This document shows positions 1 to 64,000 of a DNA stretch of 64,000 nt, in pieces. The notes under the pieces were generated by a model. It was given only the letters and a program-made list of their open reading frames with translations, searched no databases and was not told the origin of the DNA. Position numbers and translations under genes: made by a program. Numbering within the stretch: the first letter of the stretch is position 1; each line of letters opens with the position of its first letter. Origin of the DNA: Chloroflexota bacterium (GTDB lineage: Bacteria > Chloroflexota > Anaerolineae > Aggregatilineales > Phototrophicaceae); the NCBI GenBank assembly GCA_016223085.1, contig JACRPS010000003.1, positions 1,360,274 to 1,424,273 on the forward strand, in the 5' to 3' direction.

Positions 1-63
1 CGCCAGCGGCAGCGCCAGCGCGACGATGAATAAACCCATGAAGATCAGCCACAGCACCAACAT
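1..63 (-). CDS. Small membrane protein, 3' part cut by window edge
   Basis: An ATG at 63 on the minus strand follows an AGGAGG ribosome-binding site (72-77, spacing 8) and opens 21 codons that run off the window. The visible peptide, MLVLWLIFMGLFIVALALPL, is a hydrophobic first membrane segment. It resembles the N-terminus of the next gene (MIWLIVMALFIAALAGPV), so the two may be tandem paralogues of a small membrane protein family. Function is unknown. Confidence 0.55.
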   Translation of the reverse strand, partial: MLVLWLIFMGLFIVALALPLA

Positions 64-83
64 GATTACGTCCTCCTGAACGG

Positions 84-116
84 CTGTCGTGACAGGCTCT
101 ATTGAACACCAGTTCA
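84..116 (-). promoter_or_regulatory. Conserved upstream motif, copy 1 (AACtGGTGTTCAAT...CCTGTC)
   Basis: On the minus strand this stretch reads AACTGGTGTTCAAT, a short spacer with GA, then CCTGTC, about 20 bases before the start of the first gene. Nearly the same block lies upstream of the DoxX gene at 13583-13610. Both regions also carry a CATCGGCCAAAAG box further upstream (157-169 and 13678-13690). It is a candidate shared promoter or operator; the regulator is unknown. Confidence 0.4.
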
Positions 117-170
117 GGGTTAGGAGCGTCTGGCGTGGGACTGATTTTGGCCCAGACTTTTGGCCGATGC

Positions 171-554
171 CTACAGCCGGTCTTCAGATGGGGTGTTAAC
201 CGGCGCCCCATCCGGACCAGGCGGCTGATTACCCGGCGGTGTCGGGCCGGCAGGGTCAGCCTCGCCAGCGCGGTTGGGTTCGGCGCTGGCACTGGCCGCC
301 CCGAACAGCACCATTAGCACCACGGCGATCATCGCACCGACAAAGCCGCCGATGAGCGCACCATTGTCGCCGCCTGCCTGGAAGCCAACCGCGCTAAAAA
401 TGGCCGTCAGGATAACGCTACCGAGGATTGCGCCGACGACCACGACCAGCATATCGCCGAGGCGGCCAAAGCGGCCATACGACCAGCCAAACTGGCGCGC
501 CACCGGCCCGGCCAGCGCCGCGATAAAGAGTGCCATCACGATTAACCAGATCAT
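171..554 (-). CDS. Small multi-pass membrane protein with Pro/Gly-rich tail
   Basis: The start at 554 (MIWLIVMALF) is set by an AGGAGG site at 565-570, giving 127 residues. Three hydrophobic segments are visible, roughly residues 1-17, 32-55 and 65-85, with glycine-rich turns such as GGFVGAM. This pattern recalls the GlsB/YeaQ/YmgE (transglycosylase-associated) small membrane proteins, also seen at 58875-59210. The last 40 residues are Pro/Gly/Glu-rich and probably disordered. It lies downstream of nothing recognisable and its function is unknown. Confidence 0.6.
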   Translation of the reverse strand: MIWLIVMALFIAALAGPVARQFGWSYGRFGRLGDMLVVVVGAILGSVILTAIFSAVGFQAGGDNGALIGGFVGAMIAVVLMVLFGAASASAEPNRAGEADPAGPTPPGNQPPGPDGAPVNTPSEDRL

Positions 555-709
555 CAGCTGTATACCTCCTGCGCCATTCGTAACACAGGCGGCATAAAAG
601 CGCGGGTAGCGGGGTGTTAGAAGCATGTAGGAGGGAATCCGAAACTTATGTGTTAAAATGCGCAGTAGCTATTATGATTGAGTTAACTTGCCAACTAAGG
701 GGGAATGCC

Positions 710-1571
710 TTGACTCATGCATATTTGTTGCCAGAAGATGATGGTTTGCCGATGCGTGAAAGTCAGGATTATGCAAAAGATAAGCTGAGAATTTTGGAGG
801 GATATATTTCTCGATTTACAACTTCAATGCGTAACAAGCAGTGGAGTGCACTTGGCTATATAGATTTACTTTCAGGCCCAGGTAAAAATCGTTTCCAACC
901 AAGTGGTGATATTCTGCTAGGTTCCCCTTTAATTGCTTTAACCACCCGATACCCTTTCACCTATTACCACTTTGTTGAAATGGGTAATCAAGAGCATAAT
1001 GCTCTTGAACAGCGCATTGCATCAAGTGAACATGTTGAGCGTGTTAAAGTAATATATGGAGATTGCAATGTGATCGTGAATTCTATGGTTGCAGAAATAG
1101 AAGCAAGGGACAGACAGTTCTTGGCAGAACATAAATGGAGTAGTTTGAATCTTGCCTTTCTCGACCTTGAAGGTCTTGAACTTGAATGGGCAACGGTTGA
1201 GAAACTGGGTCGTGTTAGAAAAATGGATTTAATAATCAACTTCTCCACCAGCGGGTTTACTCGAAATGCTGCACAAATGCTAGAGAGCGAAAACACAGCT
1301 CGTTTTGGACAAATTCTTTGGTAATACAGAGTGGAAGATTATTTATCAGGACGTAGCGGGGAGAGATAATACGTATGTCCGACGTGCTATGCTCGATTTC
1401 TATAAGAAACGGCTTTCGCTATTGGGATACAAAATTCATCCTGACGAGCGACCTTTTCGTAACAGCAAAGGCGTACAGGTTTACACCCTAATGTTCGCAA
1501 GCAAACACGATTTAGGTAACAAGTTTTGGAGTGGTGCAATACAGGAAGTCAGCCAGCCAAAGCTGTTTTGA
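710..1571 (+). pseudogene. tcmP: Three-Cys-motif partner protein TcmP, frameshifted
   Basis: The first part (frame of 710) reads LLPEDDGLPMRESQDYAKDK and YIDLLSGPGKNRF, then GSPLIAL, FVEMG and LAFLDLEGLELEWATVEKL, the core of the TcmP family; DLLSGPG resembles a Rossmann-type glycine motif. It stops at 1324. The rest (LDKFFGNTEWKIIYQDVAG to 1571) continues in another frame. Removing one T from the TTTT run at 1303-1306 restores one reading frame. A TTG at 710 has a strong AAGGGGG site six bases upstream and fits the family N-terminus better than the ATG at 614. The DNA is much AT-richer than its surroundings (21 G/C of 60 at 781-840). TcmP genes typically pair with DUF5131 genes, as here. Sequencing error, true decay or recoding all remain possible. 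Confidence 0.85.
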
Positions 1572-2406
1572 GGCTTTGCAAAGGCCAAAGTTGTGGTTCT
1601 TGCAATCGAATAGAGGCGTTTTGAGGAAAATCACCTCGCCACTTGTGCCATTTCAAATTTCCCTTGAAAAACACAGGAAGCTGTTGCGCATCGAAAATGT
1701 CGAGCAGTGATTGAACCCAGTCGGCTTTTGGTTGGAAAATACTGCGCCCGCTGGAAGCTGCGCCGATAATCACCCACTCGAACGGCAGGCGTTCGTGGCT
1801 TTGCAACCAGTCCGCAAACACCGATGCAACATCAAACCATAACGGTTCGATACTCATAAATCGAATACTTGCTTCAATTTGCTCCATGTGGCGCAGGTAG
1901 GCTTTCAGCGCCCGCGCACCGCCTTCGAGCTTCATCAAATGTCCAGCGGGCAAACTTACGCCTACCCATACATTTGCGGGAAATGGGTTAAACTCGACCA
2001 GCCGCACCGGATATTTACTTAGGGTTTGAAAGGTGTGCCAGTGTGCTTGCTCCATGACATCCATAACCTCCCGGATTTGTTCAGCAGGTACCCAATGCCC
2101 AAACAAATCGGCCATACTGCCGACAAAGATGCCGGCGGGTTCTTTCAGTTGTAGAGGTTCTTTAAGCGCGTGTGGTCGCCAGTAGTGATGTTCAAAGCCC
2201 TGACTATACGCGCTGGATGCTAACCGTTCCGCAACCGTTTTCGCATAACATTCCGTCACCGACCCATCGGGCATTTTCCAGGTACAGCCGTGCAAACAAC
2301 CGCCTGTCGGATTCCAGGTATAACCGGGAAGCTCGACCAGCGTTCCATCAATAACTCTTTTAACGCGAGTCCACTCAATGCCCTTTGGCGGTCGCTGTCT
2401 GTTCAT
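1549..2406 (-). CDS. DUF5131 (phage Gp37/Gp68) three-Cys-motif protein
   Basis: 285 residues. The N-terminal stretch TWNPTGGCLHGCTWKMPDGS followed by TECYAK gives the three-cysteine motif, with a radical-SAM-like look, that defines the family partnered with TcmP. Later family blocks include GSMADLFGHWVP, TLSKYP, NVWVGVSLP, RFMSIEPLW and WVIIGAASSG, and FFKGNLKWH near the end. The gene is convergent with tcmP and the two 3' ends overlap by 23 bases (1549-1571), so they were probably acquired together. Base composition is lower in G+C than the chromosome. The molecular activity of the pair is not established; the family name comes from phage proteins. Confidence 0.85.
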   Translation of the reverse strand: MNRQRPPKGIEWTRVKRVIDGTLVELPGYTWNPTGGCLHGCTWKMPDGSVTECYAKTVAERLASSAYSQGFEHHYWRPHALKEPLQLKEPAGIFVGSMADLFGHWVPAEQIREVMDVMEQAHWHTFQTLSKYPVRLVEFNPFPANVWVGVSLPAGHLMKLEGGARALKAYLRHMEQIEASIRFMSIEPLWFDVASVFADWLQSHERLPFEWVIIGAASSGRSIFQPKADWVQSLLDIFDAQQLPVFFKGNLKWHKWRGDFPQNASIRLQEPQLWPLQSLKTALAG

Positions 2407-2482
2407 TATGCTTATTCCGTTCTGTTTAATTAAGATTATAGAACGGATTTGCTAAAATAGCAAAAAGGTCTTCTGGTCAGTG

Positions 2483-3748
2483 TCACGGCAAATCCACCTC
2501 GCAGCGTTTGGCGGCGGCCTCGCACGTGCCGACAACCGTACCGTCAAGCAGCACGTCGAACGTGCCTTCCAGCCAGAAGAACTGCTCACGCGTGAGCTGG
2601 CTGCGGGCGGCGCGGCGCACCTTGCACTCTGCCGGTTTGCGTGGGGCGCTGGTCTCCGTAAACGACCACGCCTGCACACAGTCGCCGGGCGGGAAGGCAT
2701 ACAGTTCAAAGTTTTCGTCCGCCCCAGGGGCGTTGAGCCACCACGTCAGCGGCAGGCGCGCCTGAACGCCGGCGACTTCCAGGCCGTACAGGTCCAGCGA
2801 CCGGCGCGCATTGTTGATGATGGTAAGCGACCGGCCATCGTACACCAGCAGGATTTCAGGCCGGGGCGGTTCGGGTGTAGCGGTAGGCGCGGCGGTGGCG
2901 GCGGGCAGCAGCGCCAGCAGCGGGTCAGGCGGCGGCTCGTAACCCGGCAGCACCACCACGTCGGTTGTCAGATCAACCTCGCTCAACGCTTCGGCACTAC
3001 CGTCGGTATACAGCACATACAGCTTGTTGCCCGCGTCCTGCGGCAGATCAATCATCTCCTGCCAGGCAATCCAGTCGTCGCTTAACGGTCGCCCCTCAGA
3101 GTCAAACAGCCGCACCTGATCGGCGGTGTGCAGCCAGGGCTGCTGCTGCGCTGCATAACCGGACAGCTCATTGGTCAGGTAGAGCTTGTCATTTTCGATA
3201 TCCGCCAGCGCTGGCAGCACATTTGGCCGCGCGCCCAGCACGGCGACATAAATGTGTCCCACGCCGCGCTTGAAAGCCGCAATGCCAATCTCACGGTAGG
3301 CCGGGTTGGTGACGGTGCGGCGGTGCGGTGACGAGCTTTTCCAGAAGGTGATGGCGCCCTGGGCAGTGCGCACGGCAGCGATTTCACCGATCTGCATCTG
3401 CTCCGGTCGGCCATAATACGGCCAGTTGAACTGGTCGAACAGTGCCCGTTCTTTCACGCCTTCGCCACCGCGCCCCTTGTGGATGTCCGGGCCATCCGGG
3501 ATGTTGCGCATACTGGCGAGGTACGTGGCCTGGTAGATCGCCATCGCCTCCAGCGTATCGTCGAGGCGGAACGGCGTCAGCCCCAGCGACAGCCGCCACT
3601 CATTGAGCAGGCCGAGGATTTCGTACATGGCGGCGCGGTCCTGGCGGCTGGTGGTCGTTTGTGCCGCGCCGGGCGCCGACGGAATGATCGCTATTGCCAG
3701 CACTAAAACCACCAGTACGCTGTAGCCAATCTGTTTTAACGTGACCAT
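2483..3748 (-). CDS. Secreted CAP-domain (SCP/PR-1) protein
   Basis: The start at 3748 ([14 protein letters not shown]) has an AGGTGG site and gives 421 residues. A signal peptide or anchor (about residues 5-30, ending near PGAAQ) is followed by a CAP domain: [17 protein letters not shown], then [26 protein letters not shown] and [12 protein letters not shown], the usual cysteine-free bacterial arrangement. After residue about 270 comes a proline linker and a C-terminal region with two pairs of cysteines ([24 protein letters not shown]) that probably form disulfides outside the cell. Bacterial CAP proteins have poorly known roles. The gene is divergent from ilvD. Confidence 0.8.
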
Positions 3749-3853
3749 ACCACCTGTCCCAGTCGGTAAATCCCACCCAACCTTACCCAATATAACACAA
3801 CCACCGTTCGCGCGCTGGCCTGTTTGCGTTATACTTCTTCGCCATCGCTCAAA

Positions 3854-3881
3854 ACTCAGTACTCAGCACTTAGCACTTTTA
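3854..3881 (+). repeat. Heptanucleotide tandem repeat (ACTCAGY units) before ilvD
   Basis: Four seven-base units, ACTCAGT, ACTCAGC, ACTTAGC and ACTTTTA, lie directly before the ilvD ribosome-binding site. The period of seven matches the other heptamer arrays in this window (5601, 20041, 21259, 57640, 57736) although the unit sequence differs. Confidence 0.7.
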
Positions 3882-3893
3882 GAGGGGGCTTTT

Positions 3894-5609
3894 ATGGCTG
3901 ACTCACCGACTATCCGCGACCAGATGCGGGCGCTCAACGCTCGCAGCCGGGCGCTACTCGAAGGCGACGACCGCGCGGGGGCACGTTCGATGCTCAAGGC
4001 GATTGGACTGACCGATGATGATCTGGCGAAACCGCTGATCGGCATCGCCAATACGTGGACGGAAATCGGCCCGTGCAATTTCCACCTGCGGCGGCTGGCG
4101 CACAAAATGAAAGAAGGCATCCGCGCCGCCGGTGGCACGCCGCTGGAGTTTAACACCGTCAGCATTTCCGACGGCATCACGATGGGCACGGAAGGTATGA
4201 AAGCCTCGCTCATCAGCCGCGAACTGATCGCCGACAGCATCGAACTGATCGCGCGGGCCAACTATTTTGACGGCATTATCGCGCTGTCGGCCTGCGATAA
4301 AACCATCCCCGGCACGATTATGGCGCTGATTCGCCTGAATGTGCCGTCGCTAATGCTGTACGGCGGCTCAATTGCGCCCGGCCATTACAACGGCAGGGAC
4401 GTGACGATACAGGATGTCTACGAGGCCATTGGCGCGTTCGCGGCAGGGCGTATCAGCCGGGAAGAGTTTAAGGCGATTGAAGACCTGGCCTGCCCCGGCC
4501 CTGGCGCATGCGGTGGGCAGTTCACCGCCAACACAATGGCGACCGTCAGCGAGATCATGGGCATCTGCCCGATGGGTATGGCGGATGTACCGGCAGTGGC
4601 TGATACAAAGGACGACGTAGCCTACCGCTGTGGTGAACTGATTCTCAAGATGATCGAGATGGATCTGCGCCCCAGCCAGATCATCACCCGCGCCGCGCTG
4701 GAAAACGCGGTGGCGGCAGTGGCCTGCACGGGCGGCAGCACCAACGGCGTGCTGCATACGCTGGCCTTCGCGCGTGAGGCCGGCATTCCTTTCACCCTGG
4801 ACGACATTGAAGCCATCAGCAGCCGCACGCCGTTAATTGCCGACCTCAAGCCGACCGGGCGTTACACGGCGCTGGACGTGCATAAGGCGGGCGGCATCCG
4901 GCTGATCGCGCAGCGCCTGGTTGAAGGCGGTTACGTGGACGGCAGCGCCCTGACCGTGACCGGGCGCACGCTGGCCGAAGAAGCGGCCAGCGCCACCGAA
5001 ACGCCGGGGCAGGACGTGATTCGCTCGCTGGACAACGCCATCAGTCAACATGGCGGCCTCTATGTCCTCAAGGGCAACCTCGCGCCGCAGGGCTGCGTGA
5101 TTAAACTCAAGGGCGACGAACCGCGCCAGCATCGCGGGCCGGCGCGCGTATTCGACCGTGAGGAAGACGCAATGGCGGCGGTGCAGGCGCAGCAGATCAA
5201 GGCCGGCGATGTGGTGGTCATTCGCTATGAAGGGCCGGTCGGCGGGCCGGGGATGCGGGAAATGCTGGGCGTAACGGCGGCGCTGACCGGGCAGGGGCTG
5301 GGCCGCGACGTGCTGCTCATTACCGATGGCCGCTTCTCCGGCGCGACGCGCGGCCTGTGCATCGGCCATATCGCGCCGGAAGCGATGATCGGCGGACCGG
5401 TTGGCCTGCTGTGCGAGGGCGACATCATCAGCGTGGACATTGACGCGCGCACGCTCAACGTCGAACTGAGCGCGCAGGAGATCGCGCACCGCCGCGCCAA
5501 CTGGGTCGCGCCAAAGCCACATTACACGCGCGGCGTGATGGCCAAGTACGCGCGCACGGCGTCGCAGGCCGATGATGGCGCGGTGACGGTGGTGAATACC
5601 AGTCTATAG
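3894..5609 (+). CDS. ilvD: Dihydroxy-acid dehydratase
   Basis: Catalyses dehydration of 2,3-dihydroxy-isovalerate and its methylvalerate homologue in valine, leucine and isoleucine synthesis; cytoplasmic Fe-S enzyme. The ATG at 3894 follows AGAGGGGG (3881-3888) and gives 571 residues, full length for the family. Cluster cysteines are visible as GPCNFH (C61), SACDKT (C134) and CPGPGACGG (C206). Other signatures are [10 protein letters not shown] and, near the C-terminus, [22 protein letters not shown]. It stands alone, without other ilv genes nearby. Heptamer repeats flank it on both sides, the downstream array supplying its stop codon, and a strong terminator follows. Confidence 0.97.
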
Positions 5610-5642
5610 TCGGTAGTCGTCAGTCTACAGTCTTTAGTTTAT
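5601..5642 (+). repeat. Heptanucleotide tandem repeat (AGTCNNN units) spanning the ilvD stop
   Basis: Six consecutive seven-base units, AGTCTAT, AGTCGGT, AGTCGTC, AGTCTAC, AGTCTTT and AGTTTAT. The first unit encodes the last residues of IlvD, and its final TAT together with the next A-G gives the reading into the TAG stop at 5607-5609. Confidence 0.75.
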
Positions 5643-5646
5643 ATAG

Positions 5647-5679
5647 AGCGCCCTGTTCAAGATGGACGGGGCGCTTTTT
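5647..5679 (+). terminator. Rho-independent terminator of ilvD
   Basis: AGCGCCCTGTTC pairs with GGACGGGGCGCT (one T-G wobble next to one inside the stem) around the loop AAGAT, followed by five T. It lies 38 bases after the ilvD stop. Confidence 0.9.
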
Positions 5680-5828
5680 ATGAAGAATAGAAATTAAATT
5701 AATTTTCATGAATTTTTGATATTGATTCTATCAAGCCTCATAACATCCTCCAGTTATTCCTTGTTCAGATAGCGGTACCATAGTTGGTAGATGTGAGTCC
5801 GGCACTTCTACTCCAAAAGGAAACCCCT

Positions 5829-6230
5829 ATGCCCATCCATATGAACTGGGCCGAACTCGACCCGCCAATCCTGCACTACACCATTGTTGAACCCTGGGCC
5901 TGGGAAGAATTCCAGACGGCGATTGAAGAAAGCCGGCACATGATTGAGGCGTGCCAGTTTACGCACGTGGATATGGTCATAGACTGGAGCAACGCCCGGA
6001 AAATCCCCAACAGCACCGTATCGCAGATGGGCAATCTATTCCGGCGCGGCGAAGGCCGCAGCAGACACATTCAGGGGCGGTTTGTGGTGGTTGGCGCGCC
6101 CGGGTTCGCGCGCCTGATTTTTGAAACGCTGGTGAAGGTTTACCCGAAGATGTCCCAGCGCGTCCTCTTTACAAAGAGCGTGGACGAGGCCTTCGCCTTC
6201 CTGCGCCGGCTTGAATCCAGGCCGCAGTAG
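5829..6230 (+). CDS. Hypothetical protein, STAS/SpoIIAA-like in size and pattern
   Basis: 133 residues starting MPIHMNWAELDPPILHYTIV, with an AAAGGAAA site upstream of the ATG at 5829. The alternating beta/alpha pattern (YTIVEPWAWEEF, VDMVIDWSNA, GRFVVVGAPGFARLIFETL, VLFTKSVDEAFAFL) is like SpoIIAA/STAS-type or DUF proteins found as stand-alone genes in Chloroflexota. No catalytic motif is seen. The preceding 150 bases are AT-rich and may hold its promoter. The assignment is only structural guesswork. Confidence 0.55.
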   Translation: MPIHMNWAELDPPILHYTIVEPWAWEEFQTAIEESRHMIEACQFTHVDMVIDWSNARKIPNSTVSQMGNLFRRGEGRSRHIQGRFVVVGAPGFARLIFETLVKVYPKMSQRVLFTKSVDEAFAFLRRLESRPQ

Positions 6231-6333
6231 GGAATATGAAGCCGGTTGTGACGCTGCCTCGTTGAATATAAAAGCGGCTCGTTCAGCATCGAACGGGCAG
6301 GTGATGATTGGCCGGCGCTCACGCGCGGTTGCC

Positions 6334-7593
6334 CTACGGCTTACCGTTCACCAGCCTCGGTACGGTGGCGTTGGCAATCGGGATGATGCCCACCCGCGCG
6401 CCGGGGCGCAGATCGGCCAGCGCCAGCGACAGGGCTTCGTCCAGTGTGGCCGGGGTGAGCAGCAGCCTTCGCACAAACTCCGGCGGCATGTCCGATACCA
6501 GCAGCACGCGGGCGCGCACCGAGTCCCGCGCAAGCTGGTATGCCTTGTGCGGGCCGATGCGAAAGCCCTCGCGGGCGAAGCGGTCAAACACGGCCTGGAT
6601 TGAGTCCACACCGTCAAACACCCACTGCTCGTATTTCTGGCTGCCCGTGCCTTCAGGACAGGCTGCGACCAGAATCACCGTGCCACCGGGCCGGGTGACG
6701 AGGATGGCGTGCCCCAGCGCCTTCTGCGACTGGTACAGGTTGATGTCCTTCGGGTGGCCACCGGGCGCGGCGATGATGAGATCAAACGGCTTGGCAACGG
6801 GGACGGTCGCCAGCGCCGTCACCTGCCGGATGCCGGCCTGCATCACTTCAATAGGGTCGCCCGCCAGCGCCGACACAATCTGTTTCTGCGCGTTGAGGAT
6901 GGCGTTCAGCGCGATCTGCACGCCGATCATACGTCCGATGTCCTCCACGTCCTGCCGCATCGGATTGGTGTCGTAAGTGCCCAACTCCGCCCGGTCGTCC
7001 AGCATCATAGCATGGTTGCGGTTGATCGTTTCGCGTCCGGCCAGCCCGATGGCCGCGCTTTTGACGCCGCCGGAGAAGCCCATAAACTGATGCGGCTCGA
7101 TGTTGCCGACCACCAGCCGCAGGTCGGCTGCCAGATAGCGCCGGTTGATGAAAACCGGCGTGCCACGCAGCGTGTCGCCCAGGTAAACCAGATTGGCGCG
7201 GTCGTCGCAGTCATGGCTGACGACCGGATACCGTGCCAGAATATCCGCCGGCACGACGCGGGCGAATTCCTCCGGCGGCATGGGCACATGCGTGCCGGTG
7301 GCGATCATCAGCGTGATGCGTTCGGGTACCAGCCCCAACGCTTCCAGCCGTTCCAGCAGCGGCGGGAGCAGATATTCCAGCGGCACGGGGCGCGTTTTGT
7401 CGTTAATGGCTATCGCTGCCGACTTCGCGCCAGTGAAGGCCGACCACGTGACGCCATCCAGCGCGGCGCGCACGACCGCCAGCGGGTCAGACGCGCCAGG
7501 GGTGTCCGCCAGGGTCAGCAGATGCACATCGAGCGAGTCAGGCAACGTAAAGTTTAATGAGGACTGGCCGTAGGGGACGGTGTAAGTCGCCAT
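6334..7593 (-). CDS. larA: LarA-family nickel-pincer racemase
   Basis: 419 residues from the ATG at 7593, which overlaps the TGA of the preceding GNAT reading frame by one base (TGATG) and has a GGGAGG site. LarA interconverts D- and L-lactate or related 2-hydroxyacids with a nickel-pincer nucleotide. The family residues are present: DKTRPVP (Arg), GTHVPMPPEE (His), EPHQFMGFSGG (His) followed by GGVKSAAIG with the lysine that carries the pincer, INRNHAMM (His) and YQSQKAL (Lys). The maturation genes larB, larC and larE are not in the window. LarA homologues have diverse substrates, so lactate is not certain; the operon neighbours suggest sugar-acid metabolism at most. Confidence 0.88.
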   Translation of the reverse strand: MATYTVPYGQSSLNFTLPDSLDVHLLTLADTPGASDPLAVVRAALDGVTWSAFTGAKSAAIAINDKTRPVPLEYLLPPLLERLEALGLVPERITLMIATGTHVPMPPEEFARVVPADILARYPVVSHDCDDRANLVYLGDTLRGTPVFINRRYLAADLRLVVGNIEPHQFMGFSGGVKSAAIGLAGRETINRNHAMMLDDRAELGTYDTNPMRQDVEDIGRMIGVQIALNAILNAQKQIVSALAGDPIEVMQAGIRQVTALATVPVAKPFDLIIAAPGGHPKDINLYQSQKALGHAILVTRPGGTVILVAACPEGTGSQKYEQWVFDGVDSIQAVFDRFAREGFRIGPHKAYQLARDSVRARVLLVSDMPPEFVRRLLLTPATLDEALSLALADLRPGARVGIIPIANATVPRLVNGKP

Positions 7594-8138
7594 CAGCTCG
7601 CCTCCCATTCTGGCCGCAGCAGGGCGTACAGCAGCACATCATGGCGCTGGCCATCACGGTGCAGGCGTTCGCGCATAATACCTTCTTTCACGAAACCCAG
7701 CTTCTCGTACATGGTTATTGCCGCCGGGTTATAGGCAAACACCGTCAACTGAACGCGGTGCAGGTTAATTTCGTGAAACGCGAACTTCAGCAGTAGCCTG
7801 ATCGCCTCTGAGCCGTAACCCTTACCCCGATGTTCCGGCTCACCAATGCCAACTCCCATCCAGGCCGTGCCGTTCGGCCAGTCAATCTGTTCCAGCGAAA
7901 TCAGGCCGATCAACTGGTCGGTTTCCCGCAGCCGGATGCCAAACAGAAAATCCCTGTCGGAGTGATCCATCCGGTCGAGCGCCGTTTAAACGGCCTCCAG
8001 CCGCTGCGGACGCGCCGGGAAATATTCCAGCAGGTGCGGGAATTCCGGGTCATCGTACCAGCGCCGAATGATCGGATTGTCGTCTTTTTCGTGGGCCGCC
8101 AGCCGCACCCGTTCGCCCTGCAGCAGTTTTACCGTCAT
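7593..8138 (-). pseudogene. GNAT acetyltransferase with in-frame TAA
   Basis: From the ATG at 8138 the frame reads MTVKLLQGERVRLAAHEKDD, then RWYDDPEFPHLLEYFPARP and RLEAV, then TAA at 7986-7988. In the same frame it continues TALDRMDHSDRDFLFGIRLR and on to the acetyl-CoA loop EHRGKGYGSEAIRLLLKFAF, NLHRVQLTVFAYN and MYEKLGFVKEG. The two halves make a normal 181-residue RimJ/RimL-type GNAT with no gap, so one nonsense change (for example CAA to TAA) is the simplest reading. The ATG overlaps the upstream stop by one base, and larA follows by the same overlap, so this was one coupled operon. The downstream part may still be translated from the ATG at 7970. Confidence 0.8.
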
Positions 8139-9298
8139 CAGTCCAGCCCCCGCCGGATAATCACCTGCACCGCGTTGGTGATCGGCTCATCGGCCACCAG
8201 AATCAGATAGCCGCCGCCACCCGCGCCGGATAGCTTCCAGCCCAACGCTACGTCCTGATAGCGGCGAATCAGGTCCTGCACCATATCATTCACCATACAC
8301 GGGAACATGGCGATCTGCGCCTCAAACGACTGCCGCACCGCCGCACCAAAGCCGGCCAGATCGTGCCGCAGAATCGCCTCCCAGCAGCTTTCGGCGGCGT
8401 CGGCCAGTGCCTTCGCACCCTCGCGGCTGATGCGGCGTTCTGCCAGCGGGTTGTAACCCTCCTCGCGTGGGCCAAGCGGAATCAGGTACAGCGCCCGTTC
8501 GATAAACTGAAGCGTCAGTTCGTCGCGCACCGGCTCAATCCGCACCGGCCAGTAGTCGCCGTCGTAGTAAGCGCGGTTGAGGCCGGGCATGGCGATGCCG
8601 ATGGCATCCTGCGAACCGGACACCGGCTGTTTGCCGGGCGGGTTGTCGTAACGAAACAGGATTTTTGCCAGCTTTTCCGGGTCGCCCGGTGGCAGTTTCG
8701 GCCCCCACAGTTCCAGCGCGCTGTTGCGCGTGCTGGTCGCCATGCCGCTGCGCTCGTTGAAGGGAATGGTTGGTTCAAGCGAAATCGTCAGCACCGGCCC
8801 CGGATACAGTTGCGACACAAATGGCTGGTCGAGCCAGCCGCCCGCCAGATCAATCCGGTACGGCATCTGCTCAACGGCGCGGAGCGCGGTGGTCGAACGC
8901 GCCGGCAGGCTGGCATGGGGCCGGCGGTGCAGTACGATGTAATCAATGCCCAGTTCGCGGCACAGATTTTCTTTTTGCGGGGTGTTGCCGTCCTCGTTGA
9001 CAACGAAGAGGTCCGGCTGCACCTCGCGCAGTTCCCGGGCAAAATCCAGCATCCCCGATCCGCTGGAAATAAACGCCTCCTTCACGCAGTCAATGTGCTG
9101 CATCATATACAGACGTTCGGCTTCACTGTTGACCGGCAGCCGCCCTTTAAGTTCATATACCGTCGCGTCCGAACCAAGTGCCACGTACAGGTCGCCGTAG
9201 GACGCGGCCTCCTGCAAAAAGGCGATATGGCCGCTGTGCAGCAGATCAAAGCAGCCGCTGACAAACACTTTCTTACGCATCCTGGCTGTTATCCTCAT
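8138..9298 (-). CDS. Nucleotidyltransferase-GHMP kinase fusion
   Basis: 386 residues from the ATG at 9298, chosen for the AAGGAA site just before it; the ATG at 9280 is possible. Residues about 8-140 form a cytidylyltransferase-like Rossmann domain: VFVSGCFDLLHSGHIAFL carries the HxGH nucleotide motif, and ALGSDATVYELKGR follows. Residues about 155-386 resemble a GHMP-type sugar kinase: PYRIDLAGGWLDQP, a weak phosphate-loop candidate SGMATSTRNSA, SGSQDAIGIAMPGLN and the C-terminal GWKLSGAGGGGYLILVA. The layout suggests sugar phosphorylation plus nucleotidyl transfer in one chain, as in HldE, but with a GHMP instead of a PfkB kinase. First gene of an overlapping operon with a GNAT and larA. 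Substrate unknown. Confidence 0.75.
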   Translation of the reverse strand: MRITARMRKKVFVSGCFDLLHSGHIAFLQEAASYGDLYVALGSDATVYELKGRLPVNSEAERLYMMQHIDCVKEAFISSGSGMLDFARELREVQPDLFVVNEDGNTPQKENLCRELGIDYIVLHRRPHASLPARSTTALRAVEQMPYRIDLAGGWLDQPFVSQLYPGPVLTISLEPTIPFNERSGMATSTRNSALELWGPKLPPGDPEKLAKILFRYDNPPGKQPVSGSQDAIGIAMPGLNRAYYDGDYWPVRIEPVRDELTLQFIERALYLIPLGPREEGYNPLAERRISREGAKALADAAESCWEAILRHDLAGFGAAVRQSFEAQIAMFPCMVNDMVQDLIRRYQDVALGWKLSGAGGGGYLILVADEPITNAVQVIIRRGLD

Positions 9299-9488
9299 TT
9301 TTCCTTCATAGGCGCGCCGCTTTTTTATCCCCACGCAGTGGACGTAACAAGCGCACCGTCCACGATTTTAGCACAGTCCGGCAGGTGTCCGCCGAAAGTC
9401 GGAGCAGCGATTCCGCCGTGCGCCGGATGGAATACCTGCGCTTCTGCCGTTCAATAAAGATCACGGATGAAGATGTCGAGGGATTGTG

Positions 9489-9965
9489 ATGGGATACGCG
9501 GAGGCCACGACGTTGATCCACGCGCCGGTTGAGGCGGTGTGGAATGCGCTTAATGACATTGACCACACGCCGGATTGGGTAGTTGGGCTGGAGAAGGCCG
9601 AAATCGTGACGCCCGGCGATTACGGCCTGGGCGCGATCTACCACGATCACAATCGCCTCGGCCCGCTGCCGCAGGTGACTCCCTGGCACGTCACCACGTT
9701 TGAACCGATGATCCGCCAGGTACACGAGTCGCAAACGGCGGCGCTGCCATCCCGAATGACACTCACGCTCACTCCCGCGCCAGAGGGTACCCGGCTGCAC
9801 ATGGCGGTGGAATATCGGTTTTTACCCCGATTGGGTGTTATCAGCCGCATCCTTGAGTCGCTGGTGATGAACCGCGTCTTAACCGGCGTGCTGCGGCAAA
9901 ATCAGGCCAACCTGAACGCCTATTTGACCCGGCTCGCTGGCAACAGCGCCGGAATAAAACTGTAG
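9489..9965 (+). CDS. SRPBCC (START/polyketide-cyclase-like) protein
   Basis: 158 residues from the ATG at 9489, with GAGGG seven bases upstream. The opening ATTLIHAPVEAVWNALNDID followed by TPDWVVGL is the characteristic SRPBCC first strand and helix; the rest alternates strands (IYHDHNRL, MTLTLTPAP, LHMAVEYRFLP) and ends in the long C-terminal helix (LTGVLRQNQANLNAYL). These proteins bind hydrophobic ligands in a helix-grip cavity. No neighbour hints at the ligand. A palindrome follows the stop directly. Confidence 0.8.
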   Translation: MGYAEATTLIHAPVEAVWNALNDIDHTPDWVVGLEKAEIVTPGDYGLGAIYHDHNRLGPLPQVTPWHVTTFEPMIRQVHESQTAALPSRMTLTLTPAPEGTRLHMAVEYRFLPRLGVISRILESLVMNRVLTGVLRQNQANLNAYLTRLAGNSAGIKL

Positions 9966-9991
9966 GGGCGGGTTTCTAAACCCGCCCCTAC
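9962..9991. repeat. Intergenic palindrome, GGGTTT type
   Basis: Perfect 14-base arms, GTAGGGGCGGGTTT and its complement, around CT. It starts inside the stop codon of the SRPBCC gene and ends 13 bases before the next convergent gene, so it could also end transcription from both sides. Confidence 0.85.
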
Positions 9992-10004
9992 GCGCTTCTG
10001 ATCA

Positions 10005-11600
<1,596 letters not shown>

Positions 11601-11635
11601 ATGGACGATAAATAACTCCCTCTTGTCCAATACGA

Positions 11636-12601
11636 TCACGTGTCGGTGATGCCACTGGTCGGTGGTTTCACCGGGCTGGGAACTGCTTCCAGCTTGCGGT
11701 GCAGCGGCACGAAACTGGTCGTGCGTACACCGGCGGCAATATGCTTGACCATCACGGCCTGCCGCGCCCGGCAATCAAAGCCGAGTTCGAGCAGGGCGTC
11801 GTCCAACCAATCCTGATACCGGCGCACGCGCACGTACACCGGCAGTTTTGCACCCCGGTTGGTGCGGGCGACGGCAGCGGCGATAATGGCCGGCGCCTCG
11901 CTGAACACCTCCGGGTGCAGGTGCGGCATCAGGTACACGCCGGACTTGCCTTCCGCAACGGCGATGTAACCCGCGATGCGCTCATCCTTGCGATACACGA
12001 GGCCATGACCATCCCCCGGCAGGTCCGGGATTTGCTGTACCAGGCGCGGCACAATGTTGCTGTACAGCACCTGGATTCCTGGCAGATCGGCGTCGGTCGC
12101 CTCGGTCAGTTCAGCCGAATCATCCCCTTCAATCCCCACCCCCGCAGGCAACTGCCAGATTTCCTGCCGTGCGTAGATCGAATAGCTGGCGGTGCGCATC
12201 GTCTTAAACAGCGGCAGATGTTCGTCTACCTCTGCTGCCAGCAGATGCGCGCCGCGTTTGCCCGCCTCAACCGCCATCGCGTCCAGGATGTGCAGCCAGG
12301 CGGTATCGTCGTCGCTTTCATCCTCCGGCACCGGCGCGATGTAGGCGATGTGGGCGCAGTTGCCGTCCGGTTTCAGCCGGAACTGGCCGACCACCTGCTG
12401 TTTGCCGGCCCGCGTAATCAGGGTGTGCACGCCCCGATACGGCAGCAGCAGCATGAAAATCGAGCCACCCTGGCGCGTGGATCCCGCGTTCTGGGTGAAA
12501 CACAACTCGCAGTCCAGCACCACGCCGTTTTCGCTCAGGCGCTTGACCAGCGGCAAATCCACCAGCTTGATCGCGCGGGTTTCGGCGGTATCACCACGCA
12601 T
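11636..12601 (-). CDS. GNAT-like acetyltransferase, possibly truncated by an in-frame TAA
   Basis: 321 residues from the ATG at 12601. Two GNAT-like halves are suggested: residues 40-150 (FMLLLPYRGVHTLITRAGKQ, QVVGQFRLKP, AVEAGKRGAHLLAAEV) and 160-300 (LPGIQVLYSNIVPRLVQQIP, GLVYRKDERIAGYIAV, PVYVRVRRYQDWLDDALLEL followed by GFDCRARQAVM). In the same frame, 34 codons upstream, an ATG at 12703 opens MSRLPRTPYRFFPARWQAV, then TAA at 12644-12646, then RRDSFCFPEGDLFP into the annotated start. A promoter fits transcription starting about 29 bases before 12703, so the original gene may have begun there. No clear ribosome-binding site helps the 12601 start. Substrate unknown. Confidence 0.65.
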   Translation of the reverse strand: MRGDTAETRAIKLVDLPLVKRLSENGVVLDCELCFTQNAGSTRQGGSIFMLLLPYRGVHTLITRAGKQQVVGQFRLKPDGNCAHIAYIAPVPEDESDDDTAWLHILDAMAVEAGKRGAHLLAAEVDEHLPLFKTMRTASYSIYARQEIWQLPAGVGIEGDDSAELTEATDADLPGIQVLYSNIVPRLVQQIPDLPGDGHGLVYRKDERIAGYIAVAEGKSGVYLMPHLHPEVFSEAPAIIAAAVARTNRGAKLPVYVRVRRYQDWLDDALLELGFDCRARQAVMVKHIAAGVRTTSFVPLHRKLEAVPSPVKPPTSGITDT

Positions 12602-12738
12602 CGGGAAGAGATCCCCTTCGGGAAAGCAAAAACTGTCCCGGCGTTAGACGGCCTGCCAGCGTGCGGGGAAGAACCGGTACGGAGTGCGAGGCAAACGGGA
12701 CATGGTTGCAGCGAACGATAGGACTTATCATTAGAACT

Positions 12739-12766
12739 ATTGTAGCATCCTCGCCGGAATTGGCAA
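12739..12766 (-). promoter_or_regulatory. Sigma-70-type promoter for the GNAT-R3H operon
   Basis: On the minus strand TTGCCA (12766-12761) and TACAAT (12744-12739) are separated by 16 bases. Transcription would start near 12732, just before the ATG at 12703. TACAAT recurs as a probable -10 element elsewhere in the window (for example 19412-19417 minus, 33323 plus). Confidence 0.6.
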
Positions 12767-12904
12767 TCCTGCTTACAAAGTCGCTTCGCCCAAATCTCCT
12801 TCAGCGTACTCCTGTTTTGTTAGAATTAGATGAATAGGATAACACAACTTTTTTGGTTTATAAAGGGTCAGTAAGGGTCGAACTGGGATTTTTCCAACTC
12901 AGAT

Positions 12905-13546
12905 TCATTTTAACCGAAGACTGTTAGAAACGGGCAAAAAAAGCCGTTGCAGCGGGGTTGGAAGAAAATTGGCGGGAGGGGTGTTAGCGGCAATGTTATC
13001 GGTGGACAAACGAGAAGAAGGGACGGAGGAAAGGTAGGGACGAGGCATGCCTCGTCCCTCCGCGACCACCAGCGCCGCGCTGACCAGGATGATGTCCTTG
13101 AAGATATACTGCCCCACCAGATTCCAGCCGTAGGGGAAGTGGTTAAAGACCTTGTCGGTTGCCAGTAGCAGCGGCGACATGGCGCCACCCATCTGCGCCA
13201 GCATCAGCAAAATCGTGATGCGGGTAAAGCGGCCACTGATAAACAGCACGCCGATCAACACTTCCCAGGCTGCCAGGAACGGCAGGAACAGATCACCGGG
13301 CAGGAACGGCAGCGCCTCGCGGATAAAGCCTTCAATCGGGCTAAGGCCGGGCACAAATTTGAGCGCGCCGAACCAGATGTAGACGATGCCAATGGACACC
13401 CGCAGCAGCGTGATGGAGTGCCGCGCCAGCAGTTGCACGACTGCTTCGTCAAACCGTTCCAGTTTTTCGCGCAGCGTGGCGGCAGCCTGTGCCTGCTGGA
13501 ATTCACCTGTTACGCGCTGCATTTCGCCGGTGCTGAGAATACCCAT
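12905..13546 (-). CDS. DoxX/YkgB-like membrane protein with repeat-derived C-terminus
   Basis: 213 residues, start fixed by AAGGAG nine bases before 13546. Four membrane segments are seen: residues 45-65 (ITLLRVSIGIVYIWFGALKF), 75-105, 110-130 and 145-162 (YIFKDIILVSAALVVAEGRG), as in DoxX-type quinone-associated oxidoreductase subunits or the YkgB/DUF417 group. After residue about 165 the reading runs through the palindrome at 13034-13060 (GMPRPYLSSVP) into about 45 residues without family character, so the natural C-terminus seems to have been replaced by repeat and intergenic sequence. The conserved motif at 13583-13610 lies upstream. Confidence 0.7.
   Translation of the reverse strand: MGILSTGEMQRVTGEFQQAQAAATLREKLERFDEAVVQLLARHSITLLRVSIGIVYIWFGALKFVPGLSPIEGFIREALPFLPGDLFLPFLAAWEVLIGVLFISGRFTRITILLMLAQMGGAMSPLLLATDKVFNHFPYGWNLVGQYIFKDIILVSAALVVAEGRGMPRPYLSSVPSSRLSTDNIAANTPPANFLPTPLQRLFLPVSNSLRLK
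13034..13060. repeat. Palindrome, CGAGGC type, inside the DoxX coding end
   Basis: GTAGGGACGAGGC, then AT, then GCCTCGTCCCT. Same arms as the intergenic family, but this copy is translated as part of the DoxX-like protein. Confidence 0.8.
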
Positions 13547-13582
13547 GATACTGACTCCTTCTGTACTGGCCTGTGCCAGTGG

Positions 13583-13610
13583 GTAACGACAGGTTCATTG
13601 AACACCGGTT
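13583..13610 (-). promoter_or_regulatory. Conserved upstream motif, copy 2
   Basis: Minus strand AACCGGTGTTCAATGAACCTGTC, written in two parts AACCGGTGTTCAAT and GAACCTGTC, about 40 bases before the DoxX start. It matches the block at 84-116 with one base less in the spacer; a CATCGGCCAAAAG box lies further upstream in both places. Confidence 0.4.
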
Positions 13611-13787
13611 TGCGCTGTCGTTCATCCGGCCTGGGGTTGATTCCGGTCAGGCGCTTTCGGTGGAATGATATTTCAGCCTTTTGGCCGATGAAAAACAGAC
13701 CGCATCGTATAATGAGCGAAGACGAATTGAGCCAGTGCTCACGTACTGATTTGTCCTTTTATTGAGTACAAATTGCCATCTGATATT

Positions 13788-13815
13788 TTGGAATCGGCCT
13801 CAGCAACCTTATAAT
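13788..13815 (+). promoter_or_regulatory. Promoter overlapping the annotated kinase start
   Basis: TTGGAA (13788-13793), 16 bases, then TATAAT (13810-13815). The -10 box overlaps the ATG at 13814, so if it is used the kinase must start at a later codon, most simply the ATG at 13850. Confidence 0.5.
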
Positions 13816-15550
13816 GGAAACCGTAAACAAACGATTGAGACACCAGTGGATGAAATTTGAACTACGCCTCAGCCTGATCTACTGTGTGTTAGCCACACTC
13901 TGGATCATCCTGTCCGACGCCGTCCTGGCAGCCATTCCGATTCCCGCGCTGGTCAACACGGTCCAGACCTACAAGGGCGGACTGTTTGTGATTGTCACGT
14001 CGCTGCTCCTGTATGCCCTACTGCGCTGGGAAGGGACAATCCAACGCCGTTCAGAACAGACCGTGCAGCGCCGGGAAGAAAGTTTCCGGCACCTGTTCCA
14101 GAATAACCCCCTGCCGATGTGGGTCTATAACCTGGATACGCTGGCATTTCTCGATGTGAACGAAGCTGCCATTGACCAGTACGGTTATTCCCGTGACGAA
14201 TTTCTGGCGATGCGCATCACCGACATCCGTCCGGAGGAGGACATCCCCCGGCTACTCGAATCGGCCACGCGTAACCGGACACCGCTACAGCATTCCGGCC
14301 TGTGGCGCCACCGCTATAAGGATGGCCGCATGGTGGATGTCGAGATTGTCTCGCACCGGCTGGATTATGCCGGTCACGACGCCGTGCTGGTTGTTGCCCA
14401 GAACGTAACCGACCGGGTGAAAGCGCAGGCGGCACTGCGGCAAACCAACGAAACGCTGCAAGCCGTTTTTAACGCTGCCCCGCTGGCGATTTTCCGCTTT
14501 GACGAGCAGGGCTTGATCCGCATGTGCAACCCGGCGGCGGAGCGAATGTTTGGCTGGAGCCAGGCAGAACTGGTGGGCAGGTTCCCCCCATTTGTACCGG
14601 CGGAGCGCAGCGAACAGTTTCTTGAACTGATACGGGGTGTGCTGGCCGGGGAACCGCTGGCCGGCTTTGAAACCCAGCGGCAGCGCAAGGATGGCAGCCG
14701 GATTGATGTCAGTATCTACGCCGCACCCATCCGTGATACCAACGGCACGGCGCAGGAGGTGATTTCGGTGACGGCGGACATCACCGAACGCAAGCAGATG
14801 CAGGCCAACCTGCTGGAACAGGAGCGCCTGCGACTGGCGCTCAACAAGGAGATCGAACTGCGGAATCTGCGCAACCGCTTTATGTCAATGGTCTCGCACG
14901 AGTTCCGCAATCCCCTGGCGATCATCGCCAGTTCCAGTGGTCTGATCGAACGCTACTACGAGCGCATGAGCGCCGACGCGCGGCGCGATCATTTTGTCAC
15001 CATCCAGGCGCAGATCAAACACCTGGCCGAAATGCTGGACGAAATCCTGACGCTGCTCCATTCCGAATCGCTGTCGCCGGAGTTTAAACGAGCGCCGCTG
15101 AACCTGGCCGAGCTGTGTAACCAGCTGGTTGCCGATACCCGACTGCAGGTGCAGGATACCCGGCAGATCGAATACAGCGTATCCGCCCCGGAAATCACGC
15201 TTGAGGGGGACAGCAAACTGCTGCACCACGCCATTGGCAACCTGCTGTCCAACGCTGTTAAATACTCGCCGCCCCAGTCCCGTATCCGTGTTGAACTGAC
15301 ACAGACCGACGACCAGATCATGCTTGCGGTGCAGGATGAAGGCATCGGCGTCCCGGAGGAGAACCGCAAGCTCCTGTTTGAGCCGTTTTATCGGGGTGAC
15401 AATGTGGGCGACATCCCCGGCACTGGGCTGGGGCTGGCGATCACCCAGCAGGCGGTTGATCTGCACGGTGGCCGCGTTGAAGTGGAAAGCGAAATCGGCC
15501 AGGGCAGCACGTTCCGGCTGTACCTGCCCGCCGCCCCGGCAGCCATTTAG
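13814..15550 (+). CDS. Membrane PAS-PAS sensor histidine kinase
   Basis: 578 residues as drawn; the ATG at 13850 (MKFELRLSLIYC) is more likely the true start because a TATAAT box overlaps 13814. Two membrane segments (residues 20-40 and 50-68) are followed by two PAS domains (about 88-205 and 215-330, each ending in a DITERK/NVTDRVK-type signature). HisKA has MVSHEFRNPLA with the phosphoacceptor His near residue 361; the ATPase domain shows NLLSNAVKYSP, VQDEGIGVP, FEPFYRG and GTGLGLAITQQAVDLHGG. No response regulator is adjacent, so its partner is unknown. Its stop overlaps the convergent SnoaL gene by four bases. Confidence 0.9.
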   Translation: METVNKRLRHQWMKFELRLSLIYCVLATLWIILSDAVLAAIPIPALVNTVQTYKGGLFVIVTSLLLYALLRWEGTIQRRSEQTVQRREESFRHLFQNNPLPMWVYNLDTLAFLDVNEAAIDQYGYSRDEFLAMRITDIRPEEDIPRLLESATRNRTPLQHSGLWRHRYKDGRMVDVEIVSHRLDYAGHDAVLVVAQNVTDRVKAQAALRQTNETLQAVFNAAPLAIFRFDEQGLIRMCNPAAERMFGWSQAELVGRFPPFVPAERSEQFLELIRGVLAGEPLAGFETQRQRKDGSRIDVSIYAAPIRDTNGTAQEVISVTADITERKQMQANLLEQERLRLALNKEIELRNLRNRFMSMVSHEFRNPLAIIASSSGLIERYYERMSADARRDHFVTIQAQIKHLAEMLDEILTLLHSESLSPEFKRAPLNLAELCNQLVADTRLQVQDTRQIEYSVSAPEITLEGDSKLLHHAIGNLLSNAVKYSPPQSRIRVELTQTDDQIMLAVQDEGIGVPEENRKLLFEPFYRGDNVGDIPGTGLGLAITQQAVDLHGGRVEVESEIGQGSTFRLYLPAAPAAI

Positions 15551-15975
15551 CCGGAATAATTGGGCAGCGGCAGCACCCCAAGCTGATGCAGTTCGCCCAG
15601 GTCATCGCTGTTGACCCAGATTTCCACGATTTTGCCGTTTGCCAGCCGGAAAATGTTGATGCCGCTGGTCATCACATGGCGGCCAGTGGGCGAATGCCCT
15701 TCATACGGCCCGGTGTGGATACCGGTCTGTGACCAGCGCGCCACTACCTTGTCGCGGTCGGCGATGAGGTCTTCAATGCGGAAACGCAGGTTGGTGTAAA
15801 CCTCGTGCGCCGCCTGCACCCGCTGTTTGAGCGCGTGCACACCGCTCAGGCGGTTGTCGGCGACGTGCCCAATCACGTTGGGCATAACGATCTGGTCGGC
15901 GGTAGCGAGGTCGCGTTGATTCCACAGTTCGTCAAAGTAGCGGCGGACAATCGTTTTATTGATTTCGGTTGACAT
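15547..15975 (-). CDS. SnoaL-like ester-cyclase family protein
   Basis: 142 residues, start preceded by AAAGGGGAA. NKTIVRRYFDELWNQRDLAT is the typical first helix of the SnoaL/NTF2-like family; HVADNRLSGVHALKQRV, DKVVARWSQTGIHTG and FRLANGKIVEIWVNSDDLG follow the family pattern, in which a histidine or aspartate in the cone-shaped cavity acts on the ligand. Most such stand-alone genes are annotated only by fold. It is convergent with the histidine kinase, with a four-base 3' overlap. Confidence 0.8.
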   Translation of the reverse strand: MSTEINKTIVRRYFDELWNQRDLATADQIVMPNVIGHVADNRLSGVHALKQRVQAAHEVYTNLRFRIEDLIADRDKVVARWSQTGIHTGPYEGHSPTGRHVMTSGINIFRLANGKIVEIWVNSDDLGELHQLGVLPLPNYSG

Positions 15976-16097
15976 GGCATTCCCCTTTGCGCTGATTTCC
16001 CCAACAATACAGGGGTTTGCTGCTCACCGGACAGACCAAACGCTGCTCAGTTTTTAGCCAGTTTTTTTCTCGAAGGAGAGGTGAAAATCGTGGTCAC

Positions 16098-16125
16098 GCA
16101 GGGGCACGGCGCGCCGTGCCCCTGC
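16098..16125. repeat. Palindrome, CACGGC type
   Basis: GCAGGGGCACGGC and its complement around the self-complementary centre GC. Lies between the divergent SnoaL and reductase genes. Confidence 0.8.
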
Positions 16126-16242
16126 AAACATTGTCCTCCCAGTTCACCCCTCCCATTCTCGATGCGACTGGCATGGTTTCGGCGGTTGGTGTTATAGTCT
16201 CGGAGGCCGGCGCACCCGGCGGTTTTGTTTGGAGGGAAACGC

Positions 16243-17328
16243 ATGGCGGACTGGATGATCTACGGCGCGACCGGCTACACCGGCACGCTGGTGGCGGAAG
16301 AAGCTGTGCGGCGCGGGCACAAACCACTGCTGGCCGGACGCTCCGAAGGCAAGCTGAAGCCGCTGGCCGACCGGCTGAAGCTGGATTATGTCGCCGTCAG
16401 CCTGGATGATACGCCGGCGCTACAGAAGGCGGTCACGGCGGTGGCGGCGGTCTATCATGCCGCCGGGCCGTTTATCCACACCGCCGCGCCGATGCTGCGT
16501 GCCTGTCTGGCCGGGGCGACGCATTATCTGGACATCACCGGCGAAATCCCCGTTTATCAACTGGCGTTCAGCTTCGACAGCGCGGCGCGGGAGCAGGGTG
16601 TCGCCATCCTGCCCGGCGTGGGCTTTGACGTGATCCCCAGCGACTGCCTGCTGAAATACGTGGCCGACCAACTGCCGGACGCGACTCACCTCGAAGTGGT
16701 CGTGGACGCGCTGAACACGGCCTCTGGCGCGGGAACCAACACCAGCGCCGGGACGACCAAATCCATGCTCGAAATCCTTCCGCGCGTGGGGAACGTGGTG
16801 CGGCGGGAGGGCAACCTGATGAACATCCGGTTTGGCGAAGGGGCACGCTGGTTCCAGTTCCCGTACGGGCGGCGCTATGCCATGCCCGCGCCCTGGGGCG
16901 ACGTGGAAATGGGCTACCACACCACCGGCATCCCAAACATCACCGCCTATCTCACCTTTCCGCCATCGCTGGTACGGCAGTTCCGGCTGGTCGGGCCGCT
17001 GCTGCGGCTGGCGCTGCAAGCCGGCGCGCTGCGCGACCTGGCGGGGCAACTGGTTGACCGGCAGATGACCGGCCCCAGCGAAGCGCGGCGCAGCAGCGGA
17101 CGTTCGTGGGTGTATGCGCGGGTTCACAATACGCGCGGCGAGATGCGGCAGGCGTGGCTGGAAACGGTCGAAGCCTACCGCTTCACGGCAGAGGCCGGGG
17201 TGCGGGTAGTTGAGCGTGTGCTGGATGGCAGCTATCGTGGGGCGCTGACGCCGGCGCGGGCGTTCGGCGCAGATTTTGTGCTGGAAATCCCCGGCACGCG
17301 GCGGCACGATACCATGCCAACCCAATAA
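16243..17328 (+). CDS. Saccharopine-dehydrogenase-like NAD(P)-binding protein
   Basis: 361 residues from the ATG at 16243, which has GGAGGG upstream. The N-terminus WMIYGATGYTGTLVAEEAVR is the Rossmann GxTGxTG dinucleotide loop, followed by LLAGRSEGKLKPLADRL, which places a positively charged residue for NADP phosphate. AAGPFIHTAAPMLRACLAG and YLDITGEIPVY are typical of the saccharopine dehydrogenase/trans-acting enoyl reductase group, and GVGFDVIPSDCL marks the start of the second domain. Substrate cannot be read; members act on lipids, amino acids or polyketides. It stands alone and is followed by a palindrome. Confidence 0.85.
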   Translation: MADWMIYGATGYTGTLVAEEAVRRGHKPLLAGRSEGKLKPLADRLKLDYVAVSLDDTPALQKAVTAVAAVYHAAGPFIHTAAPMLRACLAGATHYLDITGEIPVYQLAFSFDSAAREQGVAILPGVGFDVIPSDCLLKYVADQLPDATHLEVVVDALNTASGAGTNTSAGTTKSMLEILPRVGNVVRREGNLMNIRFGEGARWFQFPYGRRYAMPAPWGDVEMGYHTTGIPNITAYLTFPPSLVRQFRLVGPLLRLALQAGALRDLAGQLVDRQMTGPSEARRSSGRSWVYARVHNTRGEMRQAWLETVEAYRFTAEAGVRVVERVLDGSYRGALTPARAFGADFVLEIPGTRRHDTMPTQ

Positions 17329-17332
17329 AAAC

Positions 17333-17361
17333 GTAGGGACATGGCACCGCCATGTCCCTAC
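17333..17361. repeat. Palindrome, CATGGC type
   Basis: GTAGGGACATGGC, ACC, GCCATGTCCCTAC. Four bases after the reductase stop and shortly before the convergent response-regulator gene. Confidence 0.85.
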
Positions 17362-17393
17362 ATTATTCCCCCGAATTTTCGCCAGCCGCCAGT

Positions 17394-18254
17394 CTACGCC
17401 GTCACCGCCGCCGAATACAGCGCCTGCTTGAGCGCGGCCACGTCGGCAAACGGGCCGTCCTTACTTTCGACAAGGCCGCTGCGCAGCCGAAGCTGGTTCG
17501 ATTCCAGCGCCTCCTGCGCCTTGTCACGGTCGCGGTAAAAGTATTCACGGGAGAGCCGCACCCGGTTTTCAATCCGGTCGCGGATGGCGCTCACCCTGTC
17601 CGGCGCGGTCAGGATGAGGAAATCATCGCCTTCCAGGTGGCCGATAAAATCGTCTTCGCCGCCGTGTTCGCGTACCGCGTTGCGGATCATCAGCGTCACC
17701 GCCCGCAGCACGTCATCGGCGGCGACAAAGCCGTACAGTTCGCGGAATTCCGCCAGCCCGGTGAGCGACAGCAGCAGCGCCGCCCAGGCGGTGTCGCTGA
17801 GCAGCAGCGCGTCCAACCGTTCGTTCACTACGTCGCCTTCCGGCAGTTCTGTGACCGGATTGCTCAGGCTGGGGCGCTGCGCCCGGCTGATGGCGTTCCG
17901 CACCCGCAGCCGCAGTTCCTGAATGTCGAACGGCTTGGTGATGTAATCCACCACGCCCAGTTCCAGCCCTTGCAGCTTGTCCACCCGGTCGCGTTTTTCC
18001 GTCAGGAAGATAATCGGCAGGTACTGCGTCCGGCGCTGGGTGCGAAGCTGGCGGCACACCTCATAGCCGTCAATGTCCGGCAGGCGGATGTCCAGCATAA
18101 TCAGGTGCAGGTTTTCCTGTCCGGCAATGTCCAGCGCGTCGCGGCCCCAGGTGGCCGTCAGTACGTCGTAATTCTGGACGCGGAAATAGGCGCTTAACAT
18201 CTCGGCCAGGTCGAGATCATCCTCGACGATCAGGATTCTGGGTTTCTCACTCAC
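17394..18254 (-). CDS. Response regulator with degenerate GGDEF-like domain
   Basis: 286 residues from a GTG at 18254 with a GGGGAGGGG site. Residues 5-120 are a receiver: RILIVEDDLDLAEML, phosphoacceptor D55 in IMLDIRLPDIDG, FLTEKRD and DYITKPFD. The C-terminal part has the fold pattern of a diguanylate cyclase, with GHLEGDDFLILT where GG(D/E)EF would be, and FRELYGFVAADDVLRAVTLM; the altered signature suggests no cyclase activity. The start overlaps the V4R gene by eight bases, so it is the last gene of a roadblock-V4R-regulator operon. Confidence 0.85.
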   Translation of the reverse strand: MSEKPRILIVEDDLDLAEMLSAYFRVQNYDVLTATWGRDALDIAGQENLHLIMLDIRLPDIDGYEVCRQLRTQRRTQYLPIIFLTEKRDRVDKLQGLELGVVDYITKPFDIQELRLRVRNAISRAQRPSLSNPVTELPEGDVVNERLDALLLSDTAWAALLLSLTGLAEFRELYGFVAADDVLRAVTLMIRNAVREHGGEDDFIGHLEGDDFLILTAPDRVSAIRDRIENRVRLSREYFYRDRDKAQEALESNQLRLRSGLVESKDGPFADVAALKQALYSAAVTA

Positions 18255-18900
18255 GAACCCCTCCCCCTATCGGCGTTTTATTGATGGTAAAGATACAGGC
18301 TTCATCCCCACACGCACGGCAGGCTGACTCGTGAACATAATATTCGTAACCGTTGGAAATCCAGCGCATACATTCCTGCAGGCTGCCCACCAGCGCGTGG
18401 CACACCGGCTTGTCGGACGTGCGTCCCCACGCCATTGGGCTGACCTGCACGATGAAACGGTAACACTGCTGATCTTCTTCAAATGAGGACTGCTGGTCGG
18501 AAAAGCTGGAGTAGACATTCGCCAGCGCCATCAACCCCAGGCGGCAGCGCGCGTCGCGCGGCAGCGCCCGGAAGGCGGCGTCATTCATACCGGCAAGCGC
18601 GCCGAAGGTGCGCAGCCCCTGGGAAAAGCTGGCGCGGCCAATCCGCAGCGCCATGCCGCGCCCGCCCCGCGCGCCATACATCTCTTCCAGCGCCTCCTGA
18701 ATGGCGGCCATTGCGGCAAAATCAAACTCGCCCGCCAGGTTATCCTCCGGCGGATGCCCGATGTAGGCATCCAGCCCGGCCAGGCTGAGGACGACGTTCA
18801 GGCCATTTTTGCCCATCACGTCCTCCATCGCCAGGAAAAAATAGCGGGCGATGCGGTTCGGGTAATACAGACCGCTGGGTTCGCGCACGGGTGTTATCAC
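18247..18900 (-). CDS. V4R (4-vinyl reductase) domain protein
   Basis: 217 residues from a GTG at 18900. The N-terminal part (SGLYYPNRIARYFFLAMEDV, GLNVVLSLAGLDAYI) matches V4R companions of signalling operons, and the C-terminus (CHALVGSLQECMRWISNGYE, YYVHESACRACGDEACIFTI) carries the clustered cysteines of the V4R fold, proposed to bind small hydrocarbons or a metal. It starts five bases after the roadblock stop and overlaps the response regulator, so the three are translationally coupled and likely sense and pass on one signal. Ligand unknown. Confidence 0.8.
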   Translation of the reverse strand: MITPVREPSGLYYPNRIARYFFLAMEDVMGKNGLNVVLSLAGLDAYIGHPPEDNLAGEFDFAAMAAIQEALEEMYGARGGRGMALRIGRASFSQGLRTFGALAGMNDAAFRALPRDARCRLGLMALANVYSSFSDQQSSFEEDQQCYRFIVQVSPMAWGRTSDKPVCHALVGSLQECMRWISNGYEYYVHESACRACGDEACIFTINKTPIGGGVRE

Positions 18901-18905
18901 ATGGA

Positions 18906-19280
18906 TTAAACAAGCTGGTTCAGGGCGTCAACCGTGCGGGTTACGTCCAGAAAGATCAGACCGAGTTTGGCTTCCTTGCGCGCCAGCACCGTCAGCACGG
19001 CTTCCTCGCCAACGGCGGTCAGGATAACGTAGCCGTTTTCACCCTTGACCATGACCTGTTCCAGCGCGCCGCGCCCCAGTTCGGTCGAAATCCGTTCGCC
19101 CAGCGACAGCATGGCGGCGGACATCGCGCTCACCCGGTCTTCTTCGATGTGGCCGGGCAGCGACGAAGCCATGCTCAGGCCGTCCACGCTCACAATCGCG
19201 GCGGCTTCCACATCGCCTGAACTGGCCTGCAGATCGCGCAGGCGTTCCACCAGTTGTTCAGTCCGTGATTTTGTTGGCAC
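18906..19280 (-). CDS. Roadblock/LC7 (MglB-like) protein
   Basis: 124 residues from a GTG at 19280, with GGGGAG seven bases upstream. The pattern QLVERLRDLQ, VEAAAIVSVDGLSMASSLPG followed by HIEEDRVSAMSAAMLSLGER, VMVKGENGYVILTAVGEEAV and LTVLARKEAKLGLIFLDV is a complete roadblock/LC7 domain. Such proteins act as dimers, often with small GTPases (MglA); no GTPase gene is present here. First gene of the three-gene operon with V4R and a response regulator. Confidence 0.88.
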   Translation of the reverse strand: MPTKSRTEQLVERLRDLQASSGDVEAAAIVSVDGLSMASSLPGHIEEDRVSAMSAAMLSLGERISTELGRGALEQVMVKGENGYVILTAVGEEAVLTVLARKEAKLGLIFLDVTRTVDALNQLV

Positions 19281-19594
19281 GGAAGGACTCCCCTTGATAC
19301 AGCAATAATTTTCCCTGGAGTAAGGACGAGATACGCCCCGCCCCTACCAACACCTTTATCCGAGGGCGGCCTCAACGGTCGCTCTGACGGGTGGCTTGAT
19401 GAACTTTTTGCATTGTAGCACAGATTCGTTTCCACTATACATCAAGGAAAATCTTCATGCAAAGACGGCGGGTAGCCGGTAGCTTATCGTCTTTGACTCA
19501 TCCCTACATCCCTTTCCACTCGCCTCACCCTCTCGGCCTGCGGGTGTCTGTGATATGCTTGAACCATCCCATAAGGAATGGAAGGAACAGGATG
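19281..19594. other. Intergenic region between roadblock operon and a small secreted protein
   Basis: Contains no gene I can support. At 19321-19347 there is a decayed copy of the palindrome family (TAAGGACGAGATAC ... GCCCCTACC), and on the minus strand TACAAT at 19417-19412 is a probable -10 box for the roadblock operon, without a clear -35. Confidence 0.5.
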
Positions 19595-19924
19595 ATGGCT
19601 CGACATCTGGCCTTGACCGGACTTGCGCTTTTGCTGGTTGCCGTGCTGGTGCTGACGCTGGCTTCGGGGCAGTTCACGCAGGCGCAGCCCGCACCGTCCA
19701 GCCTGCGCGCCACGTTGGAGCGGCTGGAAGCGGCGGGCACCGCCTTCGTCGTGCGCTTCGCCGCGCCGGTCGCCGGCGAATTTGATGTGTCGCTACCGGG
19801 CGACTCGGTGCGCCTGGAGGACATCGGTGACGATTATTTCTGCTTCAGCCAGCTCTGGAACGATACCCGCCGCACCTACTGCACGCCCTACGCCAACATC
19901 ACCAGCGTCAGTTTTGTGCAGTAG
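19595..19924 (+). CDS. Small secreted protein
   Basis: 109 residues from the ATG at 19595 (an ATG at 19592 directly precedes it), with AAGGAACAGG upstream. Residues 1-28 form a signal peptide or anchor (HLALTGLALLLVAVLVLTLA, then SGQFTQAQPAP). The short mature part (FVVRFAAPVAGEFDVSLPGD, FCFSQLWNDTRRTYCTPYAN) has two cysteines that could bridge. I do not recognise a family. Confidence 0.6.
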   Translation: MARHLALTGLALLLVAVLVLTLASGQFTQAQPAPSSLRATLERLEAAGTAFVVRFAAPVAGEFDVSLPGDSVRLEDIGDDYFCFSQLWNDTRRTYCTPYANITSVSFVQ

Positions 19925-20040
19925 TTGTCAGTAATCGGTCATCCGTTTTCAGTTCAATACAGGGTTTTCATGTGGTTCTCACGTAAATGGACTAAACTCA
20001 GATTGTGAATAGATGAACAAAACAGCCAGCCGATTGTTGG

Positions 20041-20075
20041 CTGAAAACTGACAACTGAAAACTGGAAACTGACGA
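20041..20075 (+). repeat. Heptanucleotide tandem repeat (CTGAAAA units) ending at a start codon
   Basis: Five seven-base units: CTGAAAA, CTGACAA, CTGAAAA, CTGGAAA, CTGACGA. The final A is the first base of the ATG at 20075. Confidence 0.75.
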
Positions 20076-21256
20076 TGTGGCGATGGATTTTTCTGGGTGT
20101 AACGGCGCTGGCGGTGATTGTGTTTGGTTTCAGCCTGATGAACGTTGGCGGGAACGGCGAAGTGAATGCCGACGCCGTGCTGGCGGACATTAGTATGGAC
20201 AGCAACGGCTTCACGCGTGCGATTGGCCGCTGGGACTGGCGGTTCCCGCGTGATTTTGGCGCTCACCCGGCGTTTCAAACCGAGTGGTGGTATTACACTG
20301 GCAACGTTGAAACTGCCGATGGCCGTCACTTCGGCTACCAGTTCACCATTTTCCGGCGCGCGCTGACGCCACAGCCAATACTCGCTGAGGGAGAGGGGAA
20401 TGATTCGGCTTCCGAGTGGCGCGCCAGCCAGATTTATATGGCGCATTTTGCCGTGACCGACGTGGCCGGCGGGCGCTACTTCCACGAGCAGCGGTTCAGC
20501 CGGGGCAGCGCCGGGCTGGCCGGCGCGGTGGTTGAGCCGCGATACCGGGTGTGGCTGGAAGGCTGGCAGGTGGCGGCGCAGGACGACGAGGCGCGCCGGA
20601 CGCATATCACCGCGCAGGGGGCGAACTTCGCCGTTGAGCTGGCGCTGGAGCAGGTCAAGCCGCCCGCGTTGCAAGGGGATAACGGCCTCAGCCCCAAGAG
20701 CGACGAACCCGGCAACGCCAGCTATTATTACAGCCTGACACGCCTGCTGACGAACGGCACGATTACTATCAACGGCGAAACCTTTGCGGTTAGCGGCACG
20801 ACCTGGAAAGATCACGAATTCAGCACCAGCGCATTGGGCGAAGGCGCTCAGGGCTGGGACTGGTTCGGCCTCCAGCTTGACGATAACCGCGAACTGATGC
20901 TTGGCCAGATTCGGCTGAACAATGGCGGGCGCGAACCGGCCTTTGGCGGCCTGCTGGTCAATCCCGATGGCAGCACGCGCTATCTCAACGCGAGCGATTT
21001 TACGTTGGACGTGACGGCCACGTGGACCAGTCCGCATACCGGCGCGGTGTATCCGGCGGGCTGGAACATCACGGTCAACACCGGCGACGCCGACCCGCTG
21101 AACCTCACGCTCACGCCGCTGCTGGCCGACCAGGAGTTACACGGCGGCGGCAACGTGGATTACTGGGAAGGCGCGGTGCGCATCACCGGCGACGCCACCG
21201 GCTATGGCTACGCTGAACTCACCGGCTACGCCCAGGCAATGACCGGGCGGTTTTAG
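20075..21256 (+). CDS. CrtC/AttH-like lipocalin-domain protein
   Basis: 393 residues. An N-terminal anchor or signal (residues 3-25, IFLGVTALAVIVFGFSLMNV) precedes the double-lipocalin fold of the AttH/hydroxyneurosporene-synthase group: HPAFQTEWWYYTGNVETADG, FGYQFTIFRRAL, IYMAHFAVTDV, TTWKDHEFSTSALG, WDWFGLQLDDNRELMLGQIR and VDYWEGAVRITGDATGYGYA. Homologues include carotenoid 1,2-hydratases but most are of unknown substrate, and there are no carotenoid genes nearby. Between RRALTPQ and SEWRASQ the protein has an extra PILAEGEGNDSA, coded by a stretch (20380-20410) with the GAGGGAGAGGGG look of the intergenic repeats, so a repeat seems to have entered the gene in frame. Confidence 0.8.
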   Translation: MWRWIFLGVTALAVIVFGFSLMNVGGNGEVNADAVLADISMDSNGFTRAIGRWDWRFPRDFGAHPAFQTEWWYYTGNVETADGRHFGYQFTIFRRALTPQPILAEGEGNDSASEWRASQIYMAHFAVTDVAGGRYFHEQRFSRGSAGLAGAVVEPRYRVWLEGWQVAAQDDEARRTHITAQGANFAVELALEQVKPPALQGDNGLSPKSDEPGNASYYYSLTRLLTNGTITINGETFAVSGTTWKDHEFSTSALGEGAQGWDWFGLQLDDNRELMLGQIRLNNGGREPAFGGLLVNPDGSTRYLNASDFTLDVTATWTSPHTGAVYPAGWNITVNTGDADPLNLTLTPLLADQELHGGGNVDYWEGAVRITGDATGYGYAELTGYAQAMTGRF

Positions 21257-21258
21257 GG

Positions 21259-21320
21259 GAGTTCCGAGTTCCGAGTTGGCGAGTTCCGAGTTTTCAGAAC
21301 TGACAACTGGAGACTAAAAA
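21259..21320 (+). repeat. Two heptanucleotide arrays (GAGTTCC, then CTGACAA)
   Basis: GAGTTCC, GAGTTCC, GAGTTGGC (one base longer), GAGTTCC, GAGTTTT, five other bases, then CTGACAA, CTGGAGA, CTAAAAA. Begins three bases after the lipocalin stop; the second half resembles the array in front of the same gene. Confidence 0.7.
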
Positions 21321-21450
21321 CGTTGAGCCGCCTCGTTCTGACCCGTAGATGGCTTTATTTTTCGCTGTGCCCCAGACTCTAGGGGGAAAATAAAGGGTAA
21401 AAGTGCCGTATAATAAGAAATGGGGTCAAGAGGCGTGGGGAGGACATCAC

Positions 21451-22086
21451 GTGATTGACTGGCTGATGATGGAGCCGAATATCGTTTACCTCATCCTGGT
21501 GTTTGGGCTGTGGATCGCCGTCACGGCAGCCTACGTGCCGGGCACCGGGGTGCTGGAACTACTGGCGGTGGGCGCACTGATCGGCGTGATCGTCATCCTG
21601 CAGGCCATGCCGGTGAACTGGCTGGCGATGCTGCTGCTGGTGGTGGGCGTCCTCAGTTTCCTGCTGATTCCGTTCCTGAGCCAGCGCTGGGCGCGCGTGG
21701 CGGAACTGGGTCTGGTGCCGCAGGTGCTGGGTGGGCTGTTCCTGTTTAACGGGATGCAGGTGTCGTGGCTGCTGATCGCAGTCACTATCGGGATTTCGCT
21801 GCTGTACCACCGCTTCGCGCTCATGCCGCTGCTGGCGAAGACGCGCCAGCAGGGCGCGGTGATTGACGACAACGGGCAGTTGATCGGCGCGGCGGGGCGG
21901 GTCATCCGTCCGTTCGAGCGCGTAGGACGCAACTATGTCGGGACGGTGCATGTCAACGGCGAACAATGGACGGCGGCCAGCGCCAAACCACTGGACACCG
22001 GCGACGAGATCGTGGTCGTCGAACGCGACGGGCTGCAACTGGCCGTCGAAGGGCTGAAACACAAACATACGCTTGAGGAGAGCTAA
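21451..22086 (+). CDS. NfeD-family membrane protein
   Basis: 211 residues from the GTG at 21451, preferred because GGGGAGGA lies six bases upstream. Four hydrophobic segments (residues 8-28, 35-50, 55-75, 90-110) include the glycine-rich AVGALIGVIVILQAM; the C-terminal 85 residues form the NfeD OB-fold (IGAAGRVIRPFERVGRNYVG, VNGEQWTAASAKPLDTGDEI, VVVERDGLQLAVEG). NfeD proteins work beside SPFH proteins in membrane microdomains, and the SPFH gene follows after two bases. A TATAAT at 21411-21416 may be its -10 box. Confidence 0.9.
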   Translation: MIDWLMMEPNIVYLILVFGLWIAVTAAYVPGTGVLELLAVGALIGVIVILQAMPVNWLAMLLLVVGVLSFLLIPFLSQRWARVAELGLVPQVLGGLFLFNGMQVSWLLIAVTIGISLLYHRFALMPLLAKTRQQGAVIDDNGQLIGAAGRVIRPFERVGRNYVGTVHVNGEQWTAASAKPLDTGDEIVVVERDGLQLAVEGLKHKHTLEES

Positions 22087-22088
22087 TC

Positions 22089-23033
22089 ATGGATCAGTTT
22101 ACGCTCATTCTGGTAATTTTTGTTGTCCTGATCCTGTTCTACGTCATTACGCGCATGATTCGTATCGTGCCGGAGACGGAACGGCTGGTAGTGCTGGCGC
22201 TGGGACGCTATGCCGGGACGCGCGGGCCAGGCATCGTGCTGATTATCCCGGTCATCGAGCAGGCGCGGAAAGTGGACATCCGCGAGAAGTTCCTTGATAT
22301 CCCGTCGCAGACCGCGATCACGAAGGACAATGCGCCAATTGCGATTGACTTTCTGGTGTACTACCGCGTCGTTGACCCCAAACGCGCCGTGTTGCAGGTT
22401 GAAAACGTGGTCAGCGCGGCGGTGAACATCGCTACTACCACACTGCGCGCCGTCATTGGTGACATCAGTCTGGATGACGTGCTGGCGAAGCGTGAACAGA
22501 TCAATGACACGCTGCGGGTGAAGCTGGATGAAATCACCGAACGCTGGGGCATGAAAGTGACGACGGTTGAAATCCGCGAAATCCAGCCGCCGCGCGACGT
22601 GCAGGACGCGATGAACCGCCAGATGAGCGCCGAACGCGAGCGCCGCGCGACCGTTACCCGCGCCAGCGGCGAACGTGAAGCGGCGATTGCGGTGGCGGAA
22701 GGTGAAAAACAGGCCGCCGTGCTGCGGGCGCAGGGCTTGAAGGAATCGGCGATTCTCCAGGCGGAAGGCGAGCGACAGGCGCAGCTCCTGCGGGCGCAGG
22801 GGTATGCCGCCGCGCTGCAGGCCATCTACGAGCAGGCGAAAGACGTAGACCCGAACACGATGGCGCTGCAATACATGGACACGCTGCGAGCGATTGGCGC
22901 CGGTCCGTCCACCAAGTTTGTGCTGCCGATGGAACTCACCAATATCGCGCAGCAGATGGTCACTTCGATGACCGGTAACAATGCGGCACAGCAGCCGGTA
23001 TCCACCAACGGCCAGGGCGCCGACCGGGGATAA
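22089..23033 (+). CDS. SPFH/band-7 (slipin-type) protein
   Basis: 314 residues, GAGGAGAG site upstream. One N-terminal membrane segment (FTLILVIFVVLILFYVITRM) precedes the SPFH domain: ETERLVVLALGRYAGTRGPG, then IVLIIPVIEQARKVDIRE, FLDIPSQTAITKDNAPIAID and FLVYYRVVDPKRAVLQVENV. Residues 185-240 form the alanine/glutamate-rich coiled coil (MSAERERRATVTRASGEREA, AEGEKQAAVLRAQGLKESAI). It makes large membrane oligomers that organise proteins and lipids. Coupled to nfeD. Confidence 0.93.
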   Translation: MDQFTLILVIFVVLILFYVITRMIRIVPETERLVVLALGRYAGTRGPGIVLIIPVIEQARKVDIREKFLDIPSQTAITKDNAPIAIDFLVYYRVVDPKRAVLQVENVVSAAVNIATTTLRAVIGDISLDDVLAKREQINDTLRVKLDEITERWGMKVTTVEIREIQPPRDVQDAMNRQMSAERERRATVTRASGEREAAIAVAEGEKQAAVLRAQGLKESAILQAEGERQAQLLRAQGYAAALQAIYEQAKDVDPNTMALQYMDTLRAIGAGPSTKFVLPMELTNIAQQMVTSMTGNNAAQQPVSTNGQGADRG

Positions 23034-23093
23034 CCCTGGCGTCAGGGCAACAGAACCGGTCTGTCTGACGGATGTTCAGTACTGTTTCACTGT

Positions 23094-25208
23094 TCATGTA
23101 CCGTGCGCCACCGGCACGGTCAGCAAAAAAGTTCCGCCGCGCCGACCGCGCCTGCGCCCTTCCGCCCAGATTTTGCCCCGGTGCAGTTCGACGATACTGC
23201 GGGCGATGGTTAACCCCAACCCGGTGCCGGCAATTTTGCTGGCGCGCGCTTCCTTCGTGCGGAAGAACGGCAGGAAAATCTGCTCGGTTTCATCCGGCGC
23301 GATCCCCGGCCCTTCATCCACCACCGTCACCAGCACCCCCGGCAGCACTACGTCCGGCGGCGCGCTGGCCGGCAGGTGCTTGCAGGTGCGGACGTAGCGC
23401 GTGCTGATGTGAATCTGGCTTTCTGGCGGGGCATATTTGATCGAGTTCACCAGCAGGTTGCTTAAGACCTGCGCCATCCGGTTCGGGTCCACCCGTACCG
23501 GCGGCAGGTCGTCGTCCAGGTCCATAATCACCGTCTGGCCGCGCTCCTTGTACTGCAATTCCAGCAGCGCCACCGTATTGATGATGATGTCCGGCAGGTG
23601 CGAGTCGCTGATGTTCAGCTTCAACTGGCCGGTATCGGCGCGGGCGATTTCGATGATGTCGGTGAACACGCGGTTTAGGTGGGTGGCGCTGTGCCGGATG
23701 ATCTCGGTATATTCCCGCGCCAGATCGGGCAACTGGTCGCCGCTGGCTTCCAGGATAAACTCAGCAAAGCCCTTGATGGACGTCAGCGGCGTCCGCAGTT
23801 CGTGGGACACCCAGGAGATAAAGTTCGCCCGCAGCGTGGCCGAGGTGCGCTCCGCCGATACATCATGAAAGGTGAACAGCCGCCCCATCACCCGGCCTTC
23901 GTGGTGAACCGGCGCGCTATACCAGACAATCGCCGCCGGGAAGCCGTCCGGATGCATCAGCGCAAATTCGCCTTTCTGCACCACCGGGTCGCTTAACGGC
24001 ACGTTGAACCAGCGGCGGCGCAGTTCCTGGCGGGTGTCGTCCGGGAGCTGCATCTGGTTGAGCAGCGCCGTTAGCGGCTGGCCTTCGGCACTGGCACGGC
24101 TGATCTGGAACATGCGCGTGAAATAGTCATTCACCGTCAGCACGGACGGCTGGTGCGGATGCGGCAATACCAGCATCACCCCATCGGCGACCGCGTCCAG
24201 CATGGCGGACCGCGCCTGCTGCACCTGATCGTGCTGGCGCTGGAGCACCCCGGCCATCGTGCCGACCGCCAGAAAGTCGCTGAAGGTCTGGAAGTTGTCC
24301 AGCTCCAGCGGCGTGAACTGGTACGGGGTATCCGTCGCAATGGCGATCACCCCCAGCCGGCGCTGCGGCGCGTGCAACGCGATTAACGTCAGCGATTGTA
24401 GCCGTTCCGCCCGCAGGATGGCGCGCACCAGCGGGTCCAGCCGGTTTTTGTACGGCTTGAGCGTCGGCACGGTAATGACTTTGCGTGTGTCCAGTTCCTG
24501 GACCAGATCGGCGTACTGGTCGAGATACAGCCGCACCCCCAGCCCGACGCCATCACCGTAGCGGCGCAGCCAGCTTCCCTGCACTTCGAGGTACTCAAAC
24601 GGCCCATTGGGACGATTTTCCTGCACTGGCCCGTAGAACAGTAGCACGCACATCCCGACATGGGGATTGCACAACTGCTCCCGCACGATGTTGACCAGCG
24701 CCTGCGGTGATGGTGAGTCCCCGATGATCCGCGCCGCCGACTGGAGCGCCCGTGCGGCGGCCTGGTTATCCCGCAGGTGTTTGTTTTCAACAATGGTGCG
24801 AACCATGCCCACCCAGGGCAGGATGGACTGGATGGCATCGCTGGTGTAATCCGTTGGCGCGGTTGAGAACACGGCCAGCAGGCCGATCAACTCCTCGCCC
24901 AGCAGCAGCCGGAACACCACGCCGGACGACATACCTGTGCCGGCCAGGTCACGGGAATGCAGCCACAGCAGCGGCTCGCTGCCGGGGACGGCCCGGTCTT
25001 CCAGCAGGCGGCGCAGGCGGTTCTGTGCCCCGGTGGTAGCCGGGGCAGCAGCGTATTCGGCAATTGATTCAAGCCGGTTGAGGTGGTGGTAGTAAGAATA
25101 CACCACCGCCAGTTGCAGCGGCAGGTCGTCGGCAATGGCCTGAAGCAGCCGAACCAACTGCTCTGCGGTAGTGGGTGTTGCTCGCGCCGCCTGAATCTCA
25201 GTGGACAT
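23094..25208 (-). CDS. GAF-GAF-PAS sensor histidine kinase
   Basis: 704 residues, no membrane segment, so cytoplasmic. Two GAF-like regions (about 20-150 and 165-320; LLLGEELIGLLAVFS, IALHAPQRRLGVIAIATD) and a PAS (about 330-450; VLTVNDYFTRMFQIS, FTFHDVSAER) precede HisKA with WVSHELRTPLTSIKGFAEFI (His near residue 468) and the ATPase domain (MAQVLSNLLVNSIKYAPP, VVDEGPGIAPDE, GTGLGLTIARSIVELHRG). It starts five bases after the stop of the OmpR-type regulator, so the two form a two-component system. Confidence 0.92.
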   Translation of the reverse strand: MSTEIQAARATPTTAEQLVRLLQAIADDLPLQLAVVYSYYHHLNRLESIAEYAAAPATTGAQNRLRRLLEDRAVPGSEPLLWLHSRDLAGTGMSSGVVFRLLLGEELIGLLAVFSTAPTDYTSDAIQSILPWVGMVRTIVENKHLRDNQAAARALQSAARIIGDSPSPQALVNIVREQLCNPHVGMCVLLFYGPVQENRPNGPFEYLEVQGSWLRRYGDGVGLGVRLYLDQYADLVQELDTRKVITVPTLKPYKNRLDPLVRAILRAERLQSLTLIALHAPQRRLGVIAIATDTPYQFTPLELDNFQTFSDFLAVGTMAGVLQRQHDQVQQARSAMLDAVADGVMLVLPHPHQPSVLTVNDYFTRMFQISRASAEGQPLTALLNQMQLPDDTRQELRRRWFNVPLSDPVVQKGEFALMHPDGFPAAIVWYSAPVHHEGRVMGRLFTFHDVSAERTSATLRANFISWVSHELRTPLTSIKGFAEFILEASGDQLPDLAREYTEIIRHSATHLNRVFTDIIEIARADTGQLKLNISDSHLPDIIINTVALLELQYKERGQTVIMDLDDDLPPVRVDPNRMAQVLSNLLVNSIKYAPPESQIHISTRYVRTCKHLPASAPPDVVLPGVLVTVVDEGPGIAPDETEQIFLPFFRTKEARASKIAGTGLGLTIARSIVELHRGKIWAEGRRRGRRGGTFLLTVPVAHGT

Positions 25209-25213
25209 GGCGG

Positions 25214-25966
25214 CTAGTCTTTATCCGGCGAGTCCCCGTCCTCGGTTGCGCCATCCGCCGCGCTGTTATCCGGCGGGCGGATAGTGAACATGTAACCAAC
25301 ACCGCGTTCGGTGCGGATGTAATGCGGGTGATGCGAATCGGCTTCCAGCTTGCGGCGCAGCCGGTGCATGTGGACGCGCAGCGTGTCCTCGTACACATCT
25401 TCCGACGGCCAGACGCGGGCGATCAGCATCCGGTTTTCGACCACACGCCCGGCGTTGCGCAGCAGCACGTGCAGCAGAATCGACTCGGTCGGTGTCAGGC
25501 CGTAGGTTTTGCCGGCGACGGTCAGGCGGTTGTGCGCAAAATCCACCTGCAGATGGTCGTCAATGTTCACAACCGGCTCGCTGGCGTAGTCAAGGCTGGG
25601 CATCCGCGCCAGCACCGCCTGGACGCGGGCTTCCAGTTCGCGCAGTTCAAATGGTTTGACAATGAAGTCTTCGGCATACCGTTTCAGGCCCTGCACAATC
25701 GTGTCCGTGTCACTCGTGGACGTAACAAAGATGATCGGTACATCCGCCATAGACTTCAGCTTGCTGCTTAGCTCAAAACCGTGCATGGTCGGCAGCGCCA
25801 GGTCAATCAGGGCGATGTGCGGCAGCCCGCGCTGGCGGATGTAGTCCAGCGCTTCCGGCCCGTCGCTGACAGCAGTCACGTCGTAGCCATGCGCGGTCAT
25901 GTAGTCGCTGATGAGCTTGCAGATGTTCGGATCATCCTCGACCACGAGGACTTTGGTTTTGTTCAT
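25214..25966 (-). CDS. OmpR/PhoB-family response regulator
   Basis: 250 residues, start preceded by GAGGAG. Receiver residues 5-120: VLVVEDDPNICKLI, phosphoacceptor D55 in IALIDLALPTMHG, VTSTSD, FIVKPFELRELEARV. Winged-helix residues 135-235: LTPTESILLHVLLRNAGRVV, VWPSEDVYEDTLRVHMHRLR, IRTERGVGYMFTI. The tail is acidic. The kinase gene follows at once. An AT-rich palindrome (25984-26003) and a second one (TACACTCAGTGTA) lie just upstream and could serve autoregulation. Confidence 0.93.
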   Translation of the reverse strand: MNKTKVLVVEDDPNICKLISDYMTAHGYDVTAVSDGPEALDYIRQRGLPHIALIDLALPTMHGFELSSKLKSMADVPIIFVTSTSDTDTIVQGLKRYAEDFIVKPFELRELEARVQAVLARMPSLDYASEPVVNIDDHLQVDFAHNRLTVAGKTYGLTPTESILLHVLLRNAGRVVENRMLIARVWPSEDVYEDTLRVHMHRLRRKLEADSHHPHYIRTERGVGYMFTIRPPDNSAADGATEDGDSPDKD

Positions 25967-25983
25967 GTGGGGACTCCTCGTTG

Positions 25984-26003
25984 CAAATATTTCTCAATAT
26001 TTG
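25984..26003. promoter_or_regulatory. Palindrome in the leader of the OmpR-type regulator
   Basis: CAAATATT, TCTC, AATATTTG: perfect 8-base arms ending 17 bases before the start codon. A second perfect palindrome, TACACTCAGTGTA, lies at about 26014-26026. Either could be an operator; nothing shows which protein binds. Confidence 0.5.
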
Positions 26004-26129
26004 TAATGAATATACACTGAGTGTAACACTATTGCCAGTGTTTTTGCGTAAAAAGTGTACGAATCTTAATGCTTGTGGCCGCTGTCCCCCTCAGTCTTAA
26101 CGCAGCCTTGTTTTTAGTCCGTTGGTCGC

Positions 26130-26159
26130 TTGACAAACGACCTGATTTTGTCATATGCT
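26130..26159 (+). promoter_or_regulatory. Sigma-70-type promoter
   Basis: Consensus TTGACA (26130-26135), 18 bases, then TATGCT (26154-26159). The leader to the ATG at 26239 would be about 70 bases and is AT-rich. Confidence 0.6.
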
Positions 26160-26238
26160 GTCAGAGATAGAGAGCAAAAATTACAGTAAATTACTAACTT
26201 TATTCGTAATGAGTTACAAACAGTAGGAAATTACGACC

Positions 26239-26640
26239 ATGATCGAGATTCCAAAACACGTCTGGTTTGAAATGCAGGACGACGAAGCCGATGCCTGTGA
26301 TGTGCTGATCGAGATGGAAAGCGGCAAGATTTATACGGCGGCGTTTGTGACGCTGCCCTATTTGCAGCGCCAGATGCACCTCAGCTATATGATGGGCAAG
26401 CAGATGGCTGACGTGCCGCCGGTGCGTTACGCCGCGATGGAAACACCGCACATCGTGGTCGAAGACCTCTCGCGCGATACGATTGAAGATACGATTGACA
26501 ATCTGCTGGCGCTTGATACGTTTGAGAGCCTGTTCACGCTGGTGACGGACGACGAGCCGCGAACTACTACTGCTGGCGCGCGCGCGACGAGCGAGGTCGC
26601 CGCCGTCGTCCTGTCGGATGTCCTGCTGGTAGAGGGCTGA
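26239..26640 (+). CDS. Hypothetical protein
   Basis: 133 residues, weak TAGGAAA site. Sequence is acidic with alternating strands and helices (HVWFEMQDDEADACDVLIEM, YTAAFVTLPYLQRQMHLSYM followed by MGKQMADVPPVRYAAMETPH, IVVEDLSRDTIEDTIDNLLA). I recognise no domain. It has its own promoter and a strong terminator, so it is a single-gene unit; its orientation is opposite to the two-component operon. Confidence 0.65.
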   Translation: MIEIPKHVWFEMQDDEADACDVLIEMESGKIYTAAFVTLPYLQRQMHLSYMMGKQMADVPPVRYAAMETPHIVVEDLSRDTIEDTIDNLLALDTFESLFTLVTDDEPRTTTAGARATSEVAAVVLSDVLLVEG

Positions 26641-26673
26641 CCAAGCCTGACCAATCACGCCGTATTCGTCTAT

Positions 26674-26708
26674 AATACGCCGGGACATCACCCCGGCGTA
26701 TTTATTTT
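26674..26708 (+). terminator. Rho-independent terminator
   Basis: AATACGCCGGG and CCCGGCGTATT (11-base perfect arms) around ACATCAC, then TATTTTC. It lies 34 bases after the hypothetical gene. Confidence 0.92.
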
Positions 26709-26720
26709 CAGGCATTTTAC

Positions 26721-26813
26721 CCTCCCCCGTTCCCCTCCCCGTTCACGGAGAGGGGCAGGAAAAACGGCTTTTCACCCTTCCTCCGTGTACGGGGGAAGGG
26801 CTGGGGATGGGGG
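26721..26813. repeat. C/G-rich inverted repeat upstream of thrS
   Basis: A run of CCTCCCCCGTTCCCCTCCCC with a complementary GGAGAGGGGCAGG, then a second block CCCTTCCTCCGTGTAC / GGGGGAAGGGCTGGGG. Two further members of this CCCCTCCC family are at 54721 and 59301. Confidence 0.65.
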
Positions 26814-26836
26814 TTAACCAACACACGGAGAGAATC

Positions 26837-28645
26837 ATGTCAAAAGCCGACTACAAAAACAGTCAACTCTATCGAATCCGCCATTCAACGGCGCACGTCA
26901 TGGCGCAGGCCATGCTGGAACGCTTCCCGGAAGCGCAGATCGCCATCGGCCCGCCGATTGAGGACGGTTTCTACTACGACTTCGGCCTGCCGCGTCCGAT
27001 CAGCGAGGAGGACTTGCAGTGGGTTGAGAACCGCATGAGGGAGATCATTCGCGGCGGCTACGACTTCACGGAGAAGGAAGTCACGCCGGACGAAGCGCGC
27101 GCCTTCTTCAAAAGCCAGAAGTACAAGCTGGAACTCATCAACGATCTGGTGGCCGGGCGCGTGGACGACATGGGCAACGAAATCGCCCAGCCGGCGGAGA
27201 AAATCACATTCTGGACGCAGGATACATTCACGGACCTGTGCCGGGGGCCACACGTCAAAAACACGCGCGAGATCAACCCGGACGCGATCAGCATCACGTT
27301 TAAAGCGCCCGCCGGCGCCTACTGGCGCGGCGACGAGGAGCGCGAACAGCTCACGCGCATTTATGGTACGGCCTGGGAAACGGCGGAGCAGCTTGAGGAA
27401 TACCTGCACCTGCTGGACGAAGCCAAACGCCGCGATCACCGCGTCATCGGCGAAAAGCTGAATCTGTTTACGATCAGCCCGCTGGTGGGCAAGGGACTGC
27501 CTCTGTGGAAACCCTATGGCGCGATGCTGCGTGACACGCTGGAACGCTGGCTGCGCGCCACGCAGTTGGACAACGGCTACCTGCCGGTAGTGACACCCCA
27601 CATCGGCAATATCAACCTGTACAAAACGTCTGGCCACTACCCGTATTACAAGGACAGCCAGTACGCGCCGATTCAGGTGGACGAGGAAGAATTCCTGCTG
27701 AAGCCGATGAACTGCCCGCACCACATCATGATCTACAAGAGCGAGATGCGCTCCTACCGCGATTTGCCCCTGCGCCTGGCGGAGTTTGGCACGGTCTACC
27801 GCTACGAGCAGTCCGGCGAGCTAACGGGACTGACGCGCGTACGCGGTTTCACGGTGGACGACGCCCACCTGTTTGTCACGCCCGGTCAACTGCTGGACGA
27901 GTTTAAGGACGTGGTGCGCCTGATCCAGACGATCTTTAATTCGCTGGGGCTGGCGGACTTCCGCGCCCGCGTGGGCACGCGCGACCCGGCGAGCGACAAG
28001 TACGTGGGCGACCCAGCACAGTGGGAGCAGGCCACGCAGGCGATCATCCAGGCGTGTGAAGACCTGGGGCTGAATTACAACGTCGAGGCCGGTGAAGCCG
28101 CCTTCTACGGGCCGAAGCTGGACTTCATGGTGCGCGATGTGCTGAAACGGGAATGGCAGCTTGGCACGGTGCAGGTGGATTATAATCTGCCGGCGCGGTT
28201 CGAACTGGAGTACGTGGCCGAGGACAACAGTCGCCAGCGCCCGATCATGATTCACCGCGCGCCGTTTGGCAGCATGGAACGCTTCATCGGCATCCTGATC
28301 GAACACTTCGCCGGCGCGTTCCCGGTCTGGCTGGCGCCGGTGCAGGCGGTGATTATCCCGATTGCCGACCGGCACGTGGAAGCGGCGGAGAGCATCGCGG
28401 CGCAGCTTAGGCAGCACGGCCTGCGGGTGGAAGTGGATAAAAGCAAGAGCCGGATGCAGGCCAAAATCCGTGAGCACCGTGATCGGCTGGTGCCGTACCT
28501 GCTCATCCTGGGTGACCGCGACATCGAAAACGGCACGGTCAGCGTGCGCCTGCGGACGGACGAAGACCTGGGCGCGATGCCACTGGCGGACTTCATCCAG
28601 ATGGCAACGGGACTGGTGAACAGCCATGCGCTGGAATTGCGGTAA
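26837..28645 (+). CDS. thrS: Threonyl-tRNA synthetase
   Basis: 602 residues from the ATG at 26837 (MSKADYKNSQLYRIRHSTAH). Charges tRNA-Thr in the cytoplasm. The editing domain shows RHSTAHVMAQAML and FWTQDTFTDLCRGPHVKNT; the class II core shows MNCPHHIMIYKSEMRSYRDL (zinc cysteine and motif 2 region), YRYEQSGELTGLTRVRGFT and PIMIHRAPFGSMERFIGILI (motif 3); the anticodon-binding domain follows (VQAVIIPIADRHVEAAESIA, YLLILGDRDIENGTVSVRLR). The N-terminal TGS domain of the common form is absent, as in some other bacteria. Stands alone. Confidence 0.96.
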   Translation: MSKADYKNSQLYRIRHSTAHVMAQAMLERFPEAQIAIGPPIEDGFYYDFGLPRPISEEDLQWVENRMREIIRGGYDFTEKEVTPDEARAFFKSQKYKLELINDLVAGRVDDMGNEIAQPAEKITFWTQDTFTDLCRGPHVKNTREINPDAISITFKAPAGAYWRGDEEREQLTRIYGTAWETAEQLEEYLHLLDEAKRRDHRVIGEKLNLFTISPLVGKGLPLWKPYGAMLRDTLERWLRATQLDNGYLPVVTPHIGNINLYKTSGHYPYYKDSQYAPIQVDEEEFLLKPMNCPHHIMIYKSEMRSYRDLPLRLAEFGTVYRYEQSGELTGLTRVRGFTVDDAHLFVTPGQLLDEFKDVVRLIQTIFNSLGLADFRARVGTRDPASDKYVGDPAQWEQATQAIIQACEDLGLNYNVEAGEAAFYGPKLDFMVRDVLKREWQLGTVQVDYNLPARFELEYVAEDNSRQRPIMIHRAPFGSMERFIGILIEHFAGAFPVWLAPVQAVIIPIADRHVEAAESIAAQLRQHGLRVEVDKSKSRMQAKIREHRDRLVPYLLILGDRDIENGTVSVRLRTDEDLGAMPLADFIQMATGLVNSHALELR

Positions 28646-28684
28646 CGGTTGAGCCGCCAGGACACCAAGAGCGCCAAAACAGAA

Positions 28685-28710
28685 GTAGGGGCGACCTGGC
28701 AGGTCGCCCC
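28685..28710. repeat. Palindrome, GCGACCT type
   Basis: GTAGGGGCGACCT, GGC, AGGTCGCCCC; the last three bases of the right arm are lost. Confidence 0.75.
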
Positions 28711-28737
28711 GTTTTCCCGGTTACTAAAGGAATCCAC

Positions 28738-29184
28738 ATGCTCCCCGACTATTTCTACATCGTCAACGTTGAAGGCGCGGTTGTGAAGGATGGACGCTAC
28801 CTGCTGGTGACACGAGGCGCAGGCGAAAACCATGCTGCCGGACTGTTGAGCCTGATCGGCGGCAAGATCGAAAACACGCGGGAAGCGAGAAATGTCCTGG
28901 AAGAAACGCTGCGCCGGGAAATCGAGGAAGAAGTCGGCGTACAGGTGGGCGCGATGGCCTATGTCGAAAGCAAGTCATTCATCATAGACACCGGCGAACC
29001 GGTGGTGGATATTGTCTTTTTATGCCAGTATGCGGGCGGAGAAGTGACTGTGAAAGACGCGGAAGAGGTAGCAGCCCTTCACTGGCTGACCGCGCCGGAA
29101 GTTCTGCGCTTTCCCGGCGCGCCGCCCTGGACACAGCAGAGTATTCTGCTGGCGGAACAAAAACGGCTTGCTCTGGGATGGTGA
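28738..29184 (+). CDS. Nudix hydrolase
   Basis: 148 residues starting MLPDYFYIVNVEGAVVKDGR. Hydrolyses nucleoside diphosphates linked to another moiety. The Nudix box region is GGKIENTREARNVLEETLRR followed by EIEEEVGV; it keeps REIEEEVG but is a few residues longer than the canonical GX5EX7REUXEEXGU before the arginine, as in a known subgroup. YVESKSFIIDTGEPVVDIVF and the C-terminal helix complete the fold. Substrate unknown. Confidence 0.85.
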   Translation: MLPDYFYIVNVEGAVVKDGRYLLVTRGAGENHAAGLLSLIGGKIENTREARNVLEETLRREIEEEVGVQVGAMAYVESKSFIIDTGEPVVDIVFLCQYAGGEVTVKDAEEVAALHWLTAPEVLRFPGAPPWTQQSILLAEQKRLALGW

Positions 29185-29255
29185 TGATGTGGCCTAATAT
29201 CCTCACTGCACTCACCGTCTTCCTTGAGGACCTGCCATACTGCCCCCTCTCTTAT

Positions 29256-29348
29256 GGTTAAATGAAAACCGATACATAGATTTTTCGTAGGGGCGAACCG
29301 GCGGTTCGCCCCTACGTTCCATGAATCTGTTTTCGGTCATCCATTAGG
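29256..29348. repeat. Composite MITE-like element A, copy 1
   Basis: Left end GGTTAAATGAAAACCGATAC, a central palindrome of the CGAACC type (29287-29315, GTAGGGGCGAACC, GGC-type centre, complement), right end CTGTTTTCGGTCATCCATTA. The same two ends flank the palindrome at 45369-45451 in the opposite orientation. Confidence 0.65.
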
Positions 29349-29382
29349 TTTGGGCGCATCAACACAGGGAGCGCAAACACCG

Positions 29383-29703
29383 ATGACCGGTCAGTTTTTT
29401 ACGATTGACATTGACACCTACCGCGACCGCTTTGAGCCGGGCGACCATATGCTGGTGGACGTGCGCGAACTCGAGGAATGGGTGATGGGGCACATTCCCG
29501 GCGCGGTTCACATTCCGCTGGACGATCTGCCGGCGCGCGTGAACGAAATCCCCACGGATAAGCCGGTGGTGATCGTGTGCGCATCCGGCGTGCGCAGCCT
29601 GTATGGCGCGAGTTTTCTGGCAGAGGCGGGTTATATGGACGTGTACAGCCTCGACGATGGCACGTTCGGCTGGATGATGAAACGCCTGCCGCTGGAACGT
29701 TAG
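29383..29703 (+). CDS. Rhodanese-like sulfurtransferase
   Basis: 106 residues from the ATG at 29383 (an ATG-less alternative start at 29350 lacks a ribosome-binding site). Single rhodanese domain: MLVDVRELEEWVMGHIPGAV, HIPLDDLPARVNEIP and the active-site loop IVCASGVRSLYGASFLAEAG with the catalytic cysteine. Transfers sulfur from a donor to a thiophilic acceptor, cytoplasmic. Its stop overlaps the convergent kinase by four bases. Confidence 0.9.
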   Translation: MTGQFFTIDIDTYRDRFEPGDHMLVDVRELEEWVMGHIPGAVHIPLDDLPARVNEIPTDKPVVIVCASGVRSLYGASFLAEAGYMDVYSLDDGTFGWMMKRLPLER

Positions 29704-32195
29704 CCCGGCAGACAGATGCGGAAGGTGCTGCCTCGCCCCGGCGCGCTGTTCACGGTGATTTCGCCCCGGTGCAGTTCAACGATGCGCCGGGTGATCGTCA
29801 GCCCCAGGCCGATGCCGCCCGTGTCGGTACTACGGGCTTTGTCGGCGCGGAAGAAGTGATCGAAGATATGCGGCAAATCCGCCGGGCTGATGCCGATGCC
29901 GGTATCCTGCACCTCGATACAGGCGTACTCCGGCTGCCGGATGGTGCGGACGGTGATTGCGCCGCCGTCAGACGTGTAGCTGATGGCATTCAGCAGCAGA
30001 TTGGTGATGGCCTCGCGCAGGCGGGATGGATCCGCCAGCAGCGGGATGGCGTTTGGATCCGGCTGGAAGATCAATTCCTGGCGCCGGGCGGCGGCTGCCG
30101 CCAGATGGTCGCTCACCACCTGCTCAACCAGTTCATTCAGATTGACTTCCCGCAACGCCAGGTCCTCGCTGCCGCTTTCCAGATGCTCCAGGCTCAGCAG
30201 ATGTTTTAACACCTGCTCCATGTGCCTCACCTGTGTCTGCAATACCCCGGCGTGGTGGCCGCGGCGTTCGTCGTCGGTCGCTTTGGACAGCAGGTAGACA
30301 CTGGTGCTGATCGTCGCCAGCGGCGTGCGCAGATCGTGCGACAGGTCGCTGATGAAGCCCCGCAGCAGCCGGACGCGCTCCCGTTCCAGCGCCAGTTCCA
30401 GACGCTGCTGCTCGGCGCGGCGGCTTTGTGTCACATCCTGATTCATCGCCACGACGTTGACGATAGTGTTCTGCTGGTCATAAACCGGGAAAAACGCGAC
30501 GCTGAAAACACGGCGACCGGCCATGCCGGTGGTATAACGCGGGTCGGCCTGCGCGAAGTCAAAATAGACCTGCGGCAGATGTACCATTTCGCCTTCCAGC
30601 GCCCGCAGATAGCCCGCGCGCGTGCCGGCAGCCTCGGACATCGCATCAGTCAGGATGTTAAAATGGCCGATCAGCTCGTTCCGGTCCGGCACGCCAAACA
30701 GCTCCAGCAGCGCCGAATTGGCGTTCAGGCACAGGCCGCCGGTATCAAACACCTGGATGCCGACCGGGCTTTGTTCGATCAGCCGATACAGCGTATCGTA
30801 GGACACCTGAAGCATCCCCAGCGCCTGTTCCAGAGCTTCCTGCGCCAGGCGGGTTTCGGTCACGTTCTGGTGCCCCACTACCACCCGCGCCTCGCTCTGC
30901 CCCGGAAACGGTGCCACCCGCGTCAAAAACCACTGCTGGCTGGTCGGGCTGGAAGCGGCATATTCGTGGGAATAACTGCTGCTCTCACCGGCGATCACCC
31001 GGCGAATCCCCTCCGCGACCTGCCGCGCTTCCTCCAGCCCGTTCAGGTATGACGCTTCGCAGACACTGATGTAATTCAGACCGACGCCATAATCCGGCGC
31101 AGTGAACCCGTTGGCATCGGCAAAGTCGCGCCAGGCGGCGTTCACCGCCATAATCGTGCCGTTTTCATCGAGGATGGCAAGGTGTGACGGCATGGCGTCC
31201 AGCGTGGATTGCAGGAAGGCCTGCGAGTCGCGCAGCCGGTTTTCGGCGCCTACCCGGTCGGTCACGTCGCGGGTGACAACGATGATGCCGGTTTCGCCGG
31301 TCGTATCGCGCACCGGGTTGCTAATGCTCTCAATCCACACGTAATGTCCGTCCCGGTGGCGGCAGCGATAGTGCATCACGGTGGTGGTCGTTAAAAAAGC
31401 CGTCTCCTGCAACTGCTGGCGCACCCGTTCCATATCATCAGGATGCACCAGCTTCAGCCATTCCTGCATCGAAAGACCGAGAAAATGGCTACGCGGGTAG
31501 CCCAGCATCCGTTCGACGGCCTGATTGATGTACAGGATGCGGCCATCCGGCGCAATCCGCCCGATGATGTCGTGGGTGTTATCCGCGATAAACTCAAACT
31601 GCTGCTGATAGTCCAGCCATTCGGACCGCAGCGACTCCGATGGCAGGTGGCGTTGCCGCGCGATCAGCAGCGCAAACACCCCTGCCGGAAGGCTGAAGCT
31701 GATGGCCGCTGCCAGCAGCGGGTCCAGCCGCAGCAGCGCCAGCGCATCCGGCAGAAACAGGGTGCCAGTGACAAGCGTGATCGCCGCGCCAGGTGTGAGA
31801 AAAATGCTGGCGAGATAACCCAGCGCCATCAGATAGAAGATGTGCTCCGGGTAGACCAGCGGAAGGTTACCCAGGTGGATGAGGATAGCGATGATACCCA
31901 GACCAAAATCGAGCGCGGCGGCCAGCAGATACATCCGGCTGCGGCTGAGGGCGTAGGCAGCGGCCAGCACCAGCAGCACGGCGCTAAATTCGGTGAAGTG
32001 CGCCTGCCAGAAGCCCGCAGTGGTCGCCACATGGTACAGGAAATCCAGCAGCGCCAACACCAGCCAGACCAGATGCAGGGCTGCCAGCAGCCGCGCCTGC
32101 TGGCGCTGGTGGGTCAATCGCAGCGCCGGCGCGGGGAAGGTCAGCCGCTGCCAGGCGTCTGTAGCCGTCAATCGGGAAGTAGAGCCTCTGCCCAT
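29700..32195 (-). CDS. Multi-PAS membrane sensor histidine kinase
   Basis: 831 residues. About six membrane segments in residues 35-185 (LLAALHLVWLVLALLDFLYH, FSAVLLVLAAAYALS and others) are followed by three PAS domains (about 205-325, 330-450, 460-590; FEFIADNTHDIIGRIAPDGR, IVVTRDVTDRVGAENRLRDS, VVAMNQDVTQSRRAEQQRLE). HisKA has FISDLSHDLRTPLATISTSV with the His near residue 619; the ATPase domain has LREAITNLLLNAISYTSDGG, VQDTGIGIS and GGIGLGLTITRRIVELHRGE. No regulator is adjacent. Confidence 0.92.
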   Translation of the reverse strand: MGRGSTSRLTATDAWQRLTFPAPALRLTHQRQQARLLAALHLVWLVLALLDFLYHVATTAGFWQAHFTEFSAVLLVLAAAYALSRSRMYLLAAALDFGLGIIAILIHLGNLPLVYPEHIFYLMALGYLASIFLTPGAAITLVTGTLFLPDALALLRLDPLLAAAISFSLPAGVFALLIARQRHLPSESLRSEWLDYQQQFEFIADNTHDIIGRIAPDGRILYINQAVERMLGYPRSHFLGLSMQEWLKLVHPDDMERVRQQLQETAFLTTTTVMHYRCRHRDGHYVWIESISNPVRDTTGETGIIVVTRDVTDRVGAENRLRDSQAFLQSTLDAMPSHLAILDENGTIMAVNAAWRDFADANGFTAPDYGVGLNYISVCEASYLNGLEEARQVAEGIRRVIAGESSSYSHEYAASSPTSQQWFLTRVAPFPGQSEARVVVGHQNVTETRLAQEALEQALGMLQVSYDTLYRLIEQSPVGIQVFDTGGLCLNANSALLELFGVPDRNELIGHFNILTDAMSEAAGTRAGYLRALEGEMVHLPQVYFDFAQADPRYTTGMAGRRVFSVAFFPVYDQQNTIVNVVAMNQDVTQSRRAEQQRLELALERERVRLLRGFISDLSHDLRTPLATISTSVYLLSKATDDERRGHHAGVLQTQVRHMEQVLKHLLSLEHLESGSEDLALREVNLNELVEQVVSDHLAAAAARRQELIFQPDPNAIPLLADPSRLREAITNLLLNAISYTSDGGAITVRTIRQPEYACIEVQDTGIGISPADLPHIFDHFFRADKARSTDTGGIGLGLTITRRIVELHRGEITVNSAPGRGSTFRICLPG

Positions 32196-32370
32196 GCGTG
32201 ACCGTCACAGTTCCAACCGGGCTGTGCCGTTATTACGGATCGGGTTGATGCAGTATTTAGGTACTGATTACAGTATAACTCCGAATTTACACTCTACCAA
32301 TAAAGGATTTACCGAGCATAAAGCTGGCTTGTCCGTTACAATAGATGGATAATCGGTGTCACTTAAGATC

Positions 32371-33225
32371 ATGATGACCAAATCCGTCCCCAACAAGCAG
32401 GAACAGAATTTATCCAATCTGGCCGTTCGCACCATGACGGCGCTGGTCGGTGGGCCACTGGCGCTGGTCGTCGCCTACATCGGGGGGTGGCTGCTGGTCG
32501 GGATTGTGGCGGCGCTGGCAGTGACGGCGCTGCTGGAATTTTACACGCTTGGACGCGACCGGCAAACACCCGGCGTGGCGCTGATCGGCGTGCCGGCCCT
32601 GCTGGCGCTGCTGGCTGCCTTCGAGGCGCACCAGGACGCGCTGCTGGTCGTGCTGCCGCTGCTGGCGGCGGTTATGGCCTTCCTGGTGGAAACCGCGCGC
32701 CGCACCCCGCCTGCGCTGCGGCTGTACCGGGTGATTGCCACCGTTGCCGGGCTGATCTACGTTGGCCTGCCATCGGCGTTTCTCATCGGCGTGCGAGCGT
32801 TCCCACAGGGGCTGGAGTGGCTCATTCTGGTTCTGGCGCTGACGTGGGGGACAGATACGCTGGCCTATGCCGGTGGCCGGCTGTGGGGCAAACACCTGCT
32901 CGCGCCCCGCATCTCCCCCAAGAAAACGGTTGAAGGCGCGGTGATCGGCTTGATCGGCGGCTTCCTCTGCGGGCTGGCATGGGCGGCAGCCAGCGGCCTG
33001 CTGACGCCGCTGGTCGTGCCGCTGCTGGTGCTTGGCCCGCCAGCGGCCATGCTGGGCGACCTGTTTGAATCGCGCATCAAGCGGTTTTTTCATGCCGGCG
33101 ACTCGCATCTGGCCGGGTTTAATATCATCCCCGGTCACGGCGGCGTGCTCGACCGGATTGATTCGCTGATCTGGGTGGTGACGCTGGCTTATCTCTACTT
33201 ACGCATCGCTGGCGTCGCCAGCTAG
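32371..33225 (+). CDS. cdsA: Phosphatidate cytidylyltransferase
   Basis: 284 residues from the ATG at 32371 (a GTG at 32356 is possible; no clear ribosome-binding site). Makes CDP-diacylglycerol from phosphatidate and CTP in the membrane. At least seven hydrophobic segments are seen. The CdsA signature is near the end: DLFESRIKRFFHAGDS, then NIIPGHGGVLDRIDSL, and upstream DTLAYAGGRLWGKHLLAPRI followed by SPKKTVEG. No other phospholipid or isoprenoid gene is adjacent. Confidence 0.93.
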   Translation: MMTKSVPNKQEQNLSNLAVRTMTALVGGPLALVVAYIGGWLLVGIVAALAVTALLEFYTLGRDRQTPGVALIGVPALLALLAAFEAHQDALLVVLPLLAAVMAFLVETARRTPPALRLYRVIATVAGLIYVGLPSAFLIGVRAFPQGLEWLILVLALTWGTDTLAYAGGRLWGKHLLAPRISPKKTVEGAVIGLIGGFLCGLAWAAASGLLTPLVVPLLVLGPPAAMLGDLFESRIKRFFHAGDSHLAGFNIIPGHGGVLDRIDSLIWVVTLAYLYLRIAGVAS

Positions 33226-33249
33226 GAACGCCATAATCCAAGGCTGCAA

Positions 33250-33274
33250 CAGGGACGCGGCACGCCGTGTCCCC
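33250..33274. repeat. Palindrome, imperfect
   Basis: CAGGGACGCGGC, AC, GCCGTGTCCCC: arms match the family with two mismatches. Lies between cdsA and the first TPR paralogue. Confidence 0.65.
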
Positions 33275-33359
33275 ACGGAGTTTTATGGATCGCTACGAAT
33301 CGCTTCGGCAATTTTTGGTACAATAGAAACAGATTTGGGGACGTTGAGGAACAGAAGAT

Positions 33360-33734
33360 ATGTCAACCAGCAGTGGTGGGCTTCAACCAAACCGCGAAGA
33401 ACTGCTCCAGATGGGCATCCGCGCGGCGAAGGCGGGCAATACGGACGCGGCGCGGATTACGTTCCAGCAGATTCTCAGCCAGGATAAACGCAACGAGCGG
33501 GCGATGATGTGGATGGCAAAAATCGCCAGTACCAAAGCCGAACGCAAAAAGTGGCTGAACCGGGTGCTGTCGGTGAACCCGGACAACGAAACCGCCCGCA
33601 AGCAGCTCTACAGGATGAACCACAGCGAAGCCGCCAAGCAGAACCGCGTCCTGCTGATTTTTGGCGTGGTGTCCGGCGTGATGATTGTGCTGGGGATTGT
33701 GATCGTCGTCTGGTTGTTTGTGCTGCCCCATTAA
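33360..33734 (+). CDS. TPR-like membrane-anchored protein (paralogue 1)
   Basis: 124 residues, AGGAACAG site upstream. Residues 10-85 form a two-helix-repeat unit shared with the next three genes: ELLQMGIRAAKAGNTDAARI, RNERAMMWMAKIASTKAERK followed by KWLNRVLSVNPDNETARKQL. One membrane segment (LLIFGVVSGVMIVLGIVIVV) ends the protein at residue about 120, so the repeat domain is cytoplasmic and nothing lies outside. It may partner its longer paralogues. Start of a four-gene run on one strand. Confidence 0.75.
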   Translation: MSTSSGGLQPNREELLQMGIRAAKAGNTDAARITFQQILSQDKRNERAMMWMAKIASTKAERKKWLNRVLSVNPDNETARKQLYRMNHSEAAKQNRVLLIFGVVSGVMIVLGIVIVVWLFVLPH

Positions 33735-33775
33735 GCGGGGCCTGTGCCGCTTGCATCACCCGAACGGAGGCCAGC

Positions 33776-35275
33776 TTGGCGAGTAATCGCGCTGTGGACG
33801 AACGACTAAAAGCGGGTATCGAGGCCGCGCGGCGGGGCGACCGCGCCAACGCGCAGAAAATCCTGCGCCAGGTGGTCACGGCCAACCCGGACAACGAAGT
33901 GGCCTGGATGTGGCTGGCGTCGGTGGCGGACTCGCTGCAGGAACGGCGCGCCTGTCTGGAACGGGCGCTGCGCATCAACCCGAACAACAGCCGCGCCCAG
34001 GAGGCGCTGCGCCAGTTGGAGACGGTCGCCCCGCGTCCCGGCGGACGCGCTCCGGCGGCGCGCCAGCCACGCCCGGTGACCGCCGAACGGCGGTTCAACC
34101 CGCTGTATCTGGTGGTAGGCGGGCTGGTGGTGCTGGCGATCATCGCGGCGGTCCTCATTAGCGGCGCGCTGAACCAGCCGCCGGAGCGCCCCAACGAAGC
34201 GACGCTGGCGGTGTTTAACCAGTTGGTGAACACGGCCACGCCGACCGCCTCGCCCGACCCCGACACGTTTACGGCCACGCCCTTTTACGGCGTAATCGTG
34301 GATAACCCGTCGCCGGTGTGGACGCTGCCGCCCACCTTCACCCCCACATTTACGCCCACGCTCACGCCGCAGCCGCCGGCGACGGCCACGCCGCTGCCCG
34401 TGTCGGTCTTTAATCTGCTGTATACCGGCGTGGGCAGCGGTAGCGAGCAGCCGGCGCTGTTCAGCGCCGCCGGCGACGGTTCAAACGCACAGCGGGTCGG
34501 CCCGGCCAACGAGGGCTTCAGCGACGTGGCCTATTCGCCCAACGGCGAACGGATTGCTTTTGTCCGTACCGTCACCTATAGCAACGATGGGGTGGAAGTG
34601 ACCGCGCCGGAACTGTTCCTCGCGCCGGCCAGTGACCCCGGCAGCGCCCGGCAGATCACCCGGCTGGGCGGCACGAAACTGGAAAGCCCGACCTGGGCGC
34701 CGGACTCGATTCAACTGGTGTTTGTGAGCGACGCGGGCGGCGACGACAACCTGTGGTACATCACCGAAGATGGCAACAACCTGCGCCCCATGACCACCAA
34801 TCCCGGCACCGACCGCGACCCAGCCTGGTCGCCCGTAAGCGATGTTATCGTGTATGCTTCCGACCAGGGCGGCAGGCCGGGGTCGGGCATCACCCAGATT
34901 TTCAGCATCACGTCGGACGGCGCGACTATCACGCAGTTGACCAGCAGCGGCAACAGCAGCTACAGCCCCGCCTGGTCACCGGATGGCAGCCGCGTGGTGT
35001 TCGCCAGCGACCGCGACGGTGATGGCGATATTTTCCTGATGGACCCGGACGGCCAGCGCCCCTTCCGCCTGACGGTGGACGACGGCAACGCCGAAGACCG
35101 CGACCCGGTCTTCAGCCCGGATGGCCGCTGGGTGGTGTTCCTGTCAAACCGCGACGGCGACACGTTCCAGCTTTACCGGGTTGATCTGGAAGGCCGGTCG
35201 GTGGAACGGCTGTCGGACATCCGCGAAACGATTCAGTCGTTCGCGTTCCGCCCGGTGCCGCCTGGACTGCGGTAA
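33776..35275 (+). CDS. TPR-membrane-beta-propeller protein (paralogue 2)
   Basis: 499 residues from a TTG at 33776 with ACGGAGG five bases upstream, 41 bases after paralogue 1. Residues 5-80 are the shared TPR-like unit (RLKAGIEAARRGDRANAQKI, EVAWMWLASVADSLQERRAC, LERALRINPNNSRAQEAL). A membrane segment (LVVGGLVVLAIIAAVLIS, about 105-125) and a Thr/Pro linker lead to an external six- or seven-blade PD40/TolB-like propeller: GFSDVAYSPNGERIAFVRT, LESPTWAPDSIQLVFVSDAG, DPAWSPVSDVIVYASDQGG, SYSPAWSPDGSRVVFASDRD, DPVFSPDGRWVVFLSNRDGD. Ligand unknown. Confidence 0.82.
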   Translation: MASNRAVDERLKAGIEAARRGDRANAQKILRQVVTANPDNEVAWMWLASVADSLQERRACLERALRINPNNSRAQEALRQLETVAPRPGGRAPAARQPRPVTAERRFNPLYLVVGGLVVLAIIAAVLISGALNQPPERPNEATLAVFNQLVNTATPTASPDPDTFTATPFYGVIVDNPSPVWTLPPTFTPTFTPTLTPQPPATATPLPVSVFNLLYTGVGSGSEQPALFSAAGDGSNAQRVGPANEGFSDVAYSPNGERIAFVRTVTYSNDGVEVTAPELFLAPASDPGSARQITRLGGTKLESPTWAPDSIQLVFVSDAGGDDNLWYITEDGNNLRPMTTNPGTDRDPAWSPVSDVIVYASDQGGRPGSGITQIFSITSDGATITQLTSSGNSSYSPAWSPDGSRVVFASDRDGDGDIFLMDPDGQRPFRLTVDDGNAEDRDPVFSPDGRWVVFLSNRDGDTFQLYRVDLEGRSVERLSDIRETIQSFAFRPVPPGLR

Positions 35276-35298
35276 CGGGGTGAGGTTAACAAGCTGCC

Positions 35299-35326
35299 GT
35301 AGGGACGAGGCGGGCCTCGTCCCTAC
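35299..35326. repeat. Palindrome, CGAGGC type
   Basis: GTAGGGACGAGGC, GG, GCCTCGTCCCTAC. Between the two propeller genes; nearly the same sequence as the copy at 13034. Confidence 0.85.
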
Positions 35327-35410
35327 CGATAGACCGAAACGAGTCTGCGAGTAGATTCTAAAGCCGGTCAGTGTCAGGTTTACCGATAAACGACTAAAGG
35401 ATTGCCGATT

Positions 35411-36907
35411 GTGGCCGAAAACGTGCAAGACCTGCTGAAACAGGGCATCGAGGCCGCCCGCGACGGTAAAAAGGCCGAAGCGCGCGAACTGTTTGAAAAA
35501 GTGGTTGAACTGGATGAAACCAACGAGCGCGGCTGGTTCTGGCTGGCGTCGGTGGTGGATTCGGACGACGAGAAACGCATCTGCCTGAAAAACGTGGTGC
35601 AGATCAACCCGAACAACGAACGCGCCCAGCAGGCCCTGACCAGGCTGGAAGCCAGACAGGAGCGTGGCCCCGCCGATGAAGAAGTGATGCCGGGCATCAC
35701 CCGCCGCACCATGACGCTGGTGGTAGGCGGGGGCGCCGTGCTGATCGCGCTGATTCTGATCGTCTTTTTTGCCATCACCAGCGCCAATAACAGCCGCATC
35801 GCAGAGCAAACGCGGCAGGCGCAGATTCTGGCGCAGGCGCAGACCGAAAGCGCCGCCACGCAAACCGCCATTGCCGCGCAGGCGACCGAAACGCAGGCCG
35901 CCATCCTGGCGCTGTCACCGCAGCCAACCGACACACCCCGCTTTACGCCGGTTGCCACCTGGACGCCCACCCCCACCGAAGGCCCTGCCGCTGCCGGCCC
36001 CACCCCCCTGCCCACGCCGCCCGCCAACATCAGCGGCAGCATCCTGACGTGGAGTGGCCGCGATATTTCGCAAAAAGGCTTCCTGCCGATTGTGCTGTTC
36101 CCGGTGAACGGCGGCCAGCCCAGCGTCGTTACCAGCGAAGTTGGCGCGCACCCGGACATCAGCCCGGATGGGCAACGTGTCGTTTACACCCGCTACTTCC
36201 CGGTGACGTTTGACTTTGGCATCGCGCAGGTTAACCTCAGTGGCGGCGACAACCAGCCGCTGACGCAGGGGCTACCGTTCCTGAAGCCCCAGATGCCGTA
36301 TTACTGCCAGACGGCGAATCTGGTTTCGTTTGTGGCGCTGCCATCGGAAGGCCCGCAGGTGGACTTCAACAACGATGACGTGCAGATATTCCAGGTCTAC
36401 ACGCTGAATCTGGACAGCCGCCAGTTCGAGCGCATCACTAACGATCAGGCGGTGTATACCTATCCGGCACTGTCGCCGGACTGCAGCCGCATTGCGGTCG
36501 TGCGCAACGACGCGCGTGGCGCTTCGCCGGGGGAAGACATCGTGCTGATTGACCTGGCAACACGCGTGCAGACGCCGATCACCAGCGACCTGGGTAACTT
36601 CATCGAGTCGTCGCCGCGCTGGTCAGCGGACGGCTCGCTGCTGACCTATGCCGCCGCGCCGGCCACTATGCCTGACAATCACGACATCATCGTGCGCCCC
36701 TCGGATGGCTCCGGGACGCCGCTGGTGCCCATCCGCGACCTGTCGGACGACATCAACCCGGTCTTCAGCCCGGATGGCAACTGGATTGCCTTTTCCAGCA
36801 ACCGCGCCGGTACCTATGACATCTTTATCTTTGACCGGACGCAGAATACCATGTATCAGTTAACCAGCAGTCAGGATGATGATTACGTGAGCGCGTGGAA
36901 ACCCTAG
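35411..36907 (+). CDS. TPR-membrane-beta-propeller protein (paralogue 3)
   Basis: 498 residues from a GTG at 35411 with AAGGA nine bases upstream. Same plan as paralogue 2: TPR-like unit (LLKQGIEAARDGKKAEAREL, RGWFWLASVVDSDDEKRICL, KNVVQINPNNERAQQALTRL), membrane segment (LVVGGGAVLIALILIVFFAI, about 108-130), a Gln/Ala-rich coiled-coil-like stretch (ARQAQILAQAQTESAATQ-type), Thr/Pro linker, then a propeller with EVGAHPDISPDGQRVVYTRY, YPALSPDCSRIAVVRNDARG, SSPRWSADGSLLTYAA and NPVFSPDGNWIAFSSNRAGT. The propeller faces the outside. Confidence 0.82.
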   Translation: MAENVQDLLKQGIEAARDGKKAEARELFEKVVELDETNERGWFWLASVVDSDDEKRICLKNVVQINPNNERAQQALTRLEARQERGPADEEVMPGITRRTMTLVVGGGAVLIALILIVFFAITSANNSRIAEQTRQAQILAQAQTESAATQTAIAAQATETQAAILALSPQPTDTPRFTPVATWTPTPTEGPAAAGPTPLPTPPANISGSILTWSGRDISQKGFLPIVLFPVNGGQPSVVTSEVGAHPDISPDGQRVVYTRYFPVTFDFGIAQVNLSGGDNQPLTQGLPFLKPQMPYYCQTANLVSFVALPSEGPQVDFNNDDVQIFQVYTLNLDSRQFERITNDQAVYTYPALSPDCSRIAVVRNDARGASPGEDIVLIDLATRVQTPITSDLGNFIESSPRWSADGSLLTYAAAPATMPDNHDIIVRPSDGSGTPLVPIRDLSDDINPVFSPDGNWIAFSSNRAGTYDIFIFDRTQNTMYQLTSSQDDDYVSAWKP

Positions 36908-36924
36908 CGCGAATCGTATGATGG

Positions 36925-36953
36925 CGTAGGGCGAACCGGCGGTTCGCCCCTGC
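36925..36953. repeat. Palindrome, CGAACC type
   Basis: GTAGGGCGAACC, GGC-type centre, GGTTCGCCCCTGC. Between paralogues 3 and 4. Confidence 0.8.
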
Positions 36954-36976
36954 CGAGGGTGTTTACCGGATTGGAT

Positions 36977-37405
36977 ATGACTCAGTCGTCTTCGCCCAGC
37001 AGTAAATTTGCCGACCTGATGCAGGCCGGTCGGGTGGCCTACGCTGCCAACCAGCGCCAGATTGCCCATGACCTGTGGAAAGAAGCGGCGGCGATTGACC
37101 CGTACAACGAACAGGTGTGGCTGGCGCTGCTGGATGTGCTGGACAGTGATGAAGACCGCCGCGTGTGCCTGCAAAACATCATCGCCATCAATCCGCTGAA
37201 TGTGCAGGCGCGGCGGCAGTTGAACCGCCTGGACGCGCGAATGCAACGCCAGATCATTCACCGGCAGGAGCAAAAGCTCCAGCGTCTGAACTGGCTGCGC
37301 CAGCGCCGCAAGCTGTTACGCCGCGCTGTCCTGCTCGGCATCGCCATCGGCGTTTCCGGCGTATTGTTTGCGGTAGTCATCAGCATTCTGCTGTACGCCC
37401 GCTGA
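36977..37405 (+). CDS. TPR-like membrane-anchored protein (paralogue 4)
   Basis: 142 residues from the ATG at 36977 (an upstream ATG at 36959 is less likely). Shared unit: [61 protein letters not shown] basic stretch ([14 protein letters not shown]) precedes a final membrane segment ([20 protein letters not shown]) and the protein ends right after it, like paralogue 1. The last 90 bases overlap the convergent chemoreceptor gene. Confidence 0.75.
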
Positions 37406-38476
37406 CCCCAGCCGGATTTCGTCGGCCAGGCGGCTGATATCGAGCGCCGTCCGTTCGATGGCCTGGGCGCTGCCGGCGCTGCGCTGGGCAATCCGGTCCA
37501 CCCGTTCGATGTTAATGGCGATTTCTTCCAGCGTATTGGCCTGCTGGCGGGTAATATCGTACACCTGGCTGACTGATCGGTGTGACCCGGCCACGCTCTC
37601 CGCCAGTTGAATCATCAGCGCCTCGGCTTCCTGCGTCACGGCGACGCCGGCATCTACCCCTTTTAGCCCTTCCTCGGTTGCCCGCACCGTATCTTTCATG
37701 CCGGCCTGGATTTCGCCCAGGATGGCGCGAACCTGCCGGGCGGCGGTGGTGGACTGCTGCGACAGCGACCGCACCTCGTCGGCGACGACAGCGAAGCCGC
37801 GCCCATGTACCCCGGCGCGCGCGGCCTCGATGGAGGCATTCAGCGCCAGCAGGTTCGACTGGATGGCGATCTCGCTCACCGAGGTGATGATGTCGTCAAT
37901 CCGCTGCGTGAACTGCGCCAGTGCCAGAATCGTGCCGGCGATGGCGGATACCTGGGTGCGAATCTGGTTCATGCCCTGGATGGCCTGCTGGATGGCCGCC
38001 TGACCGTTTTCGGCGGTTTCGGTCGTCTGGCGGGCGGTCACCGTCAGCAGCCGCGCCTGGTCCTGTGCCTGCTGCGACAGGGCTACCAGTTCGTCCAGCA
38101 GCGCATGAGCGCGGGTGATGACCTCACCCTGCTCATTTGCGCCCATGATCTGCTGGCCGGTCATCTCGTTAATCGCGCTCACGCCGCGAACCAGTCGTTC
38201 CGCTGCGGATGTGAGCAATGCCGGTGGCACGGCCAGCGGCACGGGCAGCGGCGCTGCCGATACGCCGTGCAACTGCCGGAGACGGCTGACCATCAGGGCG
38301 GCGGCGTGAATGCCGGCGAGGATTGCCAGCCCAACCACAGCGCCTGTGCCGGTCGGCCACAGCAGGTATAGGCTCAAAAACAGCACGGCAGCACCCAGGC
38401 CGATCAGGTTCACCCATTCGGTGGGAATCACGTTCAGACGGTTACGCAGGCTGTAAATCATGGCGGTTGTGCTCAT
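37316..38476 (-). CDS. Methyl-accepting chemotaxis protein without sensor domain
   Basis: 386 residues. Two N-terminal membrane segments (residues 22-40 and 44-62) have almost no loop between them, so no periplasmic ligand domain. The coiled-coil signalling domain has the conserved hairpin tip [20 protein letters not shown], then [20 protein letters not shown]. It should act through CheA/CheW, none of which is in the window. The C-terminal residues 357-386 are coded opposite the membrane segment of TPR paralogue 4. Confidence 0.9.
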
Positions 38477-38745
38477 TTTTGCTAAACCAGTAGGGCAGGA
38501 GACATGATGCCCATCCTTAGCATAAAACCAGAATGAGCGCGGCGCAATTGAGATATATCGTCAAGCCGGCAATGCCGGATACCGGAAAACACTTCACGAA
38601 CCGGGCAGATGTGGTATCACCTGCCTACCGGCGTGAACGAACATCTGATGGGAATCTGATCCTAACGTCCCATACTTTATGCACCTGTTAGGCATGGCCA
38701 TGTTACAATGATGATATATGGAGCGAGATTTCAGGAACGCCGGCG

Positions 38746-39864
38746 GTGAATGAGTTATATCCCGACATCTGGCGGCTGCAAGCGCAGAACGATATCCGGG
38801 GACTGATCGAGGCGACTCGCCACGCCAGCCCGGAGGTGCGCCGGCGCGCCGCGGCGGCCCTGCGGGCGCTGGGCGCCAGCAGCGCCATCCCGGCGTTGCA
38901 GGCCGCGCTGGTGAAAGAACATGACCTGGACGTTCGCAGCGCCTTGATCCTGACACTCGACTCCCTGTTCCAGCAGGAAGTGGACGAGGACAGCGATGGC
39001 AGCGACGAGCAGTACGTCCAGGTCGTGCGGCTGATCGCGCAGCTTAGCAGCCGCCAGCCGGAGCGGATCATTCGCGCCGCGCGGCGGCTGGGCGAACTGA
39101 AGGAAAAAATCGCCGCTGAGTCGCTGATTCTGGTGTTCCACAACCGCGAACTGCCGGGGCGGGTCCGGCTGGCGGCGGCGGAAGCCCTGCTCGAACTGGA
39201 AAGCGCGCCGGTGGAAGTGGTGCTGCTGCGCGCGCTGCGCCACAGCGATGGGCGCGTGCGCCGCAACGCGATTGCGGTGCTGGGCCAGCTTGACGCCGAC
39301 TGGGCAGTAGAACCGCTGCGCGAGGCGCTGAAAGACCCCAACGAGCTGATTCGGCGCACGGCGCAGGCCGCCTTAAAACGTATCGGCACGCCGGAAGCGT
39401 TGATCGCGCTGGCGGCGGCGGTCATTCCTGAACCCTCTGCCGAACCGGGCGCCAGCAGCAAGCCTACCTCCCAAACGCCGGCCTCGGCCACGCCGGCAGT
39501 TGCCACACCGTCTGTACCGCCCGCGCCCGCCACGACTGTCCCTGCACCCAAGCCGGAGATTACGCCGTCTGCGCCTGCTGCCGAACCTCCGGCTGCTCCC
39601 GCTACGATTGTTCCTTCGACGCCGGTGGCTGAACCACCCGCTGCGGCCAAACCGGAGCTTGCGCCGCCCGCACCGTCTGCACCTGCCGTTGATGCCCCGA
39701 CACCGCCAGCATTGACAACCCCCACAGCCGAACCGAAGCCGGAAATCCCGCCACCGTCCGCGCCAGCGACCAGCAGCGACGGTCTGAAGCCGCCTCTGGC
39801 CGCGCTTGGCCCGATTCCCCGCCCGGACGAAGAAGATACCCAGCCGACCGAACCGGTGCGCTAA
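38746..39864 (+). CDS. HEAT-repeat protein with Pro/Ala-rich tail
   Basis: 372 residues from a GTG at 38746. Residues 10-225 contain about five HEAT/PBS-lyase-type repeats: PEVRRRAAAALRALGASSAI, IRAARRLGELKEKIAAESLI, GRVRLAAAEALLELESAPVE, GRVRRNAIAVLGQLDADWAV, ELIRRTAQAALKRIGTPEAL. Residues 230-372 are a low-complexity Pro/Ala/Thr region, probably unstructured. Likely a protein-protein scaffold; partners unknown. No signal peptide, so cytoplasmic. Confidence 0.82.
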   Translation: MNELYPDIWRLQAQNDIRGLIEATRHASPEVRRRAAAALRALGASSAIPALQAALVKEHDLDVRSALILTLDSLFQQEVDEDSDGSDEQYVQVVRLIAQLSSRQPERIIRAARRLGELKEKIAAESLILVFHNRELPGRVRLAAAEALLELESAPVEVVLLRALRHSDGRVRRNAIAVLGQLDADWAVEPLREALKDPNELIRRTAQAALKRIGTPEALIALAAAVIPEPSAEPGASSKPTSQTPASATPAVATPSVPPAPATTVPAPKPEITPSAPAAEPPAAPATIVPSTPVAEPPAAAKPELAPPAPSAPAVDAPTPPALTTPTAEPKPEIPPPSAPATSSDGLKPPLAALGPIPRPDEEDTQPTEPVR

Positions 39865-39932
39865 ACCCCGTTCTCCGTTTGCGGCCTCTGGCGTGGCGGC
39901 ATATACTACACGGAGCACGAAGGAGCACACCC

Positions 39933-41642
39933 ATGCGAAAAACGGCGTTCTGGTTGGTTATCCTGCTGGCCGTCCTGTCGCTTCCAAGCGCGGCTGCCCA
40001 ACCGCTTCCCAGACCAGAGGTGACGATTCTCATCAACCGTGATGGCGTGAACCTGCGCGTTCTGCCCGCAATCGGCGCGGAAGTGCTGGGGTTCGCCCAG
40101 GCGGGCAATACCTTCCCCGGCACGGGCCGCAGCCCGGATAATGAATGGGTGCGGATTGACTTCAACGGGCAGGAAGCCTGGGTGGGAATGGCGGTCATCA
40201 ACGTGTTTGGTGACTTCAACGCGCTGCCGGTGGCTGACCCACGCAGCATCCCGTATGGCGGATTTGAAAGCCCGCGCGCCGGCGAGTCCAACGCCACCAG
40301 CGCCATTTCAGCGCGGCTGCCAACCAGCGGTATCCGGCTGCGCGCCGGCCCCAGCACGGCCTACCCGGTGCTGGCGAACATCCCGCGTTATACCGTCATG
40401 CCGCTGCTGGGGCGCACCGCCAGCAATAGCTGGTTCCAGGTGAATTACAACGGCACGCTGGGCTGGATTGCCAACCAGTTTATCGAAATCCAGAACGGCA
40501 CGATCCTCGACCTGCCGATTGACGGCGTGGTGGCGTCCGCGCCGCCGGTGTCGGAGGATACGCGCGAAAATTACATCGCCACGCTGCAACTGATGCTCGA
40601 CCGCATCAACCTGGCGCAGCCGTCGCTGGATGCGATTCGTGGCACGTGGACAACTGTCGCGCTCGGCCAGCGCGCCGCCTGCCAGAACTTCCCGGCGCGC
40701 CCCAGCGACATCAATATCGCCAACCCGCTGCTGGCGGCGTTTTACGGCACGCTCCAGCCGCTTCAGGCCGACTTTAACACCGCGATGGCAAACGTGCGGC
40801 TGGCGATTGACCTGTGGATTGAAGCCTGCGGCTTCCCGCAGCCGCCCAACGGCGTGATCGGCCAGGCCACCGTACAGGGCGCGCTCAACGCGATTCAGGT
40901 GGCCGACGCCCAGTTTGCCGAACTGCGCCGCCGCCTGAACGAACTGCTGCCGCCGCTGCTGGCGATTGGCCCGAACCAGTGCGCGTTTACCTTCCAGGGG
41001 CAGACCGACGTGCTGAACATCATCGGCATCGGCCAACTGGTGCTGGACAGCCTGACGCCGCGCAAAAATGTCACCGGCTACTGCATTGACGCGACCGCCG
41101 GCCAGGCGCTGCGAATCGAACTGGTGGTGTACCGGGGCAACGCCACGCCGCTGATCTCCTTCAGCCCGATTGATAACCCCACCAACTTCATTGGTGTTGG
41201 GCGCGTCTCGGCGCAGAAAATCGTGCTGGCCGTCGGGCCGATTCTCATCCCGGCGACCGGGCGCTACCTGCTGGTGGTGGCGGACACGGCCACCGACCGC
41301 ACCGAAGCCCTGAGCGGCGATTACGGCCTGCTGGTTTCGGCCACGACGGGCACGACCACCGCCGCGCCGACGCTGGGACTCGACCCGGTGACCGGCCTGC
41401 CGGTCATCAATCCGGTGCCGACGCTGATCCCCGGCCTGTTCCCGACCACCACGCCGATTGGCGGCACAGGCGCGACTACCTGCCCGTCGCTGCTGTTCAC
41501 GTGCAGCCAGTTGTTCACCTGCGGCGAAGCGCGGGCGTGTTTGCAGGCGGGGAACTTCAGCCTGGACAATGCTTCCGGCGACCCCAGCGGCGTGCCCGGC
41601 AACGGCATCCCGTGCGAGTCGCCGCCGTTGAGCTGCCGCTAA
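39933..41642 (+). CDS. Secreted SH3b-domain protein with Excalibur-like end
   Basis: 569 residues from the ATG at 39933 with AAGGAG seven bases upstream. Signal peptide residues 1-22 (KTAFWLVILLAVLSLPSAAA). Two bacterial SH3 domains (about 30-100 and 125-195): DGVNLRVLPAIGAEVLGFAQ, WVRIDFNGQEAWVGMAVI, and SGIRLRAGPSTAYPVLANIP, WFQVNYNGTLGWIANQFI. A middle region of unknown fold follows, then a Thr/Pro linker and a C-terminal cysteine motif (CGEARACLQAGN, SGDPSGVPGNGIPCES) like the Excalibur calcium-binding motif but with a changed loop. Extracellular or wall-associated. Confidence 0.82.
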   Translation: MRKTAFWLVILLAVLSLPSAAAQPLPRPEVTILINRDGVNLRVLPAIGAEVLGFAQAGNTFPGTGRSPDNEWVRIDFNGQEAWVGMAVINVFGDFNALPVADPRSIPYGGFESPRAGESNATSAISARLPTSGIRLRAGPSTAYPVLANIPRYTVMPLLGRTASNSWFQVNYNGTLGWIANQFIEIQNGTILDLPIDGVVASAPPVSEDTRENYIATLQLMLDRINLAQPSLDAIRGTWTTVALGQRAACQNFPARPSDINIANPLLAAFYGTLQPLQADFNTAMANVRLAIDLWIEACGFPQPPNGVIGQATVQGALNAIQVADAQFAELRRRLNELLPPLLAIGPNQCAFTFQGQTDVLNIIGIGQLVLDSLTPRKNVTGYCIDATAGQALRIELVVYRGNATPLISFSPIDNPTNFIGVGRVSAQKIVLAVGPILIPATGRYLLVVADTATDRTEALSGDYGLLVSATTGTTTAAPTLGLDPVTGLPVINPVPTLIPGLFPTTTPIGGTGATTCPSLLFTCSQLFTCGEARACLQAGNFSLDNASGDPSGVPGNGIPCESPPLSCR

Positions 41643-41657
41643 GGGCGAAATAGGTTT

Positions 41658-41686
41658 GTAGGGGCATGTTGCCGACATGCCCCTAC
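41658..41686. repeat. Palindrome, CATGTT type
   Basis: GTAGGGGCATGT, TGCCG, ACATGCCCCTAC. Fifteen bases after the SH3 gene. Confidence 0.85.
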
Positions 41687-41693
41687 CCGGTTT

Positions 41694-41777
41694 AGTGTCT
41701 ATCCATAAACCCTTCGTAGGGGCACGGCATGCCGTGCCCCTACCGACAAATAAAAGAGGTTTACGGATAGGTTCTTA
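41694..41777. repeat. Composite MITE-like element B, copy 1
   Basis: 84 bp starting AGTGTCTATCCATAAACCC and ending TTTACGGATAGGTTCTTA, imperfect inverted ends, with a perfect CACGGC-type palindrome inside (41716-41743). Differs from copy 2 at 43873-43956 in two positions only. Confidence 0.8.
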
Positions 41778-41791
41778 AGCATATACAAATC

Positions 41792-41819
41792 GTAGGGGCG
41801 AACCGTCGGTTCGCCCCTC
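41792..41819. repeat. Palindrome, CGAACC type
   Basis: GTAGGGGCGAACC, GTC, GGTTCGCCCCTCA; last bases diverged. Ends eight bases before the convergent AlkA-like gene, the third palindrome in 165 bases. Confidence 0.75.
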
Positions 41820-41827
41820 ACCGGTTT

Positions 41828-42724
41828 TTACAGCGCCGCGCGCAGATAATGTGCCCAGTAGCCCCGGTGCGCGCCGTAAGGCTGCGCCAGCCGCTGAAGT
41901 TCGTCCTCGTCCAGCGACCGCCCGTAGACTCGTTCCGCCGCTTGCAGAATGCGCTTCTCCCCAGGCGGCAGCCGGTCCATCTGCCCCAGCCCGCGCAGCA
42001 GGATGAAACTGGCCGACCACTCGCCCACGCCTTTGATGCGCCGCAGCCAGCGGTACACCTCGTCGTAGGGCGCGCTGCGCAGCCAGGTTTCGTCGGCACC
42101 GTCAAACGCCTGCGCTACGTGGTGGATGCCGTCAGACTTCCAGCGGTTGCCGACCGCCCCGTTGATCTCGTCCACATGGGTAACTGCCAGCGGCGGGGGT
42201 TCGGGGAAGGCGGGATAGACCGTACCTTCGACCACAATCTGACCCCCAAACCGTTCCGTCAGCCGGCGCCGCATGGCGCTGGCAACCGGGAACAGATTGC
42301 GCTGCGACAGAATCGCCCAGCAGGCGCTGTCAAACGGCGTCAGGAATTTCACCTGATGATAACCGTACAGATCGCGGGCAACCGGCGCAAAATCGTGGTC
42401 GGCCTCGGCCAGCTCGTAAAACGGGCGCAGATTGTCGTGGATGCTCAGGTAAAACGCGATGCGGTCTGCTGCCGCTGCCTGGGTGACCGCGTCCAGCGGC
42501 GCGTCGGCGTACAGCATGTAGTGAAGCTGCGGCTGCTCAATCGTGCCGGTGGAGCGCACGCGGAAGGCGACCGGCAGCCCGCCGATGGACACGGCGCGGG
42601 TGAGGGTCGCGGCGTCCAGCGTTTGCTCGCCATCACCGATGGCAAAACCGCCGATGAACCGCAGCGCCTGAGTGAAGTCAAACGGCGGCGTGGGAGTTAG
42701 CGTTCCCGTCGTGGATACAGTCAT
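41828..42724 (-). CDS. AlkA-like DNA-3-methyladenine glycosylase
   Basis: 298 residues. The N-terminal half is the AlkA beta domain (LPVAFRVRSTGTIEQPQLHY); the C-terminal half is an HhH-GPD fold with LTPFDSACWAILSQRN and the helix-hairpin-helix IKGVGEWSASFILLRGLG. After it comes MDRLPPGEKRILQA, where many relatives have an aspartate four residues after the first proline; here the position looks like glutamate, as in one subgroup. Excises alkylated bases if active. Stands alone between repeats. Confidence 0.82.
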   Translation of the reverse strand: MTVSTTGTLTPTPPFDFTQALRFIGGFAIGDGEQTLDAATLTRAVSIGGLPVAFRVRSTGTIEQPQLHYMLYADAPLDAVTQAAAADRIAFYLSIHDNLRPFYELAEADHDFAPVARDLYGYHQVKFLTPFDSACWAILSQRNLFPVASAMRRRLTERFGGQIVVEGTVYPAFPEPPPLAVTHVDEINGAVGNRWKSDGIHHVAQAFDGADETWLRSAPYDEVYRWLRRIKGVGEWSASFILLRGLGQMDRLPPGEKRILQAAERVYGRSLDEDELQRLAQPYGAHRGYWAHYLRAAL

Positions 42725-43000
42725 CGCTTTAAACTGAAACCGTGCGTTAACGGTTTTTTCCGGTCTTTGCCAGGTAACAATCGTATCATACCGTTTATTG
42801 CCACAGACGCCGTATCCTTTCCCCTGTTCCTGAGCAGACTCTCATTACCCAGCCATAACATCCCCTGCCCACCGCGCTTTTACTGCTATGGCCGTTCACT
42901 CGCGCCAGTGGCGGATATTCTTAATTTGACAACCACCACTTTCGCGGTTTTAATGGAATCATCACGCTATCACAATGCTTTTAACAGGCCGGAACGCAAC

Positions 43001-43873
43001 ATGAACCAAGAACTCTCCGTACCCACGCATGACGCTTACCCAACCGCCCAGCCAACGCCGGACACGCTTGGCCTGGGGCGCACCTCCGGCCAGCGCGGCG
43101 CGGAGATTATTGCCGGTTTCCGCGCGGAACAGCATCCGTCTGCCGATACGCTGGCGCTCAGCCGGTGGACAGGACGGGTTACAGCCCGCTGGTTCATGCG
43201 GATGCCGGGCAGCAAGGCCACCATGAACTATCTGGTGACGCGCCTGGCAACCCTGTCCCACCTGATTCAGGAAACGCTGCCGCCAGCCGGTGATGATCTG
43301 ACCATCGTTGATCTGGCCTGCGGTCTATCGCCGCGCGGTCTGACGCTGGCGCGCGCGCTGCCCCACGTAACGGTGATTGAGATTGATCTACCGGATGTCG
43401 TGCGCGACAAACAGCAGCGGTTGAAGCAGGCGCGTGACGTGGTCATCCCGCCCAATATCCAGTGGCTGGCCGCCGATCTGGGCGTGGTATCGCTGGGAGA
43501 TGTTCTCGGCGGTCGTCAGGTGAACGCCGTCTGCGCCGAGGGCTTAAACCCCTATTTCTCTGATGAGAAGGTCGTTGCCATTGCCCGGCACATTCACGCC
43601 AGCTTAAAACCGGGTGGCGTGTACGTGTGCGACCTGCCCTGGCGCAACGACAACAACGCCCAGGGCAAACAGGTCGCCAACGTGTACAGCCGGCAGGCCG
43701 GCGTCTATCTCTGTACGCCGAAGGACGAAGCCGAAGCGCGCCAGGTGATGCTGGATGCCGGCTTCGCCAGCGTGGATGTTTACCCGACGGCGCAGTTTGC
43801 GGACGCCCTCGAGCTGCCGCAGCCGATCATGGAGTTCAGCCTGTTTGTGCGCGCCCGCAAGGCAACGGTTTAA
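43001..43873 (+). CDS. Class I SAM-dependent methyltransferase
   Basis: 290 residues from the ATG at 43001 with GGAAC upstream; the longer frame from 42767 lacks a ribosome-binding site and family character. Motif I is TIVDLACGLSPRGLTLARAL, followed by VTVIEIDLPDVVRDKQQR (acidic end of strand 2), WLAADLG and a late LKPGGVYVCDLPW. The pattern recalls leucine-carboxyl/O-methyltransferase-like proteins. The stop codon abuts element B copy 2. Substrate unknown. Confidence 0.8.
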   Translation: MNQELSVPTHDAYPTAQPTPDTLGLGRTSGQRGAEIIAGFRAEQHPSADTLALSRWTGRVTARWFMRMPGSKATMNYLVTRLATLSHLIQETLPPAGDDLTIVDLACGLSPRGLTLARALPHVTVIEIDLPDVVRDKQQRLKQARDVVIPPNIQWLAADLGVVSLGDVLGGRQVNAVCAEGLNPYFSDEKVVAIARHIHASLKPGGVYVCDLPWRNDNNAQGKQVANVYSRQAGVYLCTPKDEAEARQVMLDAGFASVDVYPTAQFADALELPQPIMEFSLFVRARKATV

Positions 43874-43956
43874 GTGTCTATCCATAAACCCTTCGTAGGG
43901 GCACGGCATGCCGTGCCCCTGCCGACAAATAAAAGAGCTTTACGGATAGGTTCTTA
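43873..43956. repeat. Composite MITE-like element B, copy 2
   Basis: Same 84 bp as 41694-41777 with two differences, palindrome at 43895-43922. Its first base is the last base of the methyltransferase stop codon. Confidence 0.8.
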
Positions 43957-43998
43957 GTCAAACCGGCGCTGGTGCAATGGGACTGCGGTACAACAAAC

Positions 43999-44021
43999 GG
44001 GGCGAGTCCAAGACTCGCCCC
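43999..44021. terminator. Hairpin between convergent genes
   Basis: GGGGCGAGTC, CAA, GACTCGCCCC: perfect 10-base arms. It lies between the methyltransferase and the convergent decarboxylase and may stop transcription from both; it has no T run, and may instead be a member of the palindrome family. Confidence 0.5.
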
Positions 44022-44052
44022 GACATTGTTTGCAGACGACCAACCCGGCGCG

Positions 44053-45216
44053 TCAGTCACCGACCGCCGGTTCGCGGTCGGCTTCGCCTACGTTCAGCGC
44101 CACCCAGCGCGGGATGGGGAAGCCGTTGAAGGCCGCTGCGTATTCGTTGGTATACGCGCCGGCATCCAGGAACACCAGCCGGTCGCCGATGTGGACTTCC
44201 GGCAGTTCCACACCGCGCGCGATCACGTCGCAGCTATCGCAGCTTGGCCCGGCCAGCGTGTAACGCATCGTCGGGCGTTCGGCGGCATCGTCACTCAGCA
44301 GATGCACCACCGGCGGGAAGCCTTCGTAGGTTTCCATCAGCCCGTTAAACACCCCCGCGTCCAGGTACAGCCATTCGTCGCTGCCGCGTTTGGCCTTGCC
44401 AACCACCGACACCACCAGCCGACCCGATTCGCCAACCAGACCGCGGCCCGGCTCCAACGCCAGGATTTGCAGGTCGTCACGCGGGATGTAGTGGGCAACC
44501 GCGTCCATCACTGCCGCGCCAATTCCCTCAATCGTCGGGATGCTCGGCGTGTGATAGTGCCCCGCCGGGAAACCGCCGCCGATATCCAGGAAGTGCAGCC
44601 GGTGGCCGCGCGCTGCCGCTACCTGCCACACCTCGCCACAGGCGCGGATGGCATTGACCCAGTTGTTCACCGACAGACACTGCGAGCCGACATGGAACGA
44701 CAGACCAATCGGCTGCAACCCCAGATCACGCGCCAGATCAAACAGCTTCAGGGCTTCGTCGCCGTCCACGCCGAACTTGCCCGCCAGTGGCAGAACGCTG
44801 CCGGTGTTGTCCACCGCCAGCCGCACGTACACCCGGCTGCCCGGCGCATACCGCGCCACCTTCTCCACCTCGAACGTCGAGTCCACCGTCATGGCATACA
44901 CGCCTTCGCGGTGCATCCGTTCCAGGAAGATCGGGTTCTTGATCGGGTTGCTGCAAATGATGCGCTCGCCGGTTGCGCCAGCATCCAGCGACCGTTCCAG
45001 TTCGGCCAGCGACGCGATTTCCAGCCCCGCGCCCTTGTCCACCACCAACTGCAACACCTGCGGGTTAGCGTTGGCTTTCACGGCGTAATACACCGTCGAA
45101 CCGGGCATGGCGGCCAGGAAGCGATCATAGGTCTGTTTAATGACGTTGAAGTCCAGGATCAGGCTGGGTGTCACAGTGCGAGTGTCGCGCAGAACCGAGT
45201 CCATGAGGACGTTCAT
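44053..45216 (-). CDS. Group III PLP decarboxylase (ornithine/diaminopimelate type)
   Basis: 387 residues from the ATG at 45216 with AGGAG upstream. Alanine-racemase-like barrel with the PLP lysine in TVYYAVKANANPQVLQLV; GLEIASLAELERSLDAGATG, ICSNPIKNP, GLSFHVGSQC, LDIGGGFPAGH and EPGRGLVGESG (PLP phosphate) follow, and the dimer-interface motif GPSCDSCDVIARG with the catalytic cysteine. The motifs fit the eukaryotic-like ornithine/lysine decarboxylase branch, so a polyamine role (ornithine to putrescine) is likely. No other polyamine gene is adjacent. Confidence 0.9.
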   Translation of the reverse strand: MNVLMDSVLRDTRTVTPSLILDFNVIKQTYDRFLAAMPGSTVYYAVKANANPQVLQLVVDKGAGLEIASLAELERSLDAGATGERIICSNPIKNPIFLERMHREGVYAMTVDSTFEVEKVARYAPGSRVYVRLAVDNTGSVLPLAGKFGVDGDEALKLFDLARDLGLQPIGLSFHVGSQCLSVNNWVNAIRACGEVWQVAAARGHRLHFLDIGGGFPAGHYHTPSIPTIEGIGAAVMDAVAHYIPRDDLQILALEPGRGLVGESGRLVVSVVGKAKRGSDEWLYLDAGVFNGLMETYEGFPPVVHLLSDDAAERPTMRYTLAGPSCDSCDVIARGVELPEVHIGDRLVFLDAGAYTNEYAAAFNGFPIPRWVALNVGEADREPAVGD

Positions 45217-45368
45217 CGGCGTTTGGTGTCTCCTATTCATTTGACTAAACACGACGGGATTGTGCTTGCAGGCAAGGATTATTCTAGTACAAAACACCTC
45301 AAAATAACATAGGAAATCTTTAAATTTTTGTGAAGAAGCGGGCCATTAGAATGCCATCGTTTCACGAT

Positions 45369-45451
45369 CTAACGGATGACGGAAAACAGTAGGGGGAACC
45401 GGCGGTTCGCCCTACGAATAAACACACGTATCGGTCGGTTTTCATTTAACC
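45369..45451. repeat. Composite MITE-like element A, copy 2 (inverted)
   Basis: Starts CTAACGGATGACGGAAAACA, holds a CGAACC palindrome (45389-45415), ends TCGGTTTTCATTTAACC. The ends match those of 29256-29348 read in the other direction. Confidence 0.65.
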
Positions 45452-45477
45452 GTGAGACAGGTCTAAATGATATCCAT

Positions 45478-45746
45478 TTTGATCTGTTTTTTTACGGCAC
45501 GCAGGTGGTGTTTCGCATCTGCGACCAGGGGATTGGCATCCCGCTCCGCGACCAGCCCCTGCTGTTTGACGCGTTTTTCCGCGCCAGTAATGTCGGTGCG
45601 ATTCGTGGCACCGGGCTGGGCCTGAAGGTGGTGACCGACTGTGTGGCGGTACTGGCAGCACGATTCACGTGGACAGTGAGGAGGGGCGCGGCACAACCAT
45701 CGCCGTACACCTGCCGCGCATCACCAGCGAAGCAGTGCGCGGATAA
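45478..45746 (+). pseudogene. Histidine kinase ATPase-domain remnant
   Basis: The frame reads YGTQVVFRICDQGIGIPLRD, then QPLLFDAFFRASNVGAIRGT and GLGLKVVTDCVAV, the G1-F-G2 boxes of a kinase ATPase domain. The remainder, GSTIHVDSEEGRGTTIAVHL followed by PRITSEAVRG and a stop at 45744-45746, lies in another frame; one base added between 45652 and 45653 (GTACTGG to GTACATGG) would give VHG and join them. Everything before the N-terminal part of the ATPase domain is missing. Its terminator survives at 45841-45875. Element A copy 2 sits just upstream. Confidence 0.8.
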
Positions 45747-45840
45747 GGTTGGTTGTCTGGTGCTGCCGGTGCATACCCGTACCAATTAAAACGGTGGGCG
45801 ACCGGTCAGGTGGTCCACCATTTACAAATGCCACCACAGC

Positions 45841-45875
45841 AACACCAGCCCAACCGGTCGGGCTGGTGTTTTTTT
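45841..45875 (+). terminator. Rho-independent terminator of the kinase remnant
   Basis: AACACCAGCCC, AACCGGTC, GGGCTGGTGTT: 11-base perfect arms followed by T5. The only plus-strand gene it can serve is the broken kinase. Confidence 0.88.
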
Positions 45876-45893
45876 ATGCGCTTCGGCACGGTT

Positions 45894-48134
45894 TTACGGC
45901 AGGGCCAGGCGCAGGTTAAAGCGCAGCGTGCTGGCAGCGGAAACCGGCGTTGTGCCATAACGGGCGATCATGATGTAGTATTTGACGCCCAGCCTGGGCA
46001 CAAAGCTGATTTCGGAATACGTTTTACCGGCGGCATCGTGGCTGCAAAACACCGGCGTCAGGTTGTCAGGGTCGCCGGTGTAAATGCCCATCACCGTGTC
46101 ATAGCTGCTGCCGCTGGTGCTGGCGACCACCCGGCTGCCAAGTGGCAGGAAACCGCCCGTGTGCTGATACCAGACCGTGTTGGCATAGTCCCTGCCGCCG
46201 CCCCCCAGGCAGGTCATCGCCGGGTCGGCAGTAGTGATGGTCGTGCCATAAACATCCTGCGTCCGGGTGTACGAGGGGGACAGGTTGCCAAAATAGGCCG
46301 ATATCGCGCCGTAGATCGAATCATTGGGGACATCCACGCGGATATTAAGCAGCATCGTGACCGGCGCGGCCACCCGTTGTCCGACTTTGGCAACCCGGAT
46401 GTAGTAAGTCGTGTCCTTTAACCCATCAAACCGAACGCTGGAGCGTGCATCTGTTGGGATGATATTGTCGTTGCAGCCGATAGCATTGAGATTACCCGGT
46501 GAGCCGCTGAACACATCCAGCACCGTGTCGTAATTGCTGCCCAGCGTATCTACCACATACGACCGGCTTTCGGTCGGGACGAACCGGTACCAGACCGTGT
46601 TCGCTAAACCCGCGCTTTCAGGAATCAGATTCGGGGAGGGGTCATGAACACACGCCGAACCTTCGCCCTCGCTGACCGTTGACCCGTACACGTCCTGGCT
46701 GCGGCTGTCGGGCATGGCGCTGATGACTGCCGCCTGACCGACCAGATCGTTTGGCACAGCCACGTGCATCAGAATTTTCAGATTGGTGCTGTCGGTGACC
46801 GGTATGCTTCCATATTTGGCAAATACCAGATAATACGCAGTTCCAACCGAGGCCGGGAAGCTCACCTGGGACTGCGTGCCGGCGGTATCATCGTTACACG
46901 CCACCTCGGTCCAGCCGCTGCCCGCACTGGTATACACCCCCAGCACCGTATCGTAGCCGGTGCCAAACGTGTCAACCACCATCGGGCGGCTGGCAACTGG
47001 CACAAAGCGGTACCAGACCGTATTGGCGAAATTCCTGGGGCCGCCGGTCGCGCAGGACATGGAAGGATCGGACGCGCTGACGGTCGAGCCGAAGATTTCC
47101 TGGGTGATGGCTTCGGGCATCCGCATGATGTCCGGGATGATTCGCTCGTCATAGTCCGCCAGATCGTTTGGTACATCCATCCGCAGCGTAAATTTGAGCT
47201 GCTTTGGCACGGAAACCGGCGTGCTACCGTATTTTGCCACCATGAAGTAATAATCGGTATCCGGTTCAGTGGTAAACGCGATATGCGATTGCAGGCCAGC
47301 CGTATCGTCATTGCAGCTCACCAGTTGTAAAGCACCGGCTGCATCAGGGGCATAAATCGCCAGCACCGTGTCGTAGCCGCTGCCAAACGTTTCCGCCGCT
47401 ACTTCATAGATCGTGCCGAACGTCCGGTACTTGTACCAGACCGTATTGGCATAGTTTTTTGACCCTGATTGGATACATGGCATGGGCGGGTCGGTGGTTT
47501 CAACCCGAGCGCCAGAGATATCCTGCAATTTGATGGCTGGGACATCAGGGCCGAAAATTACGGGAGGCGCATAACTGGCGGACGCCACTTCAGCAAACCG
47601 ATCATTGTCCAGCCGCAGGTTCAACAGCAGGAAGGTCGGGCTTCCGGCAGGCTGCTCCGAGTTGTGGACGACCATAATCGAGTACGTGGTGCCCGCCACA
47701 ACCGGGAACTGCGCGATGGCCGGAGTCTGCGGCCAGCCTCTTGCCCAGGCCACCTGATGCAGATTACCCGGGCTGCCGGTATAAACCGCCAGCAGGATGC
47801 CCCGGGTCGTGCCGGTTGTATCAAGGGTGAGGGAGGCATTCACCGGAGCGGTATAGCGGAACCAGACGGAGTTGGTATAGGACTGATATGTCCTGATGGT
47901 ACCATCCGCATTGATCGCCGGATCGCTGACCGAAACCGACGCATAAGCCATGTCCACAACGCTGACATGAGGCAGGTAGCCAACCACACCTGCCGTTGTA
48001 AACGTGTCATAAACGGGGAGCGCACGGGCTATGCTGCTGCCGGGTACTGCCTGCGCCGGTGAAACGAGGCAGACCGTTACCAGCAGCCCAACAATCAACC
48101 AACGAATGGCTTTCGGACCCTGAAGCCGTTGCAT
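45894..48134 (-). CDS. Secreted protein of five tandem beta domains
   Basis: 746 residues from the ATG at 48134 with AAAGGAG nine bases upstream. Signal peptide residues 1-28 (IRWLIVGLLVTVCLVSPAQA). About five repeats of some 130 residues follow, each with a block like ANTVWYRFVP, then VVDTFGTGYDTVLGVYT, VACNDDTAGTQSQVSF and a GT-YYI-VAKYG strand (for example TAYYLVFAKYGSIPV, TTYYIRVAKVGQ, VKYYIMIARYGTTPV). Each repeat has paired cysteines, one before ANTVW and one in C-N-D-D. The domain resembles PPC-type beta sandwiches. No anchor or sorting signal at the end; probably secreted. Function unknown. Confidence 0.8.
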   Translation of the reverse strand: MQRLQGPKAIRWLIVGLLVTVCLVSPAQAVPGSSIARALPVYDTFTTAGVVGYLPHVSVVDMAYASVSVSDPAINADGTIRTYQSYTNSVWFRYTAPVNASLTLDTTGTTRGILLAVYTGSPGNLHQVAWARGWPQTPAIAQFPVVAGTTYSIMVVHNSEQPAGSPTFLLLNLRLDNDRFAEVASASYAPPVIFGPDVPAIKLQDISGARVETTDPPMPCIQSGSKNYANTVWYKYRTFGTIYEVAAETFGSGYDTVLAIYAPDAAGALQLVSCNDDTAGLQSHIAFTTEPDTDYYFMVAKYGSTPVSVPKQLKFTLRMDVPNDLADYDERIIPDIMRMPEAITQEIFGSTVSASDPSMSCATGGPRNFANTVWYRFVPVASRPMVVDTFGTGYDTVLGVYTSAGSGWTEVACNDDTAGTQSQVSFPASVGTAYYLVFAKYGSIPVTDSTNLKILMHVAVPNDLVGQAAVISAMPDSRSQDVYGSTVSEGEGSACVHDPSPNLIPESAGLANTVWYRFVPTESRSYVVDTLGSNYDTVLDVFSGSPGNLNAIGCNDNIIPTDARSSVRFDGLKDTTYYIRVAKVGQRVAAPVTMLLNIRVDVPNDSIYGAISAYFGNLSPSYTRTQDVYGTTITTADPAMTCLGGGGRDYANTVWYQHTGGFLPLGSRVVASTSGSSYDTVMGIYTGDPDNLTPVFCSHDAAGKTYSEISFVPRLGVKYYIMIARYGTTPVSAASTLRFNLRLALP

Positions 48135-48346
48135 GGTCAATGCTCCTTTGTAACGCCTGGGTTGAAACGAATCGCTCAACCACAGACCCTTACCGGAGGC
48201 GATCAATTGGCGCGATGTGGTTTGTTAAAAACAGTCTACCATAGTTTGTGAAAAATGGCTCAAAGTGATTTGTCATGAGTTTGGAGGACAGACTGTGCCT
48301 ATAAACCATGCCCGGACTGTTGCTGCAACGCGGTTTTTGGTCTACC

Positions 48347-48372
48347 GTAGGAGCACGATTCATCGTGTCCCG
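48347..48372. repeat. Palindrome, decayed
   Basis: GTAGGAGCACGATTC, AT, CGTGTCCCG: same plan as the copy at 58807 but several mismatches. Upstream of the glycosidase. Confidence 0.5.
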
Positions 48373-48407
48373 ATCATGATCGCTGAACAACAGCGAAGGA
48401 CTACAGC

Positions 48408-49805
48408 ATGAGCCTACGCAAAATGATACTGGCGCTGGTATGCGCGGCGGCGCTCTCGGTAGCGCGAGCCAGCGCGCTCCATACCCCAATGCCAACCGAT
48501 CACGTGTTTGGTGTGGTCGAGGCGCATTACCGCCCGGAAATGGCGGCGGAACTGGGCGTCAGTTGGGAACGGATTCTGTTCCCCTGGGAGGTGTTTCAGC
48601 CCAACGGCCCAGAGGACTTTAACGCCGGTTTCATCGGCGGAGATTACCTGGCCAATGGCCGCCAGATTGTCGGCCTGGTGAAAGGCGTGCCCGGCTGGGC
48701 GACCGAGTCGGGGCAGTTCAACGACGTGCCGCGAGGCATTACCCTGCCCCACAACGACCCCAACAACGTCTTTGGCGCGTTTATGACCCGTCTGGTCAGC
48801 CACTTTGCCCCGCTGGGTGTACACCACTGGATTATCCTGAACGAGCCGGACATCCGCCCCGGTGAGGGCACGGTGGAATTTCTGGGTGATGTTGACGATT
48901 ATTACCACGTCCTCAAAACGGCATATCTGGCCGCCAAAGCCGTTGACCCCACCGCGCACATTCAGATCGCCGGCATGACCTGGTGGTATGATGTCAATAG
49001 CGGACGCGCGCCCTATCTCCGCCGCCTGCTGCACGTCATTAACAGCGACCCGGACGCCGCCGCGAACAACTACTATTTCGACGGCGTTTCGCTGCACATT
49101 TATTTCACTACGTCCAGCGTGTATAACATCATCAGCGCCAACCGTGACATTCTCAACCGCTTCGGCCTCGGTCATAAACAGGTCTGGCTGGTGGAATTTA
49201 ACGCCAGCCCACGCCGCGACCCGGCAACGCCGGTCAACGCGCCGTTTATGGTCTCGCTGGAGCAGCAGGCGGACTTCATCGTGCAGGCCAGCGCGTCGGC
49301 GCTGGCCGCCGGGGCGAACCGCCTCGCGGTGTACCGCCTGTACGATAACGAATTCGTGCCGGGCGTGACCGAACCCTGGGGACTGGTCCGGCAGGATGGC
49401 TCCACGCGCCCGGCGTTCCAGGCGTACCAGCAGATCATCCATCGGCTGAACGGCGCGACCGATATTCAACGGTTTTCCAGCCGCGCCGCAACACTCATCA
49501 CGGCGGCGTACCCGGATTCCACGCTCTACCTCCTGTGGAACGATACATTCAACGGCGGGCAGTTCCTCATCAGCGCGGCGGACATCAGCGAGGCGCAGGT
49601 GGCTGACGCGGTCGGCAGCGCACAATCCGTGCCGGTAACAGCCGACAGCGGCGAACCGCTGCTGGTGATTGACGCGCCGCCTGCCGAGAAGATTGACAGG
49701 CCGGAGGTGGTGGTGGCCGGGGCGGTGCGCCTGCTGGTACTGCCGGGCGGGATGCGTCCGGTGCAGTTCCGCGCCGCCAACGGGCGAGTGCGGGGGATGA
49801 ACTGA
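48408..49805 (+). CDS. Secreted (beta/alpha)8 glycoside hydrolase
   Basis: 465 residues, AAGGA upstream. Signal peptide residues 1-22 (MILALVCAAALSVARASAL). The barrel pattern has VHHWIILNEPDIRPG (asparagine-glutamate of the acid/base strand, clan A) and, later, KQVWLVEFNASPRRD with a glutamate where the nucleophile sits; HIQIAGMTWWYD and FDGVSLHIYFTTSS lie between. It looks like the GH39/GH5-type fold but I cannot name the family or substrate. A C-terminal domain of about 100 residues (LYLLWNDTFNGGQFLIS) is beta-rich. Alone on its strand. Confidence 0.72.
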   Translation: MSLRKMILALVCAAALSVARASALHTPMPTDHVFGVVEAHYRPEMAAELGVSWERILFPWEVFQPNGPEDFNAGFIGGDYLANGRQIVGLVKGVPGWATESGQFNDVPRGITLPHNDPNNVFGAFMTRLVSHFAPLGVHHWIILNEPDIRPGEGTVEFLGDVDDYYHVLKTAYLAAKAVDPTAHIQIAGMTWWYDVNSGRAPYLRRLLHVINSDPDAAANNYYFDGVSLHIYFTTSSVYNIISANRDILNRFGLGHKQVWLVEFNASPRRDPATPVNAPFMVSLEQQADFIVQASASALAAGANRLAVYRLYDNEFVPGVTEPWGLVRQDGSTRPAFQAYQQIIHRLNGATDIQRFSSRAATLITAAYPDSTLYLLWNDTFNGGQFLISAADISEAQVADAVGSAQSVPVTADSGEPLLVIDAPPAEKIDRPEVVVAGAVRLLVLPGGMRPVQFRAANGRVRGMN

Positions 49806-49809
49806 GGAA

Positions 49810-49840
49810 GTTGCCGGTTGCCCGGTTGCCGTTCAGCAAT
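49810..49840 (+). repeat. Heptamer-like repeat (GTTGCCG)
   Basis: GTTGCCG, GTTGCCC, then GGTTGCCG with one extra base, directly after the glycosidase stop. Shorter and less regular than the other heptamer arrays. Confidence 0.45.
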
Positions 49841-49918
49841 CGGCAGTCAGCTTTTTCCCTGCATTTTTGCTGAAAACTATAGGCTACCAGCCTTTTCCCT
49901 GACGACCCAATAAACAAA

Positions 49919-49947
49919 CAGGGACAGGGTTTTATCCCTGTCCCTAC
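49919..49947. repeat. Palindrome, CAGGG type
   Basis: CAGGGACAGGG, TTTTAT, CCCTGTCCCTAC. Between the convergent glycosidase and yceI genes. Confidence 0.75.
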
Positions 49948-49975
49948 TTATCTCTTATCACTTATCCCTGAGAGG

Positions 49976-50524
49976 TTACACCGCCGCCGCTTCCGGCACG
50001 AGGATCGCTTCCACATCCAGATTAATCGTGATGTCCTTGCCGACCAGCCAGCCGCCGGTTTCCAGCGCCATATTCCAGGTCAGGCCAAAATCCTCCCGGT
50101 TAATTTTGGTAGTGGCATGGAAGCCAATGCGCTCATCACCAAACGGGCTTTTGGCGCGGCCCAGCAGTTCCACATCCAGCGTCACCGGGCGGGTCACGCC
50201 GCGAATGGTCAGGTCGCCGGTCACTTTGGCGCGGGTGGCGTCGGCGTTTGGCTCAACCTTTGTGCTCTTGAACGTGATCGTGCCGTAGTTTTCCACATCG
50301 AGGAAATCGGCGCTGCGCAGGTGCGTGTCGCGCTGGTCAAGACCGGTGGAGGTCATCTGCGTGGTGTCAATCGTGGCTTCCACCCAGGACGCCGCCGGGT
50401 TTTCCAGGTCATAAAACAGTGTTCCGGTCACGTTCTTAAAACCACCGCGCACGGTCGTAATCATCATGTGGCGCGCCGAAAATTCAGCAGCGGTATGGGC
50501 AGGGTCAAATTTCCAGATGGGCAT
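49976..50524 (-). CDS. YceI-family lipid-binding protein
   Basis: 182 residues with GAGGAG eight bases upstream. The opening WKFDPAHTAAEFSARHMMIT followed by TVRGGFKNVTGTLFYD is the YceI signature; later IDTTQMTSTGLDQRDTHLRS, FLDVENYGTITFKST, KVTGDLTIRGVTRPVTLDVE and TTKINREDFGLTWN complete the lipocalin-like fold, which in relatives binds polyisoprenoids. There is no signal peptide, so this form is cytoplasmic. Two TetR-type operators lie upstream, and the TetR gene is next on the same strand. Confidence 0.92.
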   Translation of the reverse strand: MPIWKFDPAHTAAEFSARHMMITTVRGGFKNVTGTLFYDLENPAASWVEATIDTTQMTSTGLDQRDTHLRSADFLDVENYGTITFKSTKVEPNADATRAKVTGDLTIRGVTRPVTLDVELLGRAKSPFGDERIGFHATTKINREDFGLTWNMALETGGWLVGKDITINLDVEAILVPEAAAV

Positions 50525-50558
50525 CGCTCAAGCTCCTCGGCTATAAGTCTGACTCGAT

Positions 50559-50574
50559 TCGGACTAAAGTCCGA
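50559..50574. promoter_or_regulatory. TetR-type operator 1 upstream of yceI
   Basis: TCGGACT, AA, AGTCCGA: perfect palindrome with core CGGACTAAAGTCCG, 35 bases before the yceI start. It shares the core with operator 2. Confidence 0.7.
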
Positions 50575-50630
50575 TTTACAGGATTATCATACAACCAATT
50601 ATCGCAAAAATGCATGAGTAACCGCTTAGA

Positions 50631-50650
50631 AAACGGACTACCGTCCGTTT
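50631..50650. promoter_or_regulatory. TetR-type operator 2 upstream of yceI
   Basis: AAACGGAC, TACC, GTCCGTTT: perfect 8-base arms, core CGGACTACCGTCCG. Lies 57 bases beyond operator 1 in the same region, which probably also holds the yceI promoter. Confidence 0.7.
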
Positions 50651-50785
50651 GATAACTGTAAAAACTCCGGCGGCGGATTCAGTCATGCGGTTACTTTCAT
50701 GTCAGGTGGAGCAGAACTACGGGGGATGAGCGCAGCAGCGCGATAGCTTGCGACGCCGTGCTTTCATGATGTTGACGCAACGCGG

Positions 50786-51373
50786 TCAGCCAACCAGCCG
50801 GTTCAGCATCGTCTCGATGCCGGCCTGAATCCGGTCCAGCGAATAACCCAGGTTGTGCCGCTGAAAGCTGATGGTACGCGCGTCCAGCATAACATACAGC
50901 ACATCGGTCAGGTAATCGAGATCACCCGGCAGGCGCAGTTGTCCCAGCAGGCCGCGTATGGTCTGCCGCCACCACAGATGCGCCGGATGCGCCAGCGTTG
51001 GCAGTCCCCTGATGGGCATATTCACGTCCAGCAGGGCTTCGTTGAAAATCACAAAGCGCACCACCTCCGCCAGGAACCAGTGCAGGTTTTCCAGCGGGGG
51101 GCCGCCGCTGCTCAGGCGGCGCAGCGTGCGTTCCTGAAGCTGGCGCTGTTCATCGTCCAGCAGCGCGTGACACAGCGCCGTTTTGTTCTCAAAATGGCGG
51201 TACAGCGTCCCCTTGCCCACGCCAGCGGCCTCGGCAACGGCAGACATGGTGATCGCTTCTACACCGTGCTCGGCGAACAGCCGCCGGGCGGTATCGAGCA
51301 GAAGCGCGCGGTTTTTCAGGGCATCGGCGCGGCTCGGCTGCGAGCCGCTGACGATCAACAGGTCATCCGGCAT
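50786..51373 (-). CDS. TetR-family transcriptional regulator
   Basis: 195 residues from the ATG at 51373 (a GTG nine bases earlier is possible). DNA-binding residues 18-65: NRALLLDTARRLFAEHGVEA followed by ITMSAVAEAAGVGKGTLYRH and FENKTALCHALL, a standard TetR helix-turn-helix. The C-terminal ligand domain (LHWFLAEVVRFVIFNEALLD) is unassigned. Downstream on the same strand is yceI with two CGGACTANNGTCCG palindromes, its probable target. Confidence 0.9.
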   Translation of the reverse strand: MPDDLLIVSGSQPSRADALKNRALLLDTARRLFAEHGVEAITMSAVAEAAGVGKGTLYRHFENKTALCHALLDDEQRQLQERTLRRLSSGGPPLENLHWFLAEVVRFVIFNEALLDVNMPIRGLPTLAHPAHLWWRQTIRGLLGQLRLPGDLDYLTDVLYVMLDARTISFQRHNLGYSLDRIQAGIETMLNRLVG

Positions 51374-51500
51374 GATTGTCACTCAGAATTCACGTTTTTC
51401 GTTTTTCCGGGCTAACAGGAAATGTTATAATGATATTACTCAATTTGCCAGATCAGTTTCATGCCTTCCGTTATTATAGTGCAGAAAGGCCAGGTTGGTT

Positions 51501-52187
51501 ATGCGGTTTGAAGACTACAACTGGATGGACATCGAACACTACCTGGAGCATGACGACCGGGTTATCCTCGTCACGGGCGCAACTGAACAGCACGCTTATC
51601 TCAGCCTGCTGACGGACATCCTCATCCCGTCGCGGCTGGCGCTGGCTGCCGCTGAACGGGAACACGTCCTGATCGCCCCACCACTGAACTTCGGCGTCAG
51701 CGAAATGTTTGTGGAATTCCCCGGCACGATCAGCCTCAGCCAGGCCACCTTCGACGCCGTGCTGTCGGAAATCGTGGAAGGGCTGCTGCATCACGGCTTC
51801 CGGCGTTTTTTTATCCTCAACGGTCACGGCGGCAACCGGATGCCACCGCATCTGGACGACCTGCAGCGTGAAGGCGCGGCGCGCGTCGTCTGGTACGACT
51901 GGTGGCGGGAACAGGCTGTGCATCATTTTGAAACACTGTATAACCTTCAGATCAACCATGCCAACTGGGGCGAAAACTTCCCCTTTAACCGTGTGGCCGA
52001 GTCGCCCACGACTGACAAGGCGCCGGTGGATATGAACGCGCTGCAATCCGGCCACTCCGCGCGTGACGTGCTGGGCGATGGCAACTTTGGCGGGCCGTAT
52101 CAGGTCAGCGATACGCTGATGAACGAGCTGTTCATGCGGGTGGTAGACGAAGTTTGCGCGCTGCTGCGGGCGATACCGCCGCTGTAA
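51501..52187 (+). CDS. Creatininase-family amidohydrolase
   Basis: 228 residues from the ATG at 51501. Metal-binding motifs of the creatininase/MftE group are visible: VTGATEQHAYLSLLTDILIP (Glu and His), FVEFPGTISLSQATFDAVLS and RFFILNGHGGNRMPPHLDDL. The later SGHSARDVLGDGNFGGPYQV fits the second metal loop. Members cleave amides such as creatinine or a precursor peptide of mycofactocin; no mycofactocin genes are nearby. TATAAT at 51424-51430 is a possible -10 box. Confidence 0.85.
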   Translation: MRFEDYNWMDIEHYLEHDDRVILVTGATEQHAYLSLLTDILIPSRLALAAAEREHVLIAPPLNFGVSEMFVEFPGTISLSQATFDAVLSEIVEGLLHHGFRRFFILNGHGGNRMPPHLDDLQREGAARVVWYDWWREQAVHHFETLYNLQINHANWGENFPFNRVAESPTTDKAPVDMNALQSGHSARDVLGDGNFGGPYQVSDTLMNELFMRVVDEVCALLRAIPPL

Positions 52188-52310
52188 CTGCGCGATTCCA
52201 GTCATCACCTATTAGATGGCTTAACCGGCAGTCTTTTTACGGAATTGCTGATGCGGACGCTACTGGCAGACAGCCAACCTTGATCGTCAGCAGCTAACCG
52301 CCAGCCGCCC

Positions 52311-53147
52311 TCACGCCGGCTTGCCCGGGTGGCGGAACGACACCATCAGCACCAGCCTGCCCAGCCGCAGTTCGTCGCCGTGCCGCAGCACGCGGATTTC
52401 CTTCGGCAGCACGCGCTGGCCGTTGATAAACGTGCCGTTGGCGCTGCCCAGGTCCACCACCAGCACGGCGTTCTGGTCCGCTTCATAGCGGATTGCCATG
52501 TGCATCCGCGATACGCCCAGATCGGCGGCCTGCCTGGTGTTCAGGTCTACGTCAGGCATAATCGCGCTGCCGCTGGAACTGCGCCCGATAATGATTTCGT
52601 GGTCGGACGTTTGTGGGCGGACTTCAAACACGTCGCTTGAGCCGCGCATCCGCAGCGCCAGCACCGACTCCGGCCCAAAAAATTCGCTGCTGGGCACGCT
52701 GCTGGGGTCGTCAAGCTGCTTGGTGACGTTTGATCCCTTGATTGGCTCCAGCAGTTGCCCGCAGGCGTAACAGAACACCTCGTGGGACTGGTTGGGCCGA
52801 CCGCAGTTCGGGCACGCCACCCAGCTAATTTCCGGGATTGAGTCGGTCGGGGCGGTTGGCGCTGCTGGGGACTCGACCGGCGGCAGTTCAACGGTGCGCA
52901 CCAGCGGCTTAATCACCGGGTGCTTGCGCGGCTGGCTGTCCGTTTTGATTTCCGTTGGTGCAGCCGGGGGAGGTGTCGGTCGCGCCGCGCGCGTCTCCCA
53001 GGCGCGCACCAGGCGGGCCAGTTCTTCCCGCTGGGGTTTATCCAGATTTTCGATATGCTGCCGCAGCGCCTGAAGCACCGCTTTGGTCTCCAGACCGTTT
53101 TCGCGCATTCGCGTATATTCGCTTAGAATATCCTGTACGTAACTCAA
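52311..53147 (-). CDS. FHA-domain protein with zinc ribbon
   Basis: 278 residues from a TTG at 53147 with GGAGGGAGGG upstream. Residues 1-60 are helical (YVQDILSEYTRMRENGLETK). A zinc ribbon CPNCGRPNQ ... VFCYACGQLLEP (about 112-135) precedes an FHA domain (about 170-270): EIIIGRSSSGSAIMPDVDLN, GVSRMHMAIRYEADQNAVLV followed by VDLGSANGTFINGQRV, with the phosphothreonine-binding arginine, serine and NGT loop. It probably reads phosphorylated partners of a serine/threonine kinase, none of which is in the window. Confidence 0.88.
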   Translation of the reverse strand: MSYVQDILSEYTRMRENGLETKAVLQALRQHIENLDKPQREELARLVRAWETRAARPTPPPAAPTEIKTDSQPRKHPVIKPLVRTVELPPVESPAAPTAPTDSIPEISWVACPNCGRPNQSHEVFCYACGQLLEPIKGSNVTKQLDDPSSVPSSEFFGPESVLALRMRGSSDVFEVRPQTSDHEIIIGRSSSGSAIMPDVDLNTRQAADLGVSRMHMAIRYEADQNAVLVVDLGSANGTFINGQRVLPKEIRVLRHGDELRLGRLVLMVSFRHPGKPA

Positions 53148-53225
53148 CCGAACCCTCCCTCCTGACTGCGGGCTGGATTGATGGGTTTGCGTTTAAGTAT
53201 ATAACAGAACCGTAAGGAGCGCGTC

Positions 53226-53525
53226 ATGCAATATCCCCTGTTAGATGTCACGATTGAATACTGCGCGGTTTGAAATTACACGCCGCGTGTCGTCAGTTTG
53301 ACGAACGAAATATTGAGCGAACGCGAAATCGAAGCCTTCATTGGCTCCTGGAAACTGATACCCGCCACCGGCGGCAGGTTTGAAGTGACCGTAAACGGCG
53401 AACTGGTTTTTTCCAAGAAGGCGCTGGGACGGCACGCCAATCCCGGCGAAATCCACGATCTGCTGGTGACGAAGCTGAACGCCGTGCGTCCGCCGGGCCT
53501 GATTGTGACCAACGACGACGAGTAG
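53226..53525 (+). CDS. selW: SelW-like (Rdx family) selenoprotein with in-frame UGA
   Basis: 99 residues if the TGA at 53271-53273 is read as selenocysteine. AAGGAG (53214-53219) lies six bases before the ATG. The protein begins MQYPLLDVTIEYCAV, then Sec16, then NYTPRVVSLTNEILSEREIE; the C-x-x-U redox motif (C13, U16) at the end of the first beta strand is the active site of the Rdx/SelW thioredoxin-like fold. The remainder, GSWKLIPATGGRFEVTVNGE followed by LVFSKKALGRHANPGEIHDL, has the family GG-x-FEV and sk-x-x-GrhP-like blocks. Length matches the family. A hairpin 16 bases after the UGA fits the bacterial SECIS model. It likely acts as a small thiol or selenol oxidoreductase. Stop lies 9 bases before the solute-binding gene. 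The alternative, a truncated Cys-less fragment starting later, would lack the active site. Confidence 0.88.
53290..53304 (+). promoter_or_regulatory. Candidate bacterial SECIS hairpin
   Basis: TCGTCA, GTT, TGACGA: six-base perfect stem with a three-base apical loop that starts with G, 22 bases from the UGA to the loop. The published bacterial SECIS model asks for a small apical loop with G in its first two positions at about this distance. A smaller stem ACACG/CGTGT (53278-53290) could form just before it. Confidence 0.65.
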
Positions 53526-53534
53526 AGGAGCGTT

Positions 53535-54614
53535 ATGCCTAAAGCGATTCTGGCGCTGTGTCTGCTGCTGACCGTTTCGACCGCGCTGGCACAGCCGGAA
53601 ACCGAGGGGGTGAAGCCTGGTCCTACGCTGAATTCCATCCTGGCGCGCGGGGTCGTGGCCTGCGGCGTCAATCAGGAAGTCCTCGGCTTTGGTTATCTCG
53701 ATCCCAATACGGGTGAGCTGCGCGGCCTGGAAGTTGACCTGTGCCGGGCGCTGGCCGCTGCCATTTTTGGCGATGCCACCGCTGCCCAACTGGTGCCCTA
53801 TGTGGACGACAGCGGGCTGGACGCGCTGGAACAGGGGGAACTGGATGTGCTGCTGCACACGGTGGTCTGGGCATTGAGCGCCGACGCTAACCCGCGCCTG
53901 GACTTTGGCCCGGCCATGTTTTACGGCGGCCAGTCGTTTCTGGTACAGGCCAGCAGCGGCCTGGCCGACTGGCCAGACCTGGACGGCGCAGTGATCTGCG
54001 TTGCGGCAGATTCGGTTGCCGCCGCCAGCCTGCCCGCTGCCATGACCAGCCGGGGACTCAACTTCCAGCCGCTGGAACTGCCGTCCGCCGATGAGGCGGT
54101 CACGGCGCTGATCGAGGGGCAATGTCAGGCGTACACCGCCAATCTGGTGGAGCTGGAAACCGCCCGCCAGCGGGCTGCCGACCCCGGCGCGTATGTCGTG
54201 TGGCAGGGGCGCGACCACATTTACACGCAGGAGCCGTTCGCGCCGGTATACCGCAGCGACGACCCGCAGTGGCGCGACCTGGTGAACTGGACGCTGCTTG
54301 GCCTCATCGCGGCGGAAGAACTGGGCGTCAGCAGCGAAAATGTGCTGACGCTGTCGCAACAGCCGGGTGAACAGGGCGACGACTATATCACGCGCGTTGG
54401 CCCAAACCTGGCGCGTTTTCTGGGGGAAACTACCGGTCTGGGCAGCCAACTGGCGCTGCCAAACGACTTTATGGCAGCCGCGGTGCGGGAAGTGGGCAAC
54501 TATGGCGAAATCTTCAACCGCTACCTGGGCCTCGCCGGCGATCTGGTGATCGAACGCGATTTAAACGCCCTGTGGCGGGACGGTGGTCTGCTGGTCGCGC
54601 CGGTGTGGCGATAA
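53535..54614 (+). CDS. Amino-acid ABC transporter solute-binding protein (SBP_bac_3, AapJ-like)
   Basis: 359 residues, GAGGAG upstream, nine bases after the selenoprotein stop. Signal peptide residues 1-19 (AILALCLLLTVSTALA). The periplasmic-binding fold shows ILARGVVACGVNQEVLGFGY, GLEVDLCRALAAAIFGD, LDALEQGELDVLLHTVVW and IYTQEPFAPVYRSDDPQWRD, followed by the C-terminal VGNYGEIFNRYLG typical of the AapJ/general L-amino-acid group. No permease or ATPase gene is near, so the transporter is elsewhere or the protein senses a ligand. Confidence 0.88.
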   Translation: MPKAILALCLLLTVSTALAQPETEGVKPGPTLNSILARGVVACGVNQEVLGFGYLDPNTGELRGLEVDLCRALAAAIFGDATAAQLVPYVDDSGLDALEQGELDVLLHTVVWALSADANPRLDFGPAMFYGGQSFLVQASSGLADWPDLDGAVICVAADSVAAASLPAAMTSRGLNFQPLELPSADEAVTALIEGQCQAYTANLVELETARQRAADPGAYVVWQGRDHIYTQEPFAPVYRSDDPQWRDLVNWTLLGLIAAEELGVSSENVLTLSQQPGEQGDDYITRVGPNLARFLGETTGLGSQLALPNDFMAAAVREVGNYGEIFNRYLGLAGDLVIERDLNALWRDGGLLVAPVWR

Positions 54615-54660
54615 ATTACCATCTCGCCCCAACTGCCTAAATCGTCAATAATGCTTTTTC

Positions 54661-54689
54661 GTAGGGACATGGCGGCGCCATGTCCCTAC
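54661..54689. repeat. Palindrome, CATGGC type
   Basis: GTAGGGACATGGC, GGC, GCCATGTCCCTAC. Same type as the copy at 17333. Confidence 0.85.
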
Positions 54690-54720
54690 CGCCGGTATTT
54701 TTTGTCCCTGAAAACGAAGT

Positions 54721-54747
54721 CCCCCTCTCCATGTAATGGAGAGGGGG
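54721..54747. repeat. C/G-rich inverted repeat
   Basis: CCCCCTCTCCAT, GTA, ATGGAGAGGGGG: perfect 12-base arms, followed by ACAGGGGG. Belongs with the CCCCTCCC-type repeats at 26721 and 59301. Shortly after the convergent PPC-protein stop. Confidence 0.75.
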
Positions 54748-54764
54748 ACAGGGGGTAGAATATG

Positions 54765-56915
54765 CTATTCCCCCAGTCGTTCCAGTGTCAGCTCCAGTGT
54801 CACCCGCGCGAAGTTGGCGTCGCTCACCTGCACGTTGACCGCGCCATCTGCCGGCACCACAAACTCCAGCGTCAGCGCGGCAACAGCGGACGCATTGGCC
54901 GTCGTCAGCGTTTGCCCCCCCTGCGTAATCGTGACCGTCGGCGCGGCGCTGGTGCTGTCCAGCAGACGGACGGCCAGCCACACCCGTTCGCCCGCCACAC
55001 CCATGAAGGTCAGCACGTCCTGCGGCTGCTTCTCGTTAAGCTGCACCTGCTGCTTGCCCGCGTCCAACGATGCTAGCACTTCCCGCGCCAGCGTCAGGCT
55101 GATACGCCCGGTCCGGGTAGGGTCATACGGTTTGATGAGCAGCAGATAGGTGCCATCCTGTGCCAGCACCTGCCGGTTTAATTCGGGGTCGCTGCCCTCG
55201 CCGCTGTCGTCGTCAAACGCCACTTCGTAACCATCCGGGCCGCGCAGCGACAGCGACGTGTCGAGCGTACCGCCGCTGTCCACGCGGATGTGCACCACGT
55301 CACCCGCAACCGCCTGAAATTGATAATACAGCGCCGGTGTCTGCGGTGTAAATTCGCCCACCAGCGTGTCGCCGTAAGCGATTGGCGTCAGCGTGGCCTT
55401 CAGCAGCGACAGCCGGAAGGCGCCGCTGCGGCTGTCCACGCTGCGCAGGGACAGGTAATAATCACCGGTGGTGGGCAGCGTATACGGGCCGATCAGCGGA
55501 TTAAGATTGCCGCCGCTGTCATCATCTTCCGCCAGCGCGCCGGCGTTGGGCCGCGACAGCGTGAGATAAGCGTCAAAGTCGCTGGCCTCGGCGCTGATCG
55601 CCACCACATCGCCCGCCTGCCCGGTGAAGCGGTACACCGGCGCGGGCATATGGGCGGCCAGCGTCCCCTGCACCGTCTGGGTGTATTCGATTGGAACGGG
55701 TGTCACTTCCTGTACGCTGAGCGTAAACGCGCCACCTGCGCCGCTGAAGCTTTCCACCGACACGGTATACGTGCCCGTCTGGGGCAGTGTGTACAGCGCA
55801 ATTTGCGCGTTCAGGCTGCCGCCGCTGTCATCGTCAGTGGCCAGTTCCGCGCCGGCTGCGCTCAACAGCCGCAGGTAGGAGTCAAACGCCTCCGACACCA
55901 GCCGGATTGTTACCAACTGCCCGGCGCGGCCTTCGAGCGTGTAGGTCACGGGCGCGCCGCCGGTCAGTTCGCCGCTGATGGTCTGCCCAATCGCAAGCGC
56001 GTTCCCGGCCTGCGCCGCCGGTTCTTCGGTGGCTGCCTCGGTCGGCGGCGGGAAGGGTGTGGGCGTGGCCGTCAGGGCGGACTCGGTAGGCACCGGAGTC
56101 TGCCGCACGCTGGCGAAGTCCAGCGACAGGGTATAAGCGCCGGTTTCGGCGTTGGTGTAGCTGCCCGCGCTGATCGTATACGTGCCATCGGCGGGCAGAC
56201 TGAAGGCACTGATGCGGGCATCGTAGCTGCCCGCGCCATCGTCGTCAGAGGCCAGCGTATCACCACTGGCATCCTTCAGCAGCAGATAAGCGTCAAAGTC
56301 GGTCGAGGCCAGCGTGATCGTCACCGTCTGCCCGGCGCTGCCTTCAAACACATAGTCAACGGCGGGCGACTCTTTCGTCAGCGTGCCGGTCACGCTGTCG
56401 CCAATTGCCAGCGTACCGCTGGCCGGTGCGGCGGTTGGCTCGGCAGCAACGTCTGTTGGTGAGGCGACCATCGTTGGCAGGGCAGCAGCGGTGGGAGCGC
56501 CCGCGCTATTCTCCACTTTTTCCAGCGTCAGGGTAAATTCGCCGGTGCTGGCACGGTTGTAGCTGCTGACGGTGATGCTGTATTCGCCAGCAGCGGGCAG
56601 CGCCTGTGCCTCAATCCGCGCGTTGAGGTTGCCGGCGCGGTCGTCGTCAGTCGCCAGTTCTGCGCCACCGGCATCCCGCAGCGTGAGGAAGGTATCAAAG
56701 TTATCCGATGTGGCCGTGATCGTCACCACATCACCCGCGCTGCCGGTGAAGTAATAGGTGGCGGTGGGCGTGGTTTCGGTCAGCGTGCCGTCCACCGACT
56801 GCCCATAGACAATCGCAGCGGCAGCGTTGGCAGTCGCCTCCGGGGTGCTTTCCTGCGCCAGCGCCAGCAGCGGGAACAGCAGCAGCATTACCAGAATCAC
56901 GAGCTTGCGTGCCAT
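54765..56915 (-). CDS. Secreted PPC-domain repeat protein
   Basis: 716 residues from the ATG at 56915 with AAAGGAT upstream. Signal peptide residues 1-20 (KLVILVMLLLFPLLALA). Five or six domains of the bacterial pre-peptidase C-terminal (PPC) type follow, each with G-DVVTI-like and LxxDDDxG blocks: AGDVVTITATSDNFDTFLTL, ELATDDDRAGNLNARIEAQA, DTLASDDDGAGSYDARISAF, ELATDDDSGGSLNAQIALYT, ALAEDDDSGGNLNPLIGPYT. The acidic DDD turns probably bind calcium. Thr/Pro linkers join the first domains. It has no catalytic domain and may be a secreted adhesive or binding protein. Confidence 0.85.
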   Translation of the reverse strand: MARKLVILVMLLLFPLLALAQESTPEATANAAAAIVYGQSVDGTLTETTPTATYYFTGSAGDVVTITATSDNFDTFLTLRDAGGAELATDDDRAGNLNARIEAQALPAAGEYSITVSSYNRASTGEFTLTLEKVENSAGAPTAAALPTMVASPTDVAAEPTAAPASGTLAIGDSVTGTLTKESPAVDYVFEGSAGQTVTITLASTDFDAYLLLKDASGDTLASDDDGAGSYDARISAFSLPADGTYTISAGSYTNAETGAYTLSLDFASVRQTPVPTESALTATPTPFPPPTEAATEEPAAQAGNALAIGQTISGELTGGAPVTYTLEGRAGQLVTIRLVSEAFDSYLRLLSAAGAELATDDDSGGSLNAQIALYTLPQTGTYTVSVESFSGAGGAFTLSVQEVTPVPIEYTQTVQGTLAAHMPAPVYRFTGQAGDVVAISAEASDFDAYLTLSRPNAGALAEDDDSGGNLNPLIGPYTLPTTGDYYLSLRSVDSRSGAFRLSLLKATLTPIAYGDTLVGEFTPQTPALYYQFQAVAGDVVHIRVDSGGTLDTSLSLRGPDGYEVAFDDDSGEGSDPELNRQVLAQDGTYLLLIKPYDPTRTGRISLTLAREVLASLDAGKQQVQLNEKQPQDVLTFMGVAGERVWLAVRLLDSTSAAPTVTITQGGQTLTTANASAVAALTLEFVVPADGAVNVQVSDANFARVTLELTLERLGE

Positions 56916-57039
56916 AAGTGCTATCCTTTGTTGCGGCGAGCAGCGAGATCGAACGGCTCGCCCCGGTTTCATTGTAGTGCAAAAGCCACTTTTGGGCATG
57001 GCGCGCGCCGGGTAAACGTGTTAAAAAAGAGCATACGCC

Positions 57040-57067
57040 GTAGGGACACGGCATGCCGTGCCCCTAC
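57040..57067. repeat. Palindrome, CACGGC type
   Basis: GTAGGGACACGGC, AT, GCCGTGCCCCTAC. Between the divergent PPC and DUF6391 genes. Confidence 0.8.
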
Positions 57068-57094
57068 ACCCAATATTGACTGAGGTGTACTGGT

Positions 57095-57637
57095 ATGCTG
57101 GAACAACTGGCGACCCTCGCCCGCCCCGTGCTGAACATCCCGTTTATCCGCCGCACGCGCCGTAATCACGGCCTGGAACATGCCACCATTCACCTGCTGA
57201 ACCAGCAGGGCTACCGTTTGTCCGGACGCAGCAACGACTCCGGTTTTGTCATCCTCGGCGACGTGCCGACCGACCGCGTGGAACGCGCCGTCCGCGACGC
57301 GCTGGCACGGATGCGCGGCGGCGAACATGGGCTGGCGGTGCATCCCAACTGCGGCACGAACCTGGTCACCACCGGCCTGCTCACCAGTCTGGTGGCAATG
57401 GCCGGACTCAGCGGGAGCAGCCGGCGCGATTCGTTTAATCGCCTGCCACTGGTGATGATGCTGGTGATGGGCACGATTCTGTATTCGCAGCCGCTGGGGC
57501 TGTCGCTGCAAAAACACTTCACGACCGAAGGCGACCCCGGCGATCTGGAGGTGCTGACGATCAACCGCAGCGAAGTCCGGCTGCCGCTGGGCGAGAAGCC
57601 GGTGACGGTGCACCGCGTCGAAACGCACTCCAGTTAG
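57095..57637 (+). CDS. DUF6391-like protein
   Basis: 180 residues. The motif blocks NHGLEHATIHLLNQQGYRLS, GRSNDSGFVILGDVPTDRVE and HGLAVHPNCGTNLVTTGLLT are those of the DUF6391 family found in Cyanobacteria and Chloroflexota; two histidines and one cysteine (LEHATIH, HPNC) might bind a metal. One hydrophobic segment (LPLVMMLVMGTILYSQPLGL) near residue 130 suggests membrane association. Function unknown. Confidence 0.7.
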   Translation: MLEQLATLARPVLNIPFIRRTRRNHGLEHATIHLLNQQGYRLSGRSNDSGFVILGDVPTDRVERAVRDALARMRGGEHGLAVHPNCGTNLVTTGLLTSLVAMAGLSGSSRRDSFNRLPLVMMLVMGTILYSQPLGLSLQKHFTTEGDPGDLEVLTINRSEVRLPLGEKPVTVHRVETHSS

Positions 57638-57639
57638 TG

Positions 57640-57692
57640 ATGAGATATGAGGTATGAGTAAAAGAGGTATGAGTAAGAAGAGATGAGAGTGA
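57640..57692 (+). repeat. Heptanucleotide tandem repeat (ATGAGAT units)
   Basis: Units ATGAGAT, ATGAGGT, ATGAGTA, then one of eight bases, ATGAGTA, AGAAGAG, ATGAGAG, TGAGC. The following array at 57736 is close to its reverse complement. Confidence 0.7.
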
Positions 57693-57735
57693 GCTTAAAT
57701 TTCTGGCCTTCTGGCCTCCTTACTCTTGCTCCCCA

Positions 57736-57777
57736 CTCATTACTCATCACTCATCCCTCGTACCTCGCCACTGAACC
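57736..57777 (+). repeat. Heptanucleotide tandem repeat (CTCATCA units) ending at the holA start
   Basis: CTCATTA, CTCATCA, CTCATCC, CTCGTAC, CTCGCCA, CTGAACC: six seven-base units, the last ending at base 57777 with the holA ATG at 57778. Confidence 0.75.
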
Positions 57778-58758
57778 ATGACCAAAGCGGCCAAAACCTT
57801 CTACCTCCTGCACGGTGATGACGATTTTTCGTTGGAGCAGGAAGTCACCCACCTGCGTGTCAAGATGGGCGACGAGATGAACACCAGCGAATTTGACGGC
57901 CAGAGCGCCAGCGTACCGGAAGTGTTAAACGCCGTCAGTTCCTACCCGTTCCTGGCGGATAAACGGCTCGTCATCGTCAAGGGGCTGCTGACCCACCTCA
58001 CCCGCAAGGGCGCGGGCGAAGCGGGAAAGAAGGCTGCCGATCAATTGGCGGAGGCGTTGCCCAATCTGCCGGAGTGGGCGCGGCTGGTGTTTGTCGAGCG
58101 CCAGCTTCTGCCGGAAACCAACCGCTTCCTGAAACTGGCGAACGAACTGCCCGGCGGCTACGTCCGAACCTTTGCCGCGCCAAAGGATGCCACCGGCTGG
58201 ATTCTCAAGCAGGCGAAAGACACCTACGGCATGGAGATTCACCCGGCGGCGGCAACCGCGCTGGCGGCGGTCACACAGCACGACCTGCGCCGCGCCGATA
58301 ACGAACTGGTCAAGCTGGCGAGCTACGCCGAAGGCCGCGCCATCACCGAAGACGACGTGGCCCTGCTGACACCCTACGTCGCCGAAGCGCGTGTGTTTGA
58401 TATGGTAGACGCGATGGTGGCAGGCCGCGCCCGGACCGCCCTGAATACGCTGCACCAACTGCTGAACGAGCAGGACGAAGACCCGTTCCGGCTGTACGGG
58501 ATGATCGTGCGCCAGTTCCGGTTGCTGCTGCTGACGCGGGAGTATCTGGCGGCGGGCGGTTCGCCGCGCGATATGGCGTCCGCCCTGGGCATCAAGCCGT
58601 TTGAGGCCGACAAACTGTCGCGGCTGGGGCGCGGCTTCTCGGTGGAACAGCTTGAAGGCATTTACCGGACGCTGCTGGATACCGACATCCGTATGAAAAC
58701 CGGGCGCATCGAACCGGCGCTGGCGCTTGATCTGCTGGTCGCCGGACTGGCGAAATAA
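57778..58758 (+). CDS. holA: DNA polymerase III subunit delta
   Basis: 326 residues. Loads the beta clamp as part of the clamp-loader complex. The opening KTFYLLHGDDDFSLEQEV, then VLNAVSSYPFLADKRLVIVK (clamp-contacting loop), VFVERQLLPETNRFLKLANE and IVRQFRLLLLTREYLAAGGS are typical of bacterial delta. The C-terminal collar helices (KTGRIEPALALDLLVAGLAK) are complete. Heptamer repeats fill the space before the start, and no ribosome-binding site is visible. Confidence 0.95.
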   Translation: MTKAAKTFYLLHGDDDFSLEQEVTHLRVKMGDEMNTSEFDGQSASVPEVLNAVSSYPFLADKRLVIVKGLLTHLTRKGAGEAGKKAADQLAEALPNLPEWARLVFVERQLLPETNRFLKLANELPGGYVRTFAAPKDATGWILKQAKDTYGMEIHPAAATALAAVTQHDLRRADNELVKLASYAEGRAITEDDVALLTPYVAEARVFDMVDAMVAGRARTALNTLHQLLNEQDEDPFRLYGMIVRQFRLLLLTREYLAAGGSPRDMASALGIKPFEADKLSRLGRGFSVEQLEGIYRTLLDTDIRMKTGRIEPALALDLLVAGLAK

Positions 58759-58806
58759 GCCGCACCGATTCCGCAACATTCTCTCCAGAATTACGTATAA
58801 AACGGT

Positions 58807-58834
58807 GCAGGGACACGATATATCGTGTCCCTAC
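58807..58834. repeat. Palindrome, CACGAT type
   Basis: GCAGGGACACGATA and TATCGTGTCCCTAC: arms meet without a loop. Between holA and the next gene. Confidence 0.8.
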
Positions 58835-58874
58835 AGACGTAGGTTGTAACGGAATCACACGGAGGGGAACTTCG

Positions 58875-59210
58875 ATGGGTGCAATCGTTCTGCTGGTTCT
58901 GGCCGTTCTGGCGGTGATCGCGCTGATCGGCGTGGCGCAGTTGACCGTCGGCCTGGTCGTGGCGCTGCTGGTGTGGATGCTGGCCGGGATGCTGGCCGGG
59001 CGCATCGTTCGCGGACGCGGGTTTGGGCCGGTCGGCGACATCCTGCTCGGTCTGATCGGCGGCGTGGTCGGCAGCTTCGTGCTGCGGCTGCTTGGCCTGG
59101 GCTGGATTGGCAATATCGTGCTGGTCGGCGACATCCTGGTGGGCGTCGTGGGCGCGGTGATCGTGGTCTATCTGGTGCGGCTGCTCGGCAACCGCCGGTT
59201 CGCCGCGTAG
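58875..59210 (+). CDS. Small membrane protein of the GlsB/YeaQ/YmgE type
   Basis: 111 residues, ggagggg-type site upstream. Four hydrophobic segments (residues 2-18, 22-40, 53-75, 80-102) with glycine-rich loops RIVRGRGFGPVGDILLGLIG followed by GVVGSFVLRLLGLG, the transglycosylase-associated-protein pattern. A related small protein is at 171-554. The role of these proteins is unclear. Confidence 0.75.
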   Translation: MGAIVLLVLAVLAVIALIGVAQLTVGLVVALLVWMLAGMLAGRIVRGRGFGPVGDILLGLIGGVVGSFVLRLLGLGWIGNIVLVGDILVGVVGAVIVVYLVRLLGNRRFAA

Positions 59211-59234
59211 GCTACTGTAATTGGTGTACGTCGC

Positions 59235-59442
59235 GTAGGGGCGACCTACTAACCGTTGGTGTTGGTTTTCGGAATCATTTGTACAGGGTGATCTTTCTTG
59301 ACCCCCCTCCCGACCTCCCCCGCTGGCGGGGGAGGGGTTTGCTTCGTGCGGATTACCCCCTCCCCGTTGACGGGGAGGGATGGGGAGGGGTCAAAAAGGG
59401 CGAGAAAGGGACTAGCACCATTCGTTACTAGGTCGCCCCTAC
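59235..59442. repeat. Split palindrome carrying a nested C/G-rich element
   Basis: The left half GTAGGGGCGACCTACTAAC (59235-59253) and the right half GTTACTAGGTCGCCCCTAC (59424-59442) are near-perfect complements but 170 bases apart. Between them lies a CCCCTCCC/GGGAGGGG pair (59301-59395) whose outer parts, TTGACCCCCC and GGGGTCAA, are also inverted. So one repeat family sits inside another. Confidence 0.65.
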
Positions 59443-59464
59443 GATTCAATTCCTTCTCGCTGGA

Positions 59465-60646
59465 CTACCTATTCCTCACAGCCAGATTTCCGCTATCAAT
59501 CTGTCCCGCCTCGATCACCTGCCTAATCGCTTCCGCCAACTGGCGCGTGCCTGCCGGCGTCATGTGCACCGGGCTGTCGGTAAATTCGTCCGGCGCGACC
59601 GCGTCCCACACGTCCAGCAGCGGCCAGCCGTTCGCCTGCGCCTTGTCCTTCAACAGCACCCGGTAAGCATCGTAGGCCCAGCGCGGATACCAGAAGTTAT
59701 AGCGTAAATCGCTGTTCTGGCCGCTGCTGATGTAAATCGGCTCGTTGACCAGCAGCACCGGCACGTCGCCCGCGCGCTGCATAAACGCATCAATCACGTC
59801 AAACGCCAGAAAATCTTCCGACAGGCCATCTTCCGGCTGCAAGCCCTGCCAGCTTTCGTCCGCGTCAAAATCGGACTGCCGCAGGTCGTAGTCGCGGGGG
59901 TAAAACTGGTCAATGCCGGTCGCGCCCCAGGCCACGCCGTATAGCTGCAAGCGCAGCAGGTCCGCCAGGTCGCGCCGCCGCCCGACGATTGTCTTATCCA
60001 GCAACGACGGCTCGACCAGACGTGGGTCATCCGGCGATAGATTCAGGTCATACGTCTGAATCAGCCGCCGCACCGTGCCGGCGTTATGCTGCACCAGCGG
60101 CGGATAAAGCTGCTGCCCGCGCGGGAACGATTGCAGCGTCACCGCCCACACGATCATATCCGGCTCAGAGCGCATGGCCGTGTCCAGCAGCATCAGGTCT
60201 TTCAGCAGCGCCATGACGGGGTGGCCCAGGTTGTAAAAGCGCATCCGGCGGCCATCCGGCGCGGTCAGGTTCAGCGCGTTCAACTGTGCCGACAGCGTTT
60301 CGTCCGGCTTCAGCAAAATCCCCCATATACTCGAATCGCCCATCACAAACACACGGTACTCGTCGGCGGCCTTCGGGCGGGCGACTTCGTGCGCGGCCAG
60401 CATGGCAGGCAGATTCATCAGGCTGAGGTTGTACGACTGGGCCGGGTTTTCGCCATACGGCAGCCGGACGCGCCCCGGAAACAGCACGTTATACAGCGAC
60501 AGCCGCCCCAGCGCCGGCAGTGGGTCGAGCAGCGCGAACACCACATTGAGCACGACCAACAGCAGCGCCGCCTTTACGATCACCCGCAGCGCAAACCCGC
60601 GTGTGTACGGCGCAGCAGGGTTTTCCAGCCAGGACCAGTTTGCCAT
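59465..60646 (-). CDS. SGNH/GDSL-like hydrolase with N-terminal membrane anchor
   Basis: 393 residues from the ATG at 60646 with GAGG upstream. One membrane segment (residues 22-40, VIVKAALLLVVLNVVFALL). The SGNH core is EYRVFVMGDSSIWGILLKPD (block I serine), IVWAVTLQSFPRG and the block V DEFTDSPVHMTPAGTRQLAE with aspartate and histidine, as in AlgX/DltD-type proteins that act on surface polymers with a membrane O-acyltransferase; no such partner gene is in the window. A second SGNH gene follows upstream on the same strand, 201 bases away. Confidence 0.75.
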   Translation of the reverse strand: MANWSWLENPAAPYTRGFALRVIVKAALLLVVLNVVFALLDPLPALGRLSLYNVLFPGRVRLPYGENPAQSYNLSLMNLPAMLAAHEVARPKAADEYRVFVMGDSSIWGILLKPDETLSAQLNALNLTAPDGRRMRFYNLGHPVMALLKDLMLLDTAMRSEPDMIVWAVTLQSFPRGQQLYPPLVQHNAGTVRRLIQTYDLNLSPDDPRLVEPSLLDKTIVGRRRDLADLLRLQLYGVAWGATGIDQFYPRDYDLRQSDFDADESWQGLQPEDGLSEDFLAFDVIDAFMQRAGDVPVLLVNEPIYISSGQNSDLRYNFWYPRWAYDAYRVLLKDKAQANGWPLLDVWDAVAPDEFTDSPVHMTPAGTRQLAEAIRQVIEAGQIDSGNLAVRNR

Positions 60647-60847
60647 GTACAACCTCAAGCTCCGCCAGAGGCTAAAGCCATCTGGCTGCCACAAAAGCCA
60701 AGCGCACTAAAGGCGCTTTTAGATCGTAAACATGAATCCTTCAGCCCCTTCAGTGGGCCTGGCACTTCGGCAGCCCTACCCTTCAGGGTATGGCGGCTGG
60801 AACAGAACATGCCCGCCTCGTGTCCTCGCAAATCATCCAATTCCTGT

Positions 60848-61954
60848 CTATCGCACCGCCTCCAGCAGCATTTTGAGCAGTTGCAGCGCCGTCAGGTTGC
60901 GCCATGTTGCGCCGTATTGCAGGTTGGCGGGCGTAAACGTCGCTGCGTCCATCAGGTTCGGCGGCAGTGACGGGTGCACGCCGTCGTAGGCAAGCCCGGC
61001 GTTCGGCAGATCGCGCAGTGCCAGCCAGTAGTTCCACAGCGGCACGCGGTACAGCGCCGCCACCTCCACGATGATGCGGTTGAACACGCGCACCCGGTCG
61101 GCGTACTGCGGCTGCGGTGGAATGGTGCTGAGCACGGGCACGGTGCCGGCCCGCAGCGACATATCTACAATCTCCGAGAGCTGCTGCTGGTACTGTTCCG
61201 GCGTGGTGATGACCACGTCATTGGTGCCGATCATAATCAGCGCAAACGCCGGGCGCGCCGTGCGGTACTCACACGCCAGCGGCGACTCGCCGGGATAACA
61301 GCCGGGCGGCACGTCGCCCCGCCGCAGCAGATCGGCAGCGCGCCAGCCCACGCCCGCCGCCAGCGATTGGCGGCTGAAGGCGCTGTCCCGACCGCTGCCG
61401 AAGAAATCCAGCACCGGCTGCAAATCGGTGTATGCGCCCAGGTGATAGCGGCCTTCACCGAGGGGATGCAGGAATGCCTGATTGACGGTGATGCTATCCC
61501 CAACCTTTGAGAAATAATTGGCGCGGCTGCCGAGAGTCTGCCCCAGGTTAAACACGTCGCGCACGAACGGCGTCACATTCCAGAACAGCGCGCCGTCCAG
61601 AACTGCATCCGGCGTGACCGCTACCACCGGCAGCGCCAGCGGGTCGCCGGCGATTTTGAGCGCCGAGGCGGTCAGCCAGCCACCGCCGTTCGCCAGCGCG
61701 ATCTGGAACCAGGTCGCGGTTACGTCGCGCCCGGTCAGCTTCACCGGCAGCGAGTCCACCCACAGCACAACCGGACTGCTGGGGTCAGGCAGCACGTACA
61801 CCGGCTGCGCGCCGACGACCCAACTAAAGTCATCCTGGGCGAAAGCGACGCCGGCGAGGAGCAGACAGGCTATTACCAGAGCGCCCACCATTTTGGCTGG
61901 GTTTAGCCATCGGACCGTTTTACCCTGGAGCAGCACCGCTTTTTGCCCAATCAT
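60848..61954 (-). CDS. Secreted SGNH/GDSL hydrolase
   Basis: 368 residues (start codon uncertain; the frame could open at 61891). Signal peptide or anchor around residues 20-40 (MVGALVIACLLLAGVAFAQD). An SH3-like N-terminal part (VYVLPDPSSPVVLWVDSLPV, TWFQIALANGGGWLTASALK) precedes the hydrolase: SRANYFSKVGDSITVNQAFL (block I), ALIMIGTNDVVITTPEQYQQ (GTND, block III) and LAYDGVHPSLPPNLMDAATF (block V Asp, His). It likely removes ester groups from surface sugars. Substrate unknown. Confidence 0.82.
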   Translation of the reverse strand: MIGQKAVLLQGKTVRWLNPAKMVGALVIACLLLAGVAFAQDDFSWVVGAQPVYVLPDPSSPVVLWVDSLPVKLTGRDVTATWFQIALANGGGWLTASALKIAGDPLALPVVAVTPDAVLDGALFWNVTPFVRDVFNLGQTLGSRANYFSKVGDSITVNQAFLHPLGEGRYHLGAYTDLQPVLDFFGSGRDSAFSRQSLAAGVGWRAADLLRRGDVPPGCYPGESPLACEYRTARPAFALIMIGTNDVVITTPEQYQQQLSEIVDMSLRAGTVPVLSTIPPQPQYADRVRVFNRIIVEVAALYRVPLWNYWLALRDLPNAGLAYDGVHPSLPPNLMDAATFTPANLQYGATWRNLTALQLLKMLLEAVR

Positions 61955-62000
61955 TCTTTGGTAGTATCTACTGATGATGCCCTAACAGTAAAATCGCAAC

Positions 62001-62021
62001 AAAAAAGCGCCCGTCGGCGCT
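62001..62021 (-). terminator. Rho-independent terminator of the tRNA gene
   Basis: On the minus strand AGCGCC, GACG, GGCGCT then TTTTTT, directly after the tRNA 3' end at 62024. Confidence 0.88.
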
Positions 62022-62023
62022 TG

Positions 62024-62099
62024 TGGGGCAGGTGGGATTCGAACCCACAACCTTACTGATTTTAAGTCAGTTGCCTCCTGCCAATTGGGCCACTGCCCC
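62024..62099 (-). tRNA. tRNA-Leu(UAA) with a short variable loop
   Basis: 76 bases. Acceptor GGGGCAG/CTGCCCC is perfect, discriminator A, CCA not encoded. D arm GCCC-AATTGGCAGG-AGGC has one C-A mismatch. Anticodon stem ACTGA/TCAGT with loop CTTAAAA gives the anticodon TAA, reading the UUA leucine codon, and the loop itself is the usual one of tRNA-Leu(UAA). The T arm is GTGGG-TTCGAAT-CCCAC. The variable loop, AAGGTT, has only six bases, whereas bacterial tRNA-Leu normally has a long (class II) variable arm. An alternative assignment would have to explain the anticodon. Confidence 0.85.
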
Positions 62100-62184
62100 A
62101 ACCATCAGTACGCCTAGTGTAGCAGGTTGCGCGGCCAGCGTCAATCGCATTTTGCGCCGCGCTCATCTACAATCATCAGCCATC

Positions 62185-62715
62185 ATGGCACGACTCCAAC
62201 GGGCATTATCCGAATCCTTTGTGCTGCGCTGGACGCTGGCGACGCTCCCCGGCTGGACCATCGGCCTGTACCTCGGCGCGTGGACGCTGCGTTCGCCCGC
62301 GATTTGCCTGAATGGCGCACTGGCGGCAGCCTGCATCGGTCTGGCGCAGTGGCTGGTGCTGCGGCGGGGTTATGATTTCTCCGGCAGATGGGTGCTGCTT
62401 ACGACTGTTGGCGGCGCGCTGGGGCTGCTGCCGGCGTTTTTCTTCATTTTAACCATTATTTTTGGTGGCCTGGCAGTTTATGCCACCCTTGTGGGACTGA
62501 CATTTGGCGCGGCAATGGGTGGGACGCAGTATCTCTGCCTGCGCCAGTATCCCCGCGCCGAGTGGTGGATTATCGCCAGCGGCCTGGGTGGCGGGCTGGG
62601 TGGGTTGTTGAGCGTGACAACGATCATCGGCGGGCTGCCGCTTGGCCTGCTGCTGGGCGGCATCGCCTATGGCTGGATCACCGGCAGGACGCTCCGGTGG
62701 CTGACGCAGCCGTAA
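62185..62715 (+). CDS. Multi-pass membrane protein
   Basis: 176 residues from the ATG at 62185; no ribosome-binding site, so possibly leaderless. Five to six hydrophobic segments (LATLPGWTIGLYLGAWTLRS, ALAAACIGLAQWLVL, LLTTVGGALGLLPAFFFILT, LVGLTFGAAMGGTQYLCL, LLSVTTIIGGLPLGLLLGGI) with small residues. No family is recognised. It is preceded by the divergent tRNA and overlaps nothing. Confidence 0.65.
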   Translation: MARLQRALSESFVLRWTLATLPGWTIGLYLGAWTLRSPAICLNGALAAACIGLAQWLVLRRGYDFSGRWVLLTTVGGALGLLPAFFFILTIIFGGLAVYATLVGLTFGAAMGGTQYLCLRQYPRAEWWIIASGLGGGLGGLLSVTTIIGGLPLGLLLGGIAYGWITGRTLRWLTQP

Positions 62716-62723
62716 ACGAGGCG

Positions 62724-63674
62724 CTACCGTTTATCACCCGCCGGCGGGATTTTCTTCTGTCCGGCAGCCTTGCGTTTGGCTTCTTCGCGGGCCTTTGTTT
62801 CCGTAATGCCAATGCCAGGATGCCACTCGTCGCCCAGCGCCCCGGCCTGCCGGGTCAGCACCAGCCCGCCCAGGTCGCGGGCAATCCATTCCAGCAGCTT
62901 TGGGTCCACCCAGGTCACGCTATCCACCTGGACGGCGCGCGCGCCGGCTTCCAGGTAATCGCGCGCGTCCTGCTGGCTGTGAATGCCACCCGCGCCAATC
63001 ACCGGCACGTCCAGCCGGTTCGCCAGCAGGCCGACAACCCGCAGCGTGATCGGTTTGACCAGCGGCCCATACACCCGCCCGCTGACCAGCCGCCCGGTAT
63101 TCGGGTCGCGCGCGGTGCCACGCGGTGGCGCAGCAATCACGACCGCGCCCGCGCCGGCGTCGTCCACGGCCCGCGCCAGCGTATACGCATCGTTGAGCGG
63201 CAGGCGCACCAGCAGCGGCTTTTCGGTATGGTTGGCTGCCGCTTTCACCACCTGCTCGGCTTCCTGCCAGGAGCAGTCATCGTTCAGACCGAGTTCAATG
63301 GCATCAACAGCGTCCTCCTCGTCCAGCCGTTCCACGGCCCGCCGCACGTGGTCAACGGTAGTGCCAACCAGATGAAGGATGACCGGCATGGGCAGGCTGT
63401 CCCACAACGCGCGGTACTGGTCGAGGGTGGCGCTCAAGCCCGGATTCGGCAGGCCGGTATGCACCAGGACGCCGGCATCCAGCGGCACAACCCGCGTGCC
63501 GGTGGCCGGCTGCCAGGGCTGGTACGTCACCGGACTGGTGACCAGCGCCCCCAGCTTTTCGAACTTCACCAGATTTTTATACTCGTCCCCAAAGCCGACC
63601 GTGCCCGCTGCCGGCATCACCGGCGAGTCCACGATCAGGCTGTTTTTGCCGGGGCGGGTGATTTCCGTCGCCAT
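62724..63674 (-). CDS. Dihydroorotate-dehydrogenase-like TIM-barrel protein
   Basis: 316 residues with AAGGAA upstream. The N-terminus NSLIVDSPVMPAAGTVGFGD and GALVTSPVTYQPWQP resemble class 1 DHODH; the flavin-phosphate end is RLDVPVIGAGGIHSQQDARD followed by YLEAGARAVQVDSV. The catalytic loop with cysteine or serine and the N-x-S-C-P-N motif are not clear; IELGLNDDCSWQEAEQVV stands in that region. So it may not be a true dihydroorotate dehydrogenase. No pyrimidine genes are adjacent. Confidence 0.7.
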   Translation of the reverse strand: MATEITRPGKNSLIVDSPVMPAAGTVGFGDEYKNLVKFEKLGALVTSPVTYQPWQPATGTRVVPLDAGVLVHTGLPNPGLSATLDQYRALWDSLPMPVILHLVGTTVDHVRRAVERLDEEDAVDAIELGLNDDCSWQEAEQVVKAAANHTEKPLLVRLPLNDAYTLARAVDDAGAGAVVIAAPPRGTARDPNTGRLVSGRVYGPLVKPITLRVVGLLANRLDVPVIGAGGIHSQQDARDYLEAGARAVQVDSVTWVDPKLLEWIARDLGGLVLTRQAGALGDEWHPGIGITETKAREEAKRKAAGQKKIPPAGDKR

Positions 63675-63725
63675 TCGCGTTTCCTTCTACCCATCCGGTT
63701 GCAGTAGGGGCGTGCCGATGCGCGC

Positions 63726-63749
63726 CCAGGGCGATCACACAGGGTCGCC
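63726..63749. repeat. Small inverted repeat between convergent/co-directional genes
   Basis: AGGGCGA, a ten-base centre, TCGCCCT, then AC. Together with GTAGGGGCG at 63704 it looks like a decayed member of the palindrome family. Confidence 0.45.
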
Positions 63750-63766
63750 CTACGGTAACATCTCGT

Positions 63767-64000
63767 TTACGGCTGCCACGCGCCTGCCGTGCGCAGCAGA
63801 TCAGCAAAGGCGTCACGCGGGGGTTCGCCGCGTGGTTCCGGCCATGCCCGCCGCACCGACTCCACCGTTCGCAGCGCCTCGCGCACCGTCTGGAGCTGGC
63901 GGCGGCGTTTAAACAGCGCGTGCTGTGAAACGTGGCACTCCATTGCCTGCACTTTGGCTTCGGCCCAGGGGCGGATGTCGAGCGCCAGGTGCGCCGGTTC
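63767..64000 (-). CDS. PIG-L-type deacetylase, C-terminal part cut by window edge
   Basis: The frame is open to the window end, giving 77 visible residues before the stop at 63767: EPAHLALDIRPWAEAKVQAM, ECHVSQHALFKRRRQLQTVR and a final DAFADLLRTAGAWQP. The DI-x-x-x-x-x-K-x-x-A-x-x-x-H-x-SQ pattern is the C-terminal signature of PIG-L/LmbE N-acetylglucosamine deacetylases, which remove acetyl groups from sugar amines. The catalytic N-terminus lies outside the window. Confidence 0.72.
   Translation of the reverse strand, partial: EPAHLALDIRPWAEAKVQAMECHVSQHALFKRRRQLQTVREALRTVESVRRAWPEPRGEPPRDAFADLLRTAGAWQP

Follow-up and report, generated by a model that had tools for sequence, protein, structure and literature searches.

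The 64,000-nucleotide stretch of Chloroflexota DNA analysed here (the window) carries a short gene with an in-frame stop codon, flanked by a divergent gene on one side and by a closely spaced gene of the same orientation on the other. The features at this locus are:

52311..53147, minus strand: divergent gene for an FHA-domain/zinc-ribbon protein, assigned from a profile match and its conserved place
53214..53219, plus strand: Shine-Dalgarno sequence AAGGAG of the SelW gene, read from the sequence; in many relatives a purine-rich site has roughly this position
53226..53525, plus strand: predicted SelW/Rdx selenoprotein gene, 99 residues, with a CxxU motif (C13, U16)
53271..53273, plus strand: in-frame TGA at residue 16, predicted from the sequence and its conservation among relatives to be read as selenocysteine
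53290..53304, plus strand: putative bacterial SECIS hairpin, stem 53290-53295/53299-53304 (6 bp), loop GUU at 53296-53298
53535..54614, plus strand: gene for a family-3 solute-binding protein (SBP_bac_3, 34.8 bits)

The ATG at 53226 lies six bases past the AAGGAG (53214-53219), and the frame reads MQYPLLDVTIEYCAV-TGA-NYTPRVV...GGRFEVTVNGEL... up to the TAG at 53523-53525. It holds a single TGA, which occupies the second cysteine of a CxxC; with this codon counted as a residue (MQYPLLDVTIEYCAVUNYTPRVV...GGRFEVTVNGEL...) the product has 99 amino acids, and the position of the TGA at 53271-53273 thus makes the motif C13-x-x-U16. The preliminary description had read the gene in this way, from its AAGGAG to the TGA in the second place of the C-x-x-C, and both coordinates and translation agree with it. 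It had also expected a standard gene caller to keep just the part without active site from about 53298, and translation table 11 leaves exactly such a remnant, a 75-aa open reading frame with a TTG start (53298-53525) in which the active site is missing.

Profile searches with the complete protein scored 63 bits against Pfam Rdx (PF10262; cut-off 22.6) and 51.5 bits against NCBIfam CXXU_selWTH (TIGR02174; cut-off 34.2), and 78.8 against the Campylobacter-type equivalog NF041051, under its cut-off of 88. Among solved SelW-related proteins, sequence matches were obtained with 2fa8 (E 1.3e-9) and mouse SelW 2npb (E 0.00096). An AlphaFold2 model built on 34 relatives, with C replacing U, reached a pLDDT of 90.8 and places a strand at residues 6-13 before the CxxU; Foldseek searches of the PDB with this model returned SelW-related proteins as top matches, the best being 2fa8, with mouse SelW 2npb at E 0.0029. 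A thioredoxin-like SelW fold is therefore predicted with confidence. In the protein alignment, which covers 34 of the 128 loci described below, C13 and position 16 are invariant in all 34 proteins, four of them Cys forms (U appears as C in this alignment), an invariance suggesting that the active site works. The product is most likely a small thiol-disulfide (selenenylsulfide) oxidoreductase; the CxxU motif of SelW-like proteins has been taken to suggest a redox function, their exact role being called unclear in the same source (PMC1088965).

Conservation of the TGA codon and the downstream hairpin

Relatives were collected from 101 genomes, the source genome plus 100 others. Rdx proteins occur in 45 of them (48 matches), and the codon aligned to residue 16 is TGA in 43 matches, each from a different genome, and TGT or TGC in the other five. 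Over a larger set of 128 loci, made up of the 48 matches and 80 further loci that include some of the same genes, the counts are 123 TGA and 5 TGT/TGC. SelW homologues are conserved past this position and have there either TGA or a Cys codon, with no other residue, as the preliminary description had anticipated for a genuine selenoprotein. A survey of the phylum found Rdx in 138 of 301 genomes, with TGA and stop-free forms both present among the matches listed.

The hairpin downstream of the TGA has the sequence UCGUCA-GUU-UGACGA, and its loop begins with G, 22 nt past the UGA. Published criteria for bacterial SECIS elements comprise an apical loop of 3-9 nt, a stem of 4-16 bp, a G in the first two loop positions and a distance of 16-37 nt from the UGA (PMC13188914); the loop of 3 nt, the stem of 6 bp, the leading G and the spacing of 22 nt all fall within them. 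The same source sets a minimum free energy of -7.5 kcal/mol or below, against which we obtained -8.6 for a 43-nt stretch and -5.9 kcal/mol for the bare 20-nt core, the energy varying with the stretch chosen. On its own, the native sequence folded no more stably than its shuffles (z-scores of -0.38, -0.28 and +0.82); single-sequence folding was therefore dropped as evidence, and the support for the hairpin is comparative. RNAs reaching at least 52 nt past the UGA preferred another fold, and in three such RNAs no stem pair exceeded a probability of 0.14; in five shorter ones the four middle stem pairs had probabilities of 0.89-1.0. A scan of the window with Rfam returned a tRNA as its sole match and no SECIS family.

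The comparative analysis used the 104 distinct 48-mers present among the 123 TGA loci, 50 from Chloroflexota and 54 from other bacteria. Going by their record titles, almost all of the latter are Bacillota; two are Planctomycetota and one carries the label Pseudomonas. For the 104 sequences RNAalifold returned one 6-bp hairpin with a UGA-to-loop distance of 22 nt, in which 97.9% of the 624 cells are paired and five of the six pairs have changed on both sides; when the partners are shifted by 1-3 columns, pairing falls to 20-47%. All six pairs are kept in 96 of the 104 sequences, five in 5, four in 2 and two in a single one, an Anaerolineales SelW gene with TGA (L061:3034-3081, plus strand) whose SECIS may be different or decaying. 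Because many of these cells reflect one old difference between groups, synonymous codons were permuted within each column among rows having the same amino acid. Under this codon-preserving null, pairing was 92.0 +/- 0.56% against the 97.9% observed in all 104 sequences (0 of 5000 permutations as high), 94.7 +/- 0.29% against 96.0% in Chloroflexota alone (2 of 5000) and 96.0 +/- 0.42% against 99.7% in the non-Chloroflexota set (0 of 5000).

The stem is complete in 40 of the 43 TGA loci and keeps five pairs in the other three; the five Chloroflexota loci with the Cys form keep 4, 4, 3, 2 and 1 of the six. Its outer pair is C-G in most Chloroflexota and U-A in five, with non-synonymous differences on both sides (Ala22 versus Val or Ile; Asp or Ala27 versus Asn or Thr); the U-A version occurs in the genus of the source genome and in L039, as compared with its sister L060, apparently in two separate lines. 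The element proposed in the preliminary description, a hairpin with a G-initiated loop 22 bases past the UGA, thus has the geometry of the bacterial SECIS model and pairs that covary, and a TGA kept in 43 of 48 matches together with such a covarying hairpin is more than chance would give.

These data bear directly on whether the gene is simply broken. A single base separates TGA from a cysteine codon, and TGT or TGC is found in five of the 128 loci, which would fit a pseudogene, or a sequencing or assembly error turning TGC/TGT into TGA; but the same TGA recurs in 43 of the 48 Rdx matches from the 101 genomes, the frame past it is conserved and the downstream hairpin is kept beyond what coding needs. 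With the conserved TGA and the decoding machinery described below going against it, we regard this explanation as extremely improbable and in practice already refuted.

Selenocysteine machinery in the source genome and its relatives

The source genome (6.03 Mb in 37 contigs) is 97.85% complete with 4.44% contamination. The nearest named relative of its SelW is that of an Aggregatilineales metagenome-assembled genome, 81% identical; Aggregatilineales is an order of the class Anaerolineae, phylum Chloroflexota. The selenocysteine pathway that the preliminary description had predicted is present, since selA, selB, selC and selD were all found, each scoring above its curated or gathering cut-off:

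C12:479614-479706: tRNA-Sec, 73 bits, anticodon TCA according to ARAGORN
C12:913233-914555, minus strand: SelA, 554.7 bits
contig C15: SelB, 373 bits
C35:83024-83959 (locus L018), minus strand: SelD, 368 bits, with an in-frame TGA

The tRNA-Sec and SelA genes share contig C12 with the window; their presence is therefore not due to contamination. Two weaker matches to the tRNA-Sec model RF01852 examined in the same genome (L003, at 47.2 bits above the cut-off, and L004) were rejected as tRNA-Ser. The TGA of SelD is located near the N-terminus, in the context ...SLAACAG-U-ASKLGPGDL..., which we take to be the place where other SelD proteins carry Sec or Cys; SelD is probably a selenoprotein as well. 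A formate dehydrogenase with selenocysteine was considered as the main user of the pathway and discarded, Fdh-alpha scoring under the cut-off and its two matches having no in-frame stop. A protein of the AhpC/TSA family (53.6 bits; L149:503-1543, plus strand, from G000 C28:27400-29200, the start codon being our choice) has an in-frame TGA at L149:806 (FTSRT-U-PAANG), followed by a strong hairpin with a GGUC loop 17 nt past the UGA; it also matches T4_deiodinase at 27.3 bits, barely above the cut-off of 27, and is likely to be a further selenoprotein of this genome. Beside selA, on the same strand, there is a peroxiredoxin-family gene (146.9 bits; region G000 C12:912727-914555, minus strand).

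An open frame, taken alone, would fit a TGA read as an ordinary amino acid, either by general reassignment or by readthrough with Trp, but TGA ends 9 of the 41 long frames of the window (picked mechanically by length, some of them maybe spurious), a tRNA-Sec with anticodon TCA is present and the alternative residue of homologues at this site is Cys. That reading is vanishingly improbable, and decoding as selenocysteine is retained.

Across the 101 genomes, 40 of the 43 that carry a TGA-containing SelW gave a SelA match at E <= 0.001, one of them (G049) through a fragment under the cut-off. Of the three without a SelA match, G087 has SelB and a tRNA-Sec (its best RF01852 match, anticodon TCA), and G040, which is 68% complete, has SelB above the cut-off and no tRNA-Sec. 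In G096 (81% complete, with the TGA-containing SelW L142) neither SelB nor tRNA-Sec scored above the cut-off, perhaps because sequence is missing or because the pathway was recently lost. SelA was matched in neither of the two genomes whose sole Rdx protein is a Cys form (G028 and G043), and SelB did not exceed the cut-off in them. The best RF01852 matches of G028 (50.5 bits, above the cut-off), G040 and G096 were rejected as tRNA-Ser. Of the 56 genomes lacking an Rdx match, 26 also have SelA above the cut-off, as expected if other selenoproteins are present, so that the association of SelW with SelA runs one way.

A tree of 60 distinct proteins, from which most Bacillota sequences were left out, sets three Cys forms apart and places that of G028 (L044_Cys) inside the Sec forms with 95/77 support, on a long branch of a poorly resolved tree. 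Since SelA and SelB were not found in G028 and its hairpin region keeps 2 of the 6 pairs, this protein looks like a Sec-to-Cys replacement accompanied by loss of the pathway. Sec-to-Cys conversions are already known (PMC1794560). Sec and Cys homologues in which the presence or absence of SelA, SelB and the hairpin largely matches make a useful natural comparison.

Neighbouring genes and relation to known selenoproteins

Downstream, the gene for the solute-binding protein begins nine bases past the SelW stop, at 53535, with an AGGAG of its own at 53526-53530. A relative of this gene lies downstream on the same strand in at least 26 of the 43 TGA loci, and one of the FHA gene upstream in at least 25 of the 43, both numbers being lower bounds because the flanks span about 1.5 kb and some end at contig edges; neither was seen at the five Cys-form loci, which are mostly distant paralogues. 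The narrow gap and the conserved gene order make a transcript shared by SelW and the solute-binding protein plausible. A consensus scan of 53100-54800 gave no promoter-like site on the plus strand, and PADLOC found no match for the SelW, solute-binding or FHA protein. Elsewhere in the window, two long frames on the minus strand (45894-48206 and 54765-56999) contain repeated similar blocks with acidic stretches (such as NDDTAG and DDDSGG) and probably encode secreted repeat proteins.

This closeness and conserved order also mean that readthrough could be coupled to translation of the solute-binding protein gene, so that the UGA might mainly terminate translation and act as a selenium-sensing switch for that gene, the working product being the leader of 15 residues or the internal 75-aa frame. 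Such a role would hardly account for the invariance of C13 and of the residue-16 position in all 34 aligned proteins, Cys forms among them, and the distance to the solute-binding protein match varies from 10 to 559 bases across loci (counted up to where the BLAST match begins, which need not be the start codon); we consider it very improbable.

We are highly confident that the locus is a functional bacterial selenoprotein gene in which UGA stands for selenocysteine. What sequence analysis establishes is the gene itself, a full set of decoding genes, the conservation of the TGA and the covariation of the hairpin. In the mechanism that we propose, SelB loaded with Sec-tRNA-Sec would bind the hairpin, which starts 16 nt past the UGA and has its apical loop at 22 nt, and the UGA at codon 16 would direct insertion of selenocysteine; pairings of SelB and SECIS can be lineage-specific. 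The expected product, a 99-residue Rdx/SelW protein with a thioredoxin-like fold and a CxxU redox centre, would then act as a thiol-disulfide oxidoreductase.

What is least explained about the locus is the conserved solute-binding protein downstream, which also offers a lead on the function of bacterial SelW. It is tempting to speculate that in this lineage SelW and the extracytoplasmic family-3 solute-binding protein form a conserved unit, in which SelW services, senses or repairs the uptake of sulfur or selenium amino acids and the SECIS dictates amino acids of the protein; we hold this proposal to be rather unlikely, although if true it would provide a concrete pathway for bacterial SelW. 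The reading of the TGA has more immediate consequences. Under the standard code, an annotation would miss the SelW active site or treat the gene as broken. Read correctly, the locus reveals a redox protein that depends on selenium, and a genome able to decode Sec, in a group of Chloroflexota represented here mostly by metagenome assemblies.

SelW-like selenoproteins form an established family in bacteria (PMC13188914, PMC1088965, PMC2398784, PMC1794560): SelW-like, or SELENOW-like, proteins are listed among the prokaryotic selenoprotein families (PMC13188914) and, in the surveys of the Sargasso Sea and of GOS, ranked as the most abundant selenoprotein family (PMC1088965, PMC2398784). Three selenoproteins of three families have been counted in Chloroflexi (PMC1794560); no title in the literature on Chloroflexota selenoproteins that we retrieved concerned this gene, from which we do not claim its absence from print.

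The gene has in common with bacterial SelW-like selenoproteins (PF10262) the fold, the CxxU with Sec in second place and a bacterial-type SECIS just past the UGA; what distinguishes it is its host, a Chloroflexota bacterium near Aggregatilineales, and its solute-binding protein and FHA neighbours, as compared within Chloroflexota. SelW genes of Bacillota (L066-L069 and L071-L074) have the TGA at the same codon and the hairpin in the same place; at these eight loci the protein shares 35-47% identity with the query. The two inner pairs of the stem are mostly C-G and G-C in the non-Chloroflexota set, whereas here they are U-A and C-G. Finally, the solved Cys-form Rdx proteins 2fa8, 2obk and 3dex share the fold predicted for our protein, and the residue that is Cys in them aligns with the predicted Sec here.
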